Below are positions 1 to 64,000 of a stretch of DNA of 64,000 bases, piece by piece. The notes beneath the pieces were generated by a model. It ran no database searches, had not been told where the DNA came from, and saw only the letters and a list, made by a program, of their open reading frames with translations. The DNA lies in contig NZ_CP072347.1 in the NCBI RefSeq assembly GCF_018127925.1, positions 746,501 through 810,500 on the forward strand. Reading direction: 5' to 3'. Each line of letters begins with the position of its first letter. Within the stretch, counting starts at the first letter, position 1. Made by a program: the position numbers and the translations under genes. This stretch comes from Prevotella melaninogenica. Lineage in GTDB: Bacteria; Bacteroidota; Bacteroidia; Bacteroidales; Bacteroidaceae.

Positions 1-540
1 ATCAACAAAGCCGGGACGGATATCGGTGAAGTGGATGTTATGATGTTTACAAGCAGCGAGTTGTTCCAATGCTTGTAGATAGGTATTCTGCATCGCCTTT
101 GTCGCACTGTATGCAGGAGCAGGTCCGAGTCCTTTTGTTCCAGCGATAGAGGTGATACAAACGATGTGTCCACCTCCCTTATTGGCAAAATAGCGATAGG
201 CACAGCCAATCATTCGTGTGAAGCCAAGGGCGTTGGTTTCCATCGTCTTAAGTTCTATGTCAGCATTAAGACTTGGGTTTTGCCAACCGATTCCTGCGGC
301 ATGAAAATAGAGGTCGATGCCGTTCATACGTTCTATAAGTTGCAGTAAGGAAGTCTCTGCATCTTCGTTATTTACATCAATTTGGGCGGTGTAGACCCGC
401 TCTGGTGCCATAGCTTGCAAGTCTGTCAACTTGTCTATACGACGAGCAGCCACACCAACCGCCCATCCCTCTGCGATGAGCAGTCGTGCCACTTCATGTC
501 CGATACCGCTGCTGGCACCTACGACGATTGCTTTTTTCAT
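1..540 (-). CDS. SDR-family oxidoreductase (partial, 3' end outside window)
   Basis: The minus-strand frame opens with an ATG at 540 and runs off the left edge, giving 180 codons. The N-terminus carries the classical short-chain dehydrogenase nucleotide-binding motif GASSGIG at residues 8-14, and further on the catalytic YSATK (YxxxK) motif. It is therefore an NAD(P)-dependent oxidoreductase of the classical SDR type, probably cytosolic; the substrate cannot be read from the sequence. Its start codon overlaps the stop of the upstream 82-residue gene by 4 bp (ATGA), so the two are likely translationally coupled and transcribed from the TAnnTTTG promoter near 850. The family assignment is firm; the function is not. 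Confidence 0.88.
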   Translation of the reverse strand, partial: MKKAIVVGASSGIGHEVARLLIAEGWAVGVAARRIDKLTDLQAMAPERVYTAQIDVNNEDAETSLLQLIERMNGIDLYFHAAGIGWQNPSLNADIELKTMETNALGFTRMIGCAYRYFANKGGGHIVCITSIAGTKGLGPAPAYSATKAMQNTYLQALEQLAACKHHNIHFTDIRPGFVD

Positions 541-785
541 TTCAGTAAGTCCTTAGGTAAGAGTTCGTTGAGGCTATCTTCGCGAATAATCTTCGGTGCA
601 GCCTTGCCGGGAAGCACTAAAACTTTTTTGCCATTGCGGTAGATATGTAACTGTCGTGAACGAATCACCGCTGTTATCTCATCATTATTCTGCATCGCCT
701 GCCATATAGGATAGTAGACACCTTCTTCGTTAAAGAGCTTCTTCTGCAGGTGTGAACACATATTGGTAGTATCGAGTTCTATCAT
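537..785 (-). CDS. conserved-looking small protein, unknown function
   Basis: An 82-residue soluble protein with no signal peptide or membrane segment, charged and slightly basic. I do not recognise a domain. It is believable as a gene because it overlaps the SDR start by 4 bp, begins about 65 bp downstream of a good TAACTTTG -7 element (minus strand, 850-857), and fills the space between promoter and SDR gene. It may be a partner or accessory of the oxidoreductase, but that is only context. No frameshift is visible. Confidence 0.6.
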   Translation of the reverse strand: MIELDTTNMCSHLQKKLFNEEGVYYPIWQAMQNNDEITAVIRSRQLHIYRNGKKVLVLPGKAAPKIIREDSLNELLPKDLLK

Positions 786-849
786 TTCTTTCGTTAAATT
801 TGGATGTTATTACGTGGATACAATATCCGTTTCCTAATCTTACTTTCTG

Positions 850-857
850 CAAAGTTA
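850..857 (-). promoter_or_regulatory. -7 promoter element for the small-protein/SDR pair
   Basis: The minus strand reads TAACTTTG, an exact match to the Bacteroidetes -7 consensus TAnnTTTG, 65 bp upstream of the ATG at 785. Confidence 0.55.
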
Positions 858-970
858 GGAAAATAAAGCCGTATAACAAGCAATGAATTGAAAAATACGT
901 GTTTTGTGTAAGGATGTGTAGTTGTGGTTATTAGAATGTTTCCCTTTCTATATTAAGTTGTCAGAAAAGA

Positions 971-1009
971 AAAAGGTGCAAGCCACGTAATCCATTGGCT
1001 TACACCTTT
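971..1009 (-). terminator. Rho-independent terminator of tRNA-Ser
   Basis: On the minus strand, just behind the tRNA, a 13-bp stem (AAGGTGTAAGCCA paired with TGGCTTGCACCTT, one G-U) closes a roughly 10-nt loop and is followed by TTTTTCTTTTC. Confidence 0.75.
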
Positions 1010-1013
1010 CTTG

Positions 1014-1101
1014 CGGAAAGAGGGGGATTCGAACCCCCGATACCCTTTAGGGGTATACACGCTTTCCAGGCGTGCCTCTTCAACCACTCGAGCATCTTTC
1101 C
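1014..1101 (-). tRNA. tRNA-Ser (anticodon GGA)
   Basis: The reverse strand folds as an 88-nt class II tRNA. The acceptor stem GGAAAGA pairs with TCTTTCC, with discriminator G. The anticodon loop CTGGAAA gives anticodon GGA, reading UCC/UCU serine codons. A long variable arm (TATACCCCTAAAGGGTAT) and the T-arm GGGGGTTCGAATCCCCC are plain. CCA is not encoded. A terminator follows directly and a TATTTTTG promoter element lies about 50 bp upstream, so it is probably a single-gene transcript. Confidence 0.95.
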
Positions 1102-1150
1102 TTGTGAATCCTAACGTATATCGTCTATATGTTAGCCTCAAATTGGTTTG

Positions 1151-1158
1151 CAAAAATA
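1151..1158 (-). promoter_or_regulatory. -7 promoter element of tRNA-Ser
   Basis: The minus strand reads TATTTTTG (TAnnTTTG), 50 bp before the tRNA 5' end. Confidence 0.5.
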
Positions 1159-1474
1159 GAACATTAGTTTTACAATAATGCGGCAGTAAAGAGGATTTTA
1201 AGTTTCTTTAAAGTTTTAGGCGATTGTCTTCTTGCGATTCTTTTTTGAGCAAACCCCTATTTTGTTTGTGTATGAATTCCTATCATTAGTGCAAGAAAGG
1301 CTTTAACCCAAATCGGTCATTAGACCACAATACTTACAATTCTTGCTATGGTATGGTAAGAGTAAGTGAGTTAATATGGACTAAATAAGGAGGTTTAACA
1401 AGCGTAATAAGGGTAGTTGACCTTTGTATTCTATCTTTTTTCAGTGATTTATGGCCTAATTAAGGGAAAATGTT

Positions 1475-1482
1475 TATCTTTG
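1475..1482 (+). promoter_or_regulatory. -7 promoter element upstream of the cyclase-like/HTH gene
   Basis: TATCTTTG matches TAnnTTTG. The surrounding CCTAATT...GGAAAAT...TATCTTTGC resembles the pyrG promoter at 3076-3104. The four palindromes start 38 bp downstream, inside the predicted 5' untranslated region. Confidence 0.55.
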
Positions 1483-1519
1483 CGCAATAGGTATATCTGT
1501 AACTCTTCAGATGAATAAG

Positions 1520-1615
1520 CAAGTGAATACTTGTCTCAATACAAGTGAATCCGCTTGTAATAAGCCAAAACAAGTGAATACGCTTGCAATCCTATATAAC
1601 AAGTTAATAAGCTTG
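1520..1615. promoter_or_regulatory. array of four CAAG-N6/8-CTTG palindromes (candidate operators)
   Basis: Four imperfect palindromes lie between the promoter and the start codon at 1622: 1520-1533 (6-nt spacer), 1542-1557, 1571-1586 and 1600-1615 (8-nt spacers). Three have TGAAT after CAAG; the last has TTAAT. The last three start exactly 29 bp apart. The position suggests repressor or autoregulator binding sites, or an RNA leader of tandem hairpins; the downstream gene encodes a protein with a C-terminal HTH. Confidence 0.6.
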
Positions 1616-1621
1616 CAATAA

Positions 1622-2287
1622 ATGTTTAGTATTATGTATGCTGCTATATCTGCTGATATTGTCTCCTCAACGTCCCTGTCAAAGGATGCAATGATAGAAC
1701 TGACAGAGAAACTGAGAGGTGTCTTATGTCTTTTGGAAGATAGATATGAAGGATTTTGGGGTCGTATTGTTAGAGGAGATTCCATAGAATGTATTATGCC
1801 TAAGGCTGTCGATGCATTGGAAATTGCAATTCTTCTAAAAGCGTTTGTGAAATCGTTTACTCCCAAAGATGGTCAAGGTTTAAAGCAATTTCATAAGTAT
1901 GGGCTGAGAGTTGCCATTGGAATTGGGGAAATGAAGACGGTTGACAAAACGTTGGATATGCTTGACGGAGAGGCTATATATCGGTCGGGTAGAGAGCTTG
2001 ATAAACTTGTGGGGAGGTCAAAGTTCTCATTTGTTTTATCAATGGAGAATACTGAAAAAGAAACAGCATTGCAACTGATGGTCTCTCTTGTTAATCATCT
2101 ATTGAACAAGGCAACTGCTCGAAAGTGTCAAGTGCTTTGTGAGAGGATATTGGCAAAAGATTCTAACGAGGTGGCTCAACGTATGGGTATTTCGGTATCG
2201 GGAGTTAATCAGACTTTGAAAGATATAGGTTGGGATTTGATAGAACAGGTAATTGACTACTATCGCAAAATAACTACAAATATATGA
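1622..2287 (+). CDS. SatD-like protein: degenerate cyclase-like domain plus C-terminal HTH
   Basis: A 221-residue cytosolic protein. Residues about 5-130 follow the pattern of a class III nucleotide cyclase fold: ISADIVSST near the N-terminus, a GDS motif around residue 53, RVAIGIGE near 95 and an AIYRSGREL segment near 117. Enough catalytic positions look altered that enzymatic activity is doubtful. The C-terminal 45 residues (NEVAQRMGISVSGVNQTL) form a helix-turn-helix. This arrangement and the neighbouring DUF3307 gene recall SatD-family genes, but that name rests on memory of gene context. The stop overlaps the next start by 4 bp. The ATG at 1634 is an alternative start. Four palindromes sit directly upstream. 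Confidence 0.75.
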   Translation: MFSIMYAAISADIVSSTSLSKDAMIELTEKLRGVLCLLEDRYEGFWGRIVRGDSIECIMPKAVDALEIAILLKAFVKSFTPKDGQGLKQFHKYGLRVAIGIGEMKTVDKTLDMLDGEAIYRSGRELDKLVGRSKFSFVLSMENTEKETALQLMVSLVNHLLNKATARKCQVLCERILAKDSNEVAQRMGISVSGVNQTLKDIGWDLIEQVIDYYRKITTNI

Positions 2288-3048
2288 TATACTATTTAAC
2301 CTTAAATCTTATTATTGCTCATATTATTGCTGATTTCTATCTGCAGACAAACTCATTCTGTAGAATGAAGGCGAAGTTAGGTATCAAGGGAACTCAGTTG
2401 TGGATACACTCGATGTTTGTCGGAATCCTTTCATGGATAGTCGTTGGTGATATAAGGGGCTGGTGTCTCTCTCTTTTATTAGTACTCTCTCATTTCTTTA
2501 TAGACTGGTTGAAGCCTAAGGCAGAGCATAGGCTTCTGAAATGGCAGAAAGACTGTTCGTGGGTAGGTTTAACAATATTCCTTGTAGATCAGTTTCTTCA
2601 CGTTTTATGTATTCTGTTTTTGGCTGATTTGTGGTTCAATGCAAATTCAAATTGGACACAATGGGGATGGGTACTTGAGCTAATTTCTGACCATCCGTTA
2701 CGGGTAAAAACGTTCCTTGTGTTTCTATTGGTTGTAAAACCTGCTAATATCTTGATTCTCTTGATACTCAAAGCCTGTAACCTTAATATAGAAGTCAATG
2801 AAAAAGAAAAGAAAAACAACTTTCATGCAGGGCGGTTAATAGGTCTTTTGGAAAGATGTTTGATAGTTTTATTCGTTGTTCTTTCTCAGTATGAGGCAAT
2901 TGGATTTCTTATCGCTGCAAAGTCTATCTTACGTTTTAGTGAGGCTACGTCGGGCAGTGTCAAGTCTGAATATGTACTGACTGGCACGCTGTTATCCTTG
3001 ACGATAGCATTGTGTTTGGGACTTGTTGCAGTTAAATGGAATATTTGA
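2284..3048 (+). CDS. DUF3307 family integral membrane protein
   Basis: A 254-residue protein with about six or seven hydrophobic segments. The N-terminal segment contains the DUF3307-like signature IIAHIIADFYLQTN, with a second histidine segment (LSHFFIDWLKP) near residue 80, so several conserved His/Asp residues lie at membrane edges. The function of the family is unknown. It overlaps the upstream HTH gene by 4 bp (ATGA) and must be co-expressed with it, so the two likely act as a sensor/regulator pair with a membrane component. No terminator is visible before the pyrG promoter at 3095. Confidence 0.8.
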   Translation: MIYYLTLNLIIAHIIADFYLQTNSFCRMKAKLGIKGTQLWIHSMFVGILSWIVVGDIRGWCLSLLLVLSHFFIDWLKPKAEHRLLKWQKDCSWVGLTIFLVDQFLHVLCILFLADLWFNANSNWTQWGWVLELISDHPLRVKTFLVFLLVVKPANILILLILKACNLNIEVNEKEKKNNFHAGRLIGLLERCLIVLFVVLSQYEAIGFLIAAKSILRFSEATSGSVKSEYVLTGTLLSLTIALCLGLVAVKWNI

Positions 3049-3094
3049 TGCTATTTTTATTACTTAATATCCTGCCTAATTCATGGAAAATTAG

Positions 3095-3102
3095 TATCTT
3101 TG
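3095..3102 (+). promoter_or_regulatory. -7 promoter element of the pyrG operon
   Basis: TATCTTTG, 62 bp upstream of the GTG start of pyrG. Confidence 0.6.
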
Positions 3103-3136
3103 CACTTTAGTTTAGAACCAACGATTTTCGTTTTAG

Positions 3137-4774
<1,638 letters not shown>

Positions 4775-6706
4775 ATGGATAAAAGAACTATCACAGGGTT
4801 TGTACTTATCGCCCTGATTCTCTTTGGTTTCGCTTGGTGGCAGCAGCCATCAGATGAACAAATTGCACAGCAGAGAGCTGAATTTGTAAAGGATTCTATC
4901 GCTGCAGCCAAGAAAGCACAGACTGCGAAACTTGCTGCTGAGAAGCAGGCACAGCAGAAAGCTGCGCAGGCTACTGATACAACAGCTCTATTCCATGCTG
5001 CTTTGAATGGTAAGGCGCAGGATATTATATTGAAGAATAGTAAGGTTGAGCTGACTTTGAGCACCAAGGGTGGTGTTGTAAAGAAGGCTGTTATCAAGAA
5101 CTATATTGGTCATAATATAGCTGTTAAGGATGGTTCACAGGACCAGAAGGATGTTACTTTGTTTAGTGGTGACGACCAGAGCCTTAACTTTATGTTGGCT
5201 GCAAAGAATAGTAATATTGAAACAAAAGACCTTATCTTCACTCCTTCAAACGTGACAGATTCTACTGTTACGCTGACTGCTGTGGCAGGAGCGGGTAAGA
5301 CACTTACCTTGAACTATACACTTGGTAAGGACTACTTGCTCAATATGTCTTTGCAGGCAGAGGGTATGGGTGGACTCTTCGCTCCAAATTATAACCAGAT
5401 GGATATCAACTGGCAGGAGCGTTGTAAGCAGCAGGAACGTGGTTTTACATTTGAGAACCGTTACGCAACACTTACCTATAAGAAGCATGATGGGGGTACA
5501 GATTACTTGAGTGAGACTTCTGAAAAGGAAGAGACAACAGAGGACCCAATGGACTGGGTAGCTTTCAAAAACCAGTTCTTCTCTGCTGTGATGATTGCAA
5601 AGGATAACTTTGCAGCAGGTGCAAAACTTAAGAGTACGCCACTTGAGAAGTCTTCTCATTACCTTAAGCACTATGAGGCTAACATGAAGGCTGGCTTTGA
5701 TCCAACGGGTAAGCGCCCTTCAGAGTTCGAATTCTACTTTGGTCCTAATGACTTCCGTCTGCTTCAGTCTGTTGAAACAGAGAGTAAGTTTGCAAAGGAA
5801 CTTGATATGGAACGCCTCGTATATCTTGGTTGGCCATTGTTCCGCATTATCAACCGTTGGTTTACTCTGTATGTATTCGATTGGTTGAGTAAGGTGTTCC
5901 CAATGGGAGTTGTACTGATTCTCATTACTTTATTATTAAAGCTTATTACCTTCCCAATGGTGAAGAAGAGCTATATGAGCTCTGCTAAGATGCGTGTGTT
6001 GAAACCAAAGTTGGATGAAGCAACGAAGCAATTCAATAAGCCAGAAGACCAGATGCAGAAGCAACAGGCTATGATGCAGAAGTATTCAGAGTATGGAGTG
6101 AGTCCTTTGTCAGGCTGTCTTCCTATGTTGATACAGATGCCTATCTGGATTGCGATGTTCAACTTCGTACCGAATGCTATCCAACTTCGTGGTCAGAGTT
6201 TCCTTTGGATGCATGACCTCAGCACTTTCGATCCAATCTTCTCATGGGATCATGACGTTTGGCTCGTTGGTGACCATATCTCATTGACCTGTATCCTCTT
6301 CTGTGGTGCTAACTTGCTTTACACATGGTTTACCATGCAGCAGCAGAAGGACCAGATGGTAGGACAGCAGGCTGATCAGATGAAGATGATGCAGTGGATG
6401 ATGTTTGGTATGCCATTGTTCTTCTTCTTCATGTTCAATGACTATTCATCAGGTCTGAACTTCTACTACTTTATATCTCTCTTCTTCTCAGCTGCTATCA
6501 TGTGGGCATTGCGCAAGACAACCAATGAGGAGAAACTTCTCTCAATCCTTGAAGTACGTCGTGAAGAGCGAAAGAACAACCCTAAGAACAATATGGGAAG
6601 TGGACTCTTCGCTCGTATGCAGGCTTTACAGGAGTTACAGAAGCAGCAGCAAGAAGAACTTCGACGCAAGCAAGATGAGCTAAATAAGAAAAAGAAAGGT
6701 CTATAA
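4775..6706 (+). CDS. yidC: membrane protein insertase YidC
   Basis: A 643-residue inner-membrane insertase and chaperone. It has an N-terminal anchor (residues 7-21), an Ala/Gln/Lys-rich stretch, a large periplasmic P1 domain (about 75-345) and the conserved C-terminal insertase core with transmembrane segments from about 375 on. The core includes the cytoplasmic SYMSSAKMRVLKPKL helical region and the SPLSGCLPMLIQMPIWIAMF segment. Lysine 389 seems to sit where proteobacterial YidC has its groove arginine. The C-terminus is a long Lys/Gln/Glu-rich tail that could contact ribosomes. The start abuts the pyrG stop with no gap, and the S9 peptidase follows after 2 nt. Confidence 0.97.
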   Translation: MDKRTITGFVLIALILFGFAWWQQPSDEQIAQQRAEFVKDSIAAAKKAQTAKLAAEKQAQQKAAQATDTTALFHAALNGKAQDIILKNSKVELTLSTKGGVVKKAVIKNYIGHNIAVKDGSQDQKDVTLFSGDDQSLNFMLAAKNSNIETKDLIFTPSNVTDSTVTLTAVAGAGKTLTLNYTLGKDYLLNMSLQAEGMGGLFAPNYNQMDINWQERCKQQERGFTFENRYATLTYKKHDGGTDYLSETSEKEETTEDPMDWVAFKNQFFSAVMIAKDNFAAGAKLKSTPLEKSSHYLKHYEANMKAGFDPTGKRPSEFEFYFGPNDFRLLQSVETESKFAKELDMERLVYLGWPLFRIINRWFTLYVFDWLSKVFPMGVVLILITLLLKLITFPMVKKSYMSSAKMRVLKPKLDEATKQFNKPEDQMQKQQAMMQKYSEYGVSPLSGCLPMLIQMPIWIAMFNFVPNAIQLRGQSFLWMHDLSTFDPIFSWDHDVWLVGDHISLTCILFCGANLLYTWFTMQQQKDQMVGQQADQMKMMQWMMFGMPLFFFFMFNDYSSGLNFYYFISLFFSAAIMWALRKTTNEEKLLSILEVRREERKNNPKNNMGSGLFARMQALQELQKQQQEELRRKQDELNKKKKGL

Positions 6707-6708
6707 CT

Positions 6709-8868
6709 ATGAACAAAAACTTAACCATGGCAATGACTGCGGCTCTGATGATGAGTGGTAGCGTTGCACAAGCACAGGATGTGAACATCGGACGTAACAA
6801 CATCACGCTTACAAGTGACCTCATGACTCCTGAGACACTTTGGGCTATGGGACGTATCGGTGCTGCACAAGCCTCACCTGATGGCAAGAAGATTGTCTAC
6901 CAGGTGGGTTATTACAGTGTCAAAGAAAACAAAGGACACCAGGTACTACGCGTGATGGATGCCGATGGTAAGAACGACCGTCTGCTGACTACCTCTGCAA
7001 AGAGTGAGGGTGATGCAGCATGGCTCGACAACAACACCTTGGCATTCCTTACAGGTGGACAACTGTGGACAATGAATGCAGACGGTACTAACCGTAAGCA
7101 GTTGACACATTCGGATATCGACATCGAAGGTTTCCGATTCTCTCTGGACCGTAAGCGTGTTGTTCTCATCAAGAGCATCCCTTACTATGGCACTATCAAG
7201 CAGAACCCAAGCGACTTGCCAAAGGCTACGGGTATGGTCATCACCGATATGAACTATCGTCATTGGGACCATTACGTTACAACAAATGCACATCCTTTTG
7301 TGGCAGATGTAACTGTTGAGGGTGTTGGTGCGGGTGTTGATGTACTCGAAGGTGAACCTTATGAGAGTCCGTTGGCACCATTCGGTGGTATCGAGCAGAT
7401 TGATTGGAGCAAAGACTCTAAACTTATTGCTTATACCTGCCGTAAGAAGGAAGGTACACAGTATGCTATCTCTACCGATGCCGACATATATATATATAAT
7501 GTGGAGACTCGCCAAACAAAGAATCTCTGCAAGCCAGCCGACTATGTTGAGCCAAAGATTGATGCTACAAAGAGTATGCGCAATCAGGCTGTAAATCATC
7601 AGGCTGGCGATATGAATGTAGGTTACGATGTTAACCCTAAGTTCTCACCTGACGGCAAGTACATTGCATGGCAGAGTATGAAGAACAATGGTTATGAGAG
7701 TGACCGCAACCGCCTCTGTGTCTATGAATTGGCAACAGGCAAGAAGACATACGTTGCTGAAAACTTTGATTCAAATGTAGACGACTACACATGGAGCCTT
7801 AATTCAAAGGACCTTTATTTCATTGGTGTATGGCATGCAACGGTGAACGTCTATCAGACGAATCTTAAGGGCGAAGTGAAGCAGCTGACAGAAGGCGATC
7901 ATAACTATGTAAGTATCTCACTCCTTGGTGATAAGAAGTTGCTTGCTATCCGTCAGAGCATCTCTCAAGCTAATGAAATCTTCGCTATAACTCCTGCTAA
8001 GAAGGAGAAAGCAAGCGTTCAGACACAGCTCAGCTTTGAGAATAAGCACATCTATGACCAGTTAGCTTTGGGTGATGTAAAGTCTCGTTGGGTAAAGACA
8101 ACTGATGGTAAGGAAATGATGGAATGGGTAATTACTCCTCCACACTTCGATCCAAATAAGAAATATCCTACATTGCTCTTCTGTGAAGGCGGACCACAAA
8201 GTCCTGTTTCTCAGTTCTGGAGTTATCGTTGGAACTTCCAGATTATGGCAGCCAATGGCTATGTCATCATTGCGCCAAACCGTCGTGGCTTGCCAGGCTT
8301 TGGTAGCGCATGGAACGAGGAAGTTAGTACCGACTGGACTGGTCAGTGTATGAACGACTACCTCTCTGCGATTGACGATGCAGCTAACAATCTACCATTT
8401 GTTGACAAAGACCGCTTAGGCGCTGTTGGTGCTTCATTTGGTGGTTTCTCTGTTTATTATCTTGCTGGAATTCACAACAAGCGCTTCAAGTGTTTCATCT
8501 CTCATGATGGTGCTTTCAATCTTGAGAGTATGTACACAGATACAGAGGAGGCTTGGTTCAGCAACTGGGAGTATGACGATGCATATTGGAATAAGGACAA
8601 GAGCGAAGCTGCAAAGCGTACTTACGCAAACAGTCCTCATTTGAATGTTGATAAGTGGGATACTCCAATCCTTTGTATCCACGGCGAGAAAGACTATCGT
8701 ATTAATGCTAATCAAGGAATGGGTGCTTTCAATGCAGCTCGTCTGCGTGGTATCCCTGCTGAGTTACTTCTCTATCCTGATGAGAACCACTGGGTATTGA
8801 AACCACAAAACAGTGTTCTCTGGCAGCGTACATTCTTTAATTGGCTCGACCGCTGGCTGAAGAAGTAG
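6709..8868 (+). CDS. S9-family serine peptidase, dipeptidyl-peptidase 5-like
   Basis: A 719-residue secreted peptidase. It has an N-terminal signal peptide (residues 1-22, ending in AQA), a beta-propeller-like region of repeated WS/SPDGK segments (about 40-450) and a C-terminal alpha/beta-hydrolase domain. The triad is visible: Ser576 in GASFGG, Asp662 in HGEKDYRI and His694 in ENHWV. These features and the length fit the S9C/DPP5 group, which in asaccharolytic oral Bacteroidales removes dipeptides in the periplasm. It follows yidC by 2 nt, unusual company for a housekeeping operon. Downstream, past a 61-bp tandem repeat, lies an MFS transporter that could import the released dipeptides. Family firm, exact specificity uncertain. 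Confidence 0.9.
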   Translation: MNKNLTMAMTAALMMSGSVAQAQDVNIGRNNITLTSDLMTPETLWAMGRIGAAQASPDGKKIVYQVGYYSVKENKGHQVLRVMDADGKNDRLLTTSAKSEGDAAWLDNNTLAFLTGGQLWTMNADGTNRKQLTHSDIDIEGFRFSLDRKRVVLIKSIPYYGTIKQNPSDLPKATGMVITDMNYRHWDHYVTTNAHPFVADVTVEGVGAGVDVLEGEPYESPLAPFGGIEQIDWSKDSKLIAYTCRKKEGTQYAISTDADIYIYNVETRQTKNLCKPADYVEPKIDATKSMRNQAVNHQAGDMNVGYDVNPKFSPDGKYIAWQSMKNNGYESDRNRLCVYELATGKKTYVAENFDSNVDDYTWSLNSKDLYFIGVWHATVNVYQTNLKGEVKQLTEGDHNYVSISLLGDKKLLAIRQSISQANEIFAITPAKKEKASVQTQLSFENKHIYDQLALGDVKSRWVKTTDGKEMMEWVITPPHFDPNKKYPTLLFCEGGPQSPVSQFWSYRWNFQIMAANGYVIIAPNRRGLPGFGSAWNEEVSTDWTGQCMNDYLSAIDDAANNLPFVDKDRLGAVGASFGGFSVYYLAGIHNKRFKCFISHDGAFNLESMYTDTEEAWFSNWEYDDAYWNKDKSEAAKRTYANSPHLNVDKWDTPILCIHGEKDYRINANQGMGAFNAARLRGIPAELLLYPDENHWVLKPQNSVLWQRTFFNWLDRWLKK

Positions 8869-8900
8869 GTGATTAGTAGACAAGTGAACGAGTTTACAAG

Positions 8901-9083
8901 TCAACAAGTTGTTTGATAGTATTAACTCGTTTACTTGTCAACTTGTTAACTCGTCAACAAGTCAACAAGTTGCTTGATGGTATTAACTCGTTTACTTGTT
9001 AACTTGTAAACTCGTCAACAGGTAGACAAGTTGCTTGATAGTATTAACTCGTTTACTTGTCAACTTGTAAACTCGTCAACTTG
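8901..9083. repeat. 61-bp tandem repeat, three units, rich in CAACTTGT/ACAAGTTG half-sites
   Basis: Units begin at 8901, 8962 and 9023. Each reads through CAACAAGTTG, TTGAT, GTATTAACTCGTTTACTTGT and AACTTGT-AACTCGT, with a few substitutions between units. Degenerate pieces of the same words continue both ways, from 8875 to about 9178. The words are self-complementary, so many hairpins are possible. It fills the whole gap between peptidase and transporter. Confidence 0.85.
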
Positions 9084-9191
9084 TAAACTTATCAACTCAT
9101 TCACTTTTAACTTATAATCTAACAAATAACCTGTTTACTTGTTCACTTGTCAACTCGTCAACATGTAAACTTGTTAACTAATAAATTCATC

Positions 9192-10814
9192 ATGACTGAT
9201 AAAATTCAAACATCATTGAGAGATTCAGCAGCGATGCGCTGGACGGCTCTCCTCCTTCTATCCCTGGCAATGTTCTGTGCCTACATCTTTGTTGATATCC
9301 TTTCTCCAATCAAGGAGTTGATGCAGGAGCAGAGAGGTTGGGACTCAACCGCATTCGGTACTATGCAGGGTTCAGAGACATTCCTTAATGTCTTCGTTTT
9401 CTTCCTCATCTTCGCAGGTATCATCCTCGATAAGATGGGCGTTCGTTTCACTGCTATCTTGTCTGGTGCAGTGATGTTAGCTGGTGCTTTAATCAAGTAC
9501 TATGCCATCAGCGACAGCTTTGCTGGTAGTGCACTTGACGTATGGTTTACCAATAACCTCAACCACATTCCTGTCTTCGAACAGTTGGGCGTATCTCCTT
9601 TCTATCAGGGAATGCCAGCCTCTGCAAAGGTTGCAGCTTGTGGTTTCATGATATTTGGTTGTGGCGTTGAGATGGCAGGTATCACTGTTTCTCGTGGTAT
9701 TGTAAAGTGGTTCAAGGGTCGTGAGATGGCATTGGCAATGGGTTCAGAGATGGCTTTGGCTCGTCTTGGTGTTGCTACCTGTATGATTTTCTCACCATTC
9801 TTTGCTAAACTTGGTGGCGATATTAATGTTTCTCGTTCAGTAGCTTTCGGTGTAGTACTTATCTGTATTGCATTGATGATGTTCATCGTTTACTTCTTCA
9901 TGGATAAGAAGCTCGACTCACAGACAGGTGAGGCAGAGGAGAAAGACGATCCATTTAAGATTAGCGACCTCGGTAAGATTCTGTCAAGTATGGGCTTCTG
10001 GCTCGTAGCATTGCTCTGTGTGCTTTACTACTCAGCTATCTTCCCATTCCAGAAGTACGCTGTAAATATGCTTCAGTGTAACCTTACCTTCCACGAACTT
10101 CCTGCAGGTTCATTCTGGGCTTCATCAAGTGTGACAATCATACAGTACGTTATCATGCTCGTTGTTGCTGCAACTGCATTCATGTTCAACTTCATGAAGA
10201 ATAAGGTTTTGAAGAACACTATGCTCTTATTATCAATTTGTAGCCTTGTTGTTTACTGCTACATGGGTTATATGCGTCAGTCTGCAGAGTCTATCTTTGC
10301 AGTATTCCCACTGCTCGCAGTAGGTATTACACCTATCCTTGGTAGCTATGTTGACCATAAGGGTAAGGCAGCGTCTATGCTCGTATTGGGTTCATTACTT
10401 CTGATTGTATGTCACCTCACTTTTGCCTTTGTCCTTCCACAGTTCAAGTCAAGCCAGGTAGGTGGTGTTATCGTTGCTTATGTAACCATCCTCGTTCTCG
10501 GTGCTTCTTTCTCACTCGTACCAGCTTCATTGTGGCCAAGTGTTCCAAAGCTCGTAGACGCAAAGATTATCGGTTCTGCTTACGCACTTATCTTCTGGAT
10601 TCAGAATATCGGTTTGTGGTTGTTCCCACTCCTTATTGGTAAGGTACTTGATAAGACAAACGTAGGTGTTACTGACCCAACACAGCTCAACTATACAGCT
10701 CCGTTGGTTATGCTTGCTGGTTTGGGTGTGATTGCTCTTATCACTGGTCTTACTTTGAAGGTAGTAGATAAGAAGCGCAACCTCGGTTTGGAAGAGCCAA
10801 ATATTAAGGCATAA
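9192..10814 (+). CDS. MFS transporter, MFSD1-like (possible dipeptide transporter)
   Basis: A 540-residue polytopic protein with about 12 hydrophobic segments. I chose the ATG at 9192 (MTDKIQTSLRD) because the frame upstream of it lies inside the AACTTGT repeat. The loop after TM2 has the MFS signature GIILDKMGVR. A C-terminal stretch around residues 455-495 (SLWPSVPKLV, GSAYALIFWIQNIGLW) closely recalls the MFSD1 family, whose vertebrate member exports dipeptides from lysosomes; that recall is not a search result. It lies directly behind a dipeptidyl-peptidase gene, consistent with dipeptide uptake. A strong terminator follows. Confidence 0.85.
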   Translation: MTDKIQTSLRDSAAMRWTALLLLSLAMFCAYIFVDILSPIKELMQEQRGWDSTAFGTMQGSETFLNVFVFFLIFAGIILDKMGVRFTAILSGAVMLAGALIKYYAISDSFAGSALDVWFTNNLNHIPVFEQLGVSPFYQGMPASAKVAACGFMIFGCGVEMAGITVSRGIVKWFKGREMALAMGSEMALARLGVATCMIFSPFFAKLGGDINVSRSVAFGVVLICIALMMFIVYFFMDKKLDSQTGEAEEKDDPFKISDLGKILSSMGFWLVALLCVLYYSAIFPFQKYAVNMLQCNLTFHELPAGSFWASSSVTIIQYVIMLVVAATAFMFNFMKNKVLKNTMLLLSICSLVVYCYMGYMRQSAESIFAVFPLLAVGITPILGSYVDHKGKAASMLVLGSLLLIVCHLTFAFVLPQFKSSQVGGVIVAYVTILVLGASFSLVPASLWPSVPKLVDAKIIGSAYALIFWIQNIGLWLFPLLIGKVLDKTNVGVTDPTQLNYTAPLVMLAGLGVIALITGLTLKVVDKKRNLGLEEPNIKA

Positions 10815-10905
10815 TAGTTGTATCTCAATGACCGATAACTCATGTACGCAAGTCGTAATGAGTTGTTCGTGAGTTGTTCTACAGCTTAAAAGATATTTTA
10901 TAGAA

Positions 10906-10946
10906 AAGTCCTCGCAAGTATGTTTATGCTTGTGAGGACTTTTTTA
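10906..10946 (+). terminator. Rho-independent terminator after the MFS gene
   Basis: AAGTCCTCGCAAG pairs with CTTGTGAGGACTT (13 bp, one G-U), followed by TTTTTA. Confidence 0.85.
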
Positions 10947-11019
10947 TTGTAAGATGATAAAGTAGGGTCTTCAGCAATTTGGAGTGATACCTTTTGAGAT
11001 TAGAACTTTCAAGAAATGT

Positions 11020-11285
11020 CACAGAGAGAAATGGAGAGCACGGAGGTTTGTTTATAACAAAGCCATTATTGACACATCCTCGTGGAGAAACAGAGGATAT
11101 TTGCGAGTTTTATAAATACTTTGGTCTATTTCATTACAAAACAGTGGTTTGCAAGATTTATTAAAACGTTTATTACCAAAGCAATCAGCAATACGTACAC
11201 TACGGCTCTGTCGCTCTTTGTGCCTTCGGCACCTCCGTGAAATTGTCTTTTATGCTTTCACCTCCGTGCTCTCCCCCTCTCTGTG
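11020..11285. repeat. inverted repeat, 26-28-bp arms 212 bp apart
   Basis: The left arm 11020-11047 (CACAGAGAG...GAGCACGGAGGT) and right arm 11260-11285 (ACCTCCGTGCTC...CTCTCTGTG) are reverse complements apart from a few central bases. A further copy of the half-word ACCTCCGTG occurs at 11231. No coding content lies inside. Confidence 0.6.
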
Positions 11286-11434
11286 TGCCTTTTATATTTT
11301 AGTAGGCTTACTTTATTACTCCAAATTCCTGAAGAACCATAAAGTATTCCAGAGTTTAATAAATGCTTATTTACCTCTTTTTTTATTCTCAGTGCTTTCT
11401 TGATTTGTAAAGAAAAATCGTATTATTGATTTTA

Positions 11435-11548
11435 ATTGATGCTCAACAGCGTTTGAATTAACGCCTAATTGGCTTACAAAAGATGCTCTTTAAAGGTCTT
11501 ACTAACGCCCTTTTGAATCCTAACTAAGCATTTTTAGAAATGCTGTTG
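11435..11548. repeat. dispersed intergenic repeat, copy A
   Basis: Contains TTACTAACGCCCTTTTGAA and AATTAACGCCTAATTGGCTT words shared with copies at 15431-15540, 22141-22235 and 50661-50775. Confidence 0.7.
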
Positions 11549-11738
11549 TGCAACTATTTGGTTAATAGCAAGTTACAAGCGTGCGATTTTTTGTTTGTTT
11601 TGAGTATTAAAAAGAGGTTTTTTCTGATTTCTATGTCAATATTTTTCACACTCGATGATGTGTAAAAAGTAACATGATAAGGGCTCATGAAAATGAGAGA
11701 TACATTGCTTGAGTAGGCGAGGAAAGCATGAGAATGAA

Positions 11739-11770
11739 GAAACCCGCACAAATGTTGTACGGGTTTCTTT
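11739..11770 (-). terminator. likely terminator of the Lrp-family gene
   Basis: The hairpin GAAACCCG-(ACAA/TTGT)-CGGGTTTC lies 70 bp behind the minus-strand stop at 11839 and is followed on that strand by a T-rich run. Confidence 0.6.
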
Positions 11771-11838
11771 GTATCAGTCATCCTTTATAAAAGGATATTA
11801 GTTTATTCTACGCTATTAATTATAGGTAGACAGTAGTT

Positions 11839-12348
11839 TTACTCCTCGTCCTCTTCATCATCATCTAAAACGACGTCAGCAACCTTCATACCTTCAATAG
11901 GTAAGGTGCGGTCGATAACAGCATTGTAAGAGATTGAACTCTCGCTGCGTGACAGACCAAGTGGCATCAGCTTGTCGTGAATGACAGACATAAGGTGATG
12001 GTTGTTGTATGCGTAAATCTTCAAGAAGAGGTCATACTCACCTGTGGTGTAGTGACACTCTACAATCTCTGGAATCTGACGCAGAGCTTCAACAACATCA
12101 TCAAATTTCTCAGGATTCTTAAGGTTCAAACCAATGAATGCACAGGTCTCATAACCGATACGCTCTGGGTCTATAATAAACTGTGAACCCTTTAATACTC
12201 CAAGATTTGTTAACTTCTGAATACGTTGATGAATGGCTGCACCGCTGACGTTACATGCACGTGCAACCTCAAGGAATGGAATTCTTGCATCCTCAGAAAT
12301 GAGGTGCAGAATCTTCTTATCAAGACGATCTAAACTTCTATGTGCCAT
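11839..12348 (-). CDS. Lrp/AsnC-family transcriptional regulator
   Basis: A 169-residue DNA-binding regulator. An N-terminal winged HTH (residues about 5-55, including VARACNVSGAAIHQRIQKL) is followed by the alpha/beta RAM ligand-binding domain (about 65-145), which senses amino acids in this family. The C-terminus carries an unusual acidic tail (DDDEEDEE). It is transcribed alone: a TACCTTTG promoter lies 24 bp before the ATG and a terminator hairpin follows. Regulated genes cannot be told from the sequence; the promoter spacing leaves room for autoregulation. Confidence 0.93.
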   Translation of the reverse strand: MAHRSLDRLDKKILHLISEDARIPFLEVARACNVSGAAIHQRIQKLTNLGVLKGSQFIIDPERIGYETCAFIGLNLKNPEKFDDVVEALRQIPEIVECHYTTGEYDLFLKIYAYNNHHLMSVIHDKLMPLGLSRSESSISYNAVIDRTLPIEGMKVADVVLDDDEEDEE

Positions 12349-12371
12349 TATTTACAATTTGATTTTGCTTA

Positions 12372-12379
12372 CAAAGGTA
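12372..12379 (-). promoter_or_regulatory. -7 promoter element of the Lrp-family gene
   Basis: The minus strand reads TACCTTTG, 24 bp upstream of the ATG. Confidence 0.6.
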
Positions 12380-12443
12380 TTAAAAAAACTCTTAATAAGC
12401 AAGTTAAAAAGTCGTTTTTTACAACAAATTACAACTTTATAAC

Positions 12444-12920
12444 CTACTTCAGTTTGTTATTCCTACTCATTGTGGCTGTAAAGTTGATATTCAACACGTT
12501 AGCCTCTCTCAACACTTGTTTGAGATCCATAATCGTACCCATATCTGCATGGCGGTCTGCTTTGATACTTACGCTTAGTTGTTTGCGCTGTTCTGGCGGT
12601 AAAGCAGCAGAGAGTTGAATCAGATATTTCCTTATTTCAGGAATCGTTGTGATATGGTCATTTAATTGTACAACCATCTTCTCTCCTTCTACTTGTCCAA
12701 GGCTATTGATGGGACGACCAATATAGATGTGCTGTATAGTTGAATTATTATACATGCGTGAAAGCTCTGTTGCCATTGGCACTTGGTACTTTACGTGTAC
12801 ATTTGCTTTCCTCATGTGTACAACTAACATGAAGAAGAAGAGAATAGAAAAGATAAGATCGGGCATCGAAGCTGTGTTCAATGCAGGAATCTCATGATTT
12901 CTTCCACGATAGAGTCTCAT
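12444..12920 (-). CDS. exbD: ExbD/TolR-family biopolymer transport protein (second ExbD)
   Basis: A 158-residue inner-membrane protein. It has a short cytoplasmic N-terminus, one transmembrane helix (about residues 23-40) preceded by the ExbD-type NTASMPDLIF motif with the Asp that takes part in proton flow, and a periplasmic domain ending in LREANVLNINFTA. It overlaps the first exbD by 4 bp. The pair forms the stator-like part of an ExbB-ExbD motor that energises TonB-dependent transport; no tonB gene is in the window. Confidence 0.88.
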   Translation of the reverse strand: MRLYRGRNHEIPALNTASMPDLIFSILFFFMLVVHMRKANVHVKYQVPMATELSRMYNNSTIQHIYIGRPINSLGQVEGEKMVVQLNDHITTIPEIRKYLIQLSAALPPEQRKQLSVSIKADRHADMGTIMDLKQVLREANVLNINFTATMSRNNKLK

Positions 12921-13462
12921 TCTGTACCCCCTTTCTCTGTGTTGTCTGCTTTGCCAACATTGTATACCTCTGATATTCGCATAGGTAGTTCGTCGGCTAT
13001 TTGCTTCTGCTGTTCGTTGCTACATAGCTCAAACTCTTTCCCAAAAAGATTGAGTGCGCGTTGGTTGCGAAGGGTGTTATAGGCTGCAACTAATTGGTTT
13101 TGCACGTGGATATAGGTGTCGTATGAAGCGTTACGGCTGCTCTGTAACTGGATAAGATGCCCCTTTCCGTTAGTTTGAATAAGCTGTGTTGCGCGCTGTA
13201 AGAGCTCCTTCATCGTCACAGCCTTTCCATCAAGTGTCACTTGATTCTCCGCATCGATAACAATACGCATCACTTTTCTGCTATCTACGGCAGCAGGTGG
13301 TGTCTTTGTTTTATCGATAGCAGGCAACTGACGTGACAGTCCTTTGTCGAGGTCCATAGAAGAGGCAACAAGGAAGAATATCAACAGCATGAACGAAATG
13401 TCTGCTGTTGACGTCGTATTTAGTATAGGAACTTTCCTTCGTTCTCTCTTACGAAACATCAT
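12917..13462 (-). CDS. exbD: ExbD/TolR-family biopolymer transport protein (first ExbD)
   Basis: A 181-residue protein with the same layout as the next gene: a basic N-terminus (MMFRKRERRK), the motif LNTTSTADISFMLLIFFLVASS with the conserved membrane Asp, and a periplasmic domain of about 130 residues. Ends overlap both neighbours by 4 bp (13459-13462 and 12917-12920), so the three genes are tightly coupled. Two divergent ExbD copies per ExbB are common in Bacteroidetes TonB systems. Confidence 0.9.
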   Translation of the reverse strand: MMFRKRERRKVPILNTTSTADISFMLLIFFLVASSMDLDKGLSRQLPAIDKTKTPPAAVDSRKVMRIVIDAENQVTLDGKAVTMKELLQRATQLIQTNGKGHLIQLQSSRNASYDTYIHVQNQLVAAYNTLRNQRALNLFGKEFELCSNEQQKQIADELPMRISEVYNVGKADNTEKGGTE

Positions 13463-13998
13463 TTTCCGCGTCCCTTTCTGTAATAACGAGTCGCTCCAAA
13501 GGCTACTACTCCTGCTGCAAGAACAAGGAGAAGTAGTGAACTGTTCACAAACATATCTGTTATACGAAGCCAGAAGCTATCTGTGAAGTTCTCTCCATTG
13601 ACCATCATTGTCTGCGTAGAACCGAAAACAAAGGTCAAGAGTAAGATGAGTGCTGTTATTCCATATGTTGTATAGGTAATCCTTCTTGCAGGAATACCAT
13701 TCGTCATTCCTTCACTTCGGTTGGCTCTTCGTATGCCTCGAACTACGGCAACGATAGAGGCTATAGTTGTGATAGCAAGCAATCCCCACATAAACCAAAG
13801 CAAAACGTCGGTAAGCATAGGTGCATTGAATGCTGTATTGCCTGCAAAAGGGGTATCATAGCCAATGAGATAGAATGCCAAAAAGACAATAGCCGATAGG
13901 GCTACTATCACGTAGAGAACACGTTGTGATATGCGTTCCTCGTCCATCTTTGCTATTCCTTTTGTTTTCATCATACCGCTTTTTAATTCAGAATCCAT
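13459..13998 (-). CDS. integral membrane protein of the exbBD cluster, unknown function
   Basis: A 179-residue protein with about four hydrophobic stretches (near residues 27-48, 63-85, 106-125 and 150-168), a basic loop between the middle two (RGIRRANRS) and a basic C-terminal tail. I recognise no domain. It overlaps exbD by 4 bp, so it belongs to the Exb operon, and similar small membrane proteins sit at this position in other Bacteroidetes. The ATG codons at residues 9 and 10 are alternative starts. A role in assembling or anchoring the Exb complex is a guess from position only. Confidence 0.7.
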   Translation of the reverse strand: MDSELKSGMMKTKGIAKMDEERISQRVLYVIVALSAIVFLAFYLIGYDTPFAGNTAFNAPMLTDVLLWFMWGLLAITTIASIVAVVRGIRRANRSEGMTNGIPARRITYTTYGITALILLLTFVFGSTQTMMVNGENFTDSFWLRITDMFVNSSLLLLVLAAGVVAFGATRYYRKGRGK

Positions 13999-14242
13999 AA
14001 TTCACAAGTCATAATTATGATTACTTCTTTAATTCATAATTCATAATTCACAATTTATAATTATGATTACCGATGTTTTCTGTGTTTGTTACAGAAGGAA
14101 ACTTGGTAAGAATAGTTGAATGTGAATATCATAATTCTTGCTTACTAATAAACTCCCATTCGAATAATCATTATTGGATTGTGAATCATAAGTAATCATA
14201 ATTATGACGTACTGATGAGAACTTCGTTCGAATAATTTTGAA
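13999..14242. repeat. AT-rich dispersed repeat (AATTCATAATTCA...TAATTATGATTACCG type)
   Basis: The gap between exbB and the rest of the Exb cluster is built of AATTCATAATT words: 14030-14071 matches 50473-50509 closely, and reverse-complement words occur at 14200-14260. It separates exbB by 244 bp from genes it would normally abut. Confidence 0.55.
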
Positions 14243-15076
14243 TTATGAATTATGAATTGACTTTAGTTTATATTTCATGATTGCATCCAACAGTGAGATG
14301 GCTGATTCTTCCATCTGGGCTGTGATATGGTCAATCTTTGAGAGGATATAGTTGTAGAATATCTGCAGCACAAGGGCTACGATGATACCGAAGATGGTTG
14401 TAATCAAAGCCACCTTCATACCTGATGCCACAATCGTTGGACTGATATCGCCAGCCTCTTGAATCTGATCGAATGCCATTACCATACCGATAACGGTTCC
14501 AAGGAAACCGAGTGATGGAGCCATTGCAATGAAGAGTGTAATCCATGAACAGCCCTTCTCGAGGTTAGCACTTTGAACACTACCGTATGAGGTAACGCTA
14601 CGTTCGATATTTTCTATAGAATCGTCTATGCGCAACAAACCCTGATAGCAGATGGAAGCTACTGGTCCACGTGTGTCGCGGCTCAGTGCCTTTGCTTGTT
14701 CAATCTCGCCTGCAACAATCATATCTTCCAACTTACCAACAAAACGTTTGGCATCTATTTCTGAAAGACTTAGGTAGATAATGCGTTCAATACAGAATGC
14801 TAAACCTAACACCAAAGCCAATGCTACCAACGACATAAAGCCAGCATTACCCTCAATGAACTTACGCTTTAAGGATTGGTGGATACCCGTATCTTGTGCG
14901 GTTGGTGTTTTAACGATTGCAGTATCAGCTACACCTGTCTCGTTAAGTGCATCATCTGAAAGCGTGTCAGCAGTAGCTGCAGTCGCTGCTTTGGCTGGTG
15001 CCTGTGCTGAAATGATGTTTGAACAAGAGAAGGAGAGTATTGTTATGATTGAAAACAACGCTATTAATTTCTTCAT
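14243..15076 (-). CDS. exbB: MotA/TolQ/ExbB proton channel family protein
   Basis: A 277-residue inner-membrane protein with an N-terminal hydrophobic or signal segment (residues 1-25), an Ala/Thr-rich linker, then the three-helix ExbB core: a helix near 80-100, a cytoplasmic region, and two helices around 180-260 with the family motif TLFIAMAPSLGFLGTVIGMVMAF. It forms the proton channel that drives TonB. A TACCTTTG promoter lies 111 bp upstream. It is separated from the exbD genes by 244 bp of repeat DNA, but orientation and order indicate one functional cluster. Confidence 0.92.
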   Translation of the reverse strand: MKKLIALFSIITILSFSCSNIISAQAPAKAATAATADTLSDDALNETGVADTAIVKTPTAQDTGIHQSLKRKFIEGNAGFMSLVALALVLGLAFCIERIIYLSLSEIDAKRFVGKLEDMIVAGEIEQAKALSRDTRGPVASICYQGLLRIDDSIENIERSVTSYGSVQSANLEKGCSWITLFIAMAPSLGFLGTVIGMVMAFDQIQEAGDISPTIVASGMKVALITTIFGIIVALVLQIFYNYILSKIDHITAQMEESAISLLDAIMKYKLKSIHNS

Positions 15077-15187
15077 ATTCTTAAAACCTGTAGTGGTCTC
15101 CTTTTTATAACGGCATTGCTGCCTTGGTTGTGAAAGGCTTTTTAGCCTATGAGTATGATGGCTGAATTACCTCTATAATTATCTGCG

Positions 15188-15195
15188 CAAAGGTA
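15188..15195 (-). promoter_or_regulatory. -7 promoter element of exbB
   Basis: The minus strand reads TACCTTTG within TATACCTTTGCGC, 111 bp upstream of exbB. Confidence 0.6.
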
Positions 15196-15762
15196 TATAA
15201 AATTGTAATAACAGCCAAATCTTGTGCTTGAAAAGATTAAACCTAAATTAGGTTATTTGATTATAATACTCATATTTTTCGATAACTATCCCCAATTAGA
15301 TGCTCTCACAAAGGGGAATAAATACAAGGTAAAATGTGAATCGATTTGGTGTCTAACCTTTTTCTATAAACAACTTATTCCTTGATTATTCAATGTTTGT
15401 AAACTATTTTCAGACGACTTAAGTCTAATACATGCCCTTTAGGCTTCTTAAAGACGCCCTTTTGGCTTGCAAAAGGTGCCCTTTAAGCCCCTTACTAACG
15501 CCCTTTTGAAGTCCAATTAAGCATCTTTTGATATGCTACTTTCTAACTAATTGATTTCCTTTTGGTTACAAGTCTGCCTATTATATGTGTTTTTACCCTT
15601 ATTTATAGATGTTTTATTTGAAATTATGTAATGTTTTTTCAAATTCCTATCCGTATCTTTGAGGTATTAATAAGAAAAGGTGTCTTGCGTCGGAAAGTTA
15701 TAATAAAATATGTAGTTTGATAGTTTTTATCCTATCATTTTGTTTAATAAGTTACTTCAGTC
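15196..15762. other. non-coding stretch upstream of exbB
   Basis: No gene seen. It contains dispersed repeat copy B (15431-15540); the rest is AT-rich DNA without clear structure. Confidence 0.6.
15431..15540. repeat. dispersed intergenic repeat, copy B
   Basis: Shares CTTACTAACGCCCTTTTGAA, GCTTGCAAAAGGTGCCCTTT and a trailing AATTAAGCATCTTTT with copies A, C and D. Confidence 0.7.
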
Positions 15763-15807
15763 CTTCCGTTAAAACTATGTAAGAATCATCTATAGATTTA
15801 ACGGAAG
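15763..15807 (-). terminator. hairpin behind the lipoprotein gene (possible terminator)
   Basis: CTTCCGTTAAA and TTTAACGGAAG form a perfect 11-bp stem with a 23-nt loop, 9 bp past the stop at 15816. There is no clear T-run, so termination is uncertain. Confidence 0.45.
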
Positions 15808-15815
15808 AACCATAT

Positions 15816-16631
15816 TTATTTCTTAAAACTCTGTATAATAGAGTTTTTCTCTTCAGCTTTTTGAGCTTCTTTGTTAGCTTCCAAAGCATTCTTCTTGCGG
15901 TGATACTGCATCACTTTCTTACCGAAAAGAGCGGCCATAGAGTCTTCTGAGAGGTAGCGCATAGAGCCAGAGTCAAAGCCGACAGAGTCTTGTGGGATGC
16001 GGTGTCCCTGTTCGTCAAGTGTGTCTTTATAGATATAAAGTCTACCGTTGAAGATGTGCCAGCTCGTATAAACAGTCACCTTAGGATATTCCACAGGACT
16101 TTCATCTTCCAAAGAGTTGGCTTTCATGACGTAACCCACTGGTGAAGCCTGGTTGTAACTCTTCAGTGTAAAGCCATATTCACGCGGTGTAAACAAGGCA
16201 GCCTTCATAGAATCGCTCATGCCAGCTAATATTTCTTCCTCTGTCTTCGTAGGATTAGGCTTCAACTTTGGTAAGACTTGGAAAGTCCATGTACCCTTCA
16301 TTTGTTCAAGATTGATAACCATTTCCGCCTCGTAAGGGTCAAGAGGATTAGGGACAATAGCCAATTCGTCGCCTATCTCAGGTGTACCATAAACCATGCC
16401 ATTGCGTTTTGCCGTTACAATGTCAAACTTTACAGGGTCACCTCCCTCATTAGGTAGGAGAACAATTATAGAATCAGAGCAACCATCGCACGCTAATCCG
16501 TAGCGTGTACTATCACCTTTCATTTGAACCTCAACATCGATAGCACTATGATCTCCAGTCGATACTTGGTTGTAACAAGCTGTAAGGAAAAGCAGTGCAA
16601 AGCCGAAGAGAGGAAAAAACATTTTCTTCAT
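15816..16631 (-). CDS. putative lipoprotein, unknown function
   Basis: A 271-residue protein with a lipoprotein signal peptide (hydrophobic residues 5-18, lipobox LTAC, Cys19). The mature part is soluble and beta-rich in appearance, with an acidic middle, and ends in a Lys/Glu/Ala-rich helix. I recognise no catalytic motif. It would sit in the outer or inner membrane facing the periplasm. It is transcribed from a TATCTTTG promoter at 16650-16657, divergent from the carboxyltransferase gene. The function is not assignable. Confidence 0.75.
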   Translation of the reverse strand: MKKMFFPLFGFALLFLTACYNQVSTGDHSAIDVEVQMKGDSTRYGLACDGCSDSIIVLLPNEGGDPVKFDIVTAKRNGMVYGTPEIGDELAIVPNPLDPYEAEMVINLEQMKGTWTFQVLPKLKPNPTKTEEEILAGMSDSMKAALFTPREYGFTLKSYNQASPVGYVMKANSLEDESPVEYPKVTVYTSWHIFNGRLYIYKDTLDEQGHRIPQDSVGFDSGSMRYLSEDSMAALFGKKVMQYHRKKNALEANKEAQKAEEKNSIIQSFKK

Positions 16632-16649
16632 GTACTAACTTTTAGACTG

Positions 16650-16657
16650 CAAAGATA
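16650..16657 (-). promoter_or_regulatory. -7 promoter element of the lipoprotein gene
   Basis: The minus strand reads TATCTTTG, 19 bp upstream of the ATG; back to back with the TAATTTTG element at 16711. Confidence 0.55.
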
Positions 16658-16710
16658 GTCAATTATTGCAAAAAATATTAGCGGTCAGTCGTTTTTTGGA
16701 AATTTTTATC

Positions 16711-16718
16711 TAATTTTG
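16711..16718 (+). promoter_or_regulatory. -7 promoter element of the carboxyltransferase gene
   Basis: TAATTTTG (TAnnTTTG), 55 bp before the ATG at 16773. Confidence 0.55.
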
Positions 16719-16772
16719 CAGGTCAGATTGCATGCTGCAATCCCTTCATTTAGTAACATATTGAAAATATAT

Positions 16773-18551
16773 ATGGGAAAGAAAATTCAGTTCAGTCTCA
16801 TTTATCGAGACATGTGGCAGAGTTCTGGTAAGTTCCAGCCACGCAAGGATCAGTTGGTACGTATTGCACCTGTCTTCATTGAGATGGGTTGTTTCGCACG
16901 TGTAGAGACCAATGGTGGTGCTTTCGAGCAGGTAAACCTTTTGGCAGGTGAAAACCCTAACGAGTCAGTACGTGCCTACACCAAGATTCTGCATGAAGCT
17001 GGTATCAAGACGCACATGCTTGACCGCGGTCTGAACGCATTGCGTATGTATCCTGTACCTGATGATGTTCGTGCATTGATGTATCGTGTAAAGCATGCTC
17101 AGGGTGTGGATATCACTCGTCTTTTCGACGGTCTGAACGACATTCGTAATATTGCACCTGCATTGAAGTGGGCTAAGGAAGCTGGTATGACTCCACAGGG
17201 AACACTCTGTATCACTACCTCTCCTGTTCATACAATTGAGTACTACTGTAAGTTAGCTGATGAGGAGATCGCAGCTGGTGCAGAGGAACTTTGTTTGAAG
17301 GATATGGCTGGTATCGGTCAGCCTGCATTCCTTGGTGAGTTGACTCGTCGCATTAAGGAGAAGCATCCAGACGTTATTCTTGAGTATCACGGTCACTCTG
17401 GTCCTGGTTTGTCAATGGCTTCTATGCTTGAGGTAGCCAAGAACGGTATTGATATTCTTGATGTTGCTATTGAGCCATTGTCATGGGGTAAGGTTCATCC
17501 AGACGTTATCTCTGTACAGAGCATGTTGAAGAACGCTGGCTTTGATGTACCAGAAATCAACATGGATGCCTACATGAAGGCACGTGCTATGACTCAGGAG
17601 TTTATTGATGAGTGGCTCGGTTACTTCATCAACCCACAGAACAAGATTATGAGTTCATTGCTCCTTGAGTGTGGTTTGCCTGGTGGTATGATGGGTTCTA
17701 TGATGGCTGACCTTGGTGGTATTCGTTCAACTATCAATAACCTCCGTAAGAAGAAGGGCGACCCAGAGCTTTCTGTAGATGATATGCTCGTTAAGTTGTT
17801 CGATGAGGTGGCATATGTATGGCCACGCGTAGGGTATCCTCCATTGGTAACTCCATTCTCACAATATACAAAGAACATTGCTCTTATGAACCTCCTCACC
17901 CTTGAGCAGGGTAAGGGTCGCTTCGTAATGATGGACGATTCTATGTGGGGTATGATTCTTGGTAAGAGTGGTCGTGTTCCTGGTGAGATATGTCAGGAGT
18001 TGAAAGACCTTGCTAAGCAGAAGGGTCTTGAGTTCACTGATGCCGATCCTCACACCTTACTTACAAACGCTCTTGACGACTTCCGTAAGGAAATGGATGA
18101 GAACGGATGGGATTACGGACAGGATGATGAGGAACTCTTCGAGTTGGCTATGCACCCAGAGCAGTACCGTAACTACAAGAGCGGACAGGCTAAGAAGAAC
18201 TTCCTTGCTGATCTTCAGGCTGCAAAGGATGCGAAACTCGGTGCAAAGGTAAGCCCAGAGGAGGCTGCTGCATTCAAGCATGCTAAGGCTGATGCTATTG
18301 TTTCTCCTGTTAAGGGTCAGCTCTTCTGGGAGTTCCAAGGTGATGGAGAGGCTGCTCCAGCTATCGAACCATTCATCGGTAAGGAGTACAAGGAAGGTGA
18401 TGTCTTCTGTTACGTTCAGGCTCCTTGGGGCGAGTTCGTAACTGTTCCTGCCGCCCTCGGTGGTAAGTTGGTTGAAATCAACGCTAAGCAGGGTGCTAAG
18501 GTTGATAAGGGCGATGTTATCGCTTACATCGAGAGAGCACACGAAGAATAA
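16773..18551 (+). CDS. carboxyltransferase of the oxaloacetate decarboxylase alpha/pyruvate carboxylase B family, without biotinyl lysine
   Basis: A 592-residue protein; the ATG at 16773 gives the family N-terminus (IQFSLIYRDMWQSS, equivalent to the LRDAHQS metal/substrate motif). The TIM-barrel carboxyltransferase domain covers about residues 1-300, with carbamylated-lysine motif LCLKDMAG (Lys176) and metal ligands YHGH (His206, His208). A conserved carboxylase domain follows to about 460. The C-terminal 85 residues look like a biotinyl/lipoyl beta-hammerhead, but where AMKM should be the sequence reads QAPWG (549-553), so it cannot be biotinylated there. It may use a separate carrier protein, or the domain is structural. 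Transcribed singly; a terminator follows. Confidence 0.85.
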   Translation: MGKKIQFSLIYRDMWQSSGKFQPRKDQLVRIAPVFIEMGCFARVETNGGAFEQVNLLAGENPNESVRAYTKILHEAGIKTHMLDRGLNALRMYPVPDDVRALMYRVKHAQGVDITRLFDGLNDIRNIAPALKWAKEAGMTPQGTLCITTSPVHTIEYYCKLADEEIAAGAEELCLKDMAGIGQPAFLGELTRRIKEKHPDVILEYHGHSGPGLSMASMLEVAKNGIDILDVAIEPLSWGKVHPDVISVQSMLKNAGFDVPEINMDAYMKARAMTQEFIDEWLGYFINPQNKIMSSLLLECGLPGGMMGSMMADLGGIRSTINNLRKKKGDPELSVDDMLVKLFDEVAYVWPRVGYPPLVTPFSQYTKNIALMNLLTLEQGKGRFVMMDDSMWGMILGKSGRVPGEICQELKDLAKQKGLEFTDADPHTLLTNALDDFRKEMDENGWDYGQDDEELFELAMHPEQYRNYKSGQAKKNFLADLQAAKDAKLGAKVSPEEAAAFKHAKADAIVSPVKGQLFWEFQGDGEAAPAIEPFIGKEYKEGDVFCYVQAPWGEFVTVPAALGGKLVEINAKQGAKVDKGDVIAYIERAHEE

Positions 18552-18575
18552 AGAAAGATTATTATAAATGATAGG

Positions 18576-18635
18576 GCCACGGTTCCTCATTCATGGCGGT
18601 GTAAAACTGTCTGGGAGAGGAAGCGTGGCTTTTTT
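18576..18635 (+). terminator. Rho-independent terminator of the carboxyltransferase gene
   Basis: GCCACG/TTCCTC pairs with GAGGAA/CGTGGC around a 28-nt loop, ending in TTTTTT. Confidence 0.8.
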
Positions 18636-18641
18636 GATTAT

Positions 18642-19175
18642 ATGGATTATCAGGCAATTATCAATAAATACTATCCAGAGGATAACGAACTCCGCCATAT
18701 CCTCTTGGTTCATAGCCGTGCGGTAGCGGATAAGGCACTTGCTGTTGCCGACCATCACCCAGAATTGTCGCTCAATCGACAATTTATAGAGGAAGCTGCT
18801 ATGCTGCATGATATAGGTATTGTTCGTTGCAATGCACCGAGTATTCAATGCTTTGGAAGCGAACCTTATATCTGTCATGGACGTATTGGTGCTGAAATAT
18901 TGCGTGCAGAGGGCTTTCCTCAACATGCTCGTGTCTGTGAACGCCATACGGGAGCAGGTATAACACGCAGCCAAATCATCGCACAAAAGCTACCACTTCC
19001 AGAACAAGATTTCCTTCCAGAAACAATGGAAGAGAAAGTTATTTGTTATGCTGACAAGTTCTTTTCTAAGACACATCTTGATGAAGAAAAGACAATTGAA
19101 CAAGCGATAAAGAGTCTTTCAAAATTTGGAGAGGAAGGACTTGTTCGTTTCCGTGAGTGGGTGAAGATGTTTTAA
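18642..19175 (+). CDS. HD-domain phosphohydrolase
   Basis: A 177-residue cytosolic protein of the metal-dependent HD superfamily. Ligands are visible in order: His24 (LLVHSRAVADKA), His56-Asp57 (AAMLHDIGI), histidines at 79 and 101 (CHGRIG, CERHTGAG) and Asp138 (CYADKF). Such small HD proteins hydrolyse nucleotides or other phosphomonoesters; the substrate here is unknown. It starts just behind the terminator of the previous gene, so it must have its own promoter or rely on readthrough. Length is normal for the family. Confidence 0.85.
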   Translation: MDYQAIINKYYPEDNELRHILLVHSRAVADKALAVADHHPELSLNRQFIEEAAMLHDIGIVRCNAPSIQCFGSEPYICHGRIGAEILRAEGFPQHARVCERHTGAGITRSQIIAQKLPLPEQDFLPETMEEKVICYADKFFSKTHLDEEKTIEQAIKSLSKFGEEGLVRFREWVKMF

Positions 19176-19331
19176 GCCTCTTTTAGTGTGCATCGCTTTA
19201 CTTAATTTAGATGGTTTAAGTACTATTGTTCTCTTTTTCCATGTTGACAGTCTCTTACTGATATGTAACAAGATGATTGATTTGTTATACTCGTAATAGT
19301 TTAAGTCATTATTTCTTTGTACTTTTGTATT

Positions 19332-20222
19332 ATGATAAGAAAGAACCCATATACAGAGGAGAAATATAAGCATTATAGAGTGACGGAGCCTGCTCCGTTG
19401 CTTGAATGGTTGTTGGCTAATCTGAATGAGAGCAAGAACAAGGTGAAAGCAACGCTACAGAACCGTGGTATCAAGGTGAACAGCAAGTGCGTTACGCAGT
19501 TCGATTATCAGCTGAAGGCAGGCGACAAGATATCTGTCAGCAAAAGCAAGAAGAACGATTTGTTCCGCAGTCGCTATGTGAAGATTGTTTATGAAGACAG
19601 ATTCTTGGTAGTGATCGAGAAGAATATCGGTATTCTTTCAATGGCTGCTGGTCATTCTTCGTTGAATGTTAAGACCGTTCTTGATGATTATTTCCGCAAG
19701 ACAAAGCAGAAGTGTACGGCACATGTTGTGCATCGACTTGACCGTGATACATCAGGACTGATGATTTATGCTAAGGACATACAGACGGAGCAGTTACTTG
19801 AACATGACTGGCATAATATCGTTTATGACCGTCGTTATGTGGCTGTAGTCAGTGGTGAGATGGAGCATGATGAAGGTACGATTGCCAATTGGCTAAAGGA
19901 TAATAAGTCATATGTAACCTATAGCTCGCCAGTGGATAATGGTGGAAAATATGCCGTTACACATTTCCATGTACTTGATCGTACGGTAGCGCACAGCCTT
20001 GTTGAGTATCAGTTAGAGACAGGTCGTAAGAACCAGATTCGTGTACATTCTGCTGATATGGGACATCCTGTTTGCGGTGACATAAAGTATGGTAATGGTG
20101 ATGACCCTCTTCATCGTCTTTGTCTACATGCATACGTACTCTGTTTTCATCATCCTGTTACACACCAGCGCATGGAGTTTGAGACACCAATACCTGCTGT
20201 ATTCAGACATTTATTCAAATAA
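19332..20222 (+). CDS. RluA/RluD-family 23S rRNA pseudouridine synthase
   Basis: A 296-residue protein. I take the ATG at 19332 rather than the in-frame TTG at 19317. An N-terminal S4-like RNA-binding region (about residues 15-75) precedes the catalytic domain, with motif HRLDRDTSG containing the nucleophile Asp137, and later the conserved ETGRKNQIRVH segment. It isomerises specific uridines in RNA, probably large-subunit rRNA; which site cannot be decided here. A 51-residue membrane-protein gene starts 11 nt downstream, so both are probably on one transcript ending at the terminator at 20404. Confidence 0.92.
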   Translation: MIRKNPYTEEKYKHYRVTEPAPLLEWLLANLNESKNKVKATLQNRGIKVNSKCVTQFDYQLKAGDKISVSKSKKNDLFRSRYVKIVYEDRFLVVIEKNIGILSMAAGHSSLNVKTVLDDYFRKTKQKCTAHVVHRLDRDTSGLMIYAKDIQTEQLLEHDWHNIVYDRRYVAVVSGEMEHDEGTIANWLKDNKSYVTYSSPVDNGGKYAVTHFHVLDRTVAHSLVEYQLETGRKNQIRVHSADMGHPVCGDIKYGNGDDPLHRLCLHAYVLCFHHPVTHQRMEFETPIPAVFRHLFK

Positions 20223-20233
20223 AGCATGTTTTA

Positions 20234-20389
20234 ATGGAGAATTTACAATATTTTATTGCCCTCCTTGCCGTATTAGTTATCGGGCTTATTCTGATTAAGA
20301 AGATAACAGGTTGTATCTTTCGCATCATCATTACACTTGCTGTTCTTGCTTTTGCCTATTGGGCTTTGACTGGTTCGCACGTCCTTTAG
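20234..20389 (+). CDS. 51-residue two-helix small membrane protein
   Basis: An ATG at 20234 opens a 51-codon frame ending at TAG 20387-20389. It encodes two hydrophobic segments (about residues 5-21 and 28-46) separated by a basic turn (IKKITGC). It starts 11 nt after the pseudouridine synthase stop and ends 14 bp before a very strong terminator, so it fits as the last gene of that transcript. I do not recognise the family. The position, clean hairpin topology and terminator argue that it is real; conservation would settle it. Confidence 0.65.
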   Translation: MENLQYFIALLAVLVIGLILIKKITGCIFRIIITLAVLAFAYWALTGSHVL

Positions 20390-20403
20390 AAATCCTTTTA
20401 TTG

Positions 20404-20455
20404 AATTATTTACGTGAGAATAGATATTGCTTTCTCACGTAAATAATTCTTTTTT
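20404..20455 (+). terminator. strong Rho-independent terminator
   Basis: AATTATTTACGTGAGAA and its exact reverse complement form a 17-bp perfect stem with an 11-nt loop, followed by CTTTTTT. Confidence 0.9.
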
Positions 20456-20736
20456 ATAGTGTTATCTGATTAAATCTTTCACATCTTGGAAAGCGGTTAG
20501 CGTCTTACTCTCTTCGTTAAAACGAACTTAATGCCCCTTTCTCTTTACCTTCAATCGATGTGGTGATGCCTAACACATGTTGTGCGGATGGTAAGCACCT
20601 ATGGTGCTGACCGCTAATTGCGTTTCAATTTGTTATTGAAGTAGAGTTGGTTTGTCGTTCGAAACGTGTTATATAGTTAAACTTTAAGAAGCTGATTTAG
20701 ACATCTTATGGCAAAAAAGATAGCTCTCTCAGAAAC
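20456..20736. other. non-coding stretch with a GGTGCT palindrome
   Basis: No gene. It holds the perfect 15-nt palindrome AGCACCTATGGTGCT at 20594-20608, related to the repeats at 53190-53270 and 57485-57551. Confidence 0.55.
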
Positions 20737-21714
20737 TTATTCTGAGAGGGTTATCTCTTTGTCGTGGATGGTGTAGTGGAAAGAGATGGTATAAGAAAGT
20801 CCGTCTAAGACATTTCTTATATCCTTGTTTCTCTTGATAACACCTGTGTAAGTTTTTGTGTGGTCTAACTTAGCGTCAACAATAATCTTGTAATCGTAGA
20901 GCTGCTCAAGGATTTTAGCAATCTCATTGATTCGCATATTGTTAAATGGGATTATGTCGTCACGCCATACAGCGTCGGCAAGTGCATAACTATTTTCTGT
21001 CTTAATGGTCTTGGAATCCTTGCTGACAGTAGCCTTTTGGTTGGGATGAAGGACAACCTTTCCTTCTCCATTCAGTCCTGTTACTTCCAATCTACCTTCT
21101 ATCAAGCTGATAACTTCTTTTCCATCAGCAGCTTGATCTTTAAAGTTGAAGGTTGTTCCCAATACCTTTGCTGATGCTCCATCACTGTTTACAATGAATG
21201 GTTTTTCAGCATTTTTTGTTACGTGGAACAATGCTTCGCCCTTTAAGTTTACCTTACGCTCGTCGCCCTCAAAGTTATCTGCATAACTAATTGTAGCTCC
21301 CTTGTTGAGCCAAACGGTAGAATTATCAGGTAAAACGACTTTCTTTACCTCGTTCATCGCTGCAACAGTGATAGTTTCTGCAGACTGGTGAAGATATGCA
21401 AAGAGTCCTCCTCCAATCAGTAATACGGCAACAATAATTGCTGCAGCATAGCGGAGGAAATAAAGTTTATTCTTATTTCTGTTCTGTTCTTCGTATTCAG
21501 TGATTTGGTCAAATAGTTTAGTCTCTGCTTCTTCAATTTTCTTAGATGTAGCAAACTGGTTGTTCTTTCCTAAATGGAAAGCCAACTCCATCTCGAAGAA
21601 TTCCTTTTGGTTTTCCTCCGAGACCGCCAGCCATTCAGCTAACTGCTCCATCTCCTTGGCTGTTGCTTTGCCAATAAGATAGTCTTTAATGGTCTTGTTA
21701 TTTATTTCACTCAT
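20737..21714 (-). CDS. FecR-family anti-sigma factor
   Basis: A 325-residue inner-membrane regulator; the start at MSEINNKTIKDYL (21714) is preferred to the upstream ATG at 21777. The cytoplasmic N-terminal part (about 1-85) would hold the ECF sigma factor, one membrane helix lies at about 93-115, and the periplasmic FecR domain follows, with VVLPDNSTVWLNKGATISY and DNFEGDERKVNLKGEALFHV segments. A C-terminal secretin/STN-like segment (INEIAKILEQLYDYKIIVDA) can contact the TonB-receptor signalling domain. It works with the sigma factor at 22394 and the STN-containing receptor at 23176. It is 679 bp downstream of the sigma gene, separated by repeat DNA. Confidence 0.93.
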   Translation of the reverse strand: MSEINNKTIKDYLIGKATAKEMEQLAEWLAVSEENQKEFFEMELAFHLGKNNQFATSKKIEEAETKLFDQITEYEEQNRNKNKLYFLRYAAAIIVAVLLIGGGLFAYLHQSAETITVAAMNEVKKVVLPDNSTVWLNKGATISYADNFEGDERKVNLKGEALFHVTKNAEKPFIVNSDGASAKVLGTTFNFKDQAADGKEVISLIEGRLEVTGLNGEGKVVLHPNQKATVSKDSKTIKTENSYALADAVWRDDIIPFNNMRINEIAKILEQLYDYKIIVDAKLDHTKTYTGVIKRNKDIRNVLDGLSYTISFHYTIHDKEITLSE

Positions 21715-21777
21715 TCTGTTTTGTTTCAACTGAGGCGTATTGTATTTTAATATTTTAGTCAGCAGTTTTCCTGCCAC

Positions 21778-22393
21778 TCACTTCTTATAACAACCTAATT
21801 CGTCTTTTTACGTAATAGGAATTAATAAAAAATGTTATAAAGGTTGATATATCATCAGATTATGTAATGTGTTCACATTGCTAACTAAGGGTTGATGGCG
21901 TATTCTTCTCAATAAATATTGTTGTTATATTCCTTTACTTCTTACACCATTGGTGCCTCTGTGGGCTACGTGTCTTTAAATTAATACGCTTTTATCTCCG
22001 TGCACCCGTGTGAGATTTACTTTAAAAAGATAAAGAAATATATTGACAAAATATTCGAAGAAAAGGTGGAAAGATGGCTTAGAACGGAACTGTTTTAGTA
22101 TCTTTGTAAGTTGTTTACTATCAGATAGTTGTGAATAAGGATTTTAAAAGGTGGTTAATTGGACTTCAAAAGGGCGTTAGTAAGACCTCAAAAGGGCACC
22201 TTTTGCAAGCCTAAAGGGCGTTAATTGCAAGCCATTTTGTGGTCTTTATAAAAGCGATATGTGAAAAATCAGGACAAAACGAGATGTTTTGAAGTTTGGA
22301 GTATAAGGTCTACTTTTTGTGTTTAAACTTTTAAGAGATGCCACTTATAACCACTATAAATTTCTTGCCACATACTTTTTCTTTGAAAAGTCC
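21778..22393. other. non-coding gap between sigma and anti-sigma genes
   Basis: No gene. It contains dispersed repeat copy C (22141-22235) and, around 21950-22010, words (CCTCTGTGGGCTACGTGTC, TCTCCGTGCACCCGTGTGAG) that resemble the inverted repeat at 11020-11285. Confidence 0.55.
22141..22235. repeat. dispersed intergenic repeat, copy C
   Basis: Opposite orientation to A and B: GGACTTCAAAAGGGCGTTAG, TAAGACCTCAAAAGGGCACC, GCAAGCCTAAAGGGCGTTAA. Confidence 0.75.
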
Positions 22394-22918
22394 TTAAGTA
22401 TGTCGCTTTAACCTTGTTCTTAAAGTCTTCAAAGCCTTGTATAAATGTACCTCAACTGTGCGAATCGAGATTCCTAACTGCTCTGCAATCTCCTTGTTTT
22501 TCTTATCGTGCTGATAACTCAGTATGAAAACTTCACGACATTTAGCAGGAAGTTCGCTGATGGCATCGTTGATTTGCTTTCTTGTCTCCAGTCCTTCTAT
22601 GTAGCCCATTACGTCGTTAGCCTCTGGGTCATAATAGTCTAACTTGAACTGAGTTACTTTCTTTACGCTGTCAGCATGGTTGTTGACAACGGTGCGGTGC
22701 TTAATGACATTGAGTGCACGAGTATAGACAATACGATAAAGGAAAGCCTTAATATGGCTTTCGTCTTCAATATCTTCTTTGTGTTTCCACAGCTCCATGA
22801 AAGCTTCCTGCACGATATCCTCTGCCTCATCGTCTTGTACAAGCCGAGTAGCATAAAAGGAGAGGGAGGGATATAATGCCCTAAATATCTGTCGGAACCT
22901 TTGTTCTGGTAATGTCAT
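22394..22918 (-). CDS. ECF-type RNA polymerase sigma-70 factor
   Basis: A 174-residue sigma factor of the Bacteroidetes PUL-associated group. Region 2 (about residues 8-75, with VQDDEAEDIVQEAFMELW) binds core polymerase and the -10 element; region 4 (about 115-170, with KNKEIAEQLGISIRTVEVHL) binds -35 DNA. It would be held by the FecR protein at 20737 and released when the STN-domain receptor is occupied, driving susC/susD transcription. Its promoter element (TATCTTTG, minus, 23013-23020) faces away from that of the receptor gene. Confidence 0.95.
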   Translation of the reverse strand: MTLPEQRFRQIFRALYPSLSFYATRLVQDDEAEDIVQEAFMELWKHKEDIEDESHIKAFLYRIVYTRALNVIKHRTVVNNHADSVKKVTQFKLDYYDPEANDVMGYIEGLETRKQINDAISELPAKCREVFILSYQHDKKNKEIAEQLGISIRTVEVHLYKALKTLRTRLKRHT

Positions 22919-23012
22919 TGTTTATTCTTTAATCCTGCTTACTATGGTTCTATCCTATCTACAACTTTATTTTTTGCAATGTTGTTAGCAGGAGAATTTC
23001 AATATTTATGAA

Positions 23013-23020
23013 CAAAGATA
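23013..23020 (-). promoter_or_regulatory. -7 promoter element of the ECF sigma gene
   Basis: The minus strand reads TATCTTTG, 95 bp upstream of the ATG. Confidence 0.5.
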
Positions 23021-23106
23021 CACTTTTTATACTTGTAAAGAGGAATGAAGGGGTTAATTTATGTGAAATGGGTATGAGGCATCTTTATTAAATAAAGATA
23101 ATTGAC

Positions 23107-23114
23107 TATCTTTG
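23107..23114 (+). promoter_or_regulatory. -7 promoter element of the susC-like gene
   Basis: TATCTTTG, 62 bp upstream of the ATG at 23176. Confidence 0.5.
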
Positions 23115-23175
23115 TGTATGTAAACTCAATGTTTTGTTAGTGTATTGTAAGAATAATACTATTTAAACTGATTCC

Positions 23176-26100
23176 ATGGTGATATATGGTCGTCTGAAAG
23201 TATTACTTTCCCTCAGAACGTTTATGTGTGCCTTTCTTTTGATGATAGGTGTACATAGTGTTTCTGCACAGGTATCACTAACAACAAACCAAACTGATTT
23301 AAAGACTGTTATACAACGAATTAAGTCGAAAACTAAGTATCGTTTTTTCTATGATGATGCGCTTGGAAAACAGAAGGTTAATGCTGTTTCTATAAGTAAT
23401 TTACCGATTGATTTTGTCTTGAATAGACTCTTTGAAAATACGGGGATAACTTATAAAATCATCGATAATATTATCTATCTGAAGAAGGAGAAACTAGCTA
23501 TAAAAAATAGATATACGAACAGTACGGAAACTACTTACCAACAACGTAAGAGAGAGGAACCCGCTGTGTCAACGCTCTATACCTTTAATGGGCAGGTGCA
23601 AGACGTAGAGGGTAATCCTCTTATTGGTGCAACCATCATGGTAAAGGGTAGCTCTAAGGTACGTGCGATGTCTGATTTAGAGGGTAAATTTGTTTTGAAA
23701 TCAGAAACACCTAACCCTATTTTGATTATTTCTTGTATCGGTTTTGATGCGATAGAAAAGCGTATAGAGAATAGAAATAATCAGTTGTTTGTGTTGAAGG
23801 AGAGTCCCTATGAGTTAGAGGCAGTCTTTGTAACAGCTTTGGGTATCAGCCGTTCGGGTACAGCTTTGAACTATAATGTCAAGCAGATGGATGGTGACGA
23901 GTTGAACAAGGTGAAGACAACTAACATTGCGAATGCTTTGGGTGGTAGGATGGCTGGTATTTCTGTCAATGAGTCAGCAGCAGGAATGGGGGGCGCAGCG
24001 CGTGTGGTAATGCGTGGTCCGAAGTCTTTAGCGCAGAGCAATCAACCGCTTTATGTGGTCGATGGTATTCCTATTAACAATCGTAGTAATGATGATGTGA
24101 AGGGAGGTATCTATTCGATACAGCCTGGTGCAGAGGGTATTTCGGATATTAATCCTGATGATATTGAGAGTGTGTCGGTGCTTAGTGGTGCTGCAGCTGC
24201 AGCCCTCTATGGATCAGCCGCAGCGCAGGGAGCAGTGATGATAAAGACAAAATCGGGTCGAGTAGGGAAGACGTTGGTAGAGTTTTCTACAAGTACACAG
24301 TTCCTTTCTCCCTTTGTTTTACCTGATTTCCAGAACGAATACAGTAACCGTACCAATGAAATGAAGTCATGGGGAACGAAGAATGCGTCGGGTACTGGTG
24401 GTTATACACCAAAGGATTTCTTCCGTACGGGAGTCAACTTTACGAATAATGCAAGTTTGACGGCAGGTACTGAGCGTAATCAAGTATACCTATCTTTAGG
24501 GTCATCGACGGTGTCTGGTATTATTCCTAACAACGATTTCCAACGTTATAACCTCACATTTAAAAACGTATTTACCGCATTGGAGGATAGGTTAAGGCTA
24601 ACTTTCTCCTTTAAGTTCGTCAGAGAAAATGACAAGAATATGTTGGCACAGGGACAATACTTCAATCCGCTGACCTCTGTTTATCTTTTTCCACGTGGTG
24701 AGAACTTTAATGCTATAAAGGAGTTTGAAACCTATGATGCAGTGCGCAATATCAATTTGCAGAACTGGAACTATGGAGATGACTTGAAGATGCAAAACCC
24801 TTATTGGGTTACGAACCGTATGTTGAAGACAACAAAGCGTAACAGATACCTCACTGACCTTGGTGTGAAGTATCATCTTACGAATTGGTTAGCTCTTGAA
24901 GGAAGACTTCGTTGGGATGAAGCTGTTAATAGATTGGAAGACAAACGATACGCTTCAACGCTTGATATCTTCGCTCATTCGCCTTACGGATATTATAGTT
25001 ATTGCAAGATAAATGACCGTTCTTTCTATGCAGATGTTATGGCTGACGTTACTAAACGATGGGGTGCTCTCTCGCTGGTAGCAAACGTTGGTAGTGCTTT
25101 CTCACATACATCCTATGACGTGTCAGGTTTTCAAGGAGGTTTAAAAGCGCCTTCAAATATCTTTACTCCTAATGGAATAGATTATAATAGAGTGTCGGGA
25201 GATAACCGTCCAATCTTTGATATCACGCGTCATGCAATTCATTCCGTACTTGGGAGTGTGGAGTTAGGTTGGCAAGAACGGGTTTATCTGACAGTGACAG
25301 GGCGTAACGACTGGGACTCTTCACTTAGTAATACAGCCCAACAGTCCTTCTTCTATCCTTCTGTGGGTATGTCGACTATTCTCTCAAAGATGCTCAAATT
25401 GCCGAAGTTCGTTGACTTCTTGAAGTTCCGTACCTCATGGGCTTCAGTGGGTTCTGCCATTTCTCCTAATATTTCCTCTGCTTGGCGGTATGAGTATGTT
25501 CCTTCTACTGGTACTTATCATACGGTTACTTATAAGTTTCCAGATAACTTCTATCCAGAGCGTACGAACTCTTGGGAAGCGGGAATGACGGCACATCTGT
25601 TTAAAGAAGCTATGTCTGTAAAGTTCACGTTGTACCAATCAGATACGAAGAATCAAACCTTCCTTCGTTCGATTACACTTGGCGGGGCGTTTAATCGTGA
25701 GTATATTCAAGCAGGAGATGTGCAGAATCGAGGTTTAGAATTGAGCATTGGCTATAACAAGAAGTGGAGTAATCTTCGTTGGTCAACCAATATGACTTAT
25801 AGTACAAATCGTAACCGGGTTGTTAGATTACTTGATAATCCTAATGAAACTTTGCGCCAAGGCGGTTTGAATGGGTGTGAGGTGATATTGACACAAGGCG
25901 GTACGATGGGCGACCTCTATACCTTTACTGATTTTAAGCGTGATATACAAGGCAACATCTTACTTAATTCTGATGGACAGGTGATGCAGATGGAGTTAGC
26001 TTCACCTAAGTTGGTTGGTTCTGTTTTACCTAAGGCGCAACTTGGTTTCAGCAATAATTTCTCATGGAAAGGAATAGAACTTGGAATGTTGATAACAGCC

Positions 26101-26514
26101 CGTTTAGGTGGTGTCTGCGTGTCACAGACCCAAGCTTTCATGGATTCGTATGGTGTTTCAAGGAAGACTGCAGAACTGAGAAACAATGGTGGTGTTGCCG
26201 TTGGCAATCAGTTGGTTTCTACGGAGAAGTATTATACAGTCGTTGGAGGAGAAACACCGATTTGGGATGAGTATGTCTACAAGGCTACTAACGCTCGAAT
26301 CAAAGAGCTTTATTTGGGTTATACCTTTGATAAACTGATTCGTGGCGCAAAGGTGTCTGTGGCTTTGACGGCAAGAAATCTCTTGATGCTATATTGTAAG
26401 GCACCTTTTGACCCCGAGGCAACTTCCTCAACCGATATTTATTATCAAGGATTTGATTATTTCATGCAGCCCAGTCAACGTTCGTTGGGCTTTAGTATCA
26501 ATGTAAAACTCTAA
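23176..26514 (+). CDS. SusC/RagA-family TonB-dependent receptor with STN signalling domain
   Basis: A 1112-residue outer-membrane receptor. In order: a signal peptide (to about residue 31, VSAQ), an STN domain (about 36-102) that signals to the FecR anti-sigma, a carboxypeptidase-regulatory-like domain (about 133-210, FNGQVQDVEGNPLIGATIMV), the TonB plug (about 225-360, with QPLYVVDGIPINN) and a 22-strand-type barrel ending in an aromatic C-terminus. It takes up a nutrient captured by the SusD-like partner 1 nt downstream, powered by TonB/ExbBD. The substrate is not readable from sequence and no degradative enzyme follows directly, though a glycan-degradation region begins about 4 kb downstream. 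Confidence 0.96.
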   Translation: MVIYGRLKVLLSLRTFMCAFLLMIGVHSVSAQVSLTTNQTDLKTVIQRIKSKTKYRFFYDDALGKQKVNAVSISNLPIDFVLNRLFENTGITYKIIDNIIYLKKEKLAIKNRYTNSTETTYQQRKREEPAVSTLYTFNGQVQDVEGNPLIGATIMVKGSSKVRAMSDLEGKFVLKSETPNPILIISCIGFDAIEKRIENRNNQLFVLKESPYELEAVFVTALGISRSGTALNYNVKQMDGDELNKVKTTNIANALGGRMAGISVNESAAGMGGAARVVMRGPKSLAQSNQPLYVVDGIPINNRSNDDVKGGIYSIQPGAEGISDINPDDIESVSVLSGAAAAALYGSAAAQGAVMIKTKSGRVGKTLVEFSTSTQFLSPFVLPDFQNEYSNRTNEMKSWGTKNASGTGGYTPKDFFRTGVNFTNNASLTAGTERNQVYLSLGSSTVSGIIPNNDFQRYNLTFKNVFTALEDRLRLTFSFKFVRENDKNMLAQGQYFNPLTSVYLFPRGENFNAIKEFETYDAVRNINLQNWNYGDDLKMQNPYWVTNRMLKTTKRNRYLTDLGVKYHLTNWLALEGRLRWDEAVNRLEDKRYASTLDIFAHSPYGYYSYCKINDRSFYADVMADVTKRWGALSLVANVGSAFSHTSYDVSGFQGGLKAPSNIFTPNGIDYNRVSGDNRPIFDITRHAIHSVLGSVELGWQERVYLTVTGRNDWDSSLSNTAQQSFFYPSVGMSTILSKMLKLPKFVDFLKFRTSWASVGSAISPNISSAWRYEYVPSTGTYHTVTYKFPDNFYPERTNSWEAGMTAHLFKEAMSVKFTLYQSDTKNQTFLRSITLGGAFNREYIQAGDVQNRGLELSIGYNKKWSNLRWSTNMTYSTNRNRVVRLLDNPNETLRQGGLNGCEVILTQGGTMGDLYTFTDFKRDIQGNILLNSDGQVMQMELASPKLVGSVLPKAQLGFSNNFSWKGIELGMLITARLGGVCVSQTQAFMDSYGVSRKTAELRNNGGVAVGNQLVSTEKYYTVVGGETPIWDEYVYKATNARIKELYLGYTFDKLIRGAKVSVALTARNLLMLYCKAPFDPEATSSTDIYYQGFDYFMQPSQRSLGFSINVKL

Positions 26515-26515
26515 G

Positions 26516-28051
26516 ATGATGATGTTTAGTAGAAAGATACTGTTTTTCTTCTTCTGTCTGCTGACAGTCTTTTCTTCCTGTACGGGTGAATTCGTTGATA
26601 TCAACCGACCAGGCAGTAAACTATCGCCAGAGGAGTTGAAGCGCGATAACTATGCTGTCGGTTCATTCTTGATTCAGATGCAGGGGATAGCTTTCCCAGA
26701 GCAGGAGAATGCCTATCAAACAATGATAGACTTTGTTGGTAATTATCTTGGACGTTATACAACCTACACCAAGGAGTTACCTAAGAATCATACACTTTTC
26801 AATGCAAGTAATGCCTGGTGTGCTTGGCCAGCATCTTATGCCCCTCCAATGGTGTCTGCTTTTAATGAGGTTGTCAAACTGAATGGTAAGGGGAATGTTT
26901 CTTATGCGTGGGCATTGATTCTGCGTGCGCAGGCCTTCTTGCGTTTTACGGATATCTACGGACCTTTCCCACTCAGTATGAATGCAGATAATACGGTGGT
27001 TTACACGTCTCAGAGAGATATCTATTTACAGCTGATAAAGGACCTAAATGAGGCTACTGCTTACATCTCATCTGACACGCATCTTGCTAAGGATATGATT
27101 GCTTTTGCACCATACGATCTCGTATATAAAGGTGACTTCAATAAGTGGCGTAAGTTTGCTAATTCACTTAAACTGCGCATTGCCGTGCGTATCAGTAATG
27201 TAGAACCAACGTTGGCACGCTCGTTGGCTGAACAAGCGGTGAGAGATGGCGTGATAGAAGGGAATGATGATAACTGTGCGGTCCGTTATAATAAGTCGGG
27301 TTTATGGACAACAGCTGTTTCATGGGGTGACAGTCGTGTCTGTGCTGATATTGAAAGTTATATGACGGGATATAAAGACCCACGCATGAGCATGTATTTC
27401 CTACAGCCGATGACGGCAGGACAGCGTAAATATATTGGCTGTCGGGCTGGAGCAGCGATAGGGAGTAATATTGTTGCTAAGCGTCTTTATTCAACAGTCA
27501 ATGTGCAAGAAACGACACCAAGTTTATGGCTTACTGCTTCGGAAATGGCATTTTGTAAGGCGGAAGGCGTCTTGCGTGGTTGGAATATGGGTGGTGGTAC
27601 TGCCAAGGAGTATTATGAACGAGGCGTAACATTGTCTTTCAATCAATGGGGAGCAGATGGTGTTGTAAACTATTTGTTGGATGACACCTCGACAGAAGCT
27701 AACTATGCAGATGCTTTAGGTGGCTTTGGTGGAGCGGCTGCAAAGGCTTCTACGATTACTATTAAATGGGATGACAATGCCTCTATGGATGAGAAAATGG
27801 AGCGATTGATTACACAGAAGTGGATAGCTTTGTTCCCAAATGGACAGGAAGCATGGAACGAGATTCGGCGTACGGGTTATCCGCGCATCTTCTCCGTACC
27901 ACAAGCAACAAATGGTTATACGTTGTTGACACCTAATAGAATACCTTTTGATAAGAATCAACAGATTTATAATCGCAGTAATTACGATAAGGCTGTCGAA
28001 CTTTTAGGTGGTCCTGATGATTACGCTACTCCAATGTGGTGGCAGAGATAG
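26516..28051 (+). CDS. SusD/RagB-family nutrient-binding lipoprotein
   Basis: A 511-residue surface lipoprotein (hydrophobic signal, lipobox FSSC near residue 21) that caps the SusC-like channel and binds its substrate. Helical TPR-like segments with LILRAQAFLRFTDIYGPFPL and the C-terminal motif EAWNEIRRTGYPRI mark the SusD-like subgroup often annotated SusD_2. It begins 1 nt after the receptor stop; three consecutive ATG codons at the start leave the exact initiator open. No terminator is obvious. The next gene region, from 28291, has its own promoter. Confidence 0.94.
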   Translation: MMMFSRKILFFFFCLLTVFSSCTGEFVDINRPGSKLSPEELKRDNYAVGSFLIQMQGIAFPEQENAYQTMIDFVGNYLGRYTTYTKELPKNHTLFNASNAWCAWPASYAPPMVSAFNEVVKLNGKGNVSYAWALILRAQAFLRFTDIYGPFPLSMNADNTVVYTSQRDIYLQLIKDLNEATAYISSDTHLAKDMIAFAPYDLVYKGDFNKWRKFANSLKLRIAVRISNVEPTLARSLAEQAVRDGVIEGNDDNCAVRYNKSGLWTTAVSWGDSRVCADIESYMTGYKDPRMSMYFLQPMTAGQRKYIGCRAGAAIGSNIVAKRLYSTVNVQETTPSLWLTASEMAFCKAEGVLRGWNMGGGTAKEYYERGVTLSFNQWGADGVVNYLLDDTSTEANYADALGGFGGAAAKASTITIKWDDNASMDEKMERLITQKWIALFPNGQEAWNEIRRTGYPRIFSVPQATNGYTLLTPNRIPFDKNQQIYNRSNYDKAVELLGGPDDYATPMWWQR

Positions 28052-28290
28052 AATGTTCTCTTTCGCCCACCTTCAAAATATTAGTCCAATAAGATAAAGA
28101 CTGAAGGATGTAAAAAGACGAATTATCGTTTTAAACTAAAGGCGAAGATACAAAGAAAAGATAACGAACTTAGCCCTCATTATTCAAGCCCTCTGCAAAG
28201 ATATTTGCTATTTAATAAGGTAACGTAGAGCAAGAAAAGACAAATGTTTTATTTTTTTTCTATTTTCTTGTTTGTTTCATATATTCTCAC

Positions 28291-28298
28291 TACCTTTG
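28291..28298 (+). promoter_or_regulatory. -7 promoter element of CT-repeat cassette 1
   Basis: TACCTTTG with TTG/TTTG words 16-20 bp upstream. The same TACCTTTG followed by CG/TCGCC occurs at the equivalent place in cassette 2 (44864-44871). Confidence 0.6.
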
Positions 28299-28332
28299 CG
28301 CCCAGTTAAATTAAAATTAACTCGTAATAACA

Positions 28333-28521
28333 ATGAGCGTCATAAAGAATATTAATTCAGCAAAAGTTTGCACCTTAGGAAATAAAGGTGTAGGCTCTAT
28401 TTGTGCTGCATTAGATTCTTTAACGAAGAAAGACAGAAAAAATAGTGCAAATTATTTGGTAGTTCCAAATAATTTTGTACTCTCTCTCTCTCTCTCTCTC
28501 TCTCTAGTAGAGCAGGCGTAA
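28333..28521 (+). CDS. CT-repeat leader ORF, cassette 1 (candidate phase-variable)
   Basis: A 62-codon frame that enters a (CT)13 tract as alternating Ser-Leu codons and stops 15 nt after it. The part before the tract (NYLVVPNNFVLSLSL) is matched by cassette 2 (DYLVVSNNLLLSLSL) at protein level. In a second frame, sequence downstream of the tract stays open to 28799; loss of one CT unit or gain of two would join the frames into a product of about 155 residues. It may be a regulatory leader peptide, a contingency switch or a small protein. Expression is not proven. The promoter lies 35 nt upstream. Confidence 0.45.
   Translation: MSVIKNINSAKVCTLGNKGVGSICAALDSLTKKDRKNSANYLVVPNNFVLSLSLSLSLVEQA
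28449..28475 (+). promoter_or_regulatory. 11-bp hairpin directly before the CT tract
   Basis: AAATTATTTGG-TAGTT-CCAAATAATTT is a perfect stem-loop ending 4 nt before the CT repeat. Cassette 2 keeps an 8-bp version at 44700-44722. Confidence 0.6.
28480..28505 (+). repeat. (CT)13 microsatellite, cassette 1
   Basis: Twenty-six uninterrupted nucleotides of CT inside the leader frame. Each unit gained or lost shifts the reading frame. Confidence 0.95.
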
Positions 28522-28891
28522 CTACTTTTATTTTCTTTCACGCATACGCGCGCGAGGTGAATCGCGTACAAACGAGTAAACAAAGGACTTTCCGTAAGTT
28601 TCCTTTGTTATTTTTTGTGCTTGTTTCTGAACTGTCTAAAGAGCAGAATAAGGAAACCCTAACCACTGATTTTACCGCAAAAGATAATTGTAATTCTCTA
28701 GTAATAGTTTGTTTTCTCTCGTTGATTTCTCGGGTAGGCAGCAGTGATATGCTGTCTGCCTGTAGGGATGGGGAACGAACAAATAAGAGAACTATATAAT
28801 GAAATGAGTTCATCAGGATAGATAATAAAAGGTGTGCAACAAAGTCACATAGAGAGTAGATAACAACTATTTTTAATCAAATCAAAAAGCA
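28522..28891 (+). other. leader region between the CT-repeat ORF and the WED peptide gene
   Basis: It begins with GTAGAGCAGGCG and a CACGC...GCGCGCGAGG block, both shared with cassette 2. One frame is open from before the CT tract to 28799 and includes a hydrophobic segment (KFPLLFFVLVSEL). A hairpin (GGCAGCAG...CTGTCTGCC) lies near 28735-28762. I see no separate gene. Confidence 0.5.
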
Positions 28892-29104
28892 ATGAGAAAG
28901 AAACAAGAAAAGAAGAATTATTCTGCACCAAGTTGCATGATAGTTCAAGTAAATGAAATCACAAATTTAATGGCGGGTTCTCCGTTTAATGGTCAGCATA
29001 ACCCAGCAACTCCTGGAGGAACCATTAGTAGTGCTAAGCAAGCACCAGCATGGCAGGTAGTAGGCGATGAAAATGAAGGAGAATCTTCCGCTTGGGAAGA
29101 CTAA
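28892..29104 (+). CDS. small peptide of the WED family, cassette 1
   Basis: A 70-residue peptide with a Lys-rich N-terminus, no signal peptide, and the C-terminal order QHNPATPGG, SSAKQ, W, GE, WED-stop. The paralogue at 44280-44480 keeps QHNPG, G, SSAKQ, W, W and the terminal WED although the N-terminal halves have diverged, so selection seems to act on the C-terminal half. It is followed after 45 nt by the lipoprotein gene and is surely on the same transcript. Short basic peptides with an LMAGSP-like motif are frequent in Prevotella; their function is unknown to me. Confidence 0.7.
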   Translation: MRKKQEKKNYSAPSCMIVQVNEITNLMAGSPFNGQHNPATPGGTISSAKQAPAWQVVGDENEGESSAWED

Positions 29105-29149
29105 CAGAGAGTTATTAACAAAGAGAACAAAGTAAAAATCAAGAAAACA

Positions 29150-30703
29150 ATGAAACGACATTTATTTATCACACGATTAGTGTCTTTGGCTGTCGTGTTT
29201 GGTTTAACACTAGCTTTTGCCTCTTGTGCGAATGATGATTTAGCACAGAACGGCAAGACCTCCATTGACGATAAAGGGTTAACCGCATTCAGCACTGGCG
29301 AACCTGCAACACGCACAACCATGGAGGCAGATGGTACATTTTATTGGGAAGCAGGCGATAAGATTTGGGTAAAGGATGATAGCGGTAATTGGCAGCAAAG
29401 TAGTAACTCGCCAACGGGCAAGACAGCCTCTTTCAAGTTCTTAATGCCTGGTAAGTACACCGCCAAATCTTCATACGAAGTGTACTATCCTGGTAAGAAC
29501 GGTAACAAGGATAAGGTAACCATCTCTGCGAATCAAACGCAAACAGAGCCAAACACCACCGCCCACTTTGGCGCATCAGGTGATTGCGGTATAGCTAAGG
29601 CAACACGTAACGCTACGACCCACGAGTTCGAGTTCGCACTCGACCACAAGGCAGCTTATCTTGTTTTTAAGCCTTATACAAACGATGGCGTTTTAAGTAA
29701 TTGCTATCTTACGAAAATAGAAGTAACATCAGATAACGATATTACAGATACCTATACCCTTGACCCAACGGCAGCAACTGGCACTGGTGCATTGACAGGT
29801 ACAGGTAACGGAAAGCAGATTGTGCTTGAAACCAAGGGTAGTGGTGCTTATCCTAATGGCTTCCCCTTGACAAACACTTCTGCTAGCCTAACAACCAATG
29901 GTGCTTACATGGTTATCAAGCCAGGTACACACACTTTAAGAATCCGTTACTGGGTAAAGGACGTAGCAACGCAAGTAGAGGGGACCATTACCAAGATTAT
30001 TCCTTCTCATACCTTTGCAAAGAATGAATATGTCAACATGGAAGCAGATCTACAAGTTAAGAATTACGACGGCGACCATTATTATATGTGGGATGCGCAG
30101 CAGCAATATTGGTACGGTTACGAATGGACAAAGAACTTGGGAGCAGGCGTAGGCCAGCCAACGGTTATGTCACCGGCAGCCAATCCAAATTACCCCAAGA
30201 GCAACACAGACCCTCGTTACTTCCACGAGGGTAGCGGTGGGTTTCAAGCAAGCAATAGTTGCTCAACTCTCCCTAACGTGAACGAGATGACGTGGTACGC
30301 AGCCAAAGGCGATCCCCGTTGGGACAAAGACGAGTTATGGACAACTATGGGTCACTTATATAAAGGTGGTATGTGGTTTAAGAAGAAGGCGAATATAAGC
30401 GGATTTGACGCTAACAAAGCTGTAGACGGAAGCGATTGGCGAACAAATTTCCGTGGAAACAGCTGGTCTGTATCTCAGACTCTCCCCGATGCTGCTGACG
30501 CAAACAATTACTTCTACCTGCCCGCCTTGGGTTACTACCAGTCTGGTCAGCTGTACGGCGTTGGCTACCGCAGCTGCTATTGGTCGTCAAGTGCTGACCC
30601 ATGGAACAGTAGCGACGCGTACAACCTGAACTTCAACAGTGGTCACGTCTACGTGAACAACAGCAGCCGCTACCTCGGGTTCAGGGCGGAGGCGCTTCAG
30701 TAG
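29150..30703 (+). CDS. fimbrillin-like lipoprotein with C-terminal FISUMP/C-lectin-like domain, cassette 1
   Basis: A 517-residue lipoprotein: signal peptide with lipobox FASC (Cys26), a fimbrillin-type N-terminal domain (ATRTTMEADGTFYWEAGDKI at 53-72, then repeated beta segments to about 300) and a C-terminal domain from about 385 with WTTMGHLYKGG, YFYLPALGY, YWSSS, AYNLNFNSG and RYLGFRAEAL, typical of FISUMP or formylglycine-enzyme/C-lectin folds. It should be surface-exposed. The last 160 nt are about 58% GC by my count and rich in AAC/NNC codons, unlike the rest of the gene and unlike its paralogue at 42584, which resembles the variable region of a retroelement-diversified protein. Confidence 0.85.
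   Translation: MKRHLFITRLVSLAVVFGLTLAFASCANDDLAQNGKTSIDDKGLTAFSTGEPATRTTMEADGTFYWEAGDKIWVKDDSGNWQQSSNSPTGKTASFKFLMPGKYTAKSSYEVYYPGKNGNKDKVTISANQTQTEPNTTAHFGASGDCGIAKATRNATTHEFEFALDHKAAYLVFKPYTNDGVLSNCYLTKIEVTSDNDITDTYTLDPTAATGTGALTGTGNGKQIVLETKGSGAYPNGFPLTNTSASLTTNGAYMVIKPGTHTLRIRYWVKDVATQVEGTITKIIPSHTFAKNEYVNMEADLQVKNYDGDHYYMWDAQQQYWYGYEWTKNLGAGVGQPTVMSPAANPNYPKSNTDPRYFHEGSGGFQASNSCSTLPNVNEMTWYAAKGDPRWDKDELWTTMGHLYKGGMWFKKKANISGFDANKAVDGSDWRTNFRGNSWSVSQTLPDAADANNYFYLPALGYYQSGQLYGVGYRSCYWSSSADPWNSSDAYNLNFNSGHVYVNNSSRYLGFRAEALQ
30541..30703 (+). other. AAC-rich, GC-rich 3' segment resembling a DGR variable region
   Basis: Codons cluster as AAC or single/double changes from AAC at the adenines (AGC, TAC, CAC, CTC) within an otherwise GC-rich frame (AACTTCAACAGTGG, GTGAACAACAGCAGC), ending in an adenine-poor block before the stop. 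No reverse transcriptase or template repeat is in the window. Confidence 0.4.
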
Positions 30704-30744
30704 TTCTCGCGATTGCCCCTTTACAGGTGTCGCCCTCTAAGAAA

Positions 30745-30960
30745 CCCCACCCCGACCCTCCCCAAAGGGGCTACTCTTTATACACATCTCAATTAACTTA
30801 AAATTTGTGATAAGAATTATATTGTATAATACTGAAATCATTGATTTTTAGTAATTAAATCTCTTAAATTCTGTTTATATCGCACTCTTTTATTAAAAGA
30901 TTTTTTGTTAAACAGAGATGTGTATAAAGAGTAGCCCCAAAGGGGAGGGAGTGCCTAATG
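30745..30960. repeat. CCCCTCC palindrome-family repeat, interrupted by a MITE
   Basis: Flanks 30745-30770 and 30935-30960, joined with one target duplication removed, read ACCCCACCCCGACCCTCCCC, AAA, GGGGAGGGAGTGCC. This has a perfect palindrome at its centre and matches, base for base over much of its length, the repeat inside the Nfn-like gene at 54901-54945 (reverse strand). Confidence 0.65.
30771..30934. mobile_element. 164-bp MITE with IS4/Tn5-like ends
   Basis: Perfect 20-bp terminal inverted repeats: CTACTCTTTATACACATCTC at 30771-30790 and its reverse complement at 30915-30934. An 11-bp direct repeat, CCCCAAAGGGG, flanks it (30760-30770 and 30935-30945). The ends resemble those of IS50/Tn5 (CTGACTCTTATACACA). 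The interior is AT-rich and non-coding. It depends on a transposase elsewhere. Confidence 0.75.
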
Positions 30961-30974
30961 GACAGGATTTCTGC

Positions 30975-31180
30975 TGAATGCGTATTCCGTTGCTGCGCTC
31001 ACCGTATCTACGTGTTGGCGGATGCGTATTTAGCTACTCGTAGATACGCATTGCGCAGCCGTTAGATGCGTATCTAGCAGCGGCGCTCACCGCATTCAGC
31101 AGCGGCGCTCACCGCATTCAGCAGCAGCGCTCACCGCATCTAACGGCACGTAGATACGCATTGCGCAGCAAGGGGATACG
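30975..31180. repeat. GC-rich repeat block with three 22-bp tandem units
   Basis: Units 31077-31098, 31099-31120 (identical, GCAGCGGCGCTCACCGCATT+CA) and 31121-31142 (variant). GTAGATACGCATTGCGCAGC occurs at 31040-31059 and 31150-31169, and diverged words precede at 30980-31030. No open frame of note. Confidence 0.75.
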
Positions 31181-31353
31181 TATCTGGCAGGAAGAGGATA
31201 CTGAAAGGAGGAAAGAAGAAACGATGAAAGGGAGGAAATAAACCAAGAAAATAGAATGGGGCAGCATGAAGATGTATGAAGAAAGCTGCAGAGGCGTGCT
31301 GCCCTACGCTATGATAATAAGAATCTAATGTATAACTTTAAACACGAAGAATT

Positions 31354-31794
31354 ATGAAAATTCGTTTAGTACCAAAGAAAAATCCGCAGAAGCGGGAAGA
31401 AGTAAAGTTTTATGCTAACCCTGTTAACCTTGGGCATAAGTCGCTCGACGATATTGCGCGTGACATTGCGGGGCGTTCGTCCTTGACACGTGGTGATGTG
31501 TCGAACGTGTTGTATAACTTTATCGATTGCTTGCCCCATTATCTCCGTGATGGTTTCAGCATTCAGTTGGGCGAGTTTGGCTCGATGCGTGTCACACTGT
31601 CAAGCAAAGGGGCAGAAACTGAAAAAGCTTTTAAGACTGAGACGATTAAGCCGCGTGTGGTCTTCACACCCGGAACAGAATTGAAGCGTGAGCTTTCTGC
31701 AAACTCCTACGAATCGGTGAGAAAGACAGAAGAGGCAGGGAAAGAGAAAAAGGAAAAGAAAGAAGAAAATGGACCTGTACCAGACACCGTCTAA
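31354..31794 (+). CDS. HU-related DNA-binding protein
   Basis: A 146-residue protein of the Bacteroidetes HU-like group (histone-like, longer than classical HU). The N-terminal leader is followed by the HU dimer core (LDDIARDIAGRSSLTRGDVSNVLYNFIDCLPHYL, about residues 31-64) and the beta-arm region (GFSIQLGEFGSMRV to PRVVFTPG). The C-terminal 25 residues form a Lys/Glu-rich tail. It is expected to bend or coat DNA. It stands alone between the GC-rich repeat block and a terminator; I see no partner. Such paralogues are often next to surface or mobile loci, which fits here. Confidence 0.9.
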   Translation: MKIRLVPKKNPQKREEVKFYANPVNLGHKSLDDIARDIAGRSSLTRGDVSNVLYNFIDCLPHYLRDGFSIQLGEFGSMRVTLSSKGAETEKAFKTETIKPRVVFTPGTELKRELSANSYESVRKTEEAGKEKKEKKEENGPVPDTV

Positions 31795-31955
31795 CCCTCA
31801 CTAAATGCGAAAGTTTTGGGGTTAACAGAACAGATTTGAAAACAAACTCGGTTTTGAAAGATTCTGAATTAATTTTTATTCATGTTTTTAGAGATATGCC
31901 CTTGATGTGATATCAATAGCAATACTTTTTAATTTATTAATTTAATTTTCGTTTT

Positions 31956-31998
31956 CTTGCCCCTGTCACCACTCTTGGTGTAATGGGGCAAGTTTTTT
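31956..31998 (+). terminator. Rho-independent terminator, possibly bidirectional
   Basis: CTTGCCCC...GGGGCAAG with an inner CACCA/TGGTG pairing and TTTTTT after it. Lies between the convergent HU-like and GH123 genes. Confidence 0.8.
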
Positions 31999-32026
31999 GT
32001 TTACAATTATCATCAACGTGTAAAGT

Positions 32027-33460
32027 TTACTTATTGAGTAGTGACTCAATCTTATATATACTTTCTCTCAATTCAACGTCGTTTGGTGTCGGATTTTTGA
32101 ATTGAGAAAGGGTGTCTTCTAACAGCTGCAAGGCTTTCTGATTCCTTTTTTGCTTGTACTCCTTGCGTAATGTCTCAATCTTTGCAACGTTTTGTACACC
32201 TCTTATTATATGTTCAAACCGGCGGCTTGAGTGGTTTCCTGGATATACGATGTAGGTGTCGCCTGGTGTGAACAACTTAAAGCGACTGTCATACATAGGA
32301 TTATCAGTCCAATTCATCCATGCCCAGCGAAGGAAGCCATTGAAGCCATTAGCAAGGCAATAGAGTGGGAGGTAGGTTGCTTCAATTGGTTCGTTGTTGC
32401 TACCCACATTTGGCATTGCATCGGGACAAGCCGTGTAGGAGGTGCTAATCCAACCTTTCGAATTCCTCAAAGCAAGGTCTTCTGGCGTAAACTGCTGCTT
32501 CCAAGCAATACAATAATCATAGATTTTATCGACAAGTTCTTTGTGATAGTTTCCTGCCAATGATATCTTGATACCCGGTGCTGCCTCCTGTGCAATTCGA
32601 TAGGCATCTTGCATAGCATCGAGGGTACGTTCGTCCATCGCTATGACGGTTCTGTCAAACCAACCTTTCTCCTTCTGATGGGCAGCAAAGGAGCGTAGGA
32701 ATGGAATCCATAAGTCGCTGTATTCTTTGCTGTCTGTCGTCGTTTTTAGTTCCTTATAACTTTTTGATGCTTCATCATAATAGGTGAAAGTCATGTCCCA
32801 AGGCACCATTGAAAAACAATTGATATCTCCATCGATCCCACAAGAGTCGAGGAACGAAATCCAACGGTCGAAGGCTGTATAGTCATACGAACATGTTCCG
32901 TCTGCTTTTCGTGTCGTCTCGATCATCGCATCGAACTTATCATTGCTCTGTACGCCCCAAGGTTCGTAGAAGAGGATAGCTGAAGCATTGCGTTGTCCAG
33001 CACGTGCAAGCAACTGCATATAAGGACGGAGGATATCAAGATGCGCTTGACTCCAAGGAGCTACGCCATAATATCTACTAACAGCGTAGGGTTGTTGCCA
33101 GAAATTGAGGTGGAAGTTATCAGAGAGTGTGAGCTTGCGATTGAGTATTTTTATAGTGAATGGTATGGTGCTGATAGTCTTACCGTCTTGCTGTAGCAAT
33201 AAATTTAATTTGTAGGACCCTGCCTTAATGTTCTGAGGAATCTCAATTGTGCACCATGCAGACTTGCCATACATTGAGTCGTCAGCCTTTATGCTATCAT
33301 CCCCAATGATATCGGGCATGAGCCATGTCTGTAAGGAGTCAGGGTGATTACCACAGTTTTGGAAGTCATCGGTGATAACGGCAGAAAGAAAATGAGCTGT
33401 AGCAGTCGACAGGAGTCGATTGCTACAGCTCATTGATAGTTTTAAGTTGCCCTTTACCAC
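32027..33460 (-). CDS. GH123-like glycoside hydrolase (DUF4091), lacking its own start and signal peptide
   Basis: A 477-residue frame counted from GTG 33460; an open frame continues upstream through KEITAWKGERIGLEFPLPE, the natural N-terminal beta-domain of this family, to an A9 tract shared with the sialidase end, and no ATG with a signal peptide is present. The catalytic domain (about residues 110-400) has the Asp-Glu pair D276-E277 in VIAMDERT, as in GH123 beta-N-acetylgalactosaminidases. A -1 shift at A-AAA-AAG near the sialidase 3' end would yield a secreted GH33-GH123 fusion of about 958 residues. Otherwise this is a truncated gene or the tract carries a sequencing error. Confidence 0.75.
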   Translation of the reverse strand: MVKGNLKLSMSCSNRLLSTATAHFLSAVITDDFQNCGNHPDSLQTWLMPDIIGDDSIKADDSMYGKSAWCTIEIPQNIKAGSYKLNLLLQQDGKTISTIPFTIKILNRKLTLSDNFHLNFWQQPYAVSRYYGVAPWSQAHLDILRPYMQLLARAGQRNASAILFYEPWGVQSNDKFDAMIETTRKADGTCSYDYTAFDRWISFLDSCGIDGDINCFSMVPWDMTFTYYDEASKSYKELKTTTDSKEYSDLWIPFLRSFAAHQKEKGWFDRTVIAMDERTLDAMQDAYRIAQEAAPGIKISLAGNYHKELVDKIYDYCIAWKQQFTPEDLALRNSKGWISTSYTACPDAMPNVGSNNEPIEATYLPLYCLANGFNGFLRWAWMNWTDNPMYDSRFKLFTPGDTYIVYPGNHSSRRFEHIIRGVQNVAKIETLRKEYKQKRNQKALQLLEDTLSQFKNPTPNDVELRESIYKIESLLNK

Positions 33461-33507
33461 CTCTGGTAATGGGAACTCAAGTCCGATACGTTCGCCTTTC
33501 CAGGCTG

Positions 33508-34902
33508 TTATTTCTTTCTTTTCACTTGCTTTTTTTTTACTGCAAGTGGTGCTTTGGTCTGATGTGCCTTAGCAGCATCGACCATGTACTTAGAACGATC
33601 AACGTAAGGAAGAATATCATATTCTCCATTAGTAATCGCCTTCAATGACAGACTCTTGAACTCAATGTCATAGCCGTCATTCTGTCCGCGTACTTCATAG
33701 AGGAAGCCGATGCGCTGGTTCTTCATAAGTACCATTGTTGAGTAGCATGAAGACTCGTCGGTTACGCGCAGACCTTTCTTCCAGTTGCTACCTAATGCAT
33801 GGGCAGTAGAGTAGTCAGCATAAGATGCTAACTCCTTATAAAAGAAACCTACACTATCACGTCGTGCGCTGAGTGGAACTGACTGAAGGGCTACAAAAAG
33901 CTTCTTGCCGTCAGCAACTCGCTTTGCAGGAACAATCAAAATACCACCATTGCAGGCATTTACCTGCTTGCCAGTCATATTCTGTGGCATAACTTCCTCG
34001 CCCCAGCTACCTGTTGCCTTCGCTGCATCTTTGTAAGTAAAGATATTAAAGCGTCTGCCTCCGTAAACGTCACGGCAGCTCAGTAATACGCTACCATCAG
34101 GCATTTCCTCAACTTTTGACTCGTCCTGTGCAATAGAAGGAGCCTTTGAAGGAGTACCTAAGACGTGCCATGTGCTACCGAAATCGTCAGAATAGATAAC
34201 GAAAGTACCGCAACGGTCAACACCTTTCTGACGGATAGGATGTGCGATGTAAAGGCGATAGAACTTGCCATTACGGATGTAACGGCTCTGCATAATCTTA
34301 CCTGATGTGAGGAAGATACCATCTGGGTTGCCACCATTAGGCAGCTTTCCATCGTAGAGACCATGAATCATCTCGGTAAGGTCTGTTCCATTGTCCCATG
34401 TCTTACCACCATCAGTACTGTGGAAGAAGTAAGCGTGCTGTGGGTTCTGACGAGTTGCAGTCTGATAAGCACTCTTACCTGCTACACAGTGAAGTAATAC
34501 ATTATCTGACGTACGGTCAGCAATGATACTTGGGTCACCGAAAGCAGTACGAATTGGGTCAGCTGCATGTTCGTTACCGTGCGCTACGCAAACAGTGTCA
34601 GACCAGGTCTTACCAAAGTCCTTACTCGTTCGCATAACAATGTTAATCTGCCACAAACCATTTCTGTTGTTCCATCCCACGTCGGTATGACTGAGGCGGA
34701 AGTCGCAAGCTGCTAACAGTGTCCCCTTACGTGTCTCGGTAATAGCTGGGATACGATAAGGAACAGGGCTGTTAGCTCTATCAAAAACGATGGTGGTAAA
34801 ACCATCATCGTTCTTGATATTATTGCTCTTCTCTGTTCCTACTGCACCTACCTGTAAGAGTGAGGCGCAGAGGGAAACAGTTAATAAGATCTTCTTATAC
34901 AT
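33508..34902 (-). CDS. nanH: exo-alpha-sialidase (GH33)
   Basis: A 464-residue secreted enzyme that releases terminal sialic acid from host glycans. It has a signal peptide (about 1-20), the arginine motif YRIPAI (Arg50), three clear Asp-boxes at 93-100 (SKDFGKTW), 162-169 (STDGGKTW) and 238-245 (SDDFGSTW), a likely nucleophile region around ESCRDVYGGRRF, and the late CYSTM tyrosine region. The C-terminus is a Lys-rich tail encoded in part by an A9 tract overlapping the GH123 frame. It follows the NagB-PIG-L gene by 24 bp in the same operon. The gene symbol reflects function; orthology is not shown. Confidence 0.93.
   Translation of the reverse strand: MYKKILLTVSLCASLLQVGAVGTEKSNNIKNDDGFTTIVFDRANSPVPYRIPAITETRKGTLLAACDFRLSHTDVGWNNRNGLWQINIVMRTSKDFGKTWSDTVCVAHGNEHAADPIRTAFGDPSIIADRTSDNVLLHCVAGKSAYQTATRQNPQHAYFFHSTDGGKTWDNGTDLTEMIHGLYDGKLPNGGNPDGIFLTSGKIMQSRYIRNGKFYRLYIAHPIRQKGVDRCGTFVIYSDDFGSTWHVLGTPSKAPSIAQDESKVEEMPDGSVLLSCRDVYGGRRFNIFTYKDAAKATGSWGEEVMPQNMTGKQVNACNGGILIVPAKRVADGKKLFVALQSVPLSARRDSVGFFYKELASYADYSTAHALGSNWKKGLRVTDESSCYSTMVLMKNQRIGFLYEVRGQNDGYDIEFKSLSLKAITNGEYDILPYVDRSKYMVDAAKAHQTKAPLAVKKKQVKRKK
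33525..33545 (-). promoter_or_regulatory. candidate -1 frameshift site between sialidase and GH123 frames
   Basis: The minus strand reads GTAAAAAAAAAGC. In the sialidase frame the last bases are A-AAA-AAG, the dnaX-type slippery heptamer. A -1 slip (or one extra A) continues as ASEKKEITAWKGER into the GH123 frame. Confidence 0.5.
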
Positions 34903-34926
34903 TAATTCTTGTTTGTCTTATAAGTA

Positions 34927-36915
34927 CTAAAACTTGTATTCAACAAATGCTTCCATTGCCTCGTAGCAAGCCAATCCTAAGTCATCATAGAGTTTAGCTG
35001 TACCACGGTTGCGGTCTTCTGAACGCTGCCAGAAGAGACGTTCGTCGTTGCCAAGGAATGGCGCACTTTCCATCTGGCTCTGGTGTTTGAGGATAGAGTT
35101 ACGCTTTGCACGCAGCTCCTCAGGGCTGATAGGAACACACATCTCGATGTTCTCAATTTCCCATTCTGCCCAAGCACCACGATACATCCACACACGACAA
35201 TCCTTCAACCACTCTGCCTTAGCTTCTTTCTCAAGGTCGATAGCAGCCAAAACGGCATCTGTACACTTACGGTGAGTGCCATGTGGGTCAGCCAAGTCAC
35301 CAGCTACATAAATCTGATGAGGTTTTACCTTTGTAATGAGTTCTCTTACAATATTCACGTCAGCTTCGCCCATTGGGAGTTTCTCAATCTTACCAGACTC
35401 ATAGAAAGGAAGGTCGAGGAAGTGAACATGGTCGAGAGGAATCTGATTGAAAGTTGAAGCAGTACGTGCCTCACCACGACGGATAAGTCCCTTAATGGTA
35501 CGGATATCCTGTGAGTCTATGTCTCCTTCCTTCTTGTTCTTCAAGAATTCCTTAATCTCTTTGTACTTAGACTTAATAACCTCATCTTGCTCATTAGCAA
35601 AGAGTTGATTGAAACCATTGATGAAGTGCATGAAACGTACAACCTCCTCATCACCTACAGCAATGTTACCAGATGTCTCGTAAGCTACGTGAACGTCATG
35701 TCCCTGCTGTACCAAACGACGAAGTGTACCACCCATTGAGATAACATCATCGTCAGGGTGTGGAGAGAATACAATCACTCTCTTTGGGAATGGTTTAGCA
35801 CGTTCTGGACGATAGGTGTCGTCAGCATCAGGTTTACCACCTGGCCAACCTGTAATTGTATGCTGGAGATCATTGAAGATCTTGATATTTGCATTGTATG
35901 CAGAACCATAGAGTGCAAGGAGTTCGCTAAGGCCATTCTCATTATAGTCCTTGTTGGTCAACTTGAGAAGTGGCTTACCTGTAATCTGGCAAAGCCAAAC
36001 AAGTGCAGAGCGTACTAACTTATCTGTCCATTTGCATGAAGCAACAAGCCAAGGATGCTGAATACGTGTCAACTTAGCGGCTGCAGAGAGGTCAATAACA
36101 ACATGTGCGTCGTTATGTGTCTGCAAGAAAGATGCTGGAATAGCATCACTTACTTTACCCTCAACAGTCTTCTTGATAATTTCAGCTTTCTCTTCACCCC
36201 ATGCTGTAAGGAAGATCTTACGTGCAGAGAGGATAGTGCTAACACCCATAGTGATAGAACATGGAGGAACTGACTCCTGAGAACCGAAGCTCATCTTCAT
36301 CTCCTCACGTGATGTCTCATCAATCAAGATAAGGCGAGAAGCAGAGGTAATGCTTGACCCTGGTTCGTTGGTAGCGATATTACCCATACGGCCAATTCCC
36401 AAAAGGATAACATCAAGACCACCTAACTCCTTAATATGTTGCTCGTACTGACGGCAATGCTCCTGTACGTCATTCTGAGCAATAGTACCATCTGGCGTAA
36501 AGATGTTCTCTACATCAATATCAATATGATTCAAGAAACGCTCTTTGAGCTGGTTGATACCACGATTTACGTTTTCTTCACTCAGTGGGAAGTACTCGTA
36601 TGCATTGAAGACAACAACATTCTTGAAACTCAACTTACCAGCTTGATGACGCTTGATAAGCTCGTGGAAGATAGGAGTGAGGGAAGAACCAGAGCCAACG
36701 CCCATAACATACTTTCTTCCTTCCTGCTCTCTCTTCTTGATGTCTGCCTCAAGATGGTTGGCAATGTCGATAGCTCCTTCTTCAATAGTTGGGAAGATAT
36801 CAGTAGGAACCTTCTCAAAACGTGTTATCTCAGAGCGTTCGATAGCTGTTGCAGGACGATAAAACTCCTCAGGTATTTGATTGAGTACAATCTGTGAACT
36901 TAAATTCAGTTTCAT
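34927..36915 (-). CDS. degenerate NagB domain fused to PIG-L-type deacetylase
   Basis: A 662-residue two-domain cytosolic protein. Residues about 1-280 align with glucosamine-6-phosphate deaminase, but the catalytic positions are changed: the FNMDEY motif is FNAYEY (Asp to Tyr106) and [11 protein letters not shown] is GRMGNIATNEP (Asp to Met177, His to Asn179), so this half is unlikely to deaminate. Residues about 375-660 form a PIG-L/LmbE zinc deacetylase with SPHPDDD (His386, Asp388, Asp389) and DPHGTHR (His545, His548). It overlaps the intact nagB by 1 nt. With no nagA here, the PIG-L half could deacetylate an N-acetylhexosamine or its phosphate for NagB. Confidence 0.9.
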   Translation of the reverse strand: MKLNLSSQIVLNQIPEEFYRPATAIERSEITRFEKVPTDIFPTIEEGAIDIANHLEADIKKREQEGRKYVMGVGSGSSLTPIFHELIKRHQAGKLSFKNVVVFNAYEYFPLSEENVNRGINQLKERFLNHIDIDVENIFTPDGTIAQNDVQEHCRQYEQHIKELGGLDVILLGIGRMGNIATNEPGSSITSASRLILIDETSREEMKMSFGSQESVPPCSITMGVSTILSARKIFLTAWGEEKAEIIKKTVEGKVSDAIPASFLQTHNDAHVVIDLSAAAKLTRIQHPWLVASCKWTDKLVRSALVWLCQITGKPLLKLTNKDYNENGLSELLALYGSAYNANIKIFNDLQHTITGWPGGKPDADDTYRPERAKPFPKRVIVFSPHPDDDVISMGGTLRRLVQQGHDVHVAYETSGNIAVGDEEVVRFMHFINGFNQLFANEQDEVIKSKYKEIKEFLKNKKEGDIDSQDIRTIKGLIRRGEARTASTFNQIPLDHVHFLDLPFYESGKIEKLPMGEADVNIVRELITKVKPHQIYVAGDLADPHGTHRKCTDAVLAAIDLEKEAKAEWLKDCRVWMYRGAWAEWEIENIEMCVPISPEELRAKRNSILKHQSQMESAPFLGNDERLFWQRSEDRNRGTAKLYDDLGLACYEAMEAFVEYKF

Positions 36916-37703
36916 TACAAGTTCTCCTTTTCTATGTCTTTAAAGTATTTGTATGTTTCTACTGTTAGCTTGTCTGTTGCACTTTCATCACAAACGATGA
37001 TACCGTGCTCGTGCATCTGTAAAGCACTGATTGTCCACTTCTGTGTGAGTGGACCTTCTACAACAGCACGCAAAGCTTCTGCCTTGTTGTGACCATTTAC
37101 AAGTATCAACACTTCCTTAGCATCCATTACTGTACCAACACCTACTGTCAGTGCATGTACAGGAACCTTATTTGGGTCATTGTCAAAGAAACGTGAGTTT
37201 GCAATACGTGTATCTGAAGTCAATGTCTTGATACGAGTGCGTGAACGGAGAGATGAACCTGGTTCGTTGAAAGCGATGTGACCATCAGGACCGATACCAC
37301 CCAAGAAGAGGTCGATACCACCTGCCTCACGAATCATCTCCTCATAATGCTGACACTCTGCCTCGAGGTTCTCTGCATTACCATTCAAGATATGAATGTT
37401 CTCCTTTGGACAGTCGATGTGGTTAAAGAGATTCTCAGCCATAAAGCTGTGATAGCTCTGTGGGTGACTCTCTGGCAAACCAACATACTCATCCATGTTG
37501 AATGTAACAACATTCTTAAAGCTTACCCTACCTTCTTTATAAGCCTTTACCAACTCAGCATACATACCTTCTGGTGAAGAACCAGTTGGCAAACCGAGTA
37601 CAAAAGGCTTGTCTTGATTCTTAGCAGCATTAATACGCTCAATCACGTAGTTTGCTGCCCATTTAGATAACTTTTCGTAGTTAGGTTCTATGATTAATCT
37701 CAT
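36915..37703 (-). CDS. nagB: glucosamine-6-phosphate deaminase
   Basis: A 262-residue enzyme converting glucosamine-6-phosphate to fructose-6-phosphate and ammonia, the entry of amino sugars into glycolysis. All key residues are present: Asp71 in [10 protein letters not shown], Asp140 and His142 in [11 protein letters not shown], Glu147. Length is normal. It is the second gene of a leftward operon (MFS transporter 54 bp upstream, NagB-PIG-L overlapping by 1 nt, then sialidase and GH123), which places it as the catabolic end of a host-glycan pathway. Confidence 0.96.
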
Positions 37704-37757
37704 AATCTTTGGTTTTAATTATTATGTTTTGGTTTATTATGTTATAAAATACTTTTC

Positions 37758-39074
37758 TTATGCTTCAAGTTTTTCTTTCTTCGTATCATCTGTATAGGTG
37801 AATGGGACAAACCATGTAACCAACAGTGCTGGAATAGTACATACCAATACGAAGATAAAGAATTGGCGATAACCCAAGAAATCGCTGAAAACACCACTCA
37901 ACATACCTGGTAACATTACGCCCAAGTTCATAATACCACTTGCGAAAGCGTAGTGTGCCATCTGGTGTTTACCAGGTGCAATCTGTTGCATCATAAAGAG
38001 GGATAGTCCAACAAAGCCGAAGCCATAGCCGAAATATTCCATTACGATAGCACCGCCAATCAACCAAAGGCTCTCTGGTTGATAGATTGCTAAGAATGTA
38101 TAGGCTATGAATGGGATATTGAAAACCAATGCAAGTGAAAAGAGACTCTTTTGCAATCCTCTCCATGCAATGTAATAGCCTGCAAGGATAGAACCGATAA
38201 CAAAGGCAGCAGCACCAAAAGTACCATAGCAAAGTCCAATCTCTTGTTCACTCAATCCTAAACCTTGGTCGGCACGTGATGCCTTGAGGAAGAGAGGAAC
38301 AATCTTCATTACAAATCCTTCAGCAAAGCGATAGAGAATGATGAAGAAGATATAATATACAATGTGTTTCTTCTTGAAAAAGTCGATAAATACCTCAACA
38401 AGTTCACCTAACGATTCTTTTAATGTTTTAGGAGAATCAGTTGTAGTCTTCTTTGGATTTGGGAGTATAATGATGTGGTAACAGCCTATCACTAACATGA
38501 TTGTAGCGATAATAAACATGATAAACATCCATGCCTTTGTTACTCCGAAATGTTCAATAAACGTACCTGCAAGGTAGACTAATCCTCCAGTCGCAGCAAT
38601 CTTTGCAATGTTATAGAAAGCTCCTTGCCAACCAATCCATCGTGCTTGCTCTTCGTTTGAGAGTACAGACATATAGGTTCCGTCTGCAGCAATGTCATGT
38701 GTAGCACCACTCATCGCGATAACAGCAAGTATCGCTATTGTGACGGGGAAGAAGAAAGGAAGATGAAGGGCAAAGGCTACTAATGCAAAAAGCACACCTG
38801 TAATCAACTGTGTCAATACAACAAAGAACTTCTTTGTCTTATAAATTTCTAAGAACGGGCTCCATAACGGTTTTAAGGTCCAAGGAAGCATGATGAGGGA
38901 GGTCCAAAAGGCTATCTGTTTATCAGATACCCCCATTCCTTTATACATTAGTGTACAAACCATATTGAGTACGACGAAAGGCATACCCATGGCAAAATAA
39001 AGCGTAGGAACCCATGTTGCTGGACTATGCAGCATCTTGTTTTCCTCTTTTAGGTTCTTAGGGTTTAGACTCAT
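37758..39074 (-). CDS. MFS transporter, AmpG-like, of the amino-sugar operon
   Basis: A 438-residue polytopic membrane protein with about 12 helices. The pattern WTSLIMLPWTLKPLWSPFLE after TM2 and the GATHDIAADGTYMS segment in TM4-5 are typical of the AmpG/SLC33-like branch of the MFS. It heads the operon with nagB, NagB-PIG-L, sialidase and GH123, so an amino sugar, sialic acid or a small glycan is the likely cargo; in AmpG the cargo is GlcNAc-anhydromuropeptide. The choice among these is inference. The start is ambiguous between residues 1 and 15 (MLHSPATW). Confidence 0.85.
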   Translation of the reverse strand: MSLNPKNLKEENKMLHSPATWVPTLYFAMGMPFVVLNMVCTLMYKGMGVSDKQIAFWTSLIMLPWTLKPLWSPFLEIYKTKKFFVVLTQLITGVLFALVAFALHLPFFFPVTIAILAVIAMSGATHDIAADGTYMSVLSNEEQARWIGWQGAFYNIAKIAATGGLVYLAGTFIEHFGVTKAWMFIMFIIATIMLVIGCYHIIILPNPKKTTTDSPKTLKESLGELVEVFIDFFKKKHIVYYIFFIILYRFAEGFVMKIVPLFLKASRADQGLGLSEQEIGLCYGTFGAAAFVIGSILAGYYIAWRGLQKSLFSLALVFNIPFIAYTFLAIYQPESLWLIGGAIVMEYFGYGFGFVGLSLFMMQQIAPGKHQMAHYAFASGIMNLGVMLPGMLSGVFSDFLGYRQFFIFVLVCTIPALLVTWFVPFTYTDDTKKEKLEA

Positions 39075-39277
39075 TTTCTTTATATAGGATTTCTAAAGAA
39101 AGTAACAGTTAAAGAGAGGTTTTTACTTATCAAAAAGGTTTTATTTAACTTTAATTTACCAATGCAGTGAATCTCTTACTTTGAAAACCGCACTTCTTTG
39201 AATTCTTACTATTGTATATATAACGCTTATAAATGTGTTTTATTGTGAACGTATTTGGTTTTCTCGACGAAAATATT

Positions 39278-39285
39278 TAAATTTG
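39278..39285 (+). promoter_or_regulatory. -7 promoter element of fucosidase gene 1
   Basis: TAAATTTG, 45 bp before the ATG. Fucosidase copy 2 has the identical element at 45067-45074. Confidence 0.55.
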
Positions 39286-39330
39286 CCGTAGAATATTAAA
39301 ATTACATTTATAAATCATTACCTAATAATT

Positions 39331-40875
39331 ATGTGGCTGAATTCTTATTCCCATTTTTTTAAGGCAACGATAGCTTGTACAAGCTTATTATTCTCGCCGG
39401 TAGTTCTTCCAACGCTTCATGCTCAGGAGCAGAACGTTGTAATAATTAATCCGACAGATTCTCCTGCGGAAATTGTTCATAAGGCAGCAAATGTTGTTCC
39501 TTCTGCTCGTCAGTTTAATTGGCAGCGTCAGGAACTTACTGCTTTCTTGCATTATGGTATAAACACCTATACTGGTAGAGAGTGGGGTGATGGTAAGGAG
39601 TCACCAGCTATCTTCAATCCTACTGACCTTGATGCTGATCAGTGGATACGTGAGTTGAAGGCAGCAGGCTTTAAGTGTGCTATCCTTACTTGTAAGCACC
39701 ATGATGGTTTCTGTTTGTGGCCATCGGCTTATACAGAACATAGTGTTAAGAACTCTCCATGGAAGAACGGTAAAGGTGATGTTGTACGTGAGGTGAGCGA
39801 TGCCTGCAAGAAGTATGGTATGGACTTTGGTGTCTATCTCTCTCCTTGGGATCGTAATTCAGATCTTTATGGAACTGAAGCTTATAACGACTTCTTTGTT
39901 AAACAGTTGACTGAATTGCTTACACAATATGGTAAGGTAAGTGAAGTGTGGTTTGATGGTGCTTGTGGTGAAGGACCAAATGGTAAGAAGCAGGTGTATG
40001 ACTTCGTACGTTGGTATGAACTTATTCGTAAGTTACAGCCAGAGGCAGTGATAGCTGTCATGGGACCTGATGTTCGTTGGGTTGGTACAGAGACTGGTCG
40101 TGGTCGTGAGATGGAATGGAGTGTTGTTCCAAAGGACAATCTTGATCAGGAAGCTATTGCAAAGAACTCACAGAAGGAAGTACTGACTGCACCTGTTGGT
40201 GATATGATGGGGCAAGACCTTGGTAGTCGTAAGAAGATTGAAAAGGCAAAGTCACTTATTTGGTATCCAGCTGAGATTGACGTATCTATCCGTCCGGGAT
40301 GGTTCTATCATGAGGATCAGGATAGCAAGGTGAAGTCGCCAAAGGAACTGATGGATATCTATTTCACATCTGTCGGAATGAATGGTGTACTCCTCTTGAA
40401 TCTTCCTCCTAATAAGGAAGGTAAACTTTCTGAGGCTGATATAAGAAGTCTTCGTGGTTTCCGCCAGTTGTATGCAAATACCTTCACTGATAATCTCTTG
40501 GCAAAGGCAAAGGTTACTTGTGTGCTTTCAGAGGGTAAGGGTCGCAATGTTATTGACGATAATTATGACACTTCTGTACGTCCAAAGATGAAGGATGGTA
40601 AGGCTGTATTCTCATTCAAACTGAATAAACCTGCCACCTTTAATGTCCTTTCTGTGCAAGAGGATATCCGTAAGGGACAGCGTGTGGAGAAGTTCTCACT
40701 CGAAGTAAAGGATGCTAAGGGCAACTGGAAGAAAGTAACAGAGGGTACGACCGTTGGTCATAAGCGTTTGTTGAAGTTCCCTGTCGAGACTGCTAAGGAG
40801 GTGCGCCTTATCATCAGCGAGGTTCGTGCAGTGCCAACAATCTCTGAAATTGGTTTATACCGATTAAGAGATTAA
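39331..40875 (+). CDS. alpha-L-fucosidase (GH29), copy 1
   Basis: A 514-residue secreted enzyme with signal peptide (residues about 1-31, LHAQ), a GH29 catalytic barrel (about 60-385) with KHHDGFCLW (122-130) and the nucleophile Asp209 in VWFDGACG, and a C-terminal beta-sandwich (about 390-514) that reads like a small carbohydrate-binding/discoidin fold. It hydrolyses terminal alpha-L-fucose from host glycans. It is divergent from the amino-sugar operon. From residue about 57 on it is nearly identical to the copy at 45161. A terminator follows, and an IS element is inserted just after the terminator's T-run. Confidence 0.95.
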   Translation: MWLNSYSHFFKATIACTSLLFSPVVLPTLHAQEQNVVIINPTDSPAEIVHKAANVVPSARQFNWQRQELTAFLHYGINTYTGREWGDGKESPAIFNPTDLDADQWIRELKAAGFKCAILTCKHHDGFCLWPSAYTEHSVKNSPWKNGKGDVVREVSDACKKYGMDFGVYLSPWDRNSDLYGTEAYNDFFVKQLTELLTQYGKVSEVWFDGACGEGPNGKKQVYDFVRWYELIRKLQPEAVIAVMGPDVRWVGTETGRGREMEWSVVPKDNLDQEAIAKNSQKEVLTAPVGDMMGQDLGSRKKIEKAKSLIWYPAEIDVSIRPGWFYHEDQDSKVKSPKELMDIYFTSVGMNGVLLLNLPPNKEGKLSEADIRSLRGFRQLYANTFTDNLLAKAKVTCVLSEGKGRNVIDDNYDTSVRPKMKDGKAVFSFKLNKPATFNVLSVQEDIRKGQRVEKFSLEVKDAKGNWKKVTEGTTVGHKRLLKFPVETAKEVRLIISEVRAVPTISEIGLYRLRD

Positions 40876-40910
40876 ACTATTATTCTTTGGCTTATTGCAA
40901 TAAGTTATAT

Positions 40911-40943
40911 AAAAAAGGACGCACAGTTTGTGCATCCTTTTTT
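40911..40943 (+). terminator. Rho-independent terminator of fucosidase gene 1
   Basis: AAAAAAGGA-C-GCACA-GTT-TGTGC-A-TCCTTTTTT; a strong stem with a T-run that abuts the IS target site. Confidence 0.85.
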
Positions 40944-40947
40944 ATAT

Positions 40948-42407
40948 TATTGCTGTCCGATAAAACCTCCATATACTGCAATATCCTCTCTCAATCCTGC
41001 TGAAATAGGCATGATTAGTTCTAATTTCAAATTCCAAGCCCCCCTAGAATAATGACAACTCTTCTGGTGGGGCTTTTACTTGGGTAATCAATCTATCCCA
41101 GTCTCTATGTGGCTGCTCAAAGAAACTCTGTATTGAGACATAACTCATAAGTAGAATTCTTATCATTGTTGCCAAGCCTGAGAAGCTCCAAGGTCTCTTT
41201 ATTTTGTTCTTCACTAGGGTTATAAGCAGATTGGCTATAAGCGTAATCCATATTTGTATTTTTATAGCATTCGCACTCTCTCCATAGAAGTATCTTAGCG
41301 GGAAATTCTGTTTTATTTGTTTAAATAAGGTTTCTATTTGCCATCGTCTCTTATAGATAGCTATAATATCTTCTGCCGACATCTGAAAATCATTGGTCAG
41401 CAGTGATATTAATCTGATTTTCCCTTTCTTGGTCTTATCCTGATATGTGATTTTTCTTGCTTTATGGTAGATATCTTTTTCCTTTGTATGCTTATGGAAG
41501 AGAATGGTTTCTACGCGTACAGCTCCATAATCTGTAGTCATCTGGTAATCTGTATCAGCAATCCTTTCAAAGCTAAGATTATTTTTCATCTTAGTTACAT
41601 ATATAACGCCTCTTTGCGTCAGTTCAGAGAACTTTTCATAGTTTATATAGGCTCGGTCAAAAGCAATCAGTTCCTCATTGGCATATCGTTCTGGGATAAG
41701 TGCAAACTGATCATGACTAGCTGCAGATGTGAACTTGATATCGCTTGGAACATTCTCATTGGCAAATATCACTGTATGTACTTTTATTCCACCCTTCTTC
41801 TTGCCAGTTTTGGGATTACGTCCTACACCTTTAAAGACTAGGTTAGAAAACAGACTTATTGTCGTAGAATCTATTATTTGTAGATTCTTCAGCCATTTGG
41901 GCTGTCCACTATTTGGGCTGTCCGAGTAAAGCTCATGGCGGTATTTCTCATATAGGTTCATATAGATCGAACCGAATATCTCGGAATCTCGACGTTTGTT
42001 TGCATCTGATAAGGTACTTCGACAAGGAAAATGCTTTAAACCAAGATGATTAAAGCGATTAACATTAGCAAAGAGAGAGGCTTTTATCTCACGCAGAGAG
42101 TCTAAACGCAGCATTACGGCATAAAGCATGACAACAAGATGATGCCATGCATCAAACTTCTTTATATAGTGTTCACCTCCCTGAGCTTGGCTCAGAGAGA
42201 GAATTTTATCACGATTAAAATAGTTTAACAGTTGAACATATAGTGGCTGTCCGATAAAATGTGTACTTTTGTTCATCTTATTTCATTGTTTTATTTTGAC
42301 AACTACAAAGGAAATAAGAAGGGCTGAATGTACAAAACAATCAGCCCGTTTTTTTATTATTCTGAATTAATAAGATATGAACGCAAAAGTTTTATCGGAC
42401 ACCAATA
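40948..42407. mobile_element. IS4-family insertion sequence, 1460 bp, intact
   Basis: Terminal inverted repeats of 19 bp with one mismatch (left TATTGCTGTCCGATAAAAC, right complement TATTGGTGTCCGATAAAAC), and flanking 9-bp direct repeats TTTTTATAT at 40939-40947 and 42408-42416. It encloses one transposase gene on the minus strand. The target lies in the T-run of the fucosidase terminator. Confidence 0.85.
41044..42276 (-). CDS. IS4-family transposase (DUF4372 type)
   Basis: A 410-residue DDE transposase. The N-terminal DUF4372-like region (about 1-100, with FDAWHHLVVMLYAVMLR) is followed by the catalytic core with Asp136 (QIIDSTTISLF), Asp207 (AFDRAYINY) and Glu315 in the YREK-type signature (YKRRWQIETLFKQIK, Tyr308, Arg311, Glu315, Lys322). 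Complete and uninterrupted, so the element is probably active or recently active. It lies inside the inverted repeats given for the IS. Confidence 0.95.
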   Translation of the reverse strand: MNKSTHFIGQPLYVQLLNYFNRDKILSLSQAQGGEHYIKKFDAWHHLVVMLYAVMLRLDSLREIKASLFANVNRFNHLGLKHFPCRSTLSDANKRRDSEIFGSIYMNLYEKYRHELYSDSPNSGQPKWLKNLQIIDSTTISLFSNLVFKGVGRNPKTGKKKGGIKVHTVIFANENVPSDIKFTSAASHDQFALIPERYANEELIAFDRAYINYEKFSELTQRGVIYVTKMKNNLSFERIADTDYQMTTDYGAVRVETILFHKHTKEKDIYHKARKITYQDKTKKGKIRLISLLTNDFQMSAEDIIAIYKRRWQIETLFKQIKQNFPLRYFYGESANAIKIQIWITLIANLLITLVKNKIKRPWSFSGLATMIRILLMSYVSIQSFFEQPHRDWDRLITQVKAPPEELSLF

Positions 42408-42583
42408 TTTTTATATAACTTGCATTAAGGTCTTTTTCACCGTTTTATCGGTTTCGGCCGCGGCCGACGAGTTATTTTCGTTAGTTTTACACTCCTATAG
42501 GTTCACAAACCTTTTTATTGTCCATTTTTCCGATTGATAGGAAAGAACCACCAAAGACTATCTTCGGCTTTCCTATGGAATGA
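42408..42583. other. gap between the IS and lipoprotein 2, with a hairpin
   Basis: No gene. ATAGGAAAG (42537-42545) pairs with CTTTCCTAT (42568-42576) and could end the leftward lipoprotein transcript, though no T-run follows. A short GC palindrome (CGGCCGCGGCCG) lies near 42456. Confidence 0.4.
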
Positions 42584-44233
42584 CTATTCAAAGAATGGGC
42601 CTGAGCCTGTCTGACCGTTTTTGAAAGGTGCAGCTATGATGCCCGACCTACGGTCACTACCAAAGTCGTGCATATCAAGGTAATCTTTACTGATAGACAT
42701 ATGCCAGGCGTGTGTGCTCCCTCCTGTTGGTGCAGCTGTTGAAGACCAGTAGCCACCATTTCTACCACATTCTTGAAATGCTCCGTTATTATACGAGCCA
42801 AGAGCAGGTAAGTAGAAATAGTCAGCTTGTTCGGCAGCATCAGGAAGAGTTTTTTTGGGAACTGTATAATATGGGGTGGTCATTATGATAATTGTATGGG
42901 TACGCATATCAACACCAGCTACTCCTTTTGTTTTCATGTAGGCCGTAGTAACATGTTGATCAGCTGCAATTCTGGAGAGTTTCTTTAACCACACGCCGCC
43001 TTTGTAAAGATGACCCATTGTTGCCCATAGTTCATCAGTATCCCAACGAGGGTCACCTGCACGAGTATACCAAGACATTTCATTAGCACTTAGCAGCGTC
43101 TGAAAGAGAGGCGTTGTAGCGTCCTGTGGGTTGCTGGGATCGCAAACCACCTCGTTATACCAGCGAGGGTCAGTATTGTTTTGTGGATAATTGGGATTCG
43201 ATTGATACCAAAGTTTCGGCTGCCAGGGGTCAGAAGAGTCCCATTCATGGCCTGCCCAATAGTTCTGCTGGGCATCCCACATGTAATATTGGTGACCGTC
43301 GTAGCTACGAATATTAAGATCAGCTATCATGTCGTAATAGGTGTTCTTTACATAATTAAAAGAACTGAGCACCTTTGTAATGGTTCCCTCTATGTTATTG
43401 ACTACATCTTTCACCCAATAGCGGATTCTAAGTTTATGTGTACCTGGTTTGATAACCATGTAGGCGCCATTGGTTGTAAGGTCAGCAGCGCTGTTGGTCA
43501 ATGGGAAACCATCGACGTAAGTACCGCTTCCCTTTGTGGTAAGGATAATCTGTTTGTGATTAGTAGAAGACCATGGTGTTCCACCTGTCAGTTTGTTCGT
43601 TGTGAAATCAAATGTATAGGTGTCAGTAATATCATTGTTAGAGGTAACTTCTATCTTTGTCAGATAGCAATTACGAAGAACGGCGTTGCTCGTGTAAGGT
43701 TGGAAGACGAGATAGGCAGCCTGATGATCGAGCTTGAAGCTGAATGTTTTTCCGCCGACGGTTCCTGTTGCGTCAGCCGTTCCACAGTCGCCCGACTCAC
43801 CCAAGTGGGCTGTAGTATTTGGTACAGTCTGCGTCTGGGCAGCTAGAATGGTCACTTCATTTTGATTTCCGTTCTTGCCAGGATAAAAAACCTTATAGGA
43901 TGCTTGTTCCGTGAACTTACCTGGTACCATGAAACTAAAAGAGGCTGTCTTTGTGGTAGGAGCGTTACTGCTCTTCTGCCACATGTAGTTGTCATCCTTT
44001 ACATAGATATGGTCACCAGATTCCCAATAGAAAGCACCAGTGTTGTAGTCTAGTGAAGTGCGAGTGTTTGGATCTGTACCTGTTGTAAACGTAGTCAGGT
44101 TCTTGTCGTTGTCGGCATCTGTGTCTGTTGTTTTCTGCGTTATGTCCTCATTGGCACAAGAACCCAGCACCAGCATAAAACTGCAAAGGGCTATGAGCGA
44201 CATCAGATGCGCCCTAAATAAATCTTTTTTCAT
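42584..44233 (-). CDS. fimbrillin-like lipoprotein with C-terminal FISUMP-like domain, cassette 2
   Basis: A 549-residue paralogue of the protein at 29150: lipobox LGSC (Cys26), then CANEDITQ against CANDDLAQ, NTRTSLDYNTGAFYWESGDH in the fimbrillin-type domain, the same ITDTYTF and MVIKPGTHKLRIRYWVKDV blocks, and the C-terminal LWATMGHLYKGG, YFYLPALGSY and GGYWSSTAAP motifs. Unlike copy 1, the extreme C-terminus uses ordinary AT-rich codons and ends in a different sequence (GQTGSGPFFE). It is preceded by a WED-peptide gene (46-bp gap) and a CT-repeat leader, exactly as in cassette 1. Confidence 0.85.
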   Translation of the reverse strand: MKKDLFRAHLMSLIALCSFMLVLGSCANEDITQKTTDTDADNDKNLTTFTTGTDPNTRTSLDYNTGAFYWESGDHIYVKDDNYMWQKSSNAPTTKTASFSFMVPGKFTEQASYKVFYPGKNGNQNEVTILAAQTQTVPNTTAHLGESGDCGTADATGTVGGKTFSFKLDHQAAYLVFQPYTSNAVLRNCYLTKIEVTSNNDITDTYTFDFTTNKLTGGTPWSSTNHKQIILTTKGSGTYVDGFPLTNSAADLTTNGAYMVIKPGTHKLRIRYWVKDVVNNIEGTITKVLSSFNYVKNTYYDMIADLNIRSYDGHQYYMWDAQQNYWAGHEWDSSDPWQPKLWYQSNPNYPQNNTDPRWYNEVVCDPSNPQDATTPLFQTLLSANEMSWYTRAGDPRWDTDELWATMGHLYKGGVWLKKLSRIAADQHVTTAYMKTKGVAGVDMRTHTIIIMTTPYYTVPKKTLPDAAEQADYFYLPALGSYNNGAFQECGRNGGYWSSTAAPTGGSTHAWHMSISKDYLDMHDFGSDRRSGIIAAPFKNGQTGSGPFFE

Positions 44234-44279
44234 TTCGTCGTTTTGTTTTTGTTTTTTTTTTGTTGATAACTCTCTTTCG

Positions 44280-44480
44280 TTAGTCTTCCCAAGTGGAAAC
44301 GCCCTCTTTGCCTTCTTGCAACTCTTCCCAGTTCATTCCCTGCTTGGCACTGCTTGGACCTGTACCGTGCTGACCCGGATTATGTTGGCTGGGGAAAGAG
44401 GTTTCCATTAGCGAAGAAGTTTTTACATACACCAGAGTAGATACAGGGATGCAATAAGTTTTTAATTGTTTTTTCTTCAT
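44280..44480 (-). CDS. small peptide of the WED family, cassette 2
   Basis: A 66-residue peptide without signal sequence, starting MKKKQLKTY. The C-terminal half keeps QHNPG, GTG/SSAKQ, W and the terminal WED of the cassette 1 peptide, while the N-terminal half differs. The DNA after its stop (ACTAACGAAAGAGAGTTATC) also matches the region after the cassette 1 stop. It lies 46 bp before the lipoprotein start. The function is unknown; constant position and conserved C-terminus suggest a shared job with the lipoprotein. Confidence 0.7.
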   Translation of the reverse strand: MKKKQLKTYCIPVSTLVYVKTSSLMETSFPSQHNPGQHGTGPSSAKQGMNWEELQEGKEGVSTWED

Positions 44481-44654
44481 AATTTATAGAATTATATAAT
44501 GCAACGTTTGGTCTTATTTTGTCTTCTGTTAGTTCACAAAAAGGCATGGGTTACTGCACAAGGGGAACTCTACCGAGCCCTTTGTGGATAAGAGTTTGCG
44601 AGACATGCCTCGCGCGCGTGAACGAGAAATAAAAAAGGATGGTCTGCGTCTGCT

Positions 44655-44822
<168 letters not shown>

Positions 44823-44863
44823 GTTTCCTTCTACCTGTTCAAAGTCTTGTTTTTTATCGGCGA

Positions 44864-44871
44864 CAAAGGTA
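44864..44871 (-). promoter_or_regulatory. -7 promoter element of CT-repeat cassette 2
   Basis: The minus strand reads TACCTTTG, 42 nt before ATG 44822, matching the arrangement in cassette 1. Confidence 0.55.
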
Positions 44872-45066
44872 GGTAAAAATTCTGGAACCACAAAATAATC
44901 TGAAAAGAAATTTAGATAATCGCAATGGCGAGAGATGGTAAAAAAACTTTTGATGAAGGCATCTTCCTTCTTAGAGAGATGTCTTTTAAGCTATTCTTGT
45001 TTATGACTTACAAAGGAAGAATTTATTTTTATGGCTCCATTATTTGGCATTTTCAGTAGAAAATTA

Positions 45067-45074
45067 TAAATTTG
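45067..45074 (+). promoter_or_regulatory. -7 promoter element of fucosidase gene 2
   Basis: TAAATTTGC, 47 bp before the signal-peptide ATG at 45121, as in copy 1. Confidence 0.55.
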
Positions 45075-45160
45075 CTGCATCTTATCAAATCATACGAACC
45101 CAACTATCACAATTTGTTTTATGAGGATTAAAGTCTATTCTCCGTTTATAAAGTCGACTG

Positions 45161-46663
45161 TTGCAACCATCTGTTTGCTATTCATGCCCGCTTTGCTACA
45201 GCATCCCATGCTCTGGAAAAGAATCTTGTGGCCTACAACCCACCGACAGTCCCGCTGATATTGTCAGGAAAACTGCCCAGATGGTGCCTTCTGCTTGTCA
45301 GTTTAATTGGCAGCGTCTGGAACTTACGGCTTTCTTGTATTATGGTATAAACACCTATACTGGTAGAGAGTGGGGTGATGGTAAGGAGTCACCAGCTATC
45401 TTTAATCCTACTGACCTTGATGCTGATCAGTGGATACGTGAGTTGAAGGCAGCAGGCTTTAAGTGTGCTATCCTTACTTGTAAGCACCATGATGGTTTCT
45501 GTTTGTGGCCATCGGCTTATACAGAACATAGTGTTAAGAACTCTCCATGGAAGAAGGGTAAAGGTGATGTTGTACGTGAGGTGAGCGATGCCTGCAAGAA
45601 GTATGGTATGGACTTTGGTGTCTATCTCTCTCCTTGGGATCGTAATTCAGACCTTTATGGAACTGAAGCTTATAACGACTTCTTTGTTAAACAGTTGACA
45701 GAATTGCTTACACAATATGGTAAGGTAAGTGAAGTATGGTTTGATGGTGCTTGTGGTGAAGGACCAAATGGTAAGAAGCAGGTGTATGACTTTGTACGTT
45801 GGTATGAGCTTATTCGTAAGTTACAGCCAGAGGCAGTGATAGCTGTCATGGGACCTGATGTTCGTTGGGTTGGTACAGAGACTGGCCGTGGCCGTGAGAT
45901 GGAATGGAGTGTTGTGCCAAAGGACAATCTTGATCAGGATGCTATTGCAAAGAACTCACAGAAGGAAGTGCTGACTGCACCTGTTGGTGATATGATGGGT
46001 CAGGATCTCGGTAGCCGCAAGAAGATTGAAAAGGCAAAGTCACTCATTTGGTATCCAGCTGAGATTGATGTGTCTATCCGTCCAGGTTGGTTCTATCATG
46101 AGGATCAGGATAGCAAGGTGAAGTCGCCAAAGGAACTGATGGATATCTATTTCACATCTGTCGGAATGAATGGTGTACTCCTCTTGAATCTCCCTCCTAA
46201 TAAGGAAGGTAAACTCTCTGAGGCTGATATAAGAAGTCTTCGTGGTTTCCGCCAGTTGTATGCAAATACCTTCACTGATAATCTCTTGGCAAAGGCAAAG
46301 GTTACTTGTGTGCTTTCAGAGGGTAAGGGTCGCAATGTTATTGACGATAATTATGACACTTCTGTACGTCCAAAGATGAAGGATGGTAAGGCTGTCTTCT
46401 CATTCAAACTGAATAAACCTGCTACCTTCAATGTCCTTTCTGTGCAGGAGGATATCCGTAAGGGACAGCGTGTTGAGAAGTTCTCACTTGAGGTGAAGGA
46501 TGCCAAGGGCAATTGGAAGAAAGTAACTGAGGGTACAACCGTTGGTCATAAGCGTTTGCTGAAGTTCCCTGTTGAAACTGCTAAGGAGGTACGCCTTATT
46601 ATCAGTGAGGTGCGTGCAGTGCCAACTATCTCTGAAATTGGACTTTATCGCTTAAGAGATTAG
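45161..46663 (+). CDS. alpha-L-fucosidase (GH29), copy 2, N-terminus frameshifted
   Basis: The frame from 45161 gives 500 residues, nearly identical to copy 1 from the INTYTGREWGDGKE segment to the C-terminus, with the VWFDGACG nucleophile motif intact. The expected signal peptide is in another frame: ATG 45121 encodes MRIKVYSPFIKSTVATICLL and stops at 45258. Between them, HALEKNLVAYN in the third frame matches HAQEQNVVIIN of copy 1. Two single-base losses, near the CCC at 45205 and the CCC at 45239, would restore one continuous secreted enzyme. Either copy 2 is a fresh pseudogene or the assembly has two small errors. Confidence 0.8.
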   Translation: MQPSVCYSCPLCYSIPCSGKESCGLQPTDSPADIVRKTAQMVPSACQFNWQRLELTAFLYYGINTYTGREWGDGKESPAIFNPTDLDADQWIRELKAAGFKCAILTCKHHDGFCLWPSAYTEHSVKNSPWKKGKGDVVREVSDACKKYGMDFGVYLSPWDRNSDLYGTEAYNDFFVKQLTELLTQYGKVSEVWFDGACGEGPNGKKQVYDFVRWYELIRKLQPEAVIAVMGPDVRWVGTETGRGREMEWSVVPKDNLDQDAIAKNSQKEVLTAPVGDMMGQDLGSRKKIEKAKSLIWYPAEIDVSIRPGWFYHEDQDSKVKSPKELMDIYFTSVGMNGVLLLNLPPNKEGKLSEADIRSLRGFRQLYANTFTDNLLAKAKVTCVLSEGKGRNVIDDNYDTSVRPKMKDGKAVFSFKLNKPATFNVLSVQEDIRKGQRVEKFSLEVKDAKGNWKKVTEGTTVGHKRLLKFPVETAKEVRLIISEVRAVPTISEIGLYRLRD

Positions 46664-46703
46664 AATATCATTCTCAGACTTATTACAACAAGTTATATAG
46701 AAA

Positions 46704-46881
46704 GAGCGTGTGTCAAAATGCAAATTAATAACTTGACAACTTTCAAACTATAAGTAGTTTTTCCTAAAACAAAGAAAAGACCATTTCTTTACTCAAAATC
46801 GAGTACAGAAATGGTCATTTTTAATGAATTGTTTCAAACTGTAAGATTATCAAATTGGTATATACATTTTGATACACCCTC
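46704..46881. mobile_element. MITE-like element, 178 bp
   Basis: Ends GAGCGTGTGTCAAAATG (46704-46720) and the complement of GAGGGTGTATCAAAATG (46865-46881) match at 15 of 17 positions. The interior is non-coding and contains a hairpin (AGACCATTTCT...AGAAATGGTC). No target duplication is evident, and the parent family was not identified. Confidence 0.5.
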
Positions 46882-46909
46882 TCCTAATCAATTTTATTTG
46901 TTAGTATTA

Positions 46910-47920
46910 CTACTGTTTTACAAATCCATTCTTATAAAAGTCATACCAATCTGCAATCTTTTTAGGAGTATTGGCTTTCAGAAGTAAGAGCATTTCACGA
47001 GTGAACTCCAAGTGACCAGTAATATTTGCTGTAACGATGTTTTTATCACTTACAGCCTGTGCGTTCACATATCCTGTTTCGTTCGTGTATCTTTCACCAC
47101 CCCATTGTTTAAGTTGGTCGAGACCATTACCCGTATGTTTTACGTTGTTCAAGAAGCCATGAGCACACAGAAACGATGCTCCGTTGCATATAGCTCCTAC
47201 GGGTTTGCCATTATTCAATGCTTCTTGTACCAATGGCTCAACAAGTTCTGCTTCAGGAGAATCCCATTGATTGCCACCGATAAGCACTAAGGCTGCATAG
47301 TCTTTGGGCATATTCTCAAAAGAATAGTTGGGCAATGTTTTGAATCCACCAATGGAACAGACTGCATCTAATGTCGGAGCAACTGTATGCACTCTGTACT
47401 TGATTTCACTACCTGGTATTACGCCAACATGAAGGGCTGTAGAGAGAAAAGCACCTTCCCAATCTGTGTACTCATTCAATAAGACAAACAAAACTTTTTG
47501 AAGGTTAAGTAGTGCCATTATCTTATTCGCATCTTCATGATTGGCTGTGTTGTATAGTGTGGCATCGTCAACCCATTTCTTTTCAATGTAATCGTGCATA
47601 GGATAAGCATTGATAGCAGCTTGAATACTGTCTTTGCCGTAACCAATTGTACAAGCACAAATAGCCACATCGCATCCCAAATCCTTTAATTCTTCGAGAT
47701 GATTCTTTACAGAGCATTCTCCTCTTGAATAATCTCCCTGTGTAACAATACCAACTTTTCTTCCGTTGTATTCTATGACATCAAGAAAATCACCATTGGA
47801 TATTTCTTTAAAATAACTGTTAGAATTTTGAGAGCTTTGTTCCAATAGCTTATCATGTACAATCGTTAGTGTTGTTGTTTTCCCACTATTTTGGGGACCT
47901 CTTAATGAGATAATTTCCAT
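46910..47920 (-). CDS. fusion of P-loop NTPase-like domain and DJ-1/PfpI domain
   Basis: A 336-residue cytosolic protein. Residues about 1-140 form a nucleotide-kinase-like P-loop domain with Walker A GPQNSGKTT (8-16) and a later CDVAICACTIGYGKDS segment. Residues about 142-336 form a DJ-1/PfpI (class I GATase-like) domain with Glu155 and the nucleophile elbow AICNGAS, Cys245. DJ-1 proteins act in stress defence, deglycation or proteolysis; a fused P-loop domain is not an arrangement I know well. No frameshift or repeat marks the junction. A weak promoter (TATATTTG, minus, 48154-48161) lies 234 bp upstream. Confidence 0.8.
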   Translation of the reverse strand: MEIISLRGPQNSGKTTTLTIVHDKLLEQSSQNSNSYFKEISNGDFLDVIEYNGRKVGIVTQGDYSRGECSVKNHLEELKDLGCDVAICACTIGYGKDSIQAAINAYPMHDYIEKKWVDDATLYNTANHEDANKIMALLNLQKVLFVLLNEYTDWEGAFLSTALHVGVIPGSEIKYRVHTVAPTLDAVCSIGGFKTLPNYSFENMPKDYAALVLIGGNQWDSPEAELVEPLVQEALNNGKPVGAICNGASFLCAHGFLNNVKHTGNGLDQLKQWGGERYTNETGYVNAQAVSDKNIVTANITGHLEFTREMLLLLKANTPKKIADWYDFYKNGFVKQ

Positions 47921-48303
47921 ATTATTTATATTTTGATTACAAACAAAATAACTCTTCAGCGATAATGAACGTTGAATATCAAGAACTTATAAACGTAACA
48001 TTGTGGCAAAAAGGCTCGAAATGACATTCTTTACCAGAACTTGTATGTATCTATTTATGTAACTTGTTGATGATCAACAGTAGTTTATACATCTTATCGC
48101 AGAAGAGTTACACATAACCTTATTCATTGATTAAATGCTTTTAAAATATAGTGCAAATATACAAAAAAACAAGATATAAACATCTTATTCAAACTAAAAT
48201 ATATATATATTGTTTTAAGAACTAAAATTGTCATACTCTCTTCAATATACTTACGTACAAATGAGTCTTTATTTTTTTATTTGATATTCCTATTAACTTG
48301 TTT
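47921..48303. other. non-coding stretch upstream of the P-loop/DJ-1 gene
   Basis: AT-rich, no gene or convincing hairpin. It includes the TATATTTG element (minus strand, 48154-48161). Confidence 0.5.
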
Positions 48304-49191
48304 CTATTTTGTTTTCTTAAATATAAGTAGGTTATTTCCGTATCCCTTCCAGTCAGCTACTCCACAGATGCTATTGGATGGTGTGCGATAGAAGGTGTTA
48401 CCATTGTTTCCACCTGTCAGATAGACGGCATCAGTAAAGCCATAGTCGGCAATGGCTTGTGCAAAGTCGTAGAGGGATTCTTTATGGATAGTCTCAACAT
48501 ACCAAATCGTTGTAGAGCCGGCCTTACGTGCTAATGCACAGCGTGTCACTTTTCCCTTTAAGGCAAACTGCTCCTCACATATTTGTCCTGCCGATACGAG
48601 GGCAAATTGGCGGAACATACTACCATTGTGAGCTTTGACATACTCCTTTATGGAATCGTCCTGACCGATGCCTATTTGCCACTTGTCGCCAACAATAGCT
48701 ACAAAACCAGCCTTATTATGGTTGCTGGCATACTCCTTACCATGATAGATAAAGTCGCCAATGTATTTGTACTGATGGTTTTCGTCCCAATAGAAGTCCC
48801 AACCATGTGTGACAAGGCAGACGGTAGAGTCGCTGTCAGAAGGGGCAGTACGAGATAGGGTAGGTGTAAGTCCGTGCAGTTCGTATAGTCTCATACTCAC
48901 ACCATAGAGTGAATCAACCTTCATCGTTACCCCTTGTAACGAGTCTGTCGGCATCTTCTCTAAGTCGCGAATGATTTCTGTTGACGTGCGACTTAATGGG
49001 TAATCAAAAGCGAGGGTACGGCTATTTGCTTTCTGCCAGAAGTAGAAGGTTGCAGCAGAAAGGGCGATAAATACAAGCGCAACAACTCCTATCCACCATC
49101 TGCGGGATGCTGGCTGCTGCTTGTTTGTTAGCTGAGAAGGCTTGAATTCCGTACCTCCTAAGAACTGAATATCGTCGTCACTATAGCTCAT
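48304..49191 (-). CDS. membrane-anchored protein with phosphodiester glycosidase (NAGPA)-like domain
   Basis: A 295-residue protein with a cytoplasmic N-terminus of about 30 residues, one membrane helix (about 33-50, WWIGVVALVFIALSAATFYFW) and an extracytoplasmic domain. The C-terminal part, with VGDKWQIGIG, FALVSAGQICEEQ, RCALARK and DFAQAIADYGFTDAVYLTGG, follows the pattern of DUF2233/NAGPA-like phosphodiester glycosidases, though the usual DGG is TGG here. It overlaps the upstream LytTR gene by 11 bp, so the two are co-translated. Substrate unknown; a cell-envelope glycan is plausible. Confidence 0.7.
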   Translation of the reverse strand: MSYSDDDIQFLGGTEFKPSQLTNKQQPASRRWWIGVVALVFIALSAATFYFWQKANSRTLAFDYPLSRTSTEIIRDLEKMPTDSLQGVTMKVDSLYGVSMRLYELHGLTPTLSRTAPSDSDSTVCLVTHGWDFYWDENHQYKYIGDFIYHGKEYASNHNKAGFVAIVGDKWQIGIGQDDSIKEYVKAHNGSMFRQFALVSAGQICEEQFALKGKVTRCALARKAGSTTIWYVETIHKESLYDFAQAIADYGFTDAVYLTGGNNGNTFYRTPSNSICGVADWKGYGNNLLIFKKTK

Positions 49192-49558
49192 TCTGCTTTT
49201 GTTTTATACCCTCTTCAAGGAGCTGCAACGCTTTGTGTGAGATAGAGTCGAGTACTATCTTTTGTGATAGTTCTTTTCTCCACAGGCTCAGCTGGTCCTT
49301 CTTCGTGTCAATTCTACTGATATAGTGAAGGTTGAGAACATATTGTTTACCCACCCTTACGAATACAATTTCTTGCTGTCGCATCTGTTGATCAATGAGT
49401 TCTGTAATGGCTTTGAGGTTCATCCATAACTGTATCTCCTCACCATTTGAAAGTGTCATCACACAATAGTTGCCGTCTGACCGAATATAAAGAATCTCGT
49501 CAAACGCCAGTCGCATCATTTCTGTGCTTCCGTTTTGTATGATTAACAGCTGTTTCAC
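49181..49558 (-). CDS. LytTR-domain DNA-binding protein
   Basis: A 125-residue protein made almost entirely of a LytTR DNA-binding domain: DEILYIRSDGNYCVMTLSNGEE near the N-terminus and FVRVGKQYVLNLHYISRID further on, both diagnostic. There is no receiver domain, so it is not a classical response regulator. It may bind its own promoter (TAAATTTG element, minus, 49590-49597). Its stop lies inside the next gene, an 11-bp overlap, suggesting that the membrane NAGPA-like protein modulates or is modulated by it. Confidence 0.88.
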   Translation of the reverse strand: MKQLLIIQNGSTEMMRLAFDEILYIRSDGNYCVMTLSNGEEIQLWMNLKAITELIDQQMRQQEIVFVRVGKQYVLNLHYISRIDTKKDQLSLWRKELSQKIVLDSISHKALQLLEEGIKQKQNEL

Positions 49559-49589
49559 TACTTATTGTCAACAAATTGTTATAGTAGTG

Positions 49590-49597
49590 CAAATTTA
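49590..49597 (-). promoter_or_regulatory. -7 promoter element of the LytTR gene
   Basis: The minus strand reads TAAATTTG, 32 bp upstream of the ATG. Confidence 0.55.
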
Positions 49598-49671
49598 GTA
49601 ATAAAAAGCTATACTCTTGTTACTTTGTATAGAAAATCTATTTCTTGCACCCTATCAGTGGCTTAGGATAG

Positions 49672-50307
49672 CTACTCACAGAAGTCTTTTCGATGTGTAA
49701 TATACAAGTCAATAAAGAGTTTAACTCTTGCCAATAACTCCCTTATATGTGTCCATATGGCCCTTGGATGTCGTACGTCATCAGCATTATATCCCACAGC
49801 TTTAATATTCATCTTGTCTGCTAAGAAGATGCTACGCTCATTGTGCCACTTCTGTGAGATGATAATCATATCGTTAACCCGAAAGTGTTGCTTAATATTT
49901 CTCATAGATAGTAGGGTACGATAGCCTTGTCCGTCCATTGTGATGATACTATCAGGGACACCTCTTTCTATAAGGTCATGGCGCATTGTTTGTGGTTCGT
50001 CATATCCTTCGCGTTTGTCTCCACTAATAATAAGTTGTTTGAACTTCCCATGTTTGTAAAGTTCTACAGTCGCCTTGATACGTGCCATATAGAAGGAACT
50101 CGGTCTTTTCCCTCCCCTTGCCTTTGGGTTAGTACCGAGCAGTAAGGCTGTCTGCATAGTGGGAACATCATTGATATCATTGAATGTTCTTCCTTTTGCA
50201 TTCTTATCAACAATAATATTGCACAATGCAATTATCGCTCCGAGTATAGCAATGATAGCGGTGGTGGAAAGAATGATTTGCTTTTTCCTTTGTTTGTTTT
50301 TCTTCAT
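49672..50307 (-). CDS. SanA/YdcF-like DUF218 membrane protein
   Basis: A 211-residue protein from the ATG at 50307 (MKKNKQRKK). The upstream in-frame ATG at 50382 sits essentially on the transcription start of the TAACTTTG element at 50385-50392, so it is unlikely to be used. A single N-terminal membrane helix is followed by a DUF218 domain with ALLLGTNP, QLIISGDKREGYDEPQTM and IISQKWHNERSIFLADK motifs, as in SanA, which affects envelope permeability. Monocistronic as far as can be seen. Confidence 0.88.
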   Translation of the reverse strand: MKKNKQRKKQIILSTTAIIAILGAIIALCNIIVDKNAKGRTFNDINDVPTMQTALLLGTNPKARGGKRPSSFYMARIKATVELYKHGKFKQLIISGDKREGYDEPQTMRHDLIERGVPDSIITMDGQGYRTLLSMRNIKQHFRVNDMIIISQKWHNERSIFLADKMNIKAVGYNADDVRHPRAIWTHIRELLARVKLFIDLYITHRKDFCE

Positions 50308-50384
50308 CTTTGTTTGAGTTAAATATATCATGTTGTCATGTACTTTAATGGTCATGTTTTGATACTGTTTTAATAACCTCATTG

Positions 50385-50392
50385 CAAAGTTA
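50385..50392 (-). promoter_or_regulatory. -7 promoter element of the SanA-like gene
   Basis: The minus strand reads TAACTTTG; its position decides the start choice for the gene. Confidence 0.55.
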
Positions 50393-50922
50393 GTTTTAAT
50401 CTTCTACTTACTCTCATCTTTTTTCTCCCTGCTGATGAAATAGTGCTCAAGCTGTATGAAACTGCGAGTTGTTAATTCATAATTCAAAATTCATAATTAT
50501 GGTTACCGTTTGGGGGACAGTTTAAACGTCAAAGTTTAAGGTTTTAAGTTTAGTTATCAATTATCTTTACAAAACAATGGAAGATAAGGCAAGAAAAACC
50601 TCAAAAAATATGCGTTTTAAGCGTTCTTGTAAATGTTTTGTTATCAGGTTGTTGTGAGTGTGTGTTTTAAAAGGTGCTTAGTAAGGGTGCAAAAGGGCGT
50701 TAGTAAGGGTTCAAAAGGGCATCTTTTAGAAGCCAATTAGGCGTTAATTCAACTCCGATTAAGCATCTACTAAAATTGTAGGTATGAAGTTTTTATTACA
50801 AAAGAGTGTCGATTGATGAAGATTATAACCTGTTGTTAAGTTGTAAATCGTTAATTAGTTTCCTGTAAGCCATTAGATACTACTCTCGTATATGGTTCGT
50901 TTCCTCGTTTAGTTCGCTATAT
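50393..50922. other. non-coding stretch with repeats
   Basis: No gene. It includes the AATTCATAATT repeat (50473-50509), matching 14030-14071, and dispersed repeat copy D. Confidence 0.6.
50661..50775. repeat. dispersed intergenic repeat, copy D
   Basis: AAAAGGTGCTTAGTAAGGG, CAAAAGGGCGTTAGTAAGGG, TTCAAAAGGGCATCTTTTAG, CAATTAGGCGTTAATTCAA: same words and orientation as copy C. Confidence 0.75.
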
Positions 50923-50958
50923 AAAAAAAGCCGTCACTTCATGATGAAGCAACGGCTT
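50923..50958 (-). terminator. Rho-independent terminator of pgk
   Basis: On the minus strand AAGCCGT...ACGGCTT with inner CTTCA/TGAAG pairing is followed by TTTTTTT. Confidence 0.85.
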
Positions 50959-50986
50959 GTGTATATTTGAGAGATAGATAAATCTC

Positions 50987-52237
50987 TTACTTCTCGATAG
51001 CAGCTACACCTGGGAGTACCTTACCCTCGATAGCCTCGAGCATAGCACCACCACCAGTAGATACGTAAGATACCTTGTCAGCAAGACCGAACTTATTAAC
51101 AGCAGCAACTGAGTCACCACCACCAACGAGAGAGTATGCGCCGTTCTCCTGAGTTGCCTGTGCAACAGCCTTGGCAATCTCGCCAGTACCCTTAGCGAAG
51201 TTCTCCAACTCGAATACGCCTACAGGACCGTTCCAAAGGATAGTCTTAGAAGCGAGGATAATCTTCTTCCATGCCTCGATGCTCTCCTCAGATGCGTCCA
51301 TACCTTCCCACTCATCAGGAATCTGATCGATAGGGAATACTTTACGCTCTGTATCGTTAGAGAAGTCCTTACCACAAACAGTAGCAACAGAGAGTGAAAG
51401 GTTTACACCCTTCTCCTTAGCTGCAGCGATTACGTTCAATGCCTCTGGCATCAAGTCGTCCTCGTGGAGTGACTTACCAATCTTACCACCCTGTGCCTTG
51501 ATGAAGGTATAACCCATACCACCACCGATGATGAGGTTGTCAACCTTGTCGAGGAGGTTCTTGATTACAGCGAGCTTAGAGCTTACCTTTGAACCACCGA
51601 TGATAGCGGTGAAAGGATGCTGAGCGTTTTTCAATACGTTGTCGATAGCTGTAACCTCTTTCTCCATGAGGTAACCCAACATCTTGTGGTCAGCATCGAA
51701 GTAGTCAGCGATAACTGCTGTAGATGCGTGCTTACGGTGAGCTGTACCGAATGCATCGTTTACATATACGTCAGCGTATGAAGCGAGCTTCTTAGCGAAG
51801 TCCTTCTGACGTTCCTTCATCTCAGCCTTTGCAGCGTCGAACTCTGGAGTTCCCTTCTCAACACCTACTGGCTTGCCTTCCTCTTCTGGATAGTAACGAA
51901 GGTTCTCAAGCAAGAGAGCCTCGCCTGGTTTCAATGCAGCAGCCTCAGCTTCAGCGTTACCAGCGTCCTTAGCGAACTTAACCTCAACGCCGAGAGCATT
52001 GCTTACGTTCTTAACAATCTGGCTCAATGAAAGCTCTGGCTTCACTTTGCCCTTTGGCTTACCCATGTGGCTCATCATGATAAGAGCACCACCGTCAGCC
52101 AATACCTTCTTAAGTGTTGGCAAAGCACCACGGATACGTGTCTCGTCAGTTACATGACCATTCTCATCCAAAGGCACATTGAAGTCTACGCGGACGATAG
52201 CCTTATGTCCAGCGAAGTTAAAATCGTTAATTTTCAT
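50987..52237 (-). CDS. pgk: phosphoglycerate kinase
   Basis: A 416-residue glycolytic enzyme interconverting 1,3-bisphosphoglycerate + ADP and 3-phosphoglycerate + ATP. N-terminal [20 protein letters not shown], the GGSKVSSK hinge region, GPVGVFE and the C-terminal GGGDSVAAV and STGGGAMLE motifs are all present. Complete and monocistronic, with its own terminator and a TATTTTTG promoter (52278-52285) back to back with that of queC. Confidence 0.97.
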
Positions 52238-52277
52238 TTGTTCTTTATTATTTGTAACGTTATAATATTCCTATCCG

Positions 52278-52285
52278 CAAAAATA
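52278..52285 (-). promoter_or_regulatory. -7 promoter element of pgk
   Basis: The minus strand reads TATTTTTG, 41 bp upstream of the ATG. Confidence 0.5.
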
Positions 52286-52328
52286 CTAATTTTTGATGGA
52301 TTGGTGAAATCAAACACTATCTTTTTTG

Positions 52329-52336
52329 TAAATTTG
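52329..52336 (+). promoter_or_regulatory. -7 promoter element of queC
   Basis: TAAATTTG, 19 bp upstream of the queC ATG at 52355. Confidence 0.55.
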
Positions 52337-52354
52337 CAAAAAAATAAGATTGTA

Positions 52355-53011
52355 ATGAAAGATTCGGTTATTATTGTCAGTGGTGGACTTGATTCTATCA
52401 CGTTGCTTTATGATAAGGCGGAGACGATCGCTTTAGCAATCTCTTTCGACTATGGTCAGAACCATGGGGCTAAGGAACTACCTTATGCTCAGTATCATTG
52501 TGAGAAGTTGGGGATTCCTCATATTACGATTCCACTGTCTTTTATGCACCAGTATTTCAAGAGTTCGTTGCTTGATGGGGCTGATGCTATTCCAGAGGGG
52601 CATTATGAGGAAGAGAATATGAAGTCGACGGTTGTTCCTTTCCGCAATGGTATTATGCTTGCGATTGCAACGGGGATTGCTGAGAGTCATGAGTTGAAGC
52701 GTGTGTATATTGCTAATCATGGTGGTGACCATACGATTTATCCTGACTGCCGTCCAGAGTTTATTCATGCGATGAATGGTGCTACGGAGGCTGGAACTTT
52801 TGTGAAAGTGCGTGTGGAGGCTCCTTATATGGAGATTACTAAGGCTGAGATTGTGGCGCGTGGTGCTGCGTTGGGAATAGACTATTCTAAGACTTGGAGC
52901 TGTTATAAAGGTGCTGATATTCACTGTGGTAAGTGTGGAACATGCGTTGAACGTAAGGAAGCCTTTGAAGCTGCAGGTGTGAAAGACCCAACGATTTATA
53001 GCAAGGAATGA
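52355..53011 (+). CDS. queC: 7-cyano-7-deazaguanine synthase
   Basis: A 218-residue ATP-dependent enzyme that converts 7-carboxy-7-deazaguanine to preQ0 in queuosine biosynthesis. The ATG at 52355 follows the promoter closely; the frame upstream of it lies in the divergent pgk gene. The PP-loop motif SGGLDS is at residues 9-14 and the zinc-binding cysteines are Cys183, 191, 194 and 197 (CYKG...CGKCGTC). Other queuosine genes are not adjacent. A perfect 15-bp terminator follows. Confidence 0.96.
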   Translation: MKDSVIIVSGGLDSITLLYDKAETIALAISFDYGQNHGAKELPYAQYHCEKLGIPHITIPLSFMHQYFKSSLLDGADAIPEGHYEEENMKSTVVPFRNGIMLAIATGIAESHELKRVYIANHGGDHTIYPDCRPEFIHAMNGATEAGTFVKVRVEAPYMEITKAEIVARGAALGIDYSKTWSCYKGADIHCGKCGTCVERKEAFEAAGVKDPTIYSKE

Positions 53012-53054
53012 TAGGATTGTTCTATTACTTTTAGTTTCTTAATTACAAAAACTA

Positions 53055-53089
53055 AAACAGTCGGATTGAAGAACTCAATCCGACTGTTT
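53055..53089 (+). terminator. Rho-independent terminator of queC
   Basis: AAACAGTCGGATTGA-AGAAC-TCAATCCGACTGTTT, a perfect 15-bp stem. Confidence 0.8.
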
Positions 53090-53343
53090 CGATTATAAGG
53101 TTTCATACTATCCTGTACACGCTTCTCATATACATTGTTTGTTAGTATATTGCTCTTTATTCAGGGTACAGAAAGTAAGCTATTTATGCCTCTTTGCACA
53201 TGTGCTGATGCTTCGCACGAATGGTGCTGTATGTAAACACCATTCGTGCTAAGGCTTAGCACCACTGTTTGTTGTTGTTGGAAAGGGAGTAACTGTCATT
53301 AATAAAACGTGCTACTAACCAATACAAGCAATAAGCAGGGTGA
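53090..53343. repeat. non-coding stretch with GGTGCT-type palindromes
   Basis: GCACGAATGGTG and CACCATTCGTGC (53215-53249) form a perfect 12-bp hairpin; GCACATGTGC (53196-53205) and TTAGCACCAC flank it. Related units occur at 20594-20608 and 57485-57551. No gene. Confidence 0.6.
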
Positions 53344-55731
53344 TTATTTTTCTGCTAATAATTGTTCTGCCATGTTTGCAGCGGCTCTTCTTCCGTCTCC
53401 CATGGCAAGGATAACGGTTGCACCACCACGTACAATGTCACCACCAGCAAAGATTTCTGGCTGTGAACTCTGCATCTGTTCGTTGACAACAATGGTGTCT
53501 TTGCGACCTAATTCAAGTCCCTTTACAGACTTTGGTACCAATGGGTTAGGTGATACACCTACGGCAACGATAACCTGATCGCACTCGACAGTGACGGTCT
53601 CGCCAGTCAATTCTGGTCGACAGCGTCCGCTTGCGTCTGGTTCTCCGAGTTTCATTACGTCTAAGACAGCGGCACATACACGGCCTTTCTCATCCGCCTT
53701 ATATTCCTGTGGATTATGAAGAGTGAGGAAGTTAATACCCTCTTCTTTAGCATGTTTCACCTCTTCAAGACGTGCAGGCATCTCGGCTTCAGAACGACGA
53801 TAGACGAGTGTGACGTCAGCACCTAATCGTTTGGCAGTACGACAAGAGTCCATAGCTGTGTTACCACCACCGATAACCAAGACTTTCTTACCCATAATGA
53901 TTGGTGTGTCGGTCTCTGGATTGGCTGCGTCCATGAGGTTTACACGTGTCAGATACTCGTTACTTGAAAGGATGTTGATAGCGTTCTCGCCTGGAATACC
54001 CATAAAGTTAGGTAATCCTGCACCTGAACCAACGAAGATACCCTTGAAGCCCTTCTCCTTTAAGTCTTCTATACTGATGGTCTTACCGACGATAGTATCG
54101 GTCTGGAAGTGTACACCTATACGACGAAGATTATCTATTTCGACATCAACAATCTTGTTTGGCAGACGGAACTCAGGGATACCATATTTCAAAACACCGC
54201 CAATCTCGTGCAGTGCCTCAAATACATAAACCTCGAAGCCACGCTTAGCCATATCGCCAGCAAAACTCAAGCCTGCAGGACCAGAACCAATAACGGCTAC
54301 CTTGATACCATTGGATGGTGCAACAGTAGGCAATGCCATGTGTCCACTTTCACGCTCGTAGTCGGCTGCGAAACGCTCAAGATAACCGATGGCTACAGCT
54401 GGTGAGTTCATCTTCAAGTGGATACAACGGCTCTCACATTGCTTCTCTTGTGGACAAACACGACCGCATACGGCTGGCAAAGCTGATGTTTCTTTGAGTA
54501 TCTTGGCTGCTTCGAGGAAGTCGCCACGCTCTATATTCTTAATGAAGTCTGGTATGTGAATGTTTACAGGACAGCCCTCTACGCAAGAGGGTTTTGGACA
54601 GTCAAGGCAACGTTTAGCCTCTTGCATGGCCATCTCTGGGGTTAATCCGATATTTACCTCCTCTAAACGGGTCTTCGCGCGATAGTCTGCATCCAACTCT
54701 GGCATCTTCACACGCTCAATAGCTGTGCGCTCCTTTGGCTTGAGGGCCTTGCGTAAGGTGGTGCGCCAATCGGCTCCCTCCAACTCTTCTGATAGGTGGG
54801 CTGTAGGTGATGACGTGTTTTCGTCGTTATTTGTAGACTTGTTTTTCTCGCTGTCGCAACAATCTCCATTCTTCCCTTGAACCTCATTCCCTGACTTGTT
54901 TTCCGCCAGGCACTCCCCTCCTTCGGAGGGGTTGGGGGAGGTCTCAATATCCTTAAACGTCCCCATTCGCTTGAACATCTCGTCCCAGTCGACGAGGTCG
55001 CCATCGAATTCAGGACCATCAATGCAGACAAAGCGAGTCTTACCACCAATCGTTAGACGGCAAGCACCACACATTCCTGTTCCGTCCACCATGATAGTAT
55101 TGAGTGAAACGTCGTTAGGAATGCCGTATTTCTTGGCTAAAAGAGAGGTGAACTTCATCATGATAGGAGGTCCGATTGCTAACACCTTGTCTACGTGTTC
55201 GCGCTGTATCACCTTTTCTACGCCCACGGTGATGACACCTTTCTCTCCGTAGGAACCATCATCGGTCATGATGATAACCTCATCAGAGTATTTCTTTACG
55301 TCGTCTACCATGATAACTAACTCCTTTGTGCGACCGGCGAGGACAGAAATTACTCTGTTACCAGCCTGCTTCAAGGCTGTGAGGATAGGGAGAATGGCAG
55401 CAATACCAATACCACCACCCGCACAGATAATCGTACCGTAGTTCTCGATGTGGGATGGAGTGCCGAGTGGTCCGACAATATCAACAATCTCATCGCCTTC
55501 ATTCAACTGGCAAAGCTTTGTTGATGAGCGTCCTACCTCTTGGATAACCATGGTGAGCGTACCCTTTACTGGGTCCGATTTAGCAATGGTGTAAGGTACA
55601 CGTTCGCTGTGGTTGTCAACACGCACGATGATAAAGTTACCTGGACGGCAGCTTCGTGCAATGAGCGGTGCTTCTACTTCTAAGCAGAAAACCTTCTCTG
55701 AAAACTGTTGTTTACGGATAATCTTGTTCAT
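53344..55731 (-). CDS. fused NfnA/SudB-like ferredoxin reductase and NfnB/GltD-like flavoprotein
   Basis: A 795-residue protein joining two normally separate subunits. Residues about 1-260 are a ferredoxin-NADP reductase-type module (FAD and NAD binding, GGGIGIA at 105-111) with [2Fe-2S] cysteines 221, 224 and 236 (CGAC...C). Residues about 325-795 are a GltD/NfnB-like flavoprotein with iron-sulfur cysteines in CLDCPKPSCVEGCP (375-388), a FAD site GSGPAGLSFAG (483-493) and a second dinucleotide site with IGGGNTAMDSC. It may be a bifurcating ferredoxin:NAD/NADP transhydrogenase or a glutamate-synthase small chain. The linker (263-320) holds residues encoded by a dispersed DNA repeat. Confidence 0.88.
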   Translation of the reverse strand: MNKIIRKQQFSEKVFCLEVEAPLIARSCRPGNFIIVRVDNHSERVPYTIAKSDPVKGTLTMVIQEVGRSSTKLCQLNEGDEIVDIVGPLGTPSHIENYGTIICAGGGIGIAAILPILTALKQAGNRVISVLAGRTKELVIMVDDVKKYSDEVIIMTDDGSYGEKGVITVGVEKVIQREHVDKVLAIGPPIMMKFTSLLAKKYGIPNDVSLNTIMVDGTGMCGACRLTIGGKTRFVCIDGPEFDGDLVDWDEMFKRMGTFKDIETSPNPSEGGECLAENKSGNEVQGKNGDCCDSEKNKSTNNDENTSSPTAHLSEELEGADWRTTLRKALKPKERTAIERVKMPELDADYRAKTRLEEVNIGLTPEMAMQEAKRCLDCPKPSCVEGCPVNIHIPDFIKNIERGDFLEAAKILKETSALPAVCGRVCPQEKQCESRCIHLKMNSPAVAIGYLERFAADYERESGHMALPTVAPSNGIKVAVIGSGPAGLSFAGDMAKRGFEVYVFEALHEIGGVLKYGIPEFRLPNKIVDVEIDNLRRIGVHFQTDTIVGKTISIEDLKEKGFKGIFVGSGAGLPNFMGIPGENAINILSSNEYLTRVNLMDAANPETDTPIIMGKKVLVIGGGNTAMDSCRTAKRLGADVTLVYRRSEAEMPARLEEVKHAKEEGINFLTLHNPQEYKADEKGRVCAAVLDVMKLGEPDASGRCRPELTGETVTVECDQVIVAVGVSPNPLVPKSVKGLELGRKDTIVVNEQMQSSQPEIFAGGDIVRGGATVILAMGDGRRAAANMAEQLLAEK
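54901..54945 (-). repeat. CCCCTCC palindrome-family repeat inside coding sequence
   Basis: CCCCTCC-TTC-GGAGGGG at 54915-54931 with flanks GAGACCTCCCCCAA and GAGTGCC on the coding strand; the same family as 30745-30960. Translated in frame as ETSPNPSEGGECLAE in the linker of the Nfn-like fusion. Confidence 0.65.
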
Positions 55732-55865
55732 GGAGTGGTAATAGATATTAAAAGTACTGACCCTATGTGTTCTTTATACTTTGGGTGTTCTTCTATTGTA
55801 AAGAGTCGTATGAAAGATTGATAAGGGTAAGTAGCTTTTGTTGTTTTATTAGTTGTTCGCGGTAA

Positions 55866-55893
55866 TGATGCCCCTCCTTTTTAAGGGAGGGGC
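55866..55893 (-). terminator. GC-rich hairpin behind serS
   Basis: GCCCCTCC-TTTTTAA-GGGAGGGGC, 9 bp past the serS stop. It looks like another member of the CCCCTCC palindrome family serving as a terminator, with no strong T-run. Confidence 0.5.
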
Positions 55894-55901
55894 TGTATTC
55901 T

Positions 55902-57191
55902 TTAGTCCATCTTGTCATCGAGCATCTCGAAACCACAGTAAGGAACGAGTACCTTTGGTACACGAATACCCTCTGGGGTTTGGTTGTTCTCGATGATAGC
56001 TGCAACGATACGTGGCAGAGCAAGGGCTGAACCATTCAATGTATGGCAGAGTTCAATCTTCTTATCATCGGCATGACGGAAACGACAATGCAGACGATTT
56101 GCCTGATAGCTTTCGAAGTTTGATACACTTGACACCTCCAACCAACGCTCTTGTGCAGCACTCCACACCTCAAAGTCATAGCAGAGAGCAGCTGTGAAGC
56201 TAATGTCTCCACCGCAAAGACGGAGGATGTGATAAGGCAATTCGAGCTTCTTTAAAAGACCTTCAACGTGGTCTAACATCTCATCCAATGACTGATAAGA
56301 GTGCTCTGGCTTATCGATACGTACAATCTCAACCTTGTCGAACTGGTGCAAACGGTTCAAACCACGTACGTCTTTACCATAGCTACCAGCTTCACGACGG
56401 AAACAAGCAGAGTAAGCACAGCGCTTGATAGGCAGGTCTTGCTCGTTGAGAATCTCGTCACGGAAGATGTTTGTTACAGGAACCTCAGCTGTTGGGATGA
56501 GATAGAGGTCGTCAAGATTAGCATGATACATCTGTCCCTCTTTGTCTGGCAACTGACCAGTAGCCTGACCAGACTCCTGATTTACTACCAATGGTGGCTG
56601 TACTTCCAAGTAGCCACTCTTGCGAGCTTCGTCGAGGAAGAATGCCTCCAAGGCACGTTGGAAGCGTGCCAACTTACCGATATAGAGTGGGAAACCAGCA
56701 CCAGTAATCTTTACACCGAGGTCGAAATCTACCAAGTTAAACTTCTTTAGCAAGTCCCAATGGCACAAAGCGTCAGCAGGTAGGTTTGGCTTCTCGCCCC
56801 CTTCCTTTACGACAACATTGTCCTCAGCATCCTTACCTTCAGGTACAATCTCGTTAGGGATGTTAGGAATCGTCAGTAACACGTCTGTCATATCCTTCTG
56901 TGCCATATCCATTATCTCTTGGAGAGCTTTGTCAGAAGATTTTAATAGTGCTACCTCTTCCTTTATCTTGTCAGCTTCGTCTTTCTTTCCTTCTTTCATC
57001 AGTCCACCAATCTGCTTCGAGAGCTGATTCTGCTGCTGCTTGTTTGTGTCAAGCTTCTGCTGAGTCTCACGACGCAAACGGTCATATTCCAATACTTTCT
57101 CAACTGCCTCACGTGCACCTTTGAAGTGTTTCTTCTCCAGTCCTTTGATGACGCGTTCAGTTTCTTCACTGATGAGCTTTAATGTAAGCAT
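55902..57191 (-). CDS. serS: seryl-tRNA synthetase
   Basis: A 429-residue class II synthetase charging tRNA-Ser. The N-terminal coiled-coil arm (about residues 25-105) grips the long variable arm of tRNA-Ser; the core holds motif 2 (ACFRREAGSYGKDVRGLNRLHQF) and motif 3 (TLNGSALALPRIVAAIIEN). Complete, monocistronic, with a TAACTTTG promoter at 57228-57235. Confidence 0.97.
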   Translation of the reverse strand: MLTLKLISEETERVIKGLEKKHFKGAREAVEKVLEYDRLRRETQQKLDTNKQQQNQLSKQIGGLMKEGKKDEADKIKEEVALLKSSDKALQEIMDMAQKDMTDVLLTIPNIPNEIVPEGKDAEDNVVVKEGGEKPNLPADALCHWDLLKKFNLVDFDLGVKITGAGFPLYIGKLARFQRALEAFFLDEARKSGYLEVQPPLVVNQESGQATGQLPDKEGQMYHANLDDLYLIPTAEVPVTNIFRDEILNEQDLPIKRCAYSACFRREAGSYGKDVRGLNRLHQFDKVEIVRIDKPEHSYQSLDEMLDHVEGLLKKLELPYHILRLCGGDISFTAALCYDFEVWSAAQERWLEVSSVSNFESYQANRLHCRFRHADDKKIELCHTLNGSALALPRIVAAIIENNQTPEGIRVPKVLVPYCGFEMLDDKMD

Positions 57192-57227
57192 AACGTTCTA
57201 ATCTTTATTTTAATTTGTTTCTGAGAG

Positions 57228-57235
57228 CAAAGTTA
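57228..57235 (-). promoter_or_regulatory. -7 promoter element of serS
   Basis: The minus strand reads TAACTTTG, 37 bp upstream of the ATG. Confidence 0.55.
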
Positions 57236-57649
57236 CGAAAAAACTTCTATAAGTCAAAAACATTTATATTACTTATTTTGTTCTGTGTTGAGTTGAATTA
57301 ACTATAGTTGTTTTTCTAATGATTGTAGATATTTTCCTGTTAAGAGAAGAGTTTCTTAGATTATATTGGCTATGCTTGGTTTATAAGTATTCCTCTTGTC
57401 ACCTTATTCATTGTTGTTTAGCGACTCTATTCACCCTAAAGTCCATTTTATGTTCAGTACTTTTATTGTGGTGTTGAGGCTGCGCACATATGGTGCTCAC
57501 GCTTAGCACATGTGGTGCTCATGCTTTAACACATATGGTGTTGATGCTTAGTACTATGTAAAAAGGTGGTGAAGATGATGCGAGTTGTGAGTGATTACCC
57601 AGTCTAACTGCTCATTTTTGGTTTTGGTTTTAACGGAAAGTTGTTTTCT
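57236..57649. other. non-coding stretch upstream of serS
   Basis: No gene. It contains the three-unit repeat at 57485-57551; the rest is AT-rich without clear features. Confidence 0.6.
57485..57551. repeat. 22/23-bp tandem repeat, three units
   Basis: CACATATGGTGCTCACGCTT+AG (57485-57506), CACATGTGGTGCTCATGCTT+TAA (57507-57529) and CACATATGGTGTTGATGCTT+AG (57530-57551). Confidence 0.75.
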
Positions 57650-59149
57650 TTATCTACTCCTCCTAAACCCGTCAAGTTGTTCGTATTGGTTGTCTTTTAT
57701 CTTTCGGCTGATACTACTAATCCAACGACGATGAGTGGTTATGAAGATGATACCAAGGAGGGAGAGGGTGGCGTTTGTGAGAATCGGTTGGTTTAGCCAC
57801 CATGTACCTAATGCAGCGATGGGGAACGGACTTATGATAGTAATGATTGTAACGATGAGCTGTATGTAGTTTGTATTCGCATTCTTGCCCGTGTGGGTAG
57901 CTTGCATAGAGAATGTTACCTTATTATATACCGCCATTTGAAATAGAATACGATAGGCGACACCAGCTGTAAAGAGAGCGTAGGCAAGTATCGTCCAAAA
58001 GCTTATTTTGCCAATAAGAACTATGGGAAGGAAGGTTAGCAATGGAACTAACTGCAGGGCAGTATAGAAGTAGTACTTTGCTAACAAAAGAGTTTGGACA
58101 CTATTACGCTGCATCAGTAGGCACTCGTAGTAATTGCCTTCATAACACATGATTTTTGTAAGTGAACTTAACCCGTAGATGATAAAGCTGTAGTAAATGA
58201 AGCCATTGATTTTTACGATGTCACTTTCTGGGTCAACAGCAATAATTAGGCTAAACAGAAAGATACCAATTGTGTTGAAAATGAATATAAGGCGTAGGCT
58301 CTTATTTCGGAGGATTGTCCATAACTCTATTTTAAGGTACTCTCCGATTAAGTTGAAACGATCGAAGAAAGTGAGTTTGATATTACTTTTGGTACTTTTA
58401 GATCTTGTTGCTGGGTATTGTTCTTGGCGGATACGCTGTTCAAGGACATTGCGATTTAGCAATATCATTCCTATTAGCAACAATACCATAACAGCATATA
58501 TCCATATCTCACCTCTAATCATTGCATTGCCCATCTCTGCACAGTGATGGAGGTAACTTTGTGGAGAAGGGAAGAAGATTGTTATTACTGCGATGGAGAA
58601 ATAAGTAAAAATCGGTATGAGCCAATACAAAAGTCCACGTGCCGTCAGCACTTGTGTAAACTGGAAAAACTGTCCGTTGATAAGCAGAAGGAGGTAAAAT
58701 CCTGCTGTATAACCAATCATAGCTGTTGCACCCAACTCTGGAATGACTGTTTTAATACCAAAAGGAATGCAGATAAAGAGGAGGTTTACGTTCTTAAAAA
58801 CTATCAACTGACGCAAAATCAGATAGTCTGTATAGCTGTGTTTGGGAAGCGGTAGGAGAAGATAAGGACGGATATGCATCAGCAACCGATGGTCTGTTGT
58901 ATATCTGAAAAGATAATCTAAGAACAGCAGAAGCGGTAGTAGGGCATAGATGAAACGATATCCCCCTAAATTATCCTTGATGATGAGGTCTGCTAATTCA
59001 CATCCTATCCAAACAAAATAAGCATAAAGAAAAACAGCCAACACGTAGTAAAAAAGCTTTGCTACGTTGTTGGCTTGCCATATTTTATTCCTTCTACCAG
59101 ATAGGTAGAAGTGCTTATGTAGTGTTTGTATAGCCTCCCAGTAAGTCAT
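57650..59149 (-). CDS. DUF5687-like polytopic membrane protein
   Basis: A 499-residue protein with about 11-13 hydrophobic segments spread over its whole length, and a charged cytoplasmic loop in the middle (RIRQEQYPATRSKSTKSNIKL). It resembles the DUF5687 family, thought to be permease subunits of ABC-type exporters, but no ATPase gene lies next to it here. Its ATG directly abuts the stop of the LolA-like gene, with no gap, so the two are co-translated. Assignment is from overall pattern, without a diagnostic motif. Confidence 0.7.
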   Translation of the reverse strand: MTYWEAIQTLHKHFYLSGRRNKIWQANNVAKLFYYVLAVFLYAYFVWIGCELADLIIKDNLGGYRFIYALLPLLLFLDYLFRYTTDHRLLMHIRPYLLLPLPKHSYTDYLILRQLIVFKNVNLLFICIPFGIKTVIPELGATAMIGYTAGFYLLLLINGQFFQFTQVLTARGLLYWLIPIFTYFSIAVITIFFPSPQSYLHHCAEMGNAMIRGEIWIYAVMVLLLIGMILLNRNVLEQRIRQEQYPATRSKSTKSNIKLTFFDRFNLIGEYLKIELWTILRNKSLRLIFIFNTIGIFLFSLIIAVDPESDIVKINGFIYYSFIIYGLSSLTKIMCYEGNYYECLLMQRNSVQTLLLAKYYFYTALQLVPLLTFLPIVLIGKISFWTILAYALFTAGVAYRILFQMAVYNKVTFSMQATHTGKNANTNYIQLIVTIITIISPFPIAALGTWWLNQPILTNATLSLLGIIFITTHRRWISSISRKIKDNQYEQLDGFRRSR

Positions 59150-59764
59150 TTATCTCAAGTCTATAATCTCAGCAGATGGATGACTTTTCTTATTAAAAGT
59201 AAAAATAGCATCAGAAAGATTCTTACGCTGGATGTCAGAGACTGTTATAGTAGTCCACTTGTTAGCCTGTTTGATCTTGATTTTCTGCAACTGATAAGCT
59301 TTATTGACTGTTACATATGCCTCTGGGATATTGCGTTTAGGATTGGTAGCCTTCATGTGTACTACGTAAGCACCACCCTCTGTTGTCATAGAGAGGTTGT
59401 AGCCCTGACGATACAGTGTCATCAATGCGTAAGGATTCATTGAAAGGCGTTGCGCCTCTGTAGGTGTAGAAACGTTCACCTCGTCAGTTGACTTCATATA
59501 TGACCATTGTGTCGTACCATTAAACCATACGGTTGTCTGTGGAGTAGTAGCAACAAATTTAGTTCCTTTCACAGAAATAGTGCCCGATGCCCTGCCAACA
59601 GAACCTGGTCTGGAGAGGGCAAAGTGGGCAGTAAAACCGCCTAAATTAGACACTTTTGCAGTAGCTTTATCCAGGCATGCCTTTGCTTGATTAGCATTTT
59701 GTGCTACTATACTATTTGTCATAAAGATGGCAACGAACAATAATAAATATTTAATCTGCTTCAT
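59150..59764 (-). CDS. LolA-like outer-membrane lipoprotein carrier protein
   Basis: A 204-residue periplasmic protein with signal peptide (about 1-21, IVAQ) and a single LolA/LppX-type half-barrel: alternating strands (GTKFVATTPQTTVWFNGTTQW, EVNVSTPTEAQRLSMNPYAL) as seen in Bacteroidetes LolA-like proteins. It likely ferries lipoproteins or another lipid ligand across the periplasm. It lies 42 bp after ftsK in the same orientation and directly before the DUF5687 gene, so ftsK, lolA-like and DUF5687 probably form one operon. Confidence 0.82.
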   Translation of the reverse strand: MKQIKYLLLFVAIFMTNSIVAQNANQAKACLDKATAKVSNLGGFTAHFALSRPGSVGRASGTISVKGTKFVATTPQTTVWFNGTTQWSYMKSTDEVNVSTPTEAQRLSMNPYALMTLYRQGYNLSMTTEGGAYVVHMKATNPKRNIPEAYVTVNKAYQLQKIKIKQANKWTTITVSDIQRKNLSDAIFTFNKKSHPSAEIIDLR

Positions 59765-59806
59765 AGTTTTATCGTTTTAATGATTTTATCCGTATATGTA
59801 AAAACT

Positions 59807-62272
59807 TTATTGCCCACGCAGGATTGTAAGAAGGTTGTCAAGACTTACCTCATCACTTATCAATACTTCACGTGGTTTTGAACCTTTTGCCGCACCCACG
59901 ATACCAGCTTTTTCCATTTGATCCATTAGGCGACCAGCCCGGTTGTAACCAATAGACAGTCGACGCTGTATCATACTTGTTGAACCCTGCTGGGATACAA
60001 CGATAGCTCGTGCTGCCTCCTCAAACAATGGGTCAAGAGTTTGTGCGTCCAGTGAGCCACCACCAGCAGCTTCATCCTCAGACAAAGGCTCTGGGATTTC
60101 CATTGGACGGACAGGTCCTAACTGGTTAGCAATGAACTTTGTGATGTTCTCTACTTCTGGTGTATCCACGAAAGCACATTGTACGCGGACAGGGTCAGCA
60201 CCATTGAGATAAAGCATATCACCTCGTCCAACGAGCTGTTGTGCGCCTGGTCGATCAAGAATGATACGTGAATCCATCATCGCTCCAACACGGAAAGCAA
60301 TACGTCCTGGGAAGTTTGCTTTGATATTACCTGTGATAATAGATGTTGTTGGTCGCTGGGTTGCAATAATCATGTGAATACCGATGGCACGTGCCAGCTG
60401 TGCGATACGGGTGATAGGCATTTCTACTTCCTTACCAGCAGTAAGAATCAAGTCACCAAACTCGTCAATGATGACAACGATATATGGCATAAACTCATGT
60501 CCTTCCTCTGGATTCAGTTCATGTCTAAGGAATTTCTGGTTGTATTCCTTTATGTTTCTAACACGAGCTGCTTTCAGCAGGTCATAACGCTCGTCCATAA
60601 GTACACATAGACCTTTTAGCGTCTTTACAACTTTCTGAACATCTGTGATGATTGGCTCTTCCTCATTCTCCTCAACAGCAGCCATAAATGGTTTTGCAAT
60701 TGGAGAATAGACGCTGAACTCCACTTTCTTAGGGTCAACGAGTACAATCTTCAGTTCGTTTGGGTGCTTCTTATAGAGTAGGGAGGTGATGATAGCATTC
60801 AGACCAACTGACTTACCCTGTCCAGTAGCACCTGCAACAAGTAAGTGAGGAATCTTAGCAAGATCTACCATGTACACCTCATTGGTAATAGTCTTACCTA
60901 ATGCAATCGGCAACTCCATTGTTGACTCCTGGAACTTACGTGAGTTTAGAATAGAGAACATTGATACGATGTTGGGTTTAGCATTTGGAACCTCAATACC
61001 AATTGTACCCTTACCCGGCATAGGAGCTATGATACGAATACCGATAGCTGCCAAACTCAGTGCAATATCGTCTTCAAGGTTTTTAATCTTAGAGATTCTA
61101 ATACCCTGTGCAGGGGTAATTTCATAAAGAGTAATTGTCGGACCGACAGTTGCACGAATACTACGAATCTGTACGCCAAAGTCATTTAGAACTTTGATAA
61201 TACGATCTTTGTTAGCTTCTAACTCTTCTTGGCTTACATAGTTAGTCTTAGAATCAGAAGCATATTCTCTCAACAAATCAAGTGAAGGGAACTTCCACTT
61301 TGTGAAAGGTTCACGAGGATTGATTGGTGTCAGTGGAAGGTTGTTACTTGCGAGTGTCTTGCTATTTGCTTTTTCTTCAACTTTCTTCTCCTCAATCTCA
61401 AAGCCTGGGGTAATATTGTTTGGTGTCTTTGTTCCCTTTTCATTGCCATAGGACGAGTTGAGCGTGTCTGGCTCTTGTGGAGTGGTTGTTGGCTCTGTTG
61501 GTAAGTCAATAGGTTCAGCGAGAGTAGGATCAACGTGTTCTATTGTCTCTACTGGTTCATCTTCTATTATAACCTCATCGTTATAGAGATCTTCTGTGCT
61601 ATCGCTTTTGCTGCCATGTACCACTGTAAACTTCACCTTGTCACGGATGTAACCAAAAGGATTTATCATCTTGCGTACGACGGTAATTGTTTCAGAGGTG
61701 ATATAGGTAAGATAAGCTAACATGACAATTACCAAGATAGCTATCAATCCCGGTGAACCAACAAGATTCTCCATATATTGTACACAGAAAGCTCCATGGT
61801 CTCCGCCAGGATTATATATTTGATCTCCCAGTAATGGCGTGAGGACTTTTGCAAAAGTAACAGAGGACCAAATCATTACCAAAGCCATTCCCATGAACCA
61901 TTTCGTTAAGTTCAGTTTCTTGTAAGCTCCCATCATGCGAAGTCCACAAAGGGCAATGAAGGCAGGAATGATAAAGGCAGGAATACCAAAACAGCGGGAA
62001 ATAAGTCCGTATGAAATGATTGCGCCAAGCGAACCGCATGTATTTTGGAAAACTCTATTTGTATTCTCCACCTCTCCCGGGCGAAGGTCGGTAACTAAAC
62101 TTTGGTCTGCTGCACCAGTACTGAAATAGCTGAAAAAAGCGACACAGATGTAGATAGCAACGCATAAAAGGATAAGTCCAGCAACAAATCCTGTTTTGTC
62201 GTTAATAATGTTATTTAGTCCGATCGCCTCGGTGAAAGTCTTGCTTTTCTGTGTTGTTTTCTTTTTTGCCAT
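59807..62272 (-). CDS. ftsK: DNA translocase FtsK/SpoIIIE
   Basis: An 821-residue septal DNA pump. The N-terminus has about four membrane helices (about 30-50, 80-110, 125-145, 170-195), a Pro/Thr/Glu-rich linker (about 220-310), then the alpha and RecA-like beta motor domains with Walker A GATGQGKS at 481-488 and Walker B VVIIDEFGDL further on, and the C-terminal gamma winged-helix domain (STSMIQRRLSIGYNRAGRLMDQME) that reads KOPS-like DNA signals. Complete. A TACTTTTG promoter element is at 62296-62303, divergent from the exonuclease gene. Confidence 0.97.
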   Translation of the reverse strand: MAKKKTTQKSKTFTEAIGLNNIINDKTGFVAGLILLCVAIYICVAFFSYFSTGAADQSLVTDLRPGEVENTNRVFQNTCGSLGAIISYGLISRCFGIPAFIIPAFIALCGLRMMGAYKKLNLTKWFMGMALVMIWSSVTFAKVLTPLLGDQIYNPGGDHGAFCVQYMENLVGSPGLIAILVIVMLAYLTYITSETITVVRKMINPFGYIRDKVKFTVVHGSKSDSTEDLYNDEVIIEDEPVETIEHVDPTLAEPIDLPTEPTTTPQEPDTLNSSYGNEKGTKTPNNITPGFEIEEKKVEEKANSKTLASNNLPLTPINPREPFTKWKFPSLDLLREYASDSKTNYVSQEELEANKDRIIKVLNDFGVQIRSIRATVGPTITLYEITPAQGIRISKIKNLEDDIALSLAAIGIRIIAPMPGKGTIGIEVPNAKPNIVSMFSILNSRKFQESTMELPIALGKTITNEVYMVDLAKIPHLLVAGATGQGKSVGLNAIITSLLYKKHPNELKIVLVDPKKVEFSVYSPIAKPFMAAVEENEEEPIITDVQKVVKTLKGLCVLMDERYDLLKAARVRNIKEYNQKFLRHELNPEEGHEFMPYIVVIIDEFGDLILTAGKEVEMPITRIAQLARAIGIHMIIATQRPTTSIITGNIKANFPGRIAFRVGAMMDSRIILDRPGAQQLVGRGDMLYLNGADPVRVQCAFVDTPEVENITKFIANQLGPVRPMEIPEPLSEDEAAGGGSLDAQTLDPLFEEAARAIVVSQQGSTSMIQRRLSIGYNRAGRLMDQMEKAGIVGAAKGSKPREVLISDEVSLDNLLTILRGQ

Positions 62273-62295
62273 TTATCGTTGTTCTTTTATCCTTG

Positions 62296-62303
62296 CAAAA
62301 GTA
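62296..62303 (-). promoter_or_regulatory. -7 promoter element of ftsK
   Basis: The minus strand reads TACTTTTG, 24 bp upstream of the ATG. Confidence 0.5.
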
Positions 62304-62346
62304 ATAAATAAGTGCCACATAAGTGCCGTTTTTCAAACTTTTTTTT

Positions 62347-62354
62347 TAATTTTG
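62347..62354 (+). promoter_or_regulatory. -7 promoter element of the exonuclease gene
   Basis: TAATTTTG, 10 bp before ATG 62364. It rules out the longer frame from 62196. Confidence 0.55.
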
Positions 62355-62363
62355 CAAGTTAGT

Positions 62364-63050
62364 ATGCAATCTAAAATGAGTACAGTATTATACAATAGAT
62401 TTGATAAGAGTAAAATATCACAGTTGCCAAGGGTTACCTTCCCAGGGAAGATAGTCGTTGTCTTAAATGAAGTTGAAGCTGAGAAAGCGGTTAATTATCT
62501 GCTTTCTAAGGATATCATCGGCATCGACACGGAGACGCGTCCTGTCTTCAAAAAAGGGCAACGTCGCAAAGTAGCACTCTTGCAGGCTTGCGATCGTGAT
62601 GTCTGTTTTCTCTTTCGATTAAATATCATAGGTGTACCAGATTGTATTAAACGTTTTCTTGAAGATACAACAGTGCCAAAGGTGGGACTCTCATTGAGTG
62701 ATGATATCTTGATGTTACATCAGCGTGTAGACTTTAAACCAGGTTTTTTTATCGACCTCCAAGACTATGTTAAGGCGTTGGGTATTGAAGATATGAGCCT
62801 TCAGAAACTTTATGCTAATGTTTTCCATGAGCGTATCACGAAGCGTGAACAGTTATCGAACTGGGAGAATGAGATATTGAATGACAAGCAGAAAATCTAT
62901 GCTTCTACAGATGCTTGGACATGTATTAAACTCTATGAGCGTCTGCATGAATTGAAACATAGTGGTAATTACGAACTCGTAGTAGTCCCTCCCAAGGTAA
63001 AACCCACACCAGAAGAAGCGAGGAATACATCAGAAGTGACATCAAAATAA
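62364..63050 (+). CDS. DEDDy-type 3'-5' exonuclease domain protein
   Basis: A 228-residue cytosolic protein (224 if it starts at ATG 62376). The fold is RNase D/WRN-like: exo I IGIDTET (Asp and Glu ligands), exo II around VGLSLSDD and exo III YASTDAWTCIKLYE with the Tyr-x3-Asp pattern. There are no HRDC or polymerase domains, so it is a stand-alone exonuclease acting on RNA or DNA ends; the substrate is not known. The rlmI-like methyltransferase follows 148 bp downstream, beyond competing hairpins. Confidence 0.88.
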   Translation: MQSKMSTVLYNRFDKSKISQLPRVTFPGKIVVVLNEVEAEKAVNYLLSKDIIGIDTETRPVFKKGQRRKVALLQACDRDVCFLFRLNIIGVPDCIKRFLEDTTVPKVGLSLSDDILMLHQRVDFKPGFFIDLQDYVKALGIEDMSLQKLYANVFHERITKREQLSNWENEILNDKQKIYASTDAWTCIKLYERLHELKHSGNYELVVVPPKVKPTPEEARNTSEVTSK

Positions 63051-63077
63051 CGTCTCTATGTAAATTATTATCGTAGA

Positions 63078-63145
63078 GATAAATATTTTTTTTCATGAAG
63101 AAAAAGATTTCTTTTCACGTAAATAAATATTTATCTTCATGAAAA
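63078..63145 (+). promoter_or_regulatory. two overlapping inverted repeats (terminator or alternative hairpins)
   Basis: GATAAATATTT (63078-63088) pairs with AAATATTTATC (63125-63135); TTTTCATGAAGA (63090-63101) pairs with TCTTCATGAAAA (63134-63145). The two stems are nearly mutually exclusive. Confidence 0.45.
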
Positions 63146-63198
63146 TAATTCGCAAATCGCCAAGAAGCGGAAACCAATAAACTCTAAAAAGGAACTTT

Positions 63199-64000
63199 AT
63201 GTATAAGCAAGTATATTTGAAAAGGGGCAAAGAAGAGAGTCTTCTTCGTTACCATCCATGGATTTTCTCAGGTGCTATCAACAAGATTGAAGAAGGACTT
63301 GAGGAAGGCGATATTGTGCGTGTTATGACGCATGAAAAGAAGTTTATTGCTGTCGGGCACTTCCAAATTGGTTCTATTGCAGTCCGTGTTCTCTCGTTCC
63401 ACGACGTAAAGATAGATGATAAGTTTTGGGAAAGTCGTTTGAAAGCGGCTTTTCAAGTTCGTCAGGCTATTGGTGTTATTCGGGAAGAATCAACAGGAGT
63501 AGGACTGTTCCCAAACACAACTTATCGTCTTGTTCATGGTGAGGGCGACAATCTTCCTGGATTGATTATTGATATATATGGCAAGACTGCTGTTATGCAA
63601 GCTCATTCAGTTGGTATGCATGTATGCCGTGAGGAGATTGCGAAAGCCCTTGTTAAGGTGATGGGCGATAAGTTGGATAGCATCTATTATAAGAGTGAAA
63701 CAACTCTTCCTTTTAAGGCGGACCTTGGTCAGGAGAATGGTTTTATCTATGGAGAAACTGACAATAACATTGCGATTGAGAATGGCTTAAAGTTCCATAT
63801 AGACTGGTTGAAAGGTCAGAAAACTGGTTTCTTCATTGATCAGCGTGAGAACCGCTCTCTCTTGGAGTATTATGCGAAGGGAAGAAGTGTACTAAATATG
63901 TTCTGTTACACGGGCGGCTTCTCTGTTTATGCTATGCGTGGCGGTGCAGAAGTGGTGCATTCTGTGGATAGTTCTGCTAAGGCTATTGAATTGACGAATA
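63199..64000 (+). CDS. RlmI-like class I rRNA (cytosine) methyltransferase (partial, 3' end outside window)
   Basis: The ATG at 63199 opens 267 codons that run off the right edge. An N-terminal PUA domain (about residues 1-75, RYHPWIFSGAINKIEEGLEEGDIV) is followed by the EEHEH-like middle part (GLFPNTTYRLVHGEGDNLPGL) and the start of the Rossmann methyltransferase domain: DWLKGQKTGFFIDQRENR and the SAM motif VLNMFCYTGGFSVYA. This order matches RlmI/YccW, which makes m5C1962 in 23S rRNA. Substrate assignment is by family. Confidence 0.92.
   Translation, partial: MYKQVYLKRGKEESLLRYHPWIFSGAINKIEEGLEEGDIVRVMTHEKKFIAVGHFQIGSIAVRVLSFHDVKIDDKFWESRLKAAFQVRQAIGVIREESTGVGLFPNTTYRLVHGEGDNLPGLIIDIYGKTAVMQAHSVGMHVCREEIAKALVKVMGDKLDSIYYKSETTLPFKADLGQENGFIYGETDNNIAIENGLKFHIDWLKGQKTGFFIDQRENRSLLEYYAKGRSVLNMFCYTGGFSVYAMRGGAEVVHSVDSSAKAIELTN

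Follow-up and report, generated by a model that had tools for sequence, protein, structure and literature searches.

A leader element carrying a (CT)13 repeat upstream of a lipoprotein gene in Prevotella melaninogenica is probably a phase-variable transcription attenuator, operated by the translating ribosome and switched by repeat slippage. The features on which this reading is based were read directly from the DNA, i.e. the anatomy of the element, its 60-fold recurrence in the genome, covariation in the terminator, the passage of one frame through the terminator, and the depletion of that open frame among the present tract lengths. The window, which is the whole stretch of 64,000 nucleotides that was analysed (contig NZ_CP072347.1, positions 746,501 to 810,500, forward strand), contains two copies of the element. 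The first copy and the genes behind it comprise the following features.

28291 to 28298, plus strand: promoter element TACCTTTG, read from the sequence, which we take to be a Bacteroidota-type −7 element
28333 to 28521, plus strand: leader ORF of 62 amino acids in the present frame (n = 13), from ATG at 28333 to the stop TAA at 28519–28521
28449 to 28475, plus strand: 11-bp hairpin AAATTATTTGG-TAGTT-CCAAATAATTT, directly 5′ of the repeat (sequence and fold)
28480 to 28505, plus strand: (CT)13 tract, the proposed slipping switch, currently in an early-stop frame
28506 to 28799, plus strand: second open frame, i.e. the read-through frame, which is open for 291 nt, crosses the terminator and stops at 28797–28799
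28579 to 28616, plus strand: terminator-like hairpin AACAAAGGA...TCCTTTGTT followed by ATTTTTT (fold and alignments across copies)
28892 to 29104, plus strand: ORF of a small protein of 70 amino acids ending in SAWED, the first gene past the terminator
29150 to 30703, plus strand: lipoprotein of 517 amino acids with the lipobox FASC (by pattern) and a variable C-terminus
31354 to 31794, plus strand: HU-family DNA-binding protein (PF18291, TIGR01201), 3′ of the lipoprotein and a putative member of the operon

The leader peptide reads MSVIKNINSAKVCTLGNKGV...NYLVVPNNFV(LS)nVEQA. An earlier note on this DNA had described the promoter, the ATG at 28333, the 11-bp hairpin, the (CT)13 tract and the early stop, and all were present at their places when the sequence was read. 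The note was also correct in that the frame containing TCT-AGT-AGA is open to 28799, and that loss of one CT unit or gain of two would join it to the ATG with a product of about 155 residues; by arithmetic, CT counts of 12 or 15 give 154 or 156 residues. Absent from the note were the terminator hairpin at 28579–28616, the family of copies, the (AC)n class of 41 loci, and likewise the mechanism. The hairpin is positioned 3′ of the leader and 5′ of the small protein and lipoprotein genes, and the read-through frame stops 92 nt before the next gene. A general terminator scan did not flag the hairpin, though it was visible in the fold and in the alignments, probably because the scan permits no loop longer than 8 and no bulge. 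No match was returned by an Rfam search of region 28000–29200, or by an NCBIfam search with the leader peptide of the window. The window additionally contains seven short tandem arrays with a period of 22 and differing units, at 15434, 22138, 31076, 31153, 50669, 57484 and 63077.

In total, 60 loci were identified in the P. melaninogenica genome, 19 with (CT)n and 41 with (AC)n tracts, all in one type of element with the order promoter, leader, hairpin, repeat, terminator stem and surface-protein gene. The 19 CT tracts explained all 222 (CT)9 matches in the genome and the 41 AC tracts all 352 (AC)7 matches, and a scan of the same genome for (AT)7 gave zero matches. The 19 CT places were obtained with a threshold of 7 or more units, by a pattern blind to tracts of 7–8 units starting with T, and the AC loci were counted by a pattern giving one match per tract, with all 41 inspected. 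A search of the genome with the leader protein returned matches at the 19 CT places (20 rows, two for one place). The copies are related, and counts over them are therefore not independent. The tracts are uninterrupted slippable repeats whose unit number is of consequence, as in simple-sequence contingency loci, and ranged from 9 to 37 units in the CT class and from 6 to 38 in the AC class.

Promoter elements were located at characteristic distances, TAnnTTTG lying 188–190 nt 5′ of the tract in 13 of the 19 CT copies (178–284 nt in the other six), and TA[CT]CTTTG lying 120–121 nt 5′ of the tract in all 41 AC copies. The aligned start codon across the leaders was ATG, GTG or TTG when judged by eye; most AC leaders had GTG at this position, and L217 had ATG. 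The repeat was situated 5′ of the putatively regulated genes, inside a leader ORF that has a start codon of its own, with two exceptions: in L013 (CT) the leader frame was interrupted by stops, and L173 (AC) had an open stretch without ATG or GTG. A TTGG-type hairpin preceded the tract in 41 of 41 AC copies by pattern.

A premature terminator between leader and operon was found in the copies of this genome, i.e. in 18 of 19 CT copies by scan and, as a stem matching the pattern, in 39 of 41 AC copies, L167 and L192 having a variant with one base of the 3′ arm changed. TTTTT was present at +95 to +130 in every AC copy (41/41). When GC box and terminator were combined into one pattern, 54 sites were obtained in the genome (overlaps merged; 16 CT, 38 AC), and all 54 were just 3′ of one of the 60 tracts. 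Covariation of the stem was examined in 34 distinct sequences derived from the 52 of 68 CT loci that were placed by the segment pattern, the other 16 having no terminator segment by that pattern. Both sides had changed in 25 cells, where shuffling gave 8.2 such cells on average and never more than 15, and at most 13 cells were double-changed in the control where the partner was slid. Pairing was retained in 86% of the cells, against a shuffle maximum of 82%, and the outermost of the ten counted pairs forms in only 8 of the 34 sequences. The 68 CT loci are those left after dropping nine matches too near to contig ends, with L088–L097 omitted as belonging to the same genome as G570; no usable tract was present in L074 and L080 (cut at contig ends), L082 (decayed tract) and L075 (which looks spurious).

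The hairpin is weak in most CT copies, at about −8 to −11 kcal/mol (energies refer to the CT class only), and 1–3 nt often separate the 9-bp stem from the T run. In the terminator scan of the 68 CT loci none was found in nine, including the second copy of the window, and in about eight of the other 59 (e.g. L070, L079, L113, L135) the terminator was weak or misplaced. In distant relatives it was often weak or not found by the scan. Three AC loci are in the open frame, of which L167 and L192 have the base change in the 3′ stem arm and L170 does not; L172 also has a 3′-arm change, yet it is in an early-stop frame.

In 18 of 19 CT and 40 of 41 AC loci (58 of the 60), exactly one frame continued without a stop for 68 nt or more beyond the tract, while the other frames ended −1 to 23 nt after it in nearly all loci of the genome, and the terminator was located at about 68–108 nt. 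The short form accordingly stops before the terminator and the long form ends in or past it; in the 18 CT loci with a scanned hairpin, the read-through frame ends past the whole hairpin. Among the 58 loci with one open frame, this frame is currently held by only five (L023, L024, L167, L170 and L192), against 19.3 expected (p = 1.8e-5). Relatives were in the open frame in 2 of 31 CT and 0 of 13 AC loci (17 AC loci, of which 15 gave rows and 13 had one open frame), and the combined count was 7 of 102 (p = 2.8e-10). The three phases were occupied by 15, 3 (the open one) and 17 of the 35 standard AC loci. Slippage alone would give equal phases, so the depletion of the open frame indicates that repeat length modulo 3 has consequences.

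Two frames were open in 17 of the 68 CT loci, mostly in distant relatives, and these loci had no clear bias, an open frame being occupied in 8 of the 17 where 11.3 would be expected (relatives 8 of 16 against 10.7; own genome 0 of 1). Both AC loci of relatives with two open frames (L194, L196) were in an open frame. In a shuffle test on 18 clusters, 16 combined an open frame with an early-stop frame where 9.4 were expected (p = 0.0012), and 7 had exactly one open and two early frames where 2.7 were expected (p = 0.011), both of which are moderate effects. A count of stop avoidance in the A-type open frame gave 2 new stops against 1.8 expected and was uninformative.

The genes behind the tracts were of two recurrent kinds. 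At the CT loci, a small protein was directly behind the tract in 17 of 19 cases, and the large protein, of 483–909 amino acids, likewise carried a lipobox, as judged by pattern, in 17 of the 19; in L021 and L025 the large gene came first and was without a lipobox, and that of L025 matched PF13306, the BspA-type leucine-rich repeat family. By eye, the same two kinds were recognised at 40 of 41 AC loci (exception L164), the large gene being cut by the end of the locus in 30. The lipoproteins are presumably exposed at the cell surface. Neither the small protein nor the lipoprotein of the window had a match in Pfam or NCBIfam, and the predicted structure of this lipoprotein had a mean pLDDT of 44. 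A candidate HU-family gene was located behind 16 of the 19 CT lipoproteins by the rule of the script, although by eye that of L027 looks like another gene. The HU-family protein of the window (31354–31794) has a charged, glycine/proline-rich tail.

The C-termini of the lipoproteins contained 23 variable columns when region 30484–30703 of the window was compared with the same region in 11 others. The variable positions were encoded by NNC codons, the third base being C in 233 of 276 in the 12 chosen proteins, a pattern which resembles adenine mutagenesis by a diversity-generating retroelement. RVT_1 gave three matches at two places in the genome, and a search of 15 kb around each of them turned up no template-like match. 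That such a retroelement is at present diversifying the lipoproteins was not upheld, no template repeat having been found beside the reverse transcriptase in these regions.

The second copy in the window is on the minus strand and comprises the following features.

44864 to 44871, minus strand: promoter element TACCTTTG
44655 to 44822, minus strand: leader ORF from ATG 44822, with the stop 2 nt past the tract at n = 17
44700 to 44722, minus strand: hairpin before the repeat
44660 to 44693, minus strand: (CT)17
44557 to 44586, minus strand: degenerate terminator stem CACAAAGGG...CCCCTTGTG, without an adjacent T run
44280 to 44480, minus strand: small protein
42584 to 44233, minus strand: lipoprotein

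Both copies in the window, with n = 13 and n = 17, are in an early-stop frame, the second with a decayed terminator, and the terminator scan of the CT loci found none at the second copy. A near-identical gene pair at 39331–40875 and 45161–46663, presumably encoding alpha-L-fucosidases, flanks both the second switch and a transposase-like gene at 41044–42276.

Beyond this genome, the leader protein was matched in 11 of 150 genomes in the genus sample. The pattern of hairpin plus CT was present in 21 of the 398 genus genomes scanned and, in the family sample, in 8 of 301 genomes, belonging to 2 of 30 genera; its reversed form, used as a control, had no match in any row. Carriers include Prevotella jejuni DSM 26989, P. 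denticola NCTC13067 and P. vespertina A2879. The AC pattern was present in 7 of 24 CT carriers examined, with a maximum of 7 per genome, and was not found in the relatives G570 and G146. Loci of other species that share similar flanks differed in tract units, i.e. 27 v 5, 15 v 12, 17 v 11 and 26 v 11, where orthology is assigned by flank similarity only and draft assemblies may give incorrect tract lengths. By far the longest tract seen, (CT)263, was in the same element in a relative (G061, locus L072, position 1546 onward). Phage records gave no match, and a scan of viral contigs gave two, one being a leader cut at the contig end and the other a bare hairpin with three CT units, which is probably a chance match.

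Because the anatomy matches that of the pil1 leader of Streptococcus gallolyticus, the same mechanism is proposed here. RNA polymerase would start at TACCTTTG and make a leader RNA coding for a short peptide, and a ribosome would translate through the hairpin and the (CT)n tract. With the wrong number of units, a stop would be met within about 20 nt and the ribosome would leave; the hairpin at 28579–28616 would then form, transcription would end, and the small protein and lipoprotein would be off. If n is divisible by 3, as 12 and 15 are here, the ribosome would cross the terminator and hold the hairpin open, allowing the operon to be transcribed. Replication slippage would alter n and result in random switching between cells. 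In this scheme we infer that the leader is translated and that transcription terminates, as well as how fast slippage occurs and which frames are ON or OFF. The hairpin before the tract may, speculatively, be a pause site that keeps the ribosome close to the polymerase, or it may promote slippage.

The earlier note had proposed a contingency switch ahead of a surface lipoprotein, and this proposal gained support from the frame statistics, the 60-fold recurrence, and the terminator being crossed by one frame. It had left the target of control between the leader product and the downstream genes. That the leader peptide or its long form of about 155 amino acids is the phase-variable product, the downstream genes being incidental, is unlikely. 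A long form does exist in one phase, and an open frame is kept under weak constraint, with a pN/pS of 0.68 before the hairpin (33 of 68 leaders, i.e. those with an in-frame ATG and an NKG-like motif). The read-through extension, however, had a pN/pS of 1.17 in the CT class and 0.78 in the AC class, so that its protein sequence is hardly constrained, with no amino-acid constraint at all in the CT class, and among the 19 CT copies it ended at many places, with lengths of 106–335 nt; it also coincides with the covarying terminator, and a lipoprotein-type gene recurs behind the tract in both classes (17/19 CT by lipobox pattern, 40/41 AC by eye). On the basis of the CT-class pN/pS and the differing extension lengths, control of the downstream genes is favoured and the leader product is not. 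A similarly small probability is given to a frame-blind action of tract length through RNA structure, spacing or DNA shape, e.g. H-DNA at CT tracts. Such an action would suit the tract of 263 units in one relative and the conservation of the hairpin before the repeat: in the last 14 leader codons, which contain the hairpin, pS was 0.098 against 0.502 upstream, indicating that this stretch is held as nucleic acid, and paired changes were seen by eye in relatives. It does not predict that the open frame is depleted (7/102) while the two early frames are about equally occupied (15 and 17), and the position of the tract, 120–190 nt 3′ of the promoter element in 57 of the 60 copies, also speaks against it.

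Slightly more probable, although still improbable, is that the read-through frame couples translation to the small protein gene or protects the mRNA, and does not act by antitermination. This would be consistent with the gap of 5–97 nt between the end of the read-through frame and the next gene, seen in 19 of 19 CT copies, but the distances vary widely without any stop-start overlap, and the covarying hairpin with its T run is located exactly inside the read-through frame. Hardly to be expected is that slippage-prone repeats have merely spread along with repetitive sequence and have no regulatory effect; the copies are indeed highly similar and dispersed, with 60 loci here against one CT and no AC copy by pattern in G146, yet the frame bias, the terminator covariation and the conserved gene order behind the tract all argue against it. 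Ribosome-mediated attenuation is the preferred reading of the element. Building on it, we consider it reasonably likely that the genome holds about 60 independent, ribosome-operated and repeat-tuned switches, nearly all before a surface lipoprotein-type gene with a hypervariable-looking C-terminus (where examined), which would be mostly off with few of the sixty displayed, the module having been copied and dispersed.

Parallels exist in other bacteria. The opa genes of Neisseria are dispersed surface-protein genes, each with its own frame-switching CTCTT repeat, and the Prevotella family is similar in its dispersal, in having one repeat per gene and in frame switching. In opa, however, the repeat is within the surface-protein ORF and acts on translation, whereas the Prevotella repeat occupies a leader ORF distinct from the surface-protein gene, and its proposed effect is on transcription. 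Surface loci of Bacteroides are controlled by invertible promoters through DNA inversion by recombinases, which likewise results in random on/off expression of many surface products in Bacteroidota, but by recombinase inversion and not by slippage of short repeats as here.

The closest likeness is to the pil1 and pil3 attenuators of S. gallolyticus, in which repeats are located in a leader-peptide ORF and a stem-loop terminator precedes the operon (Danne et al. 2014, PMC3894217, of which a part is drawn on here). There, when the GCAGA repeats of pil1 change out of frame, the leader extends into the premature terminator and transcription increases, and the effect of longer leaders is supported by genetic evidence (PMC3894217); the corresponding extension into the terminator is here read from the sequence. 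The streptococcal system consists of pentanucleotide GCAGA repeats at two loci in the studied strain of a Gram-positive species, before pilus operons (PMC3894217), whereas the present one consists of CT or AC dinucleotides at 60 dispersed loci in Bacteroidota, before lipoproteins. The conserved hairpin before the repeat has no counterpart in the part of PMC3894217 considered. In amino-acid operon attenuators of the E. coli trp type, the position of the ribosome in the leader decides whether the terminator is formed (background in the same part of PMC3894217), as is proposed here, but the signal there is tRNA charge and here would be repeat number.

A search of titles and abstract openings in the open-licence literature, with subscription papers and preprints outside its scope, gave no description of this system, and within that literature the proposed mechanism was found demonstrated only in a streptococcus. 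New here are the phylum, the dinucleotide units, the two repeat classes, and the dispersed repertoire of 60 loci.

Prevotella is a common oral genus. If the proposed mechanism is true, it would possess a very large surface repertoire driven by slippage, which would explain heterogeneity of the surface from cell to cell, and long-read genomes would reveal the predicted ON states. With sixty near-identical natural switches that differ in repeat length, both ribosome-mediated antitermination and the instability of repeats could moreover be studied well in Bacteroidota.
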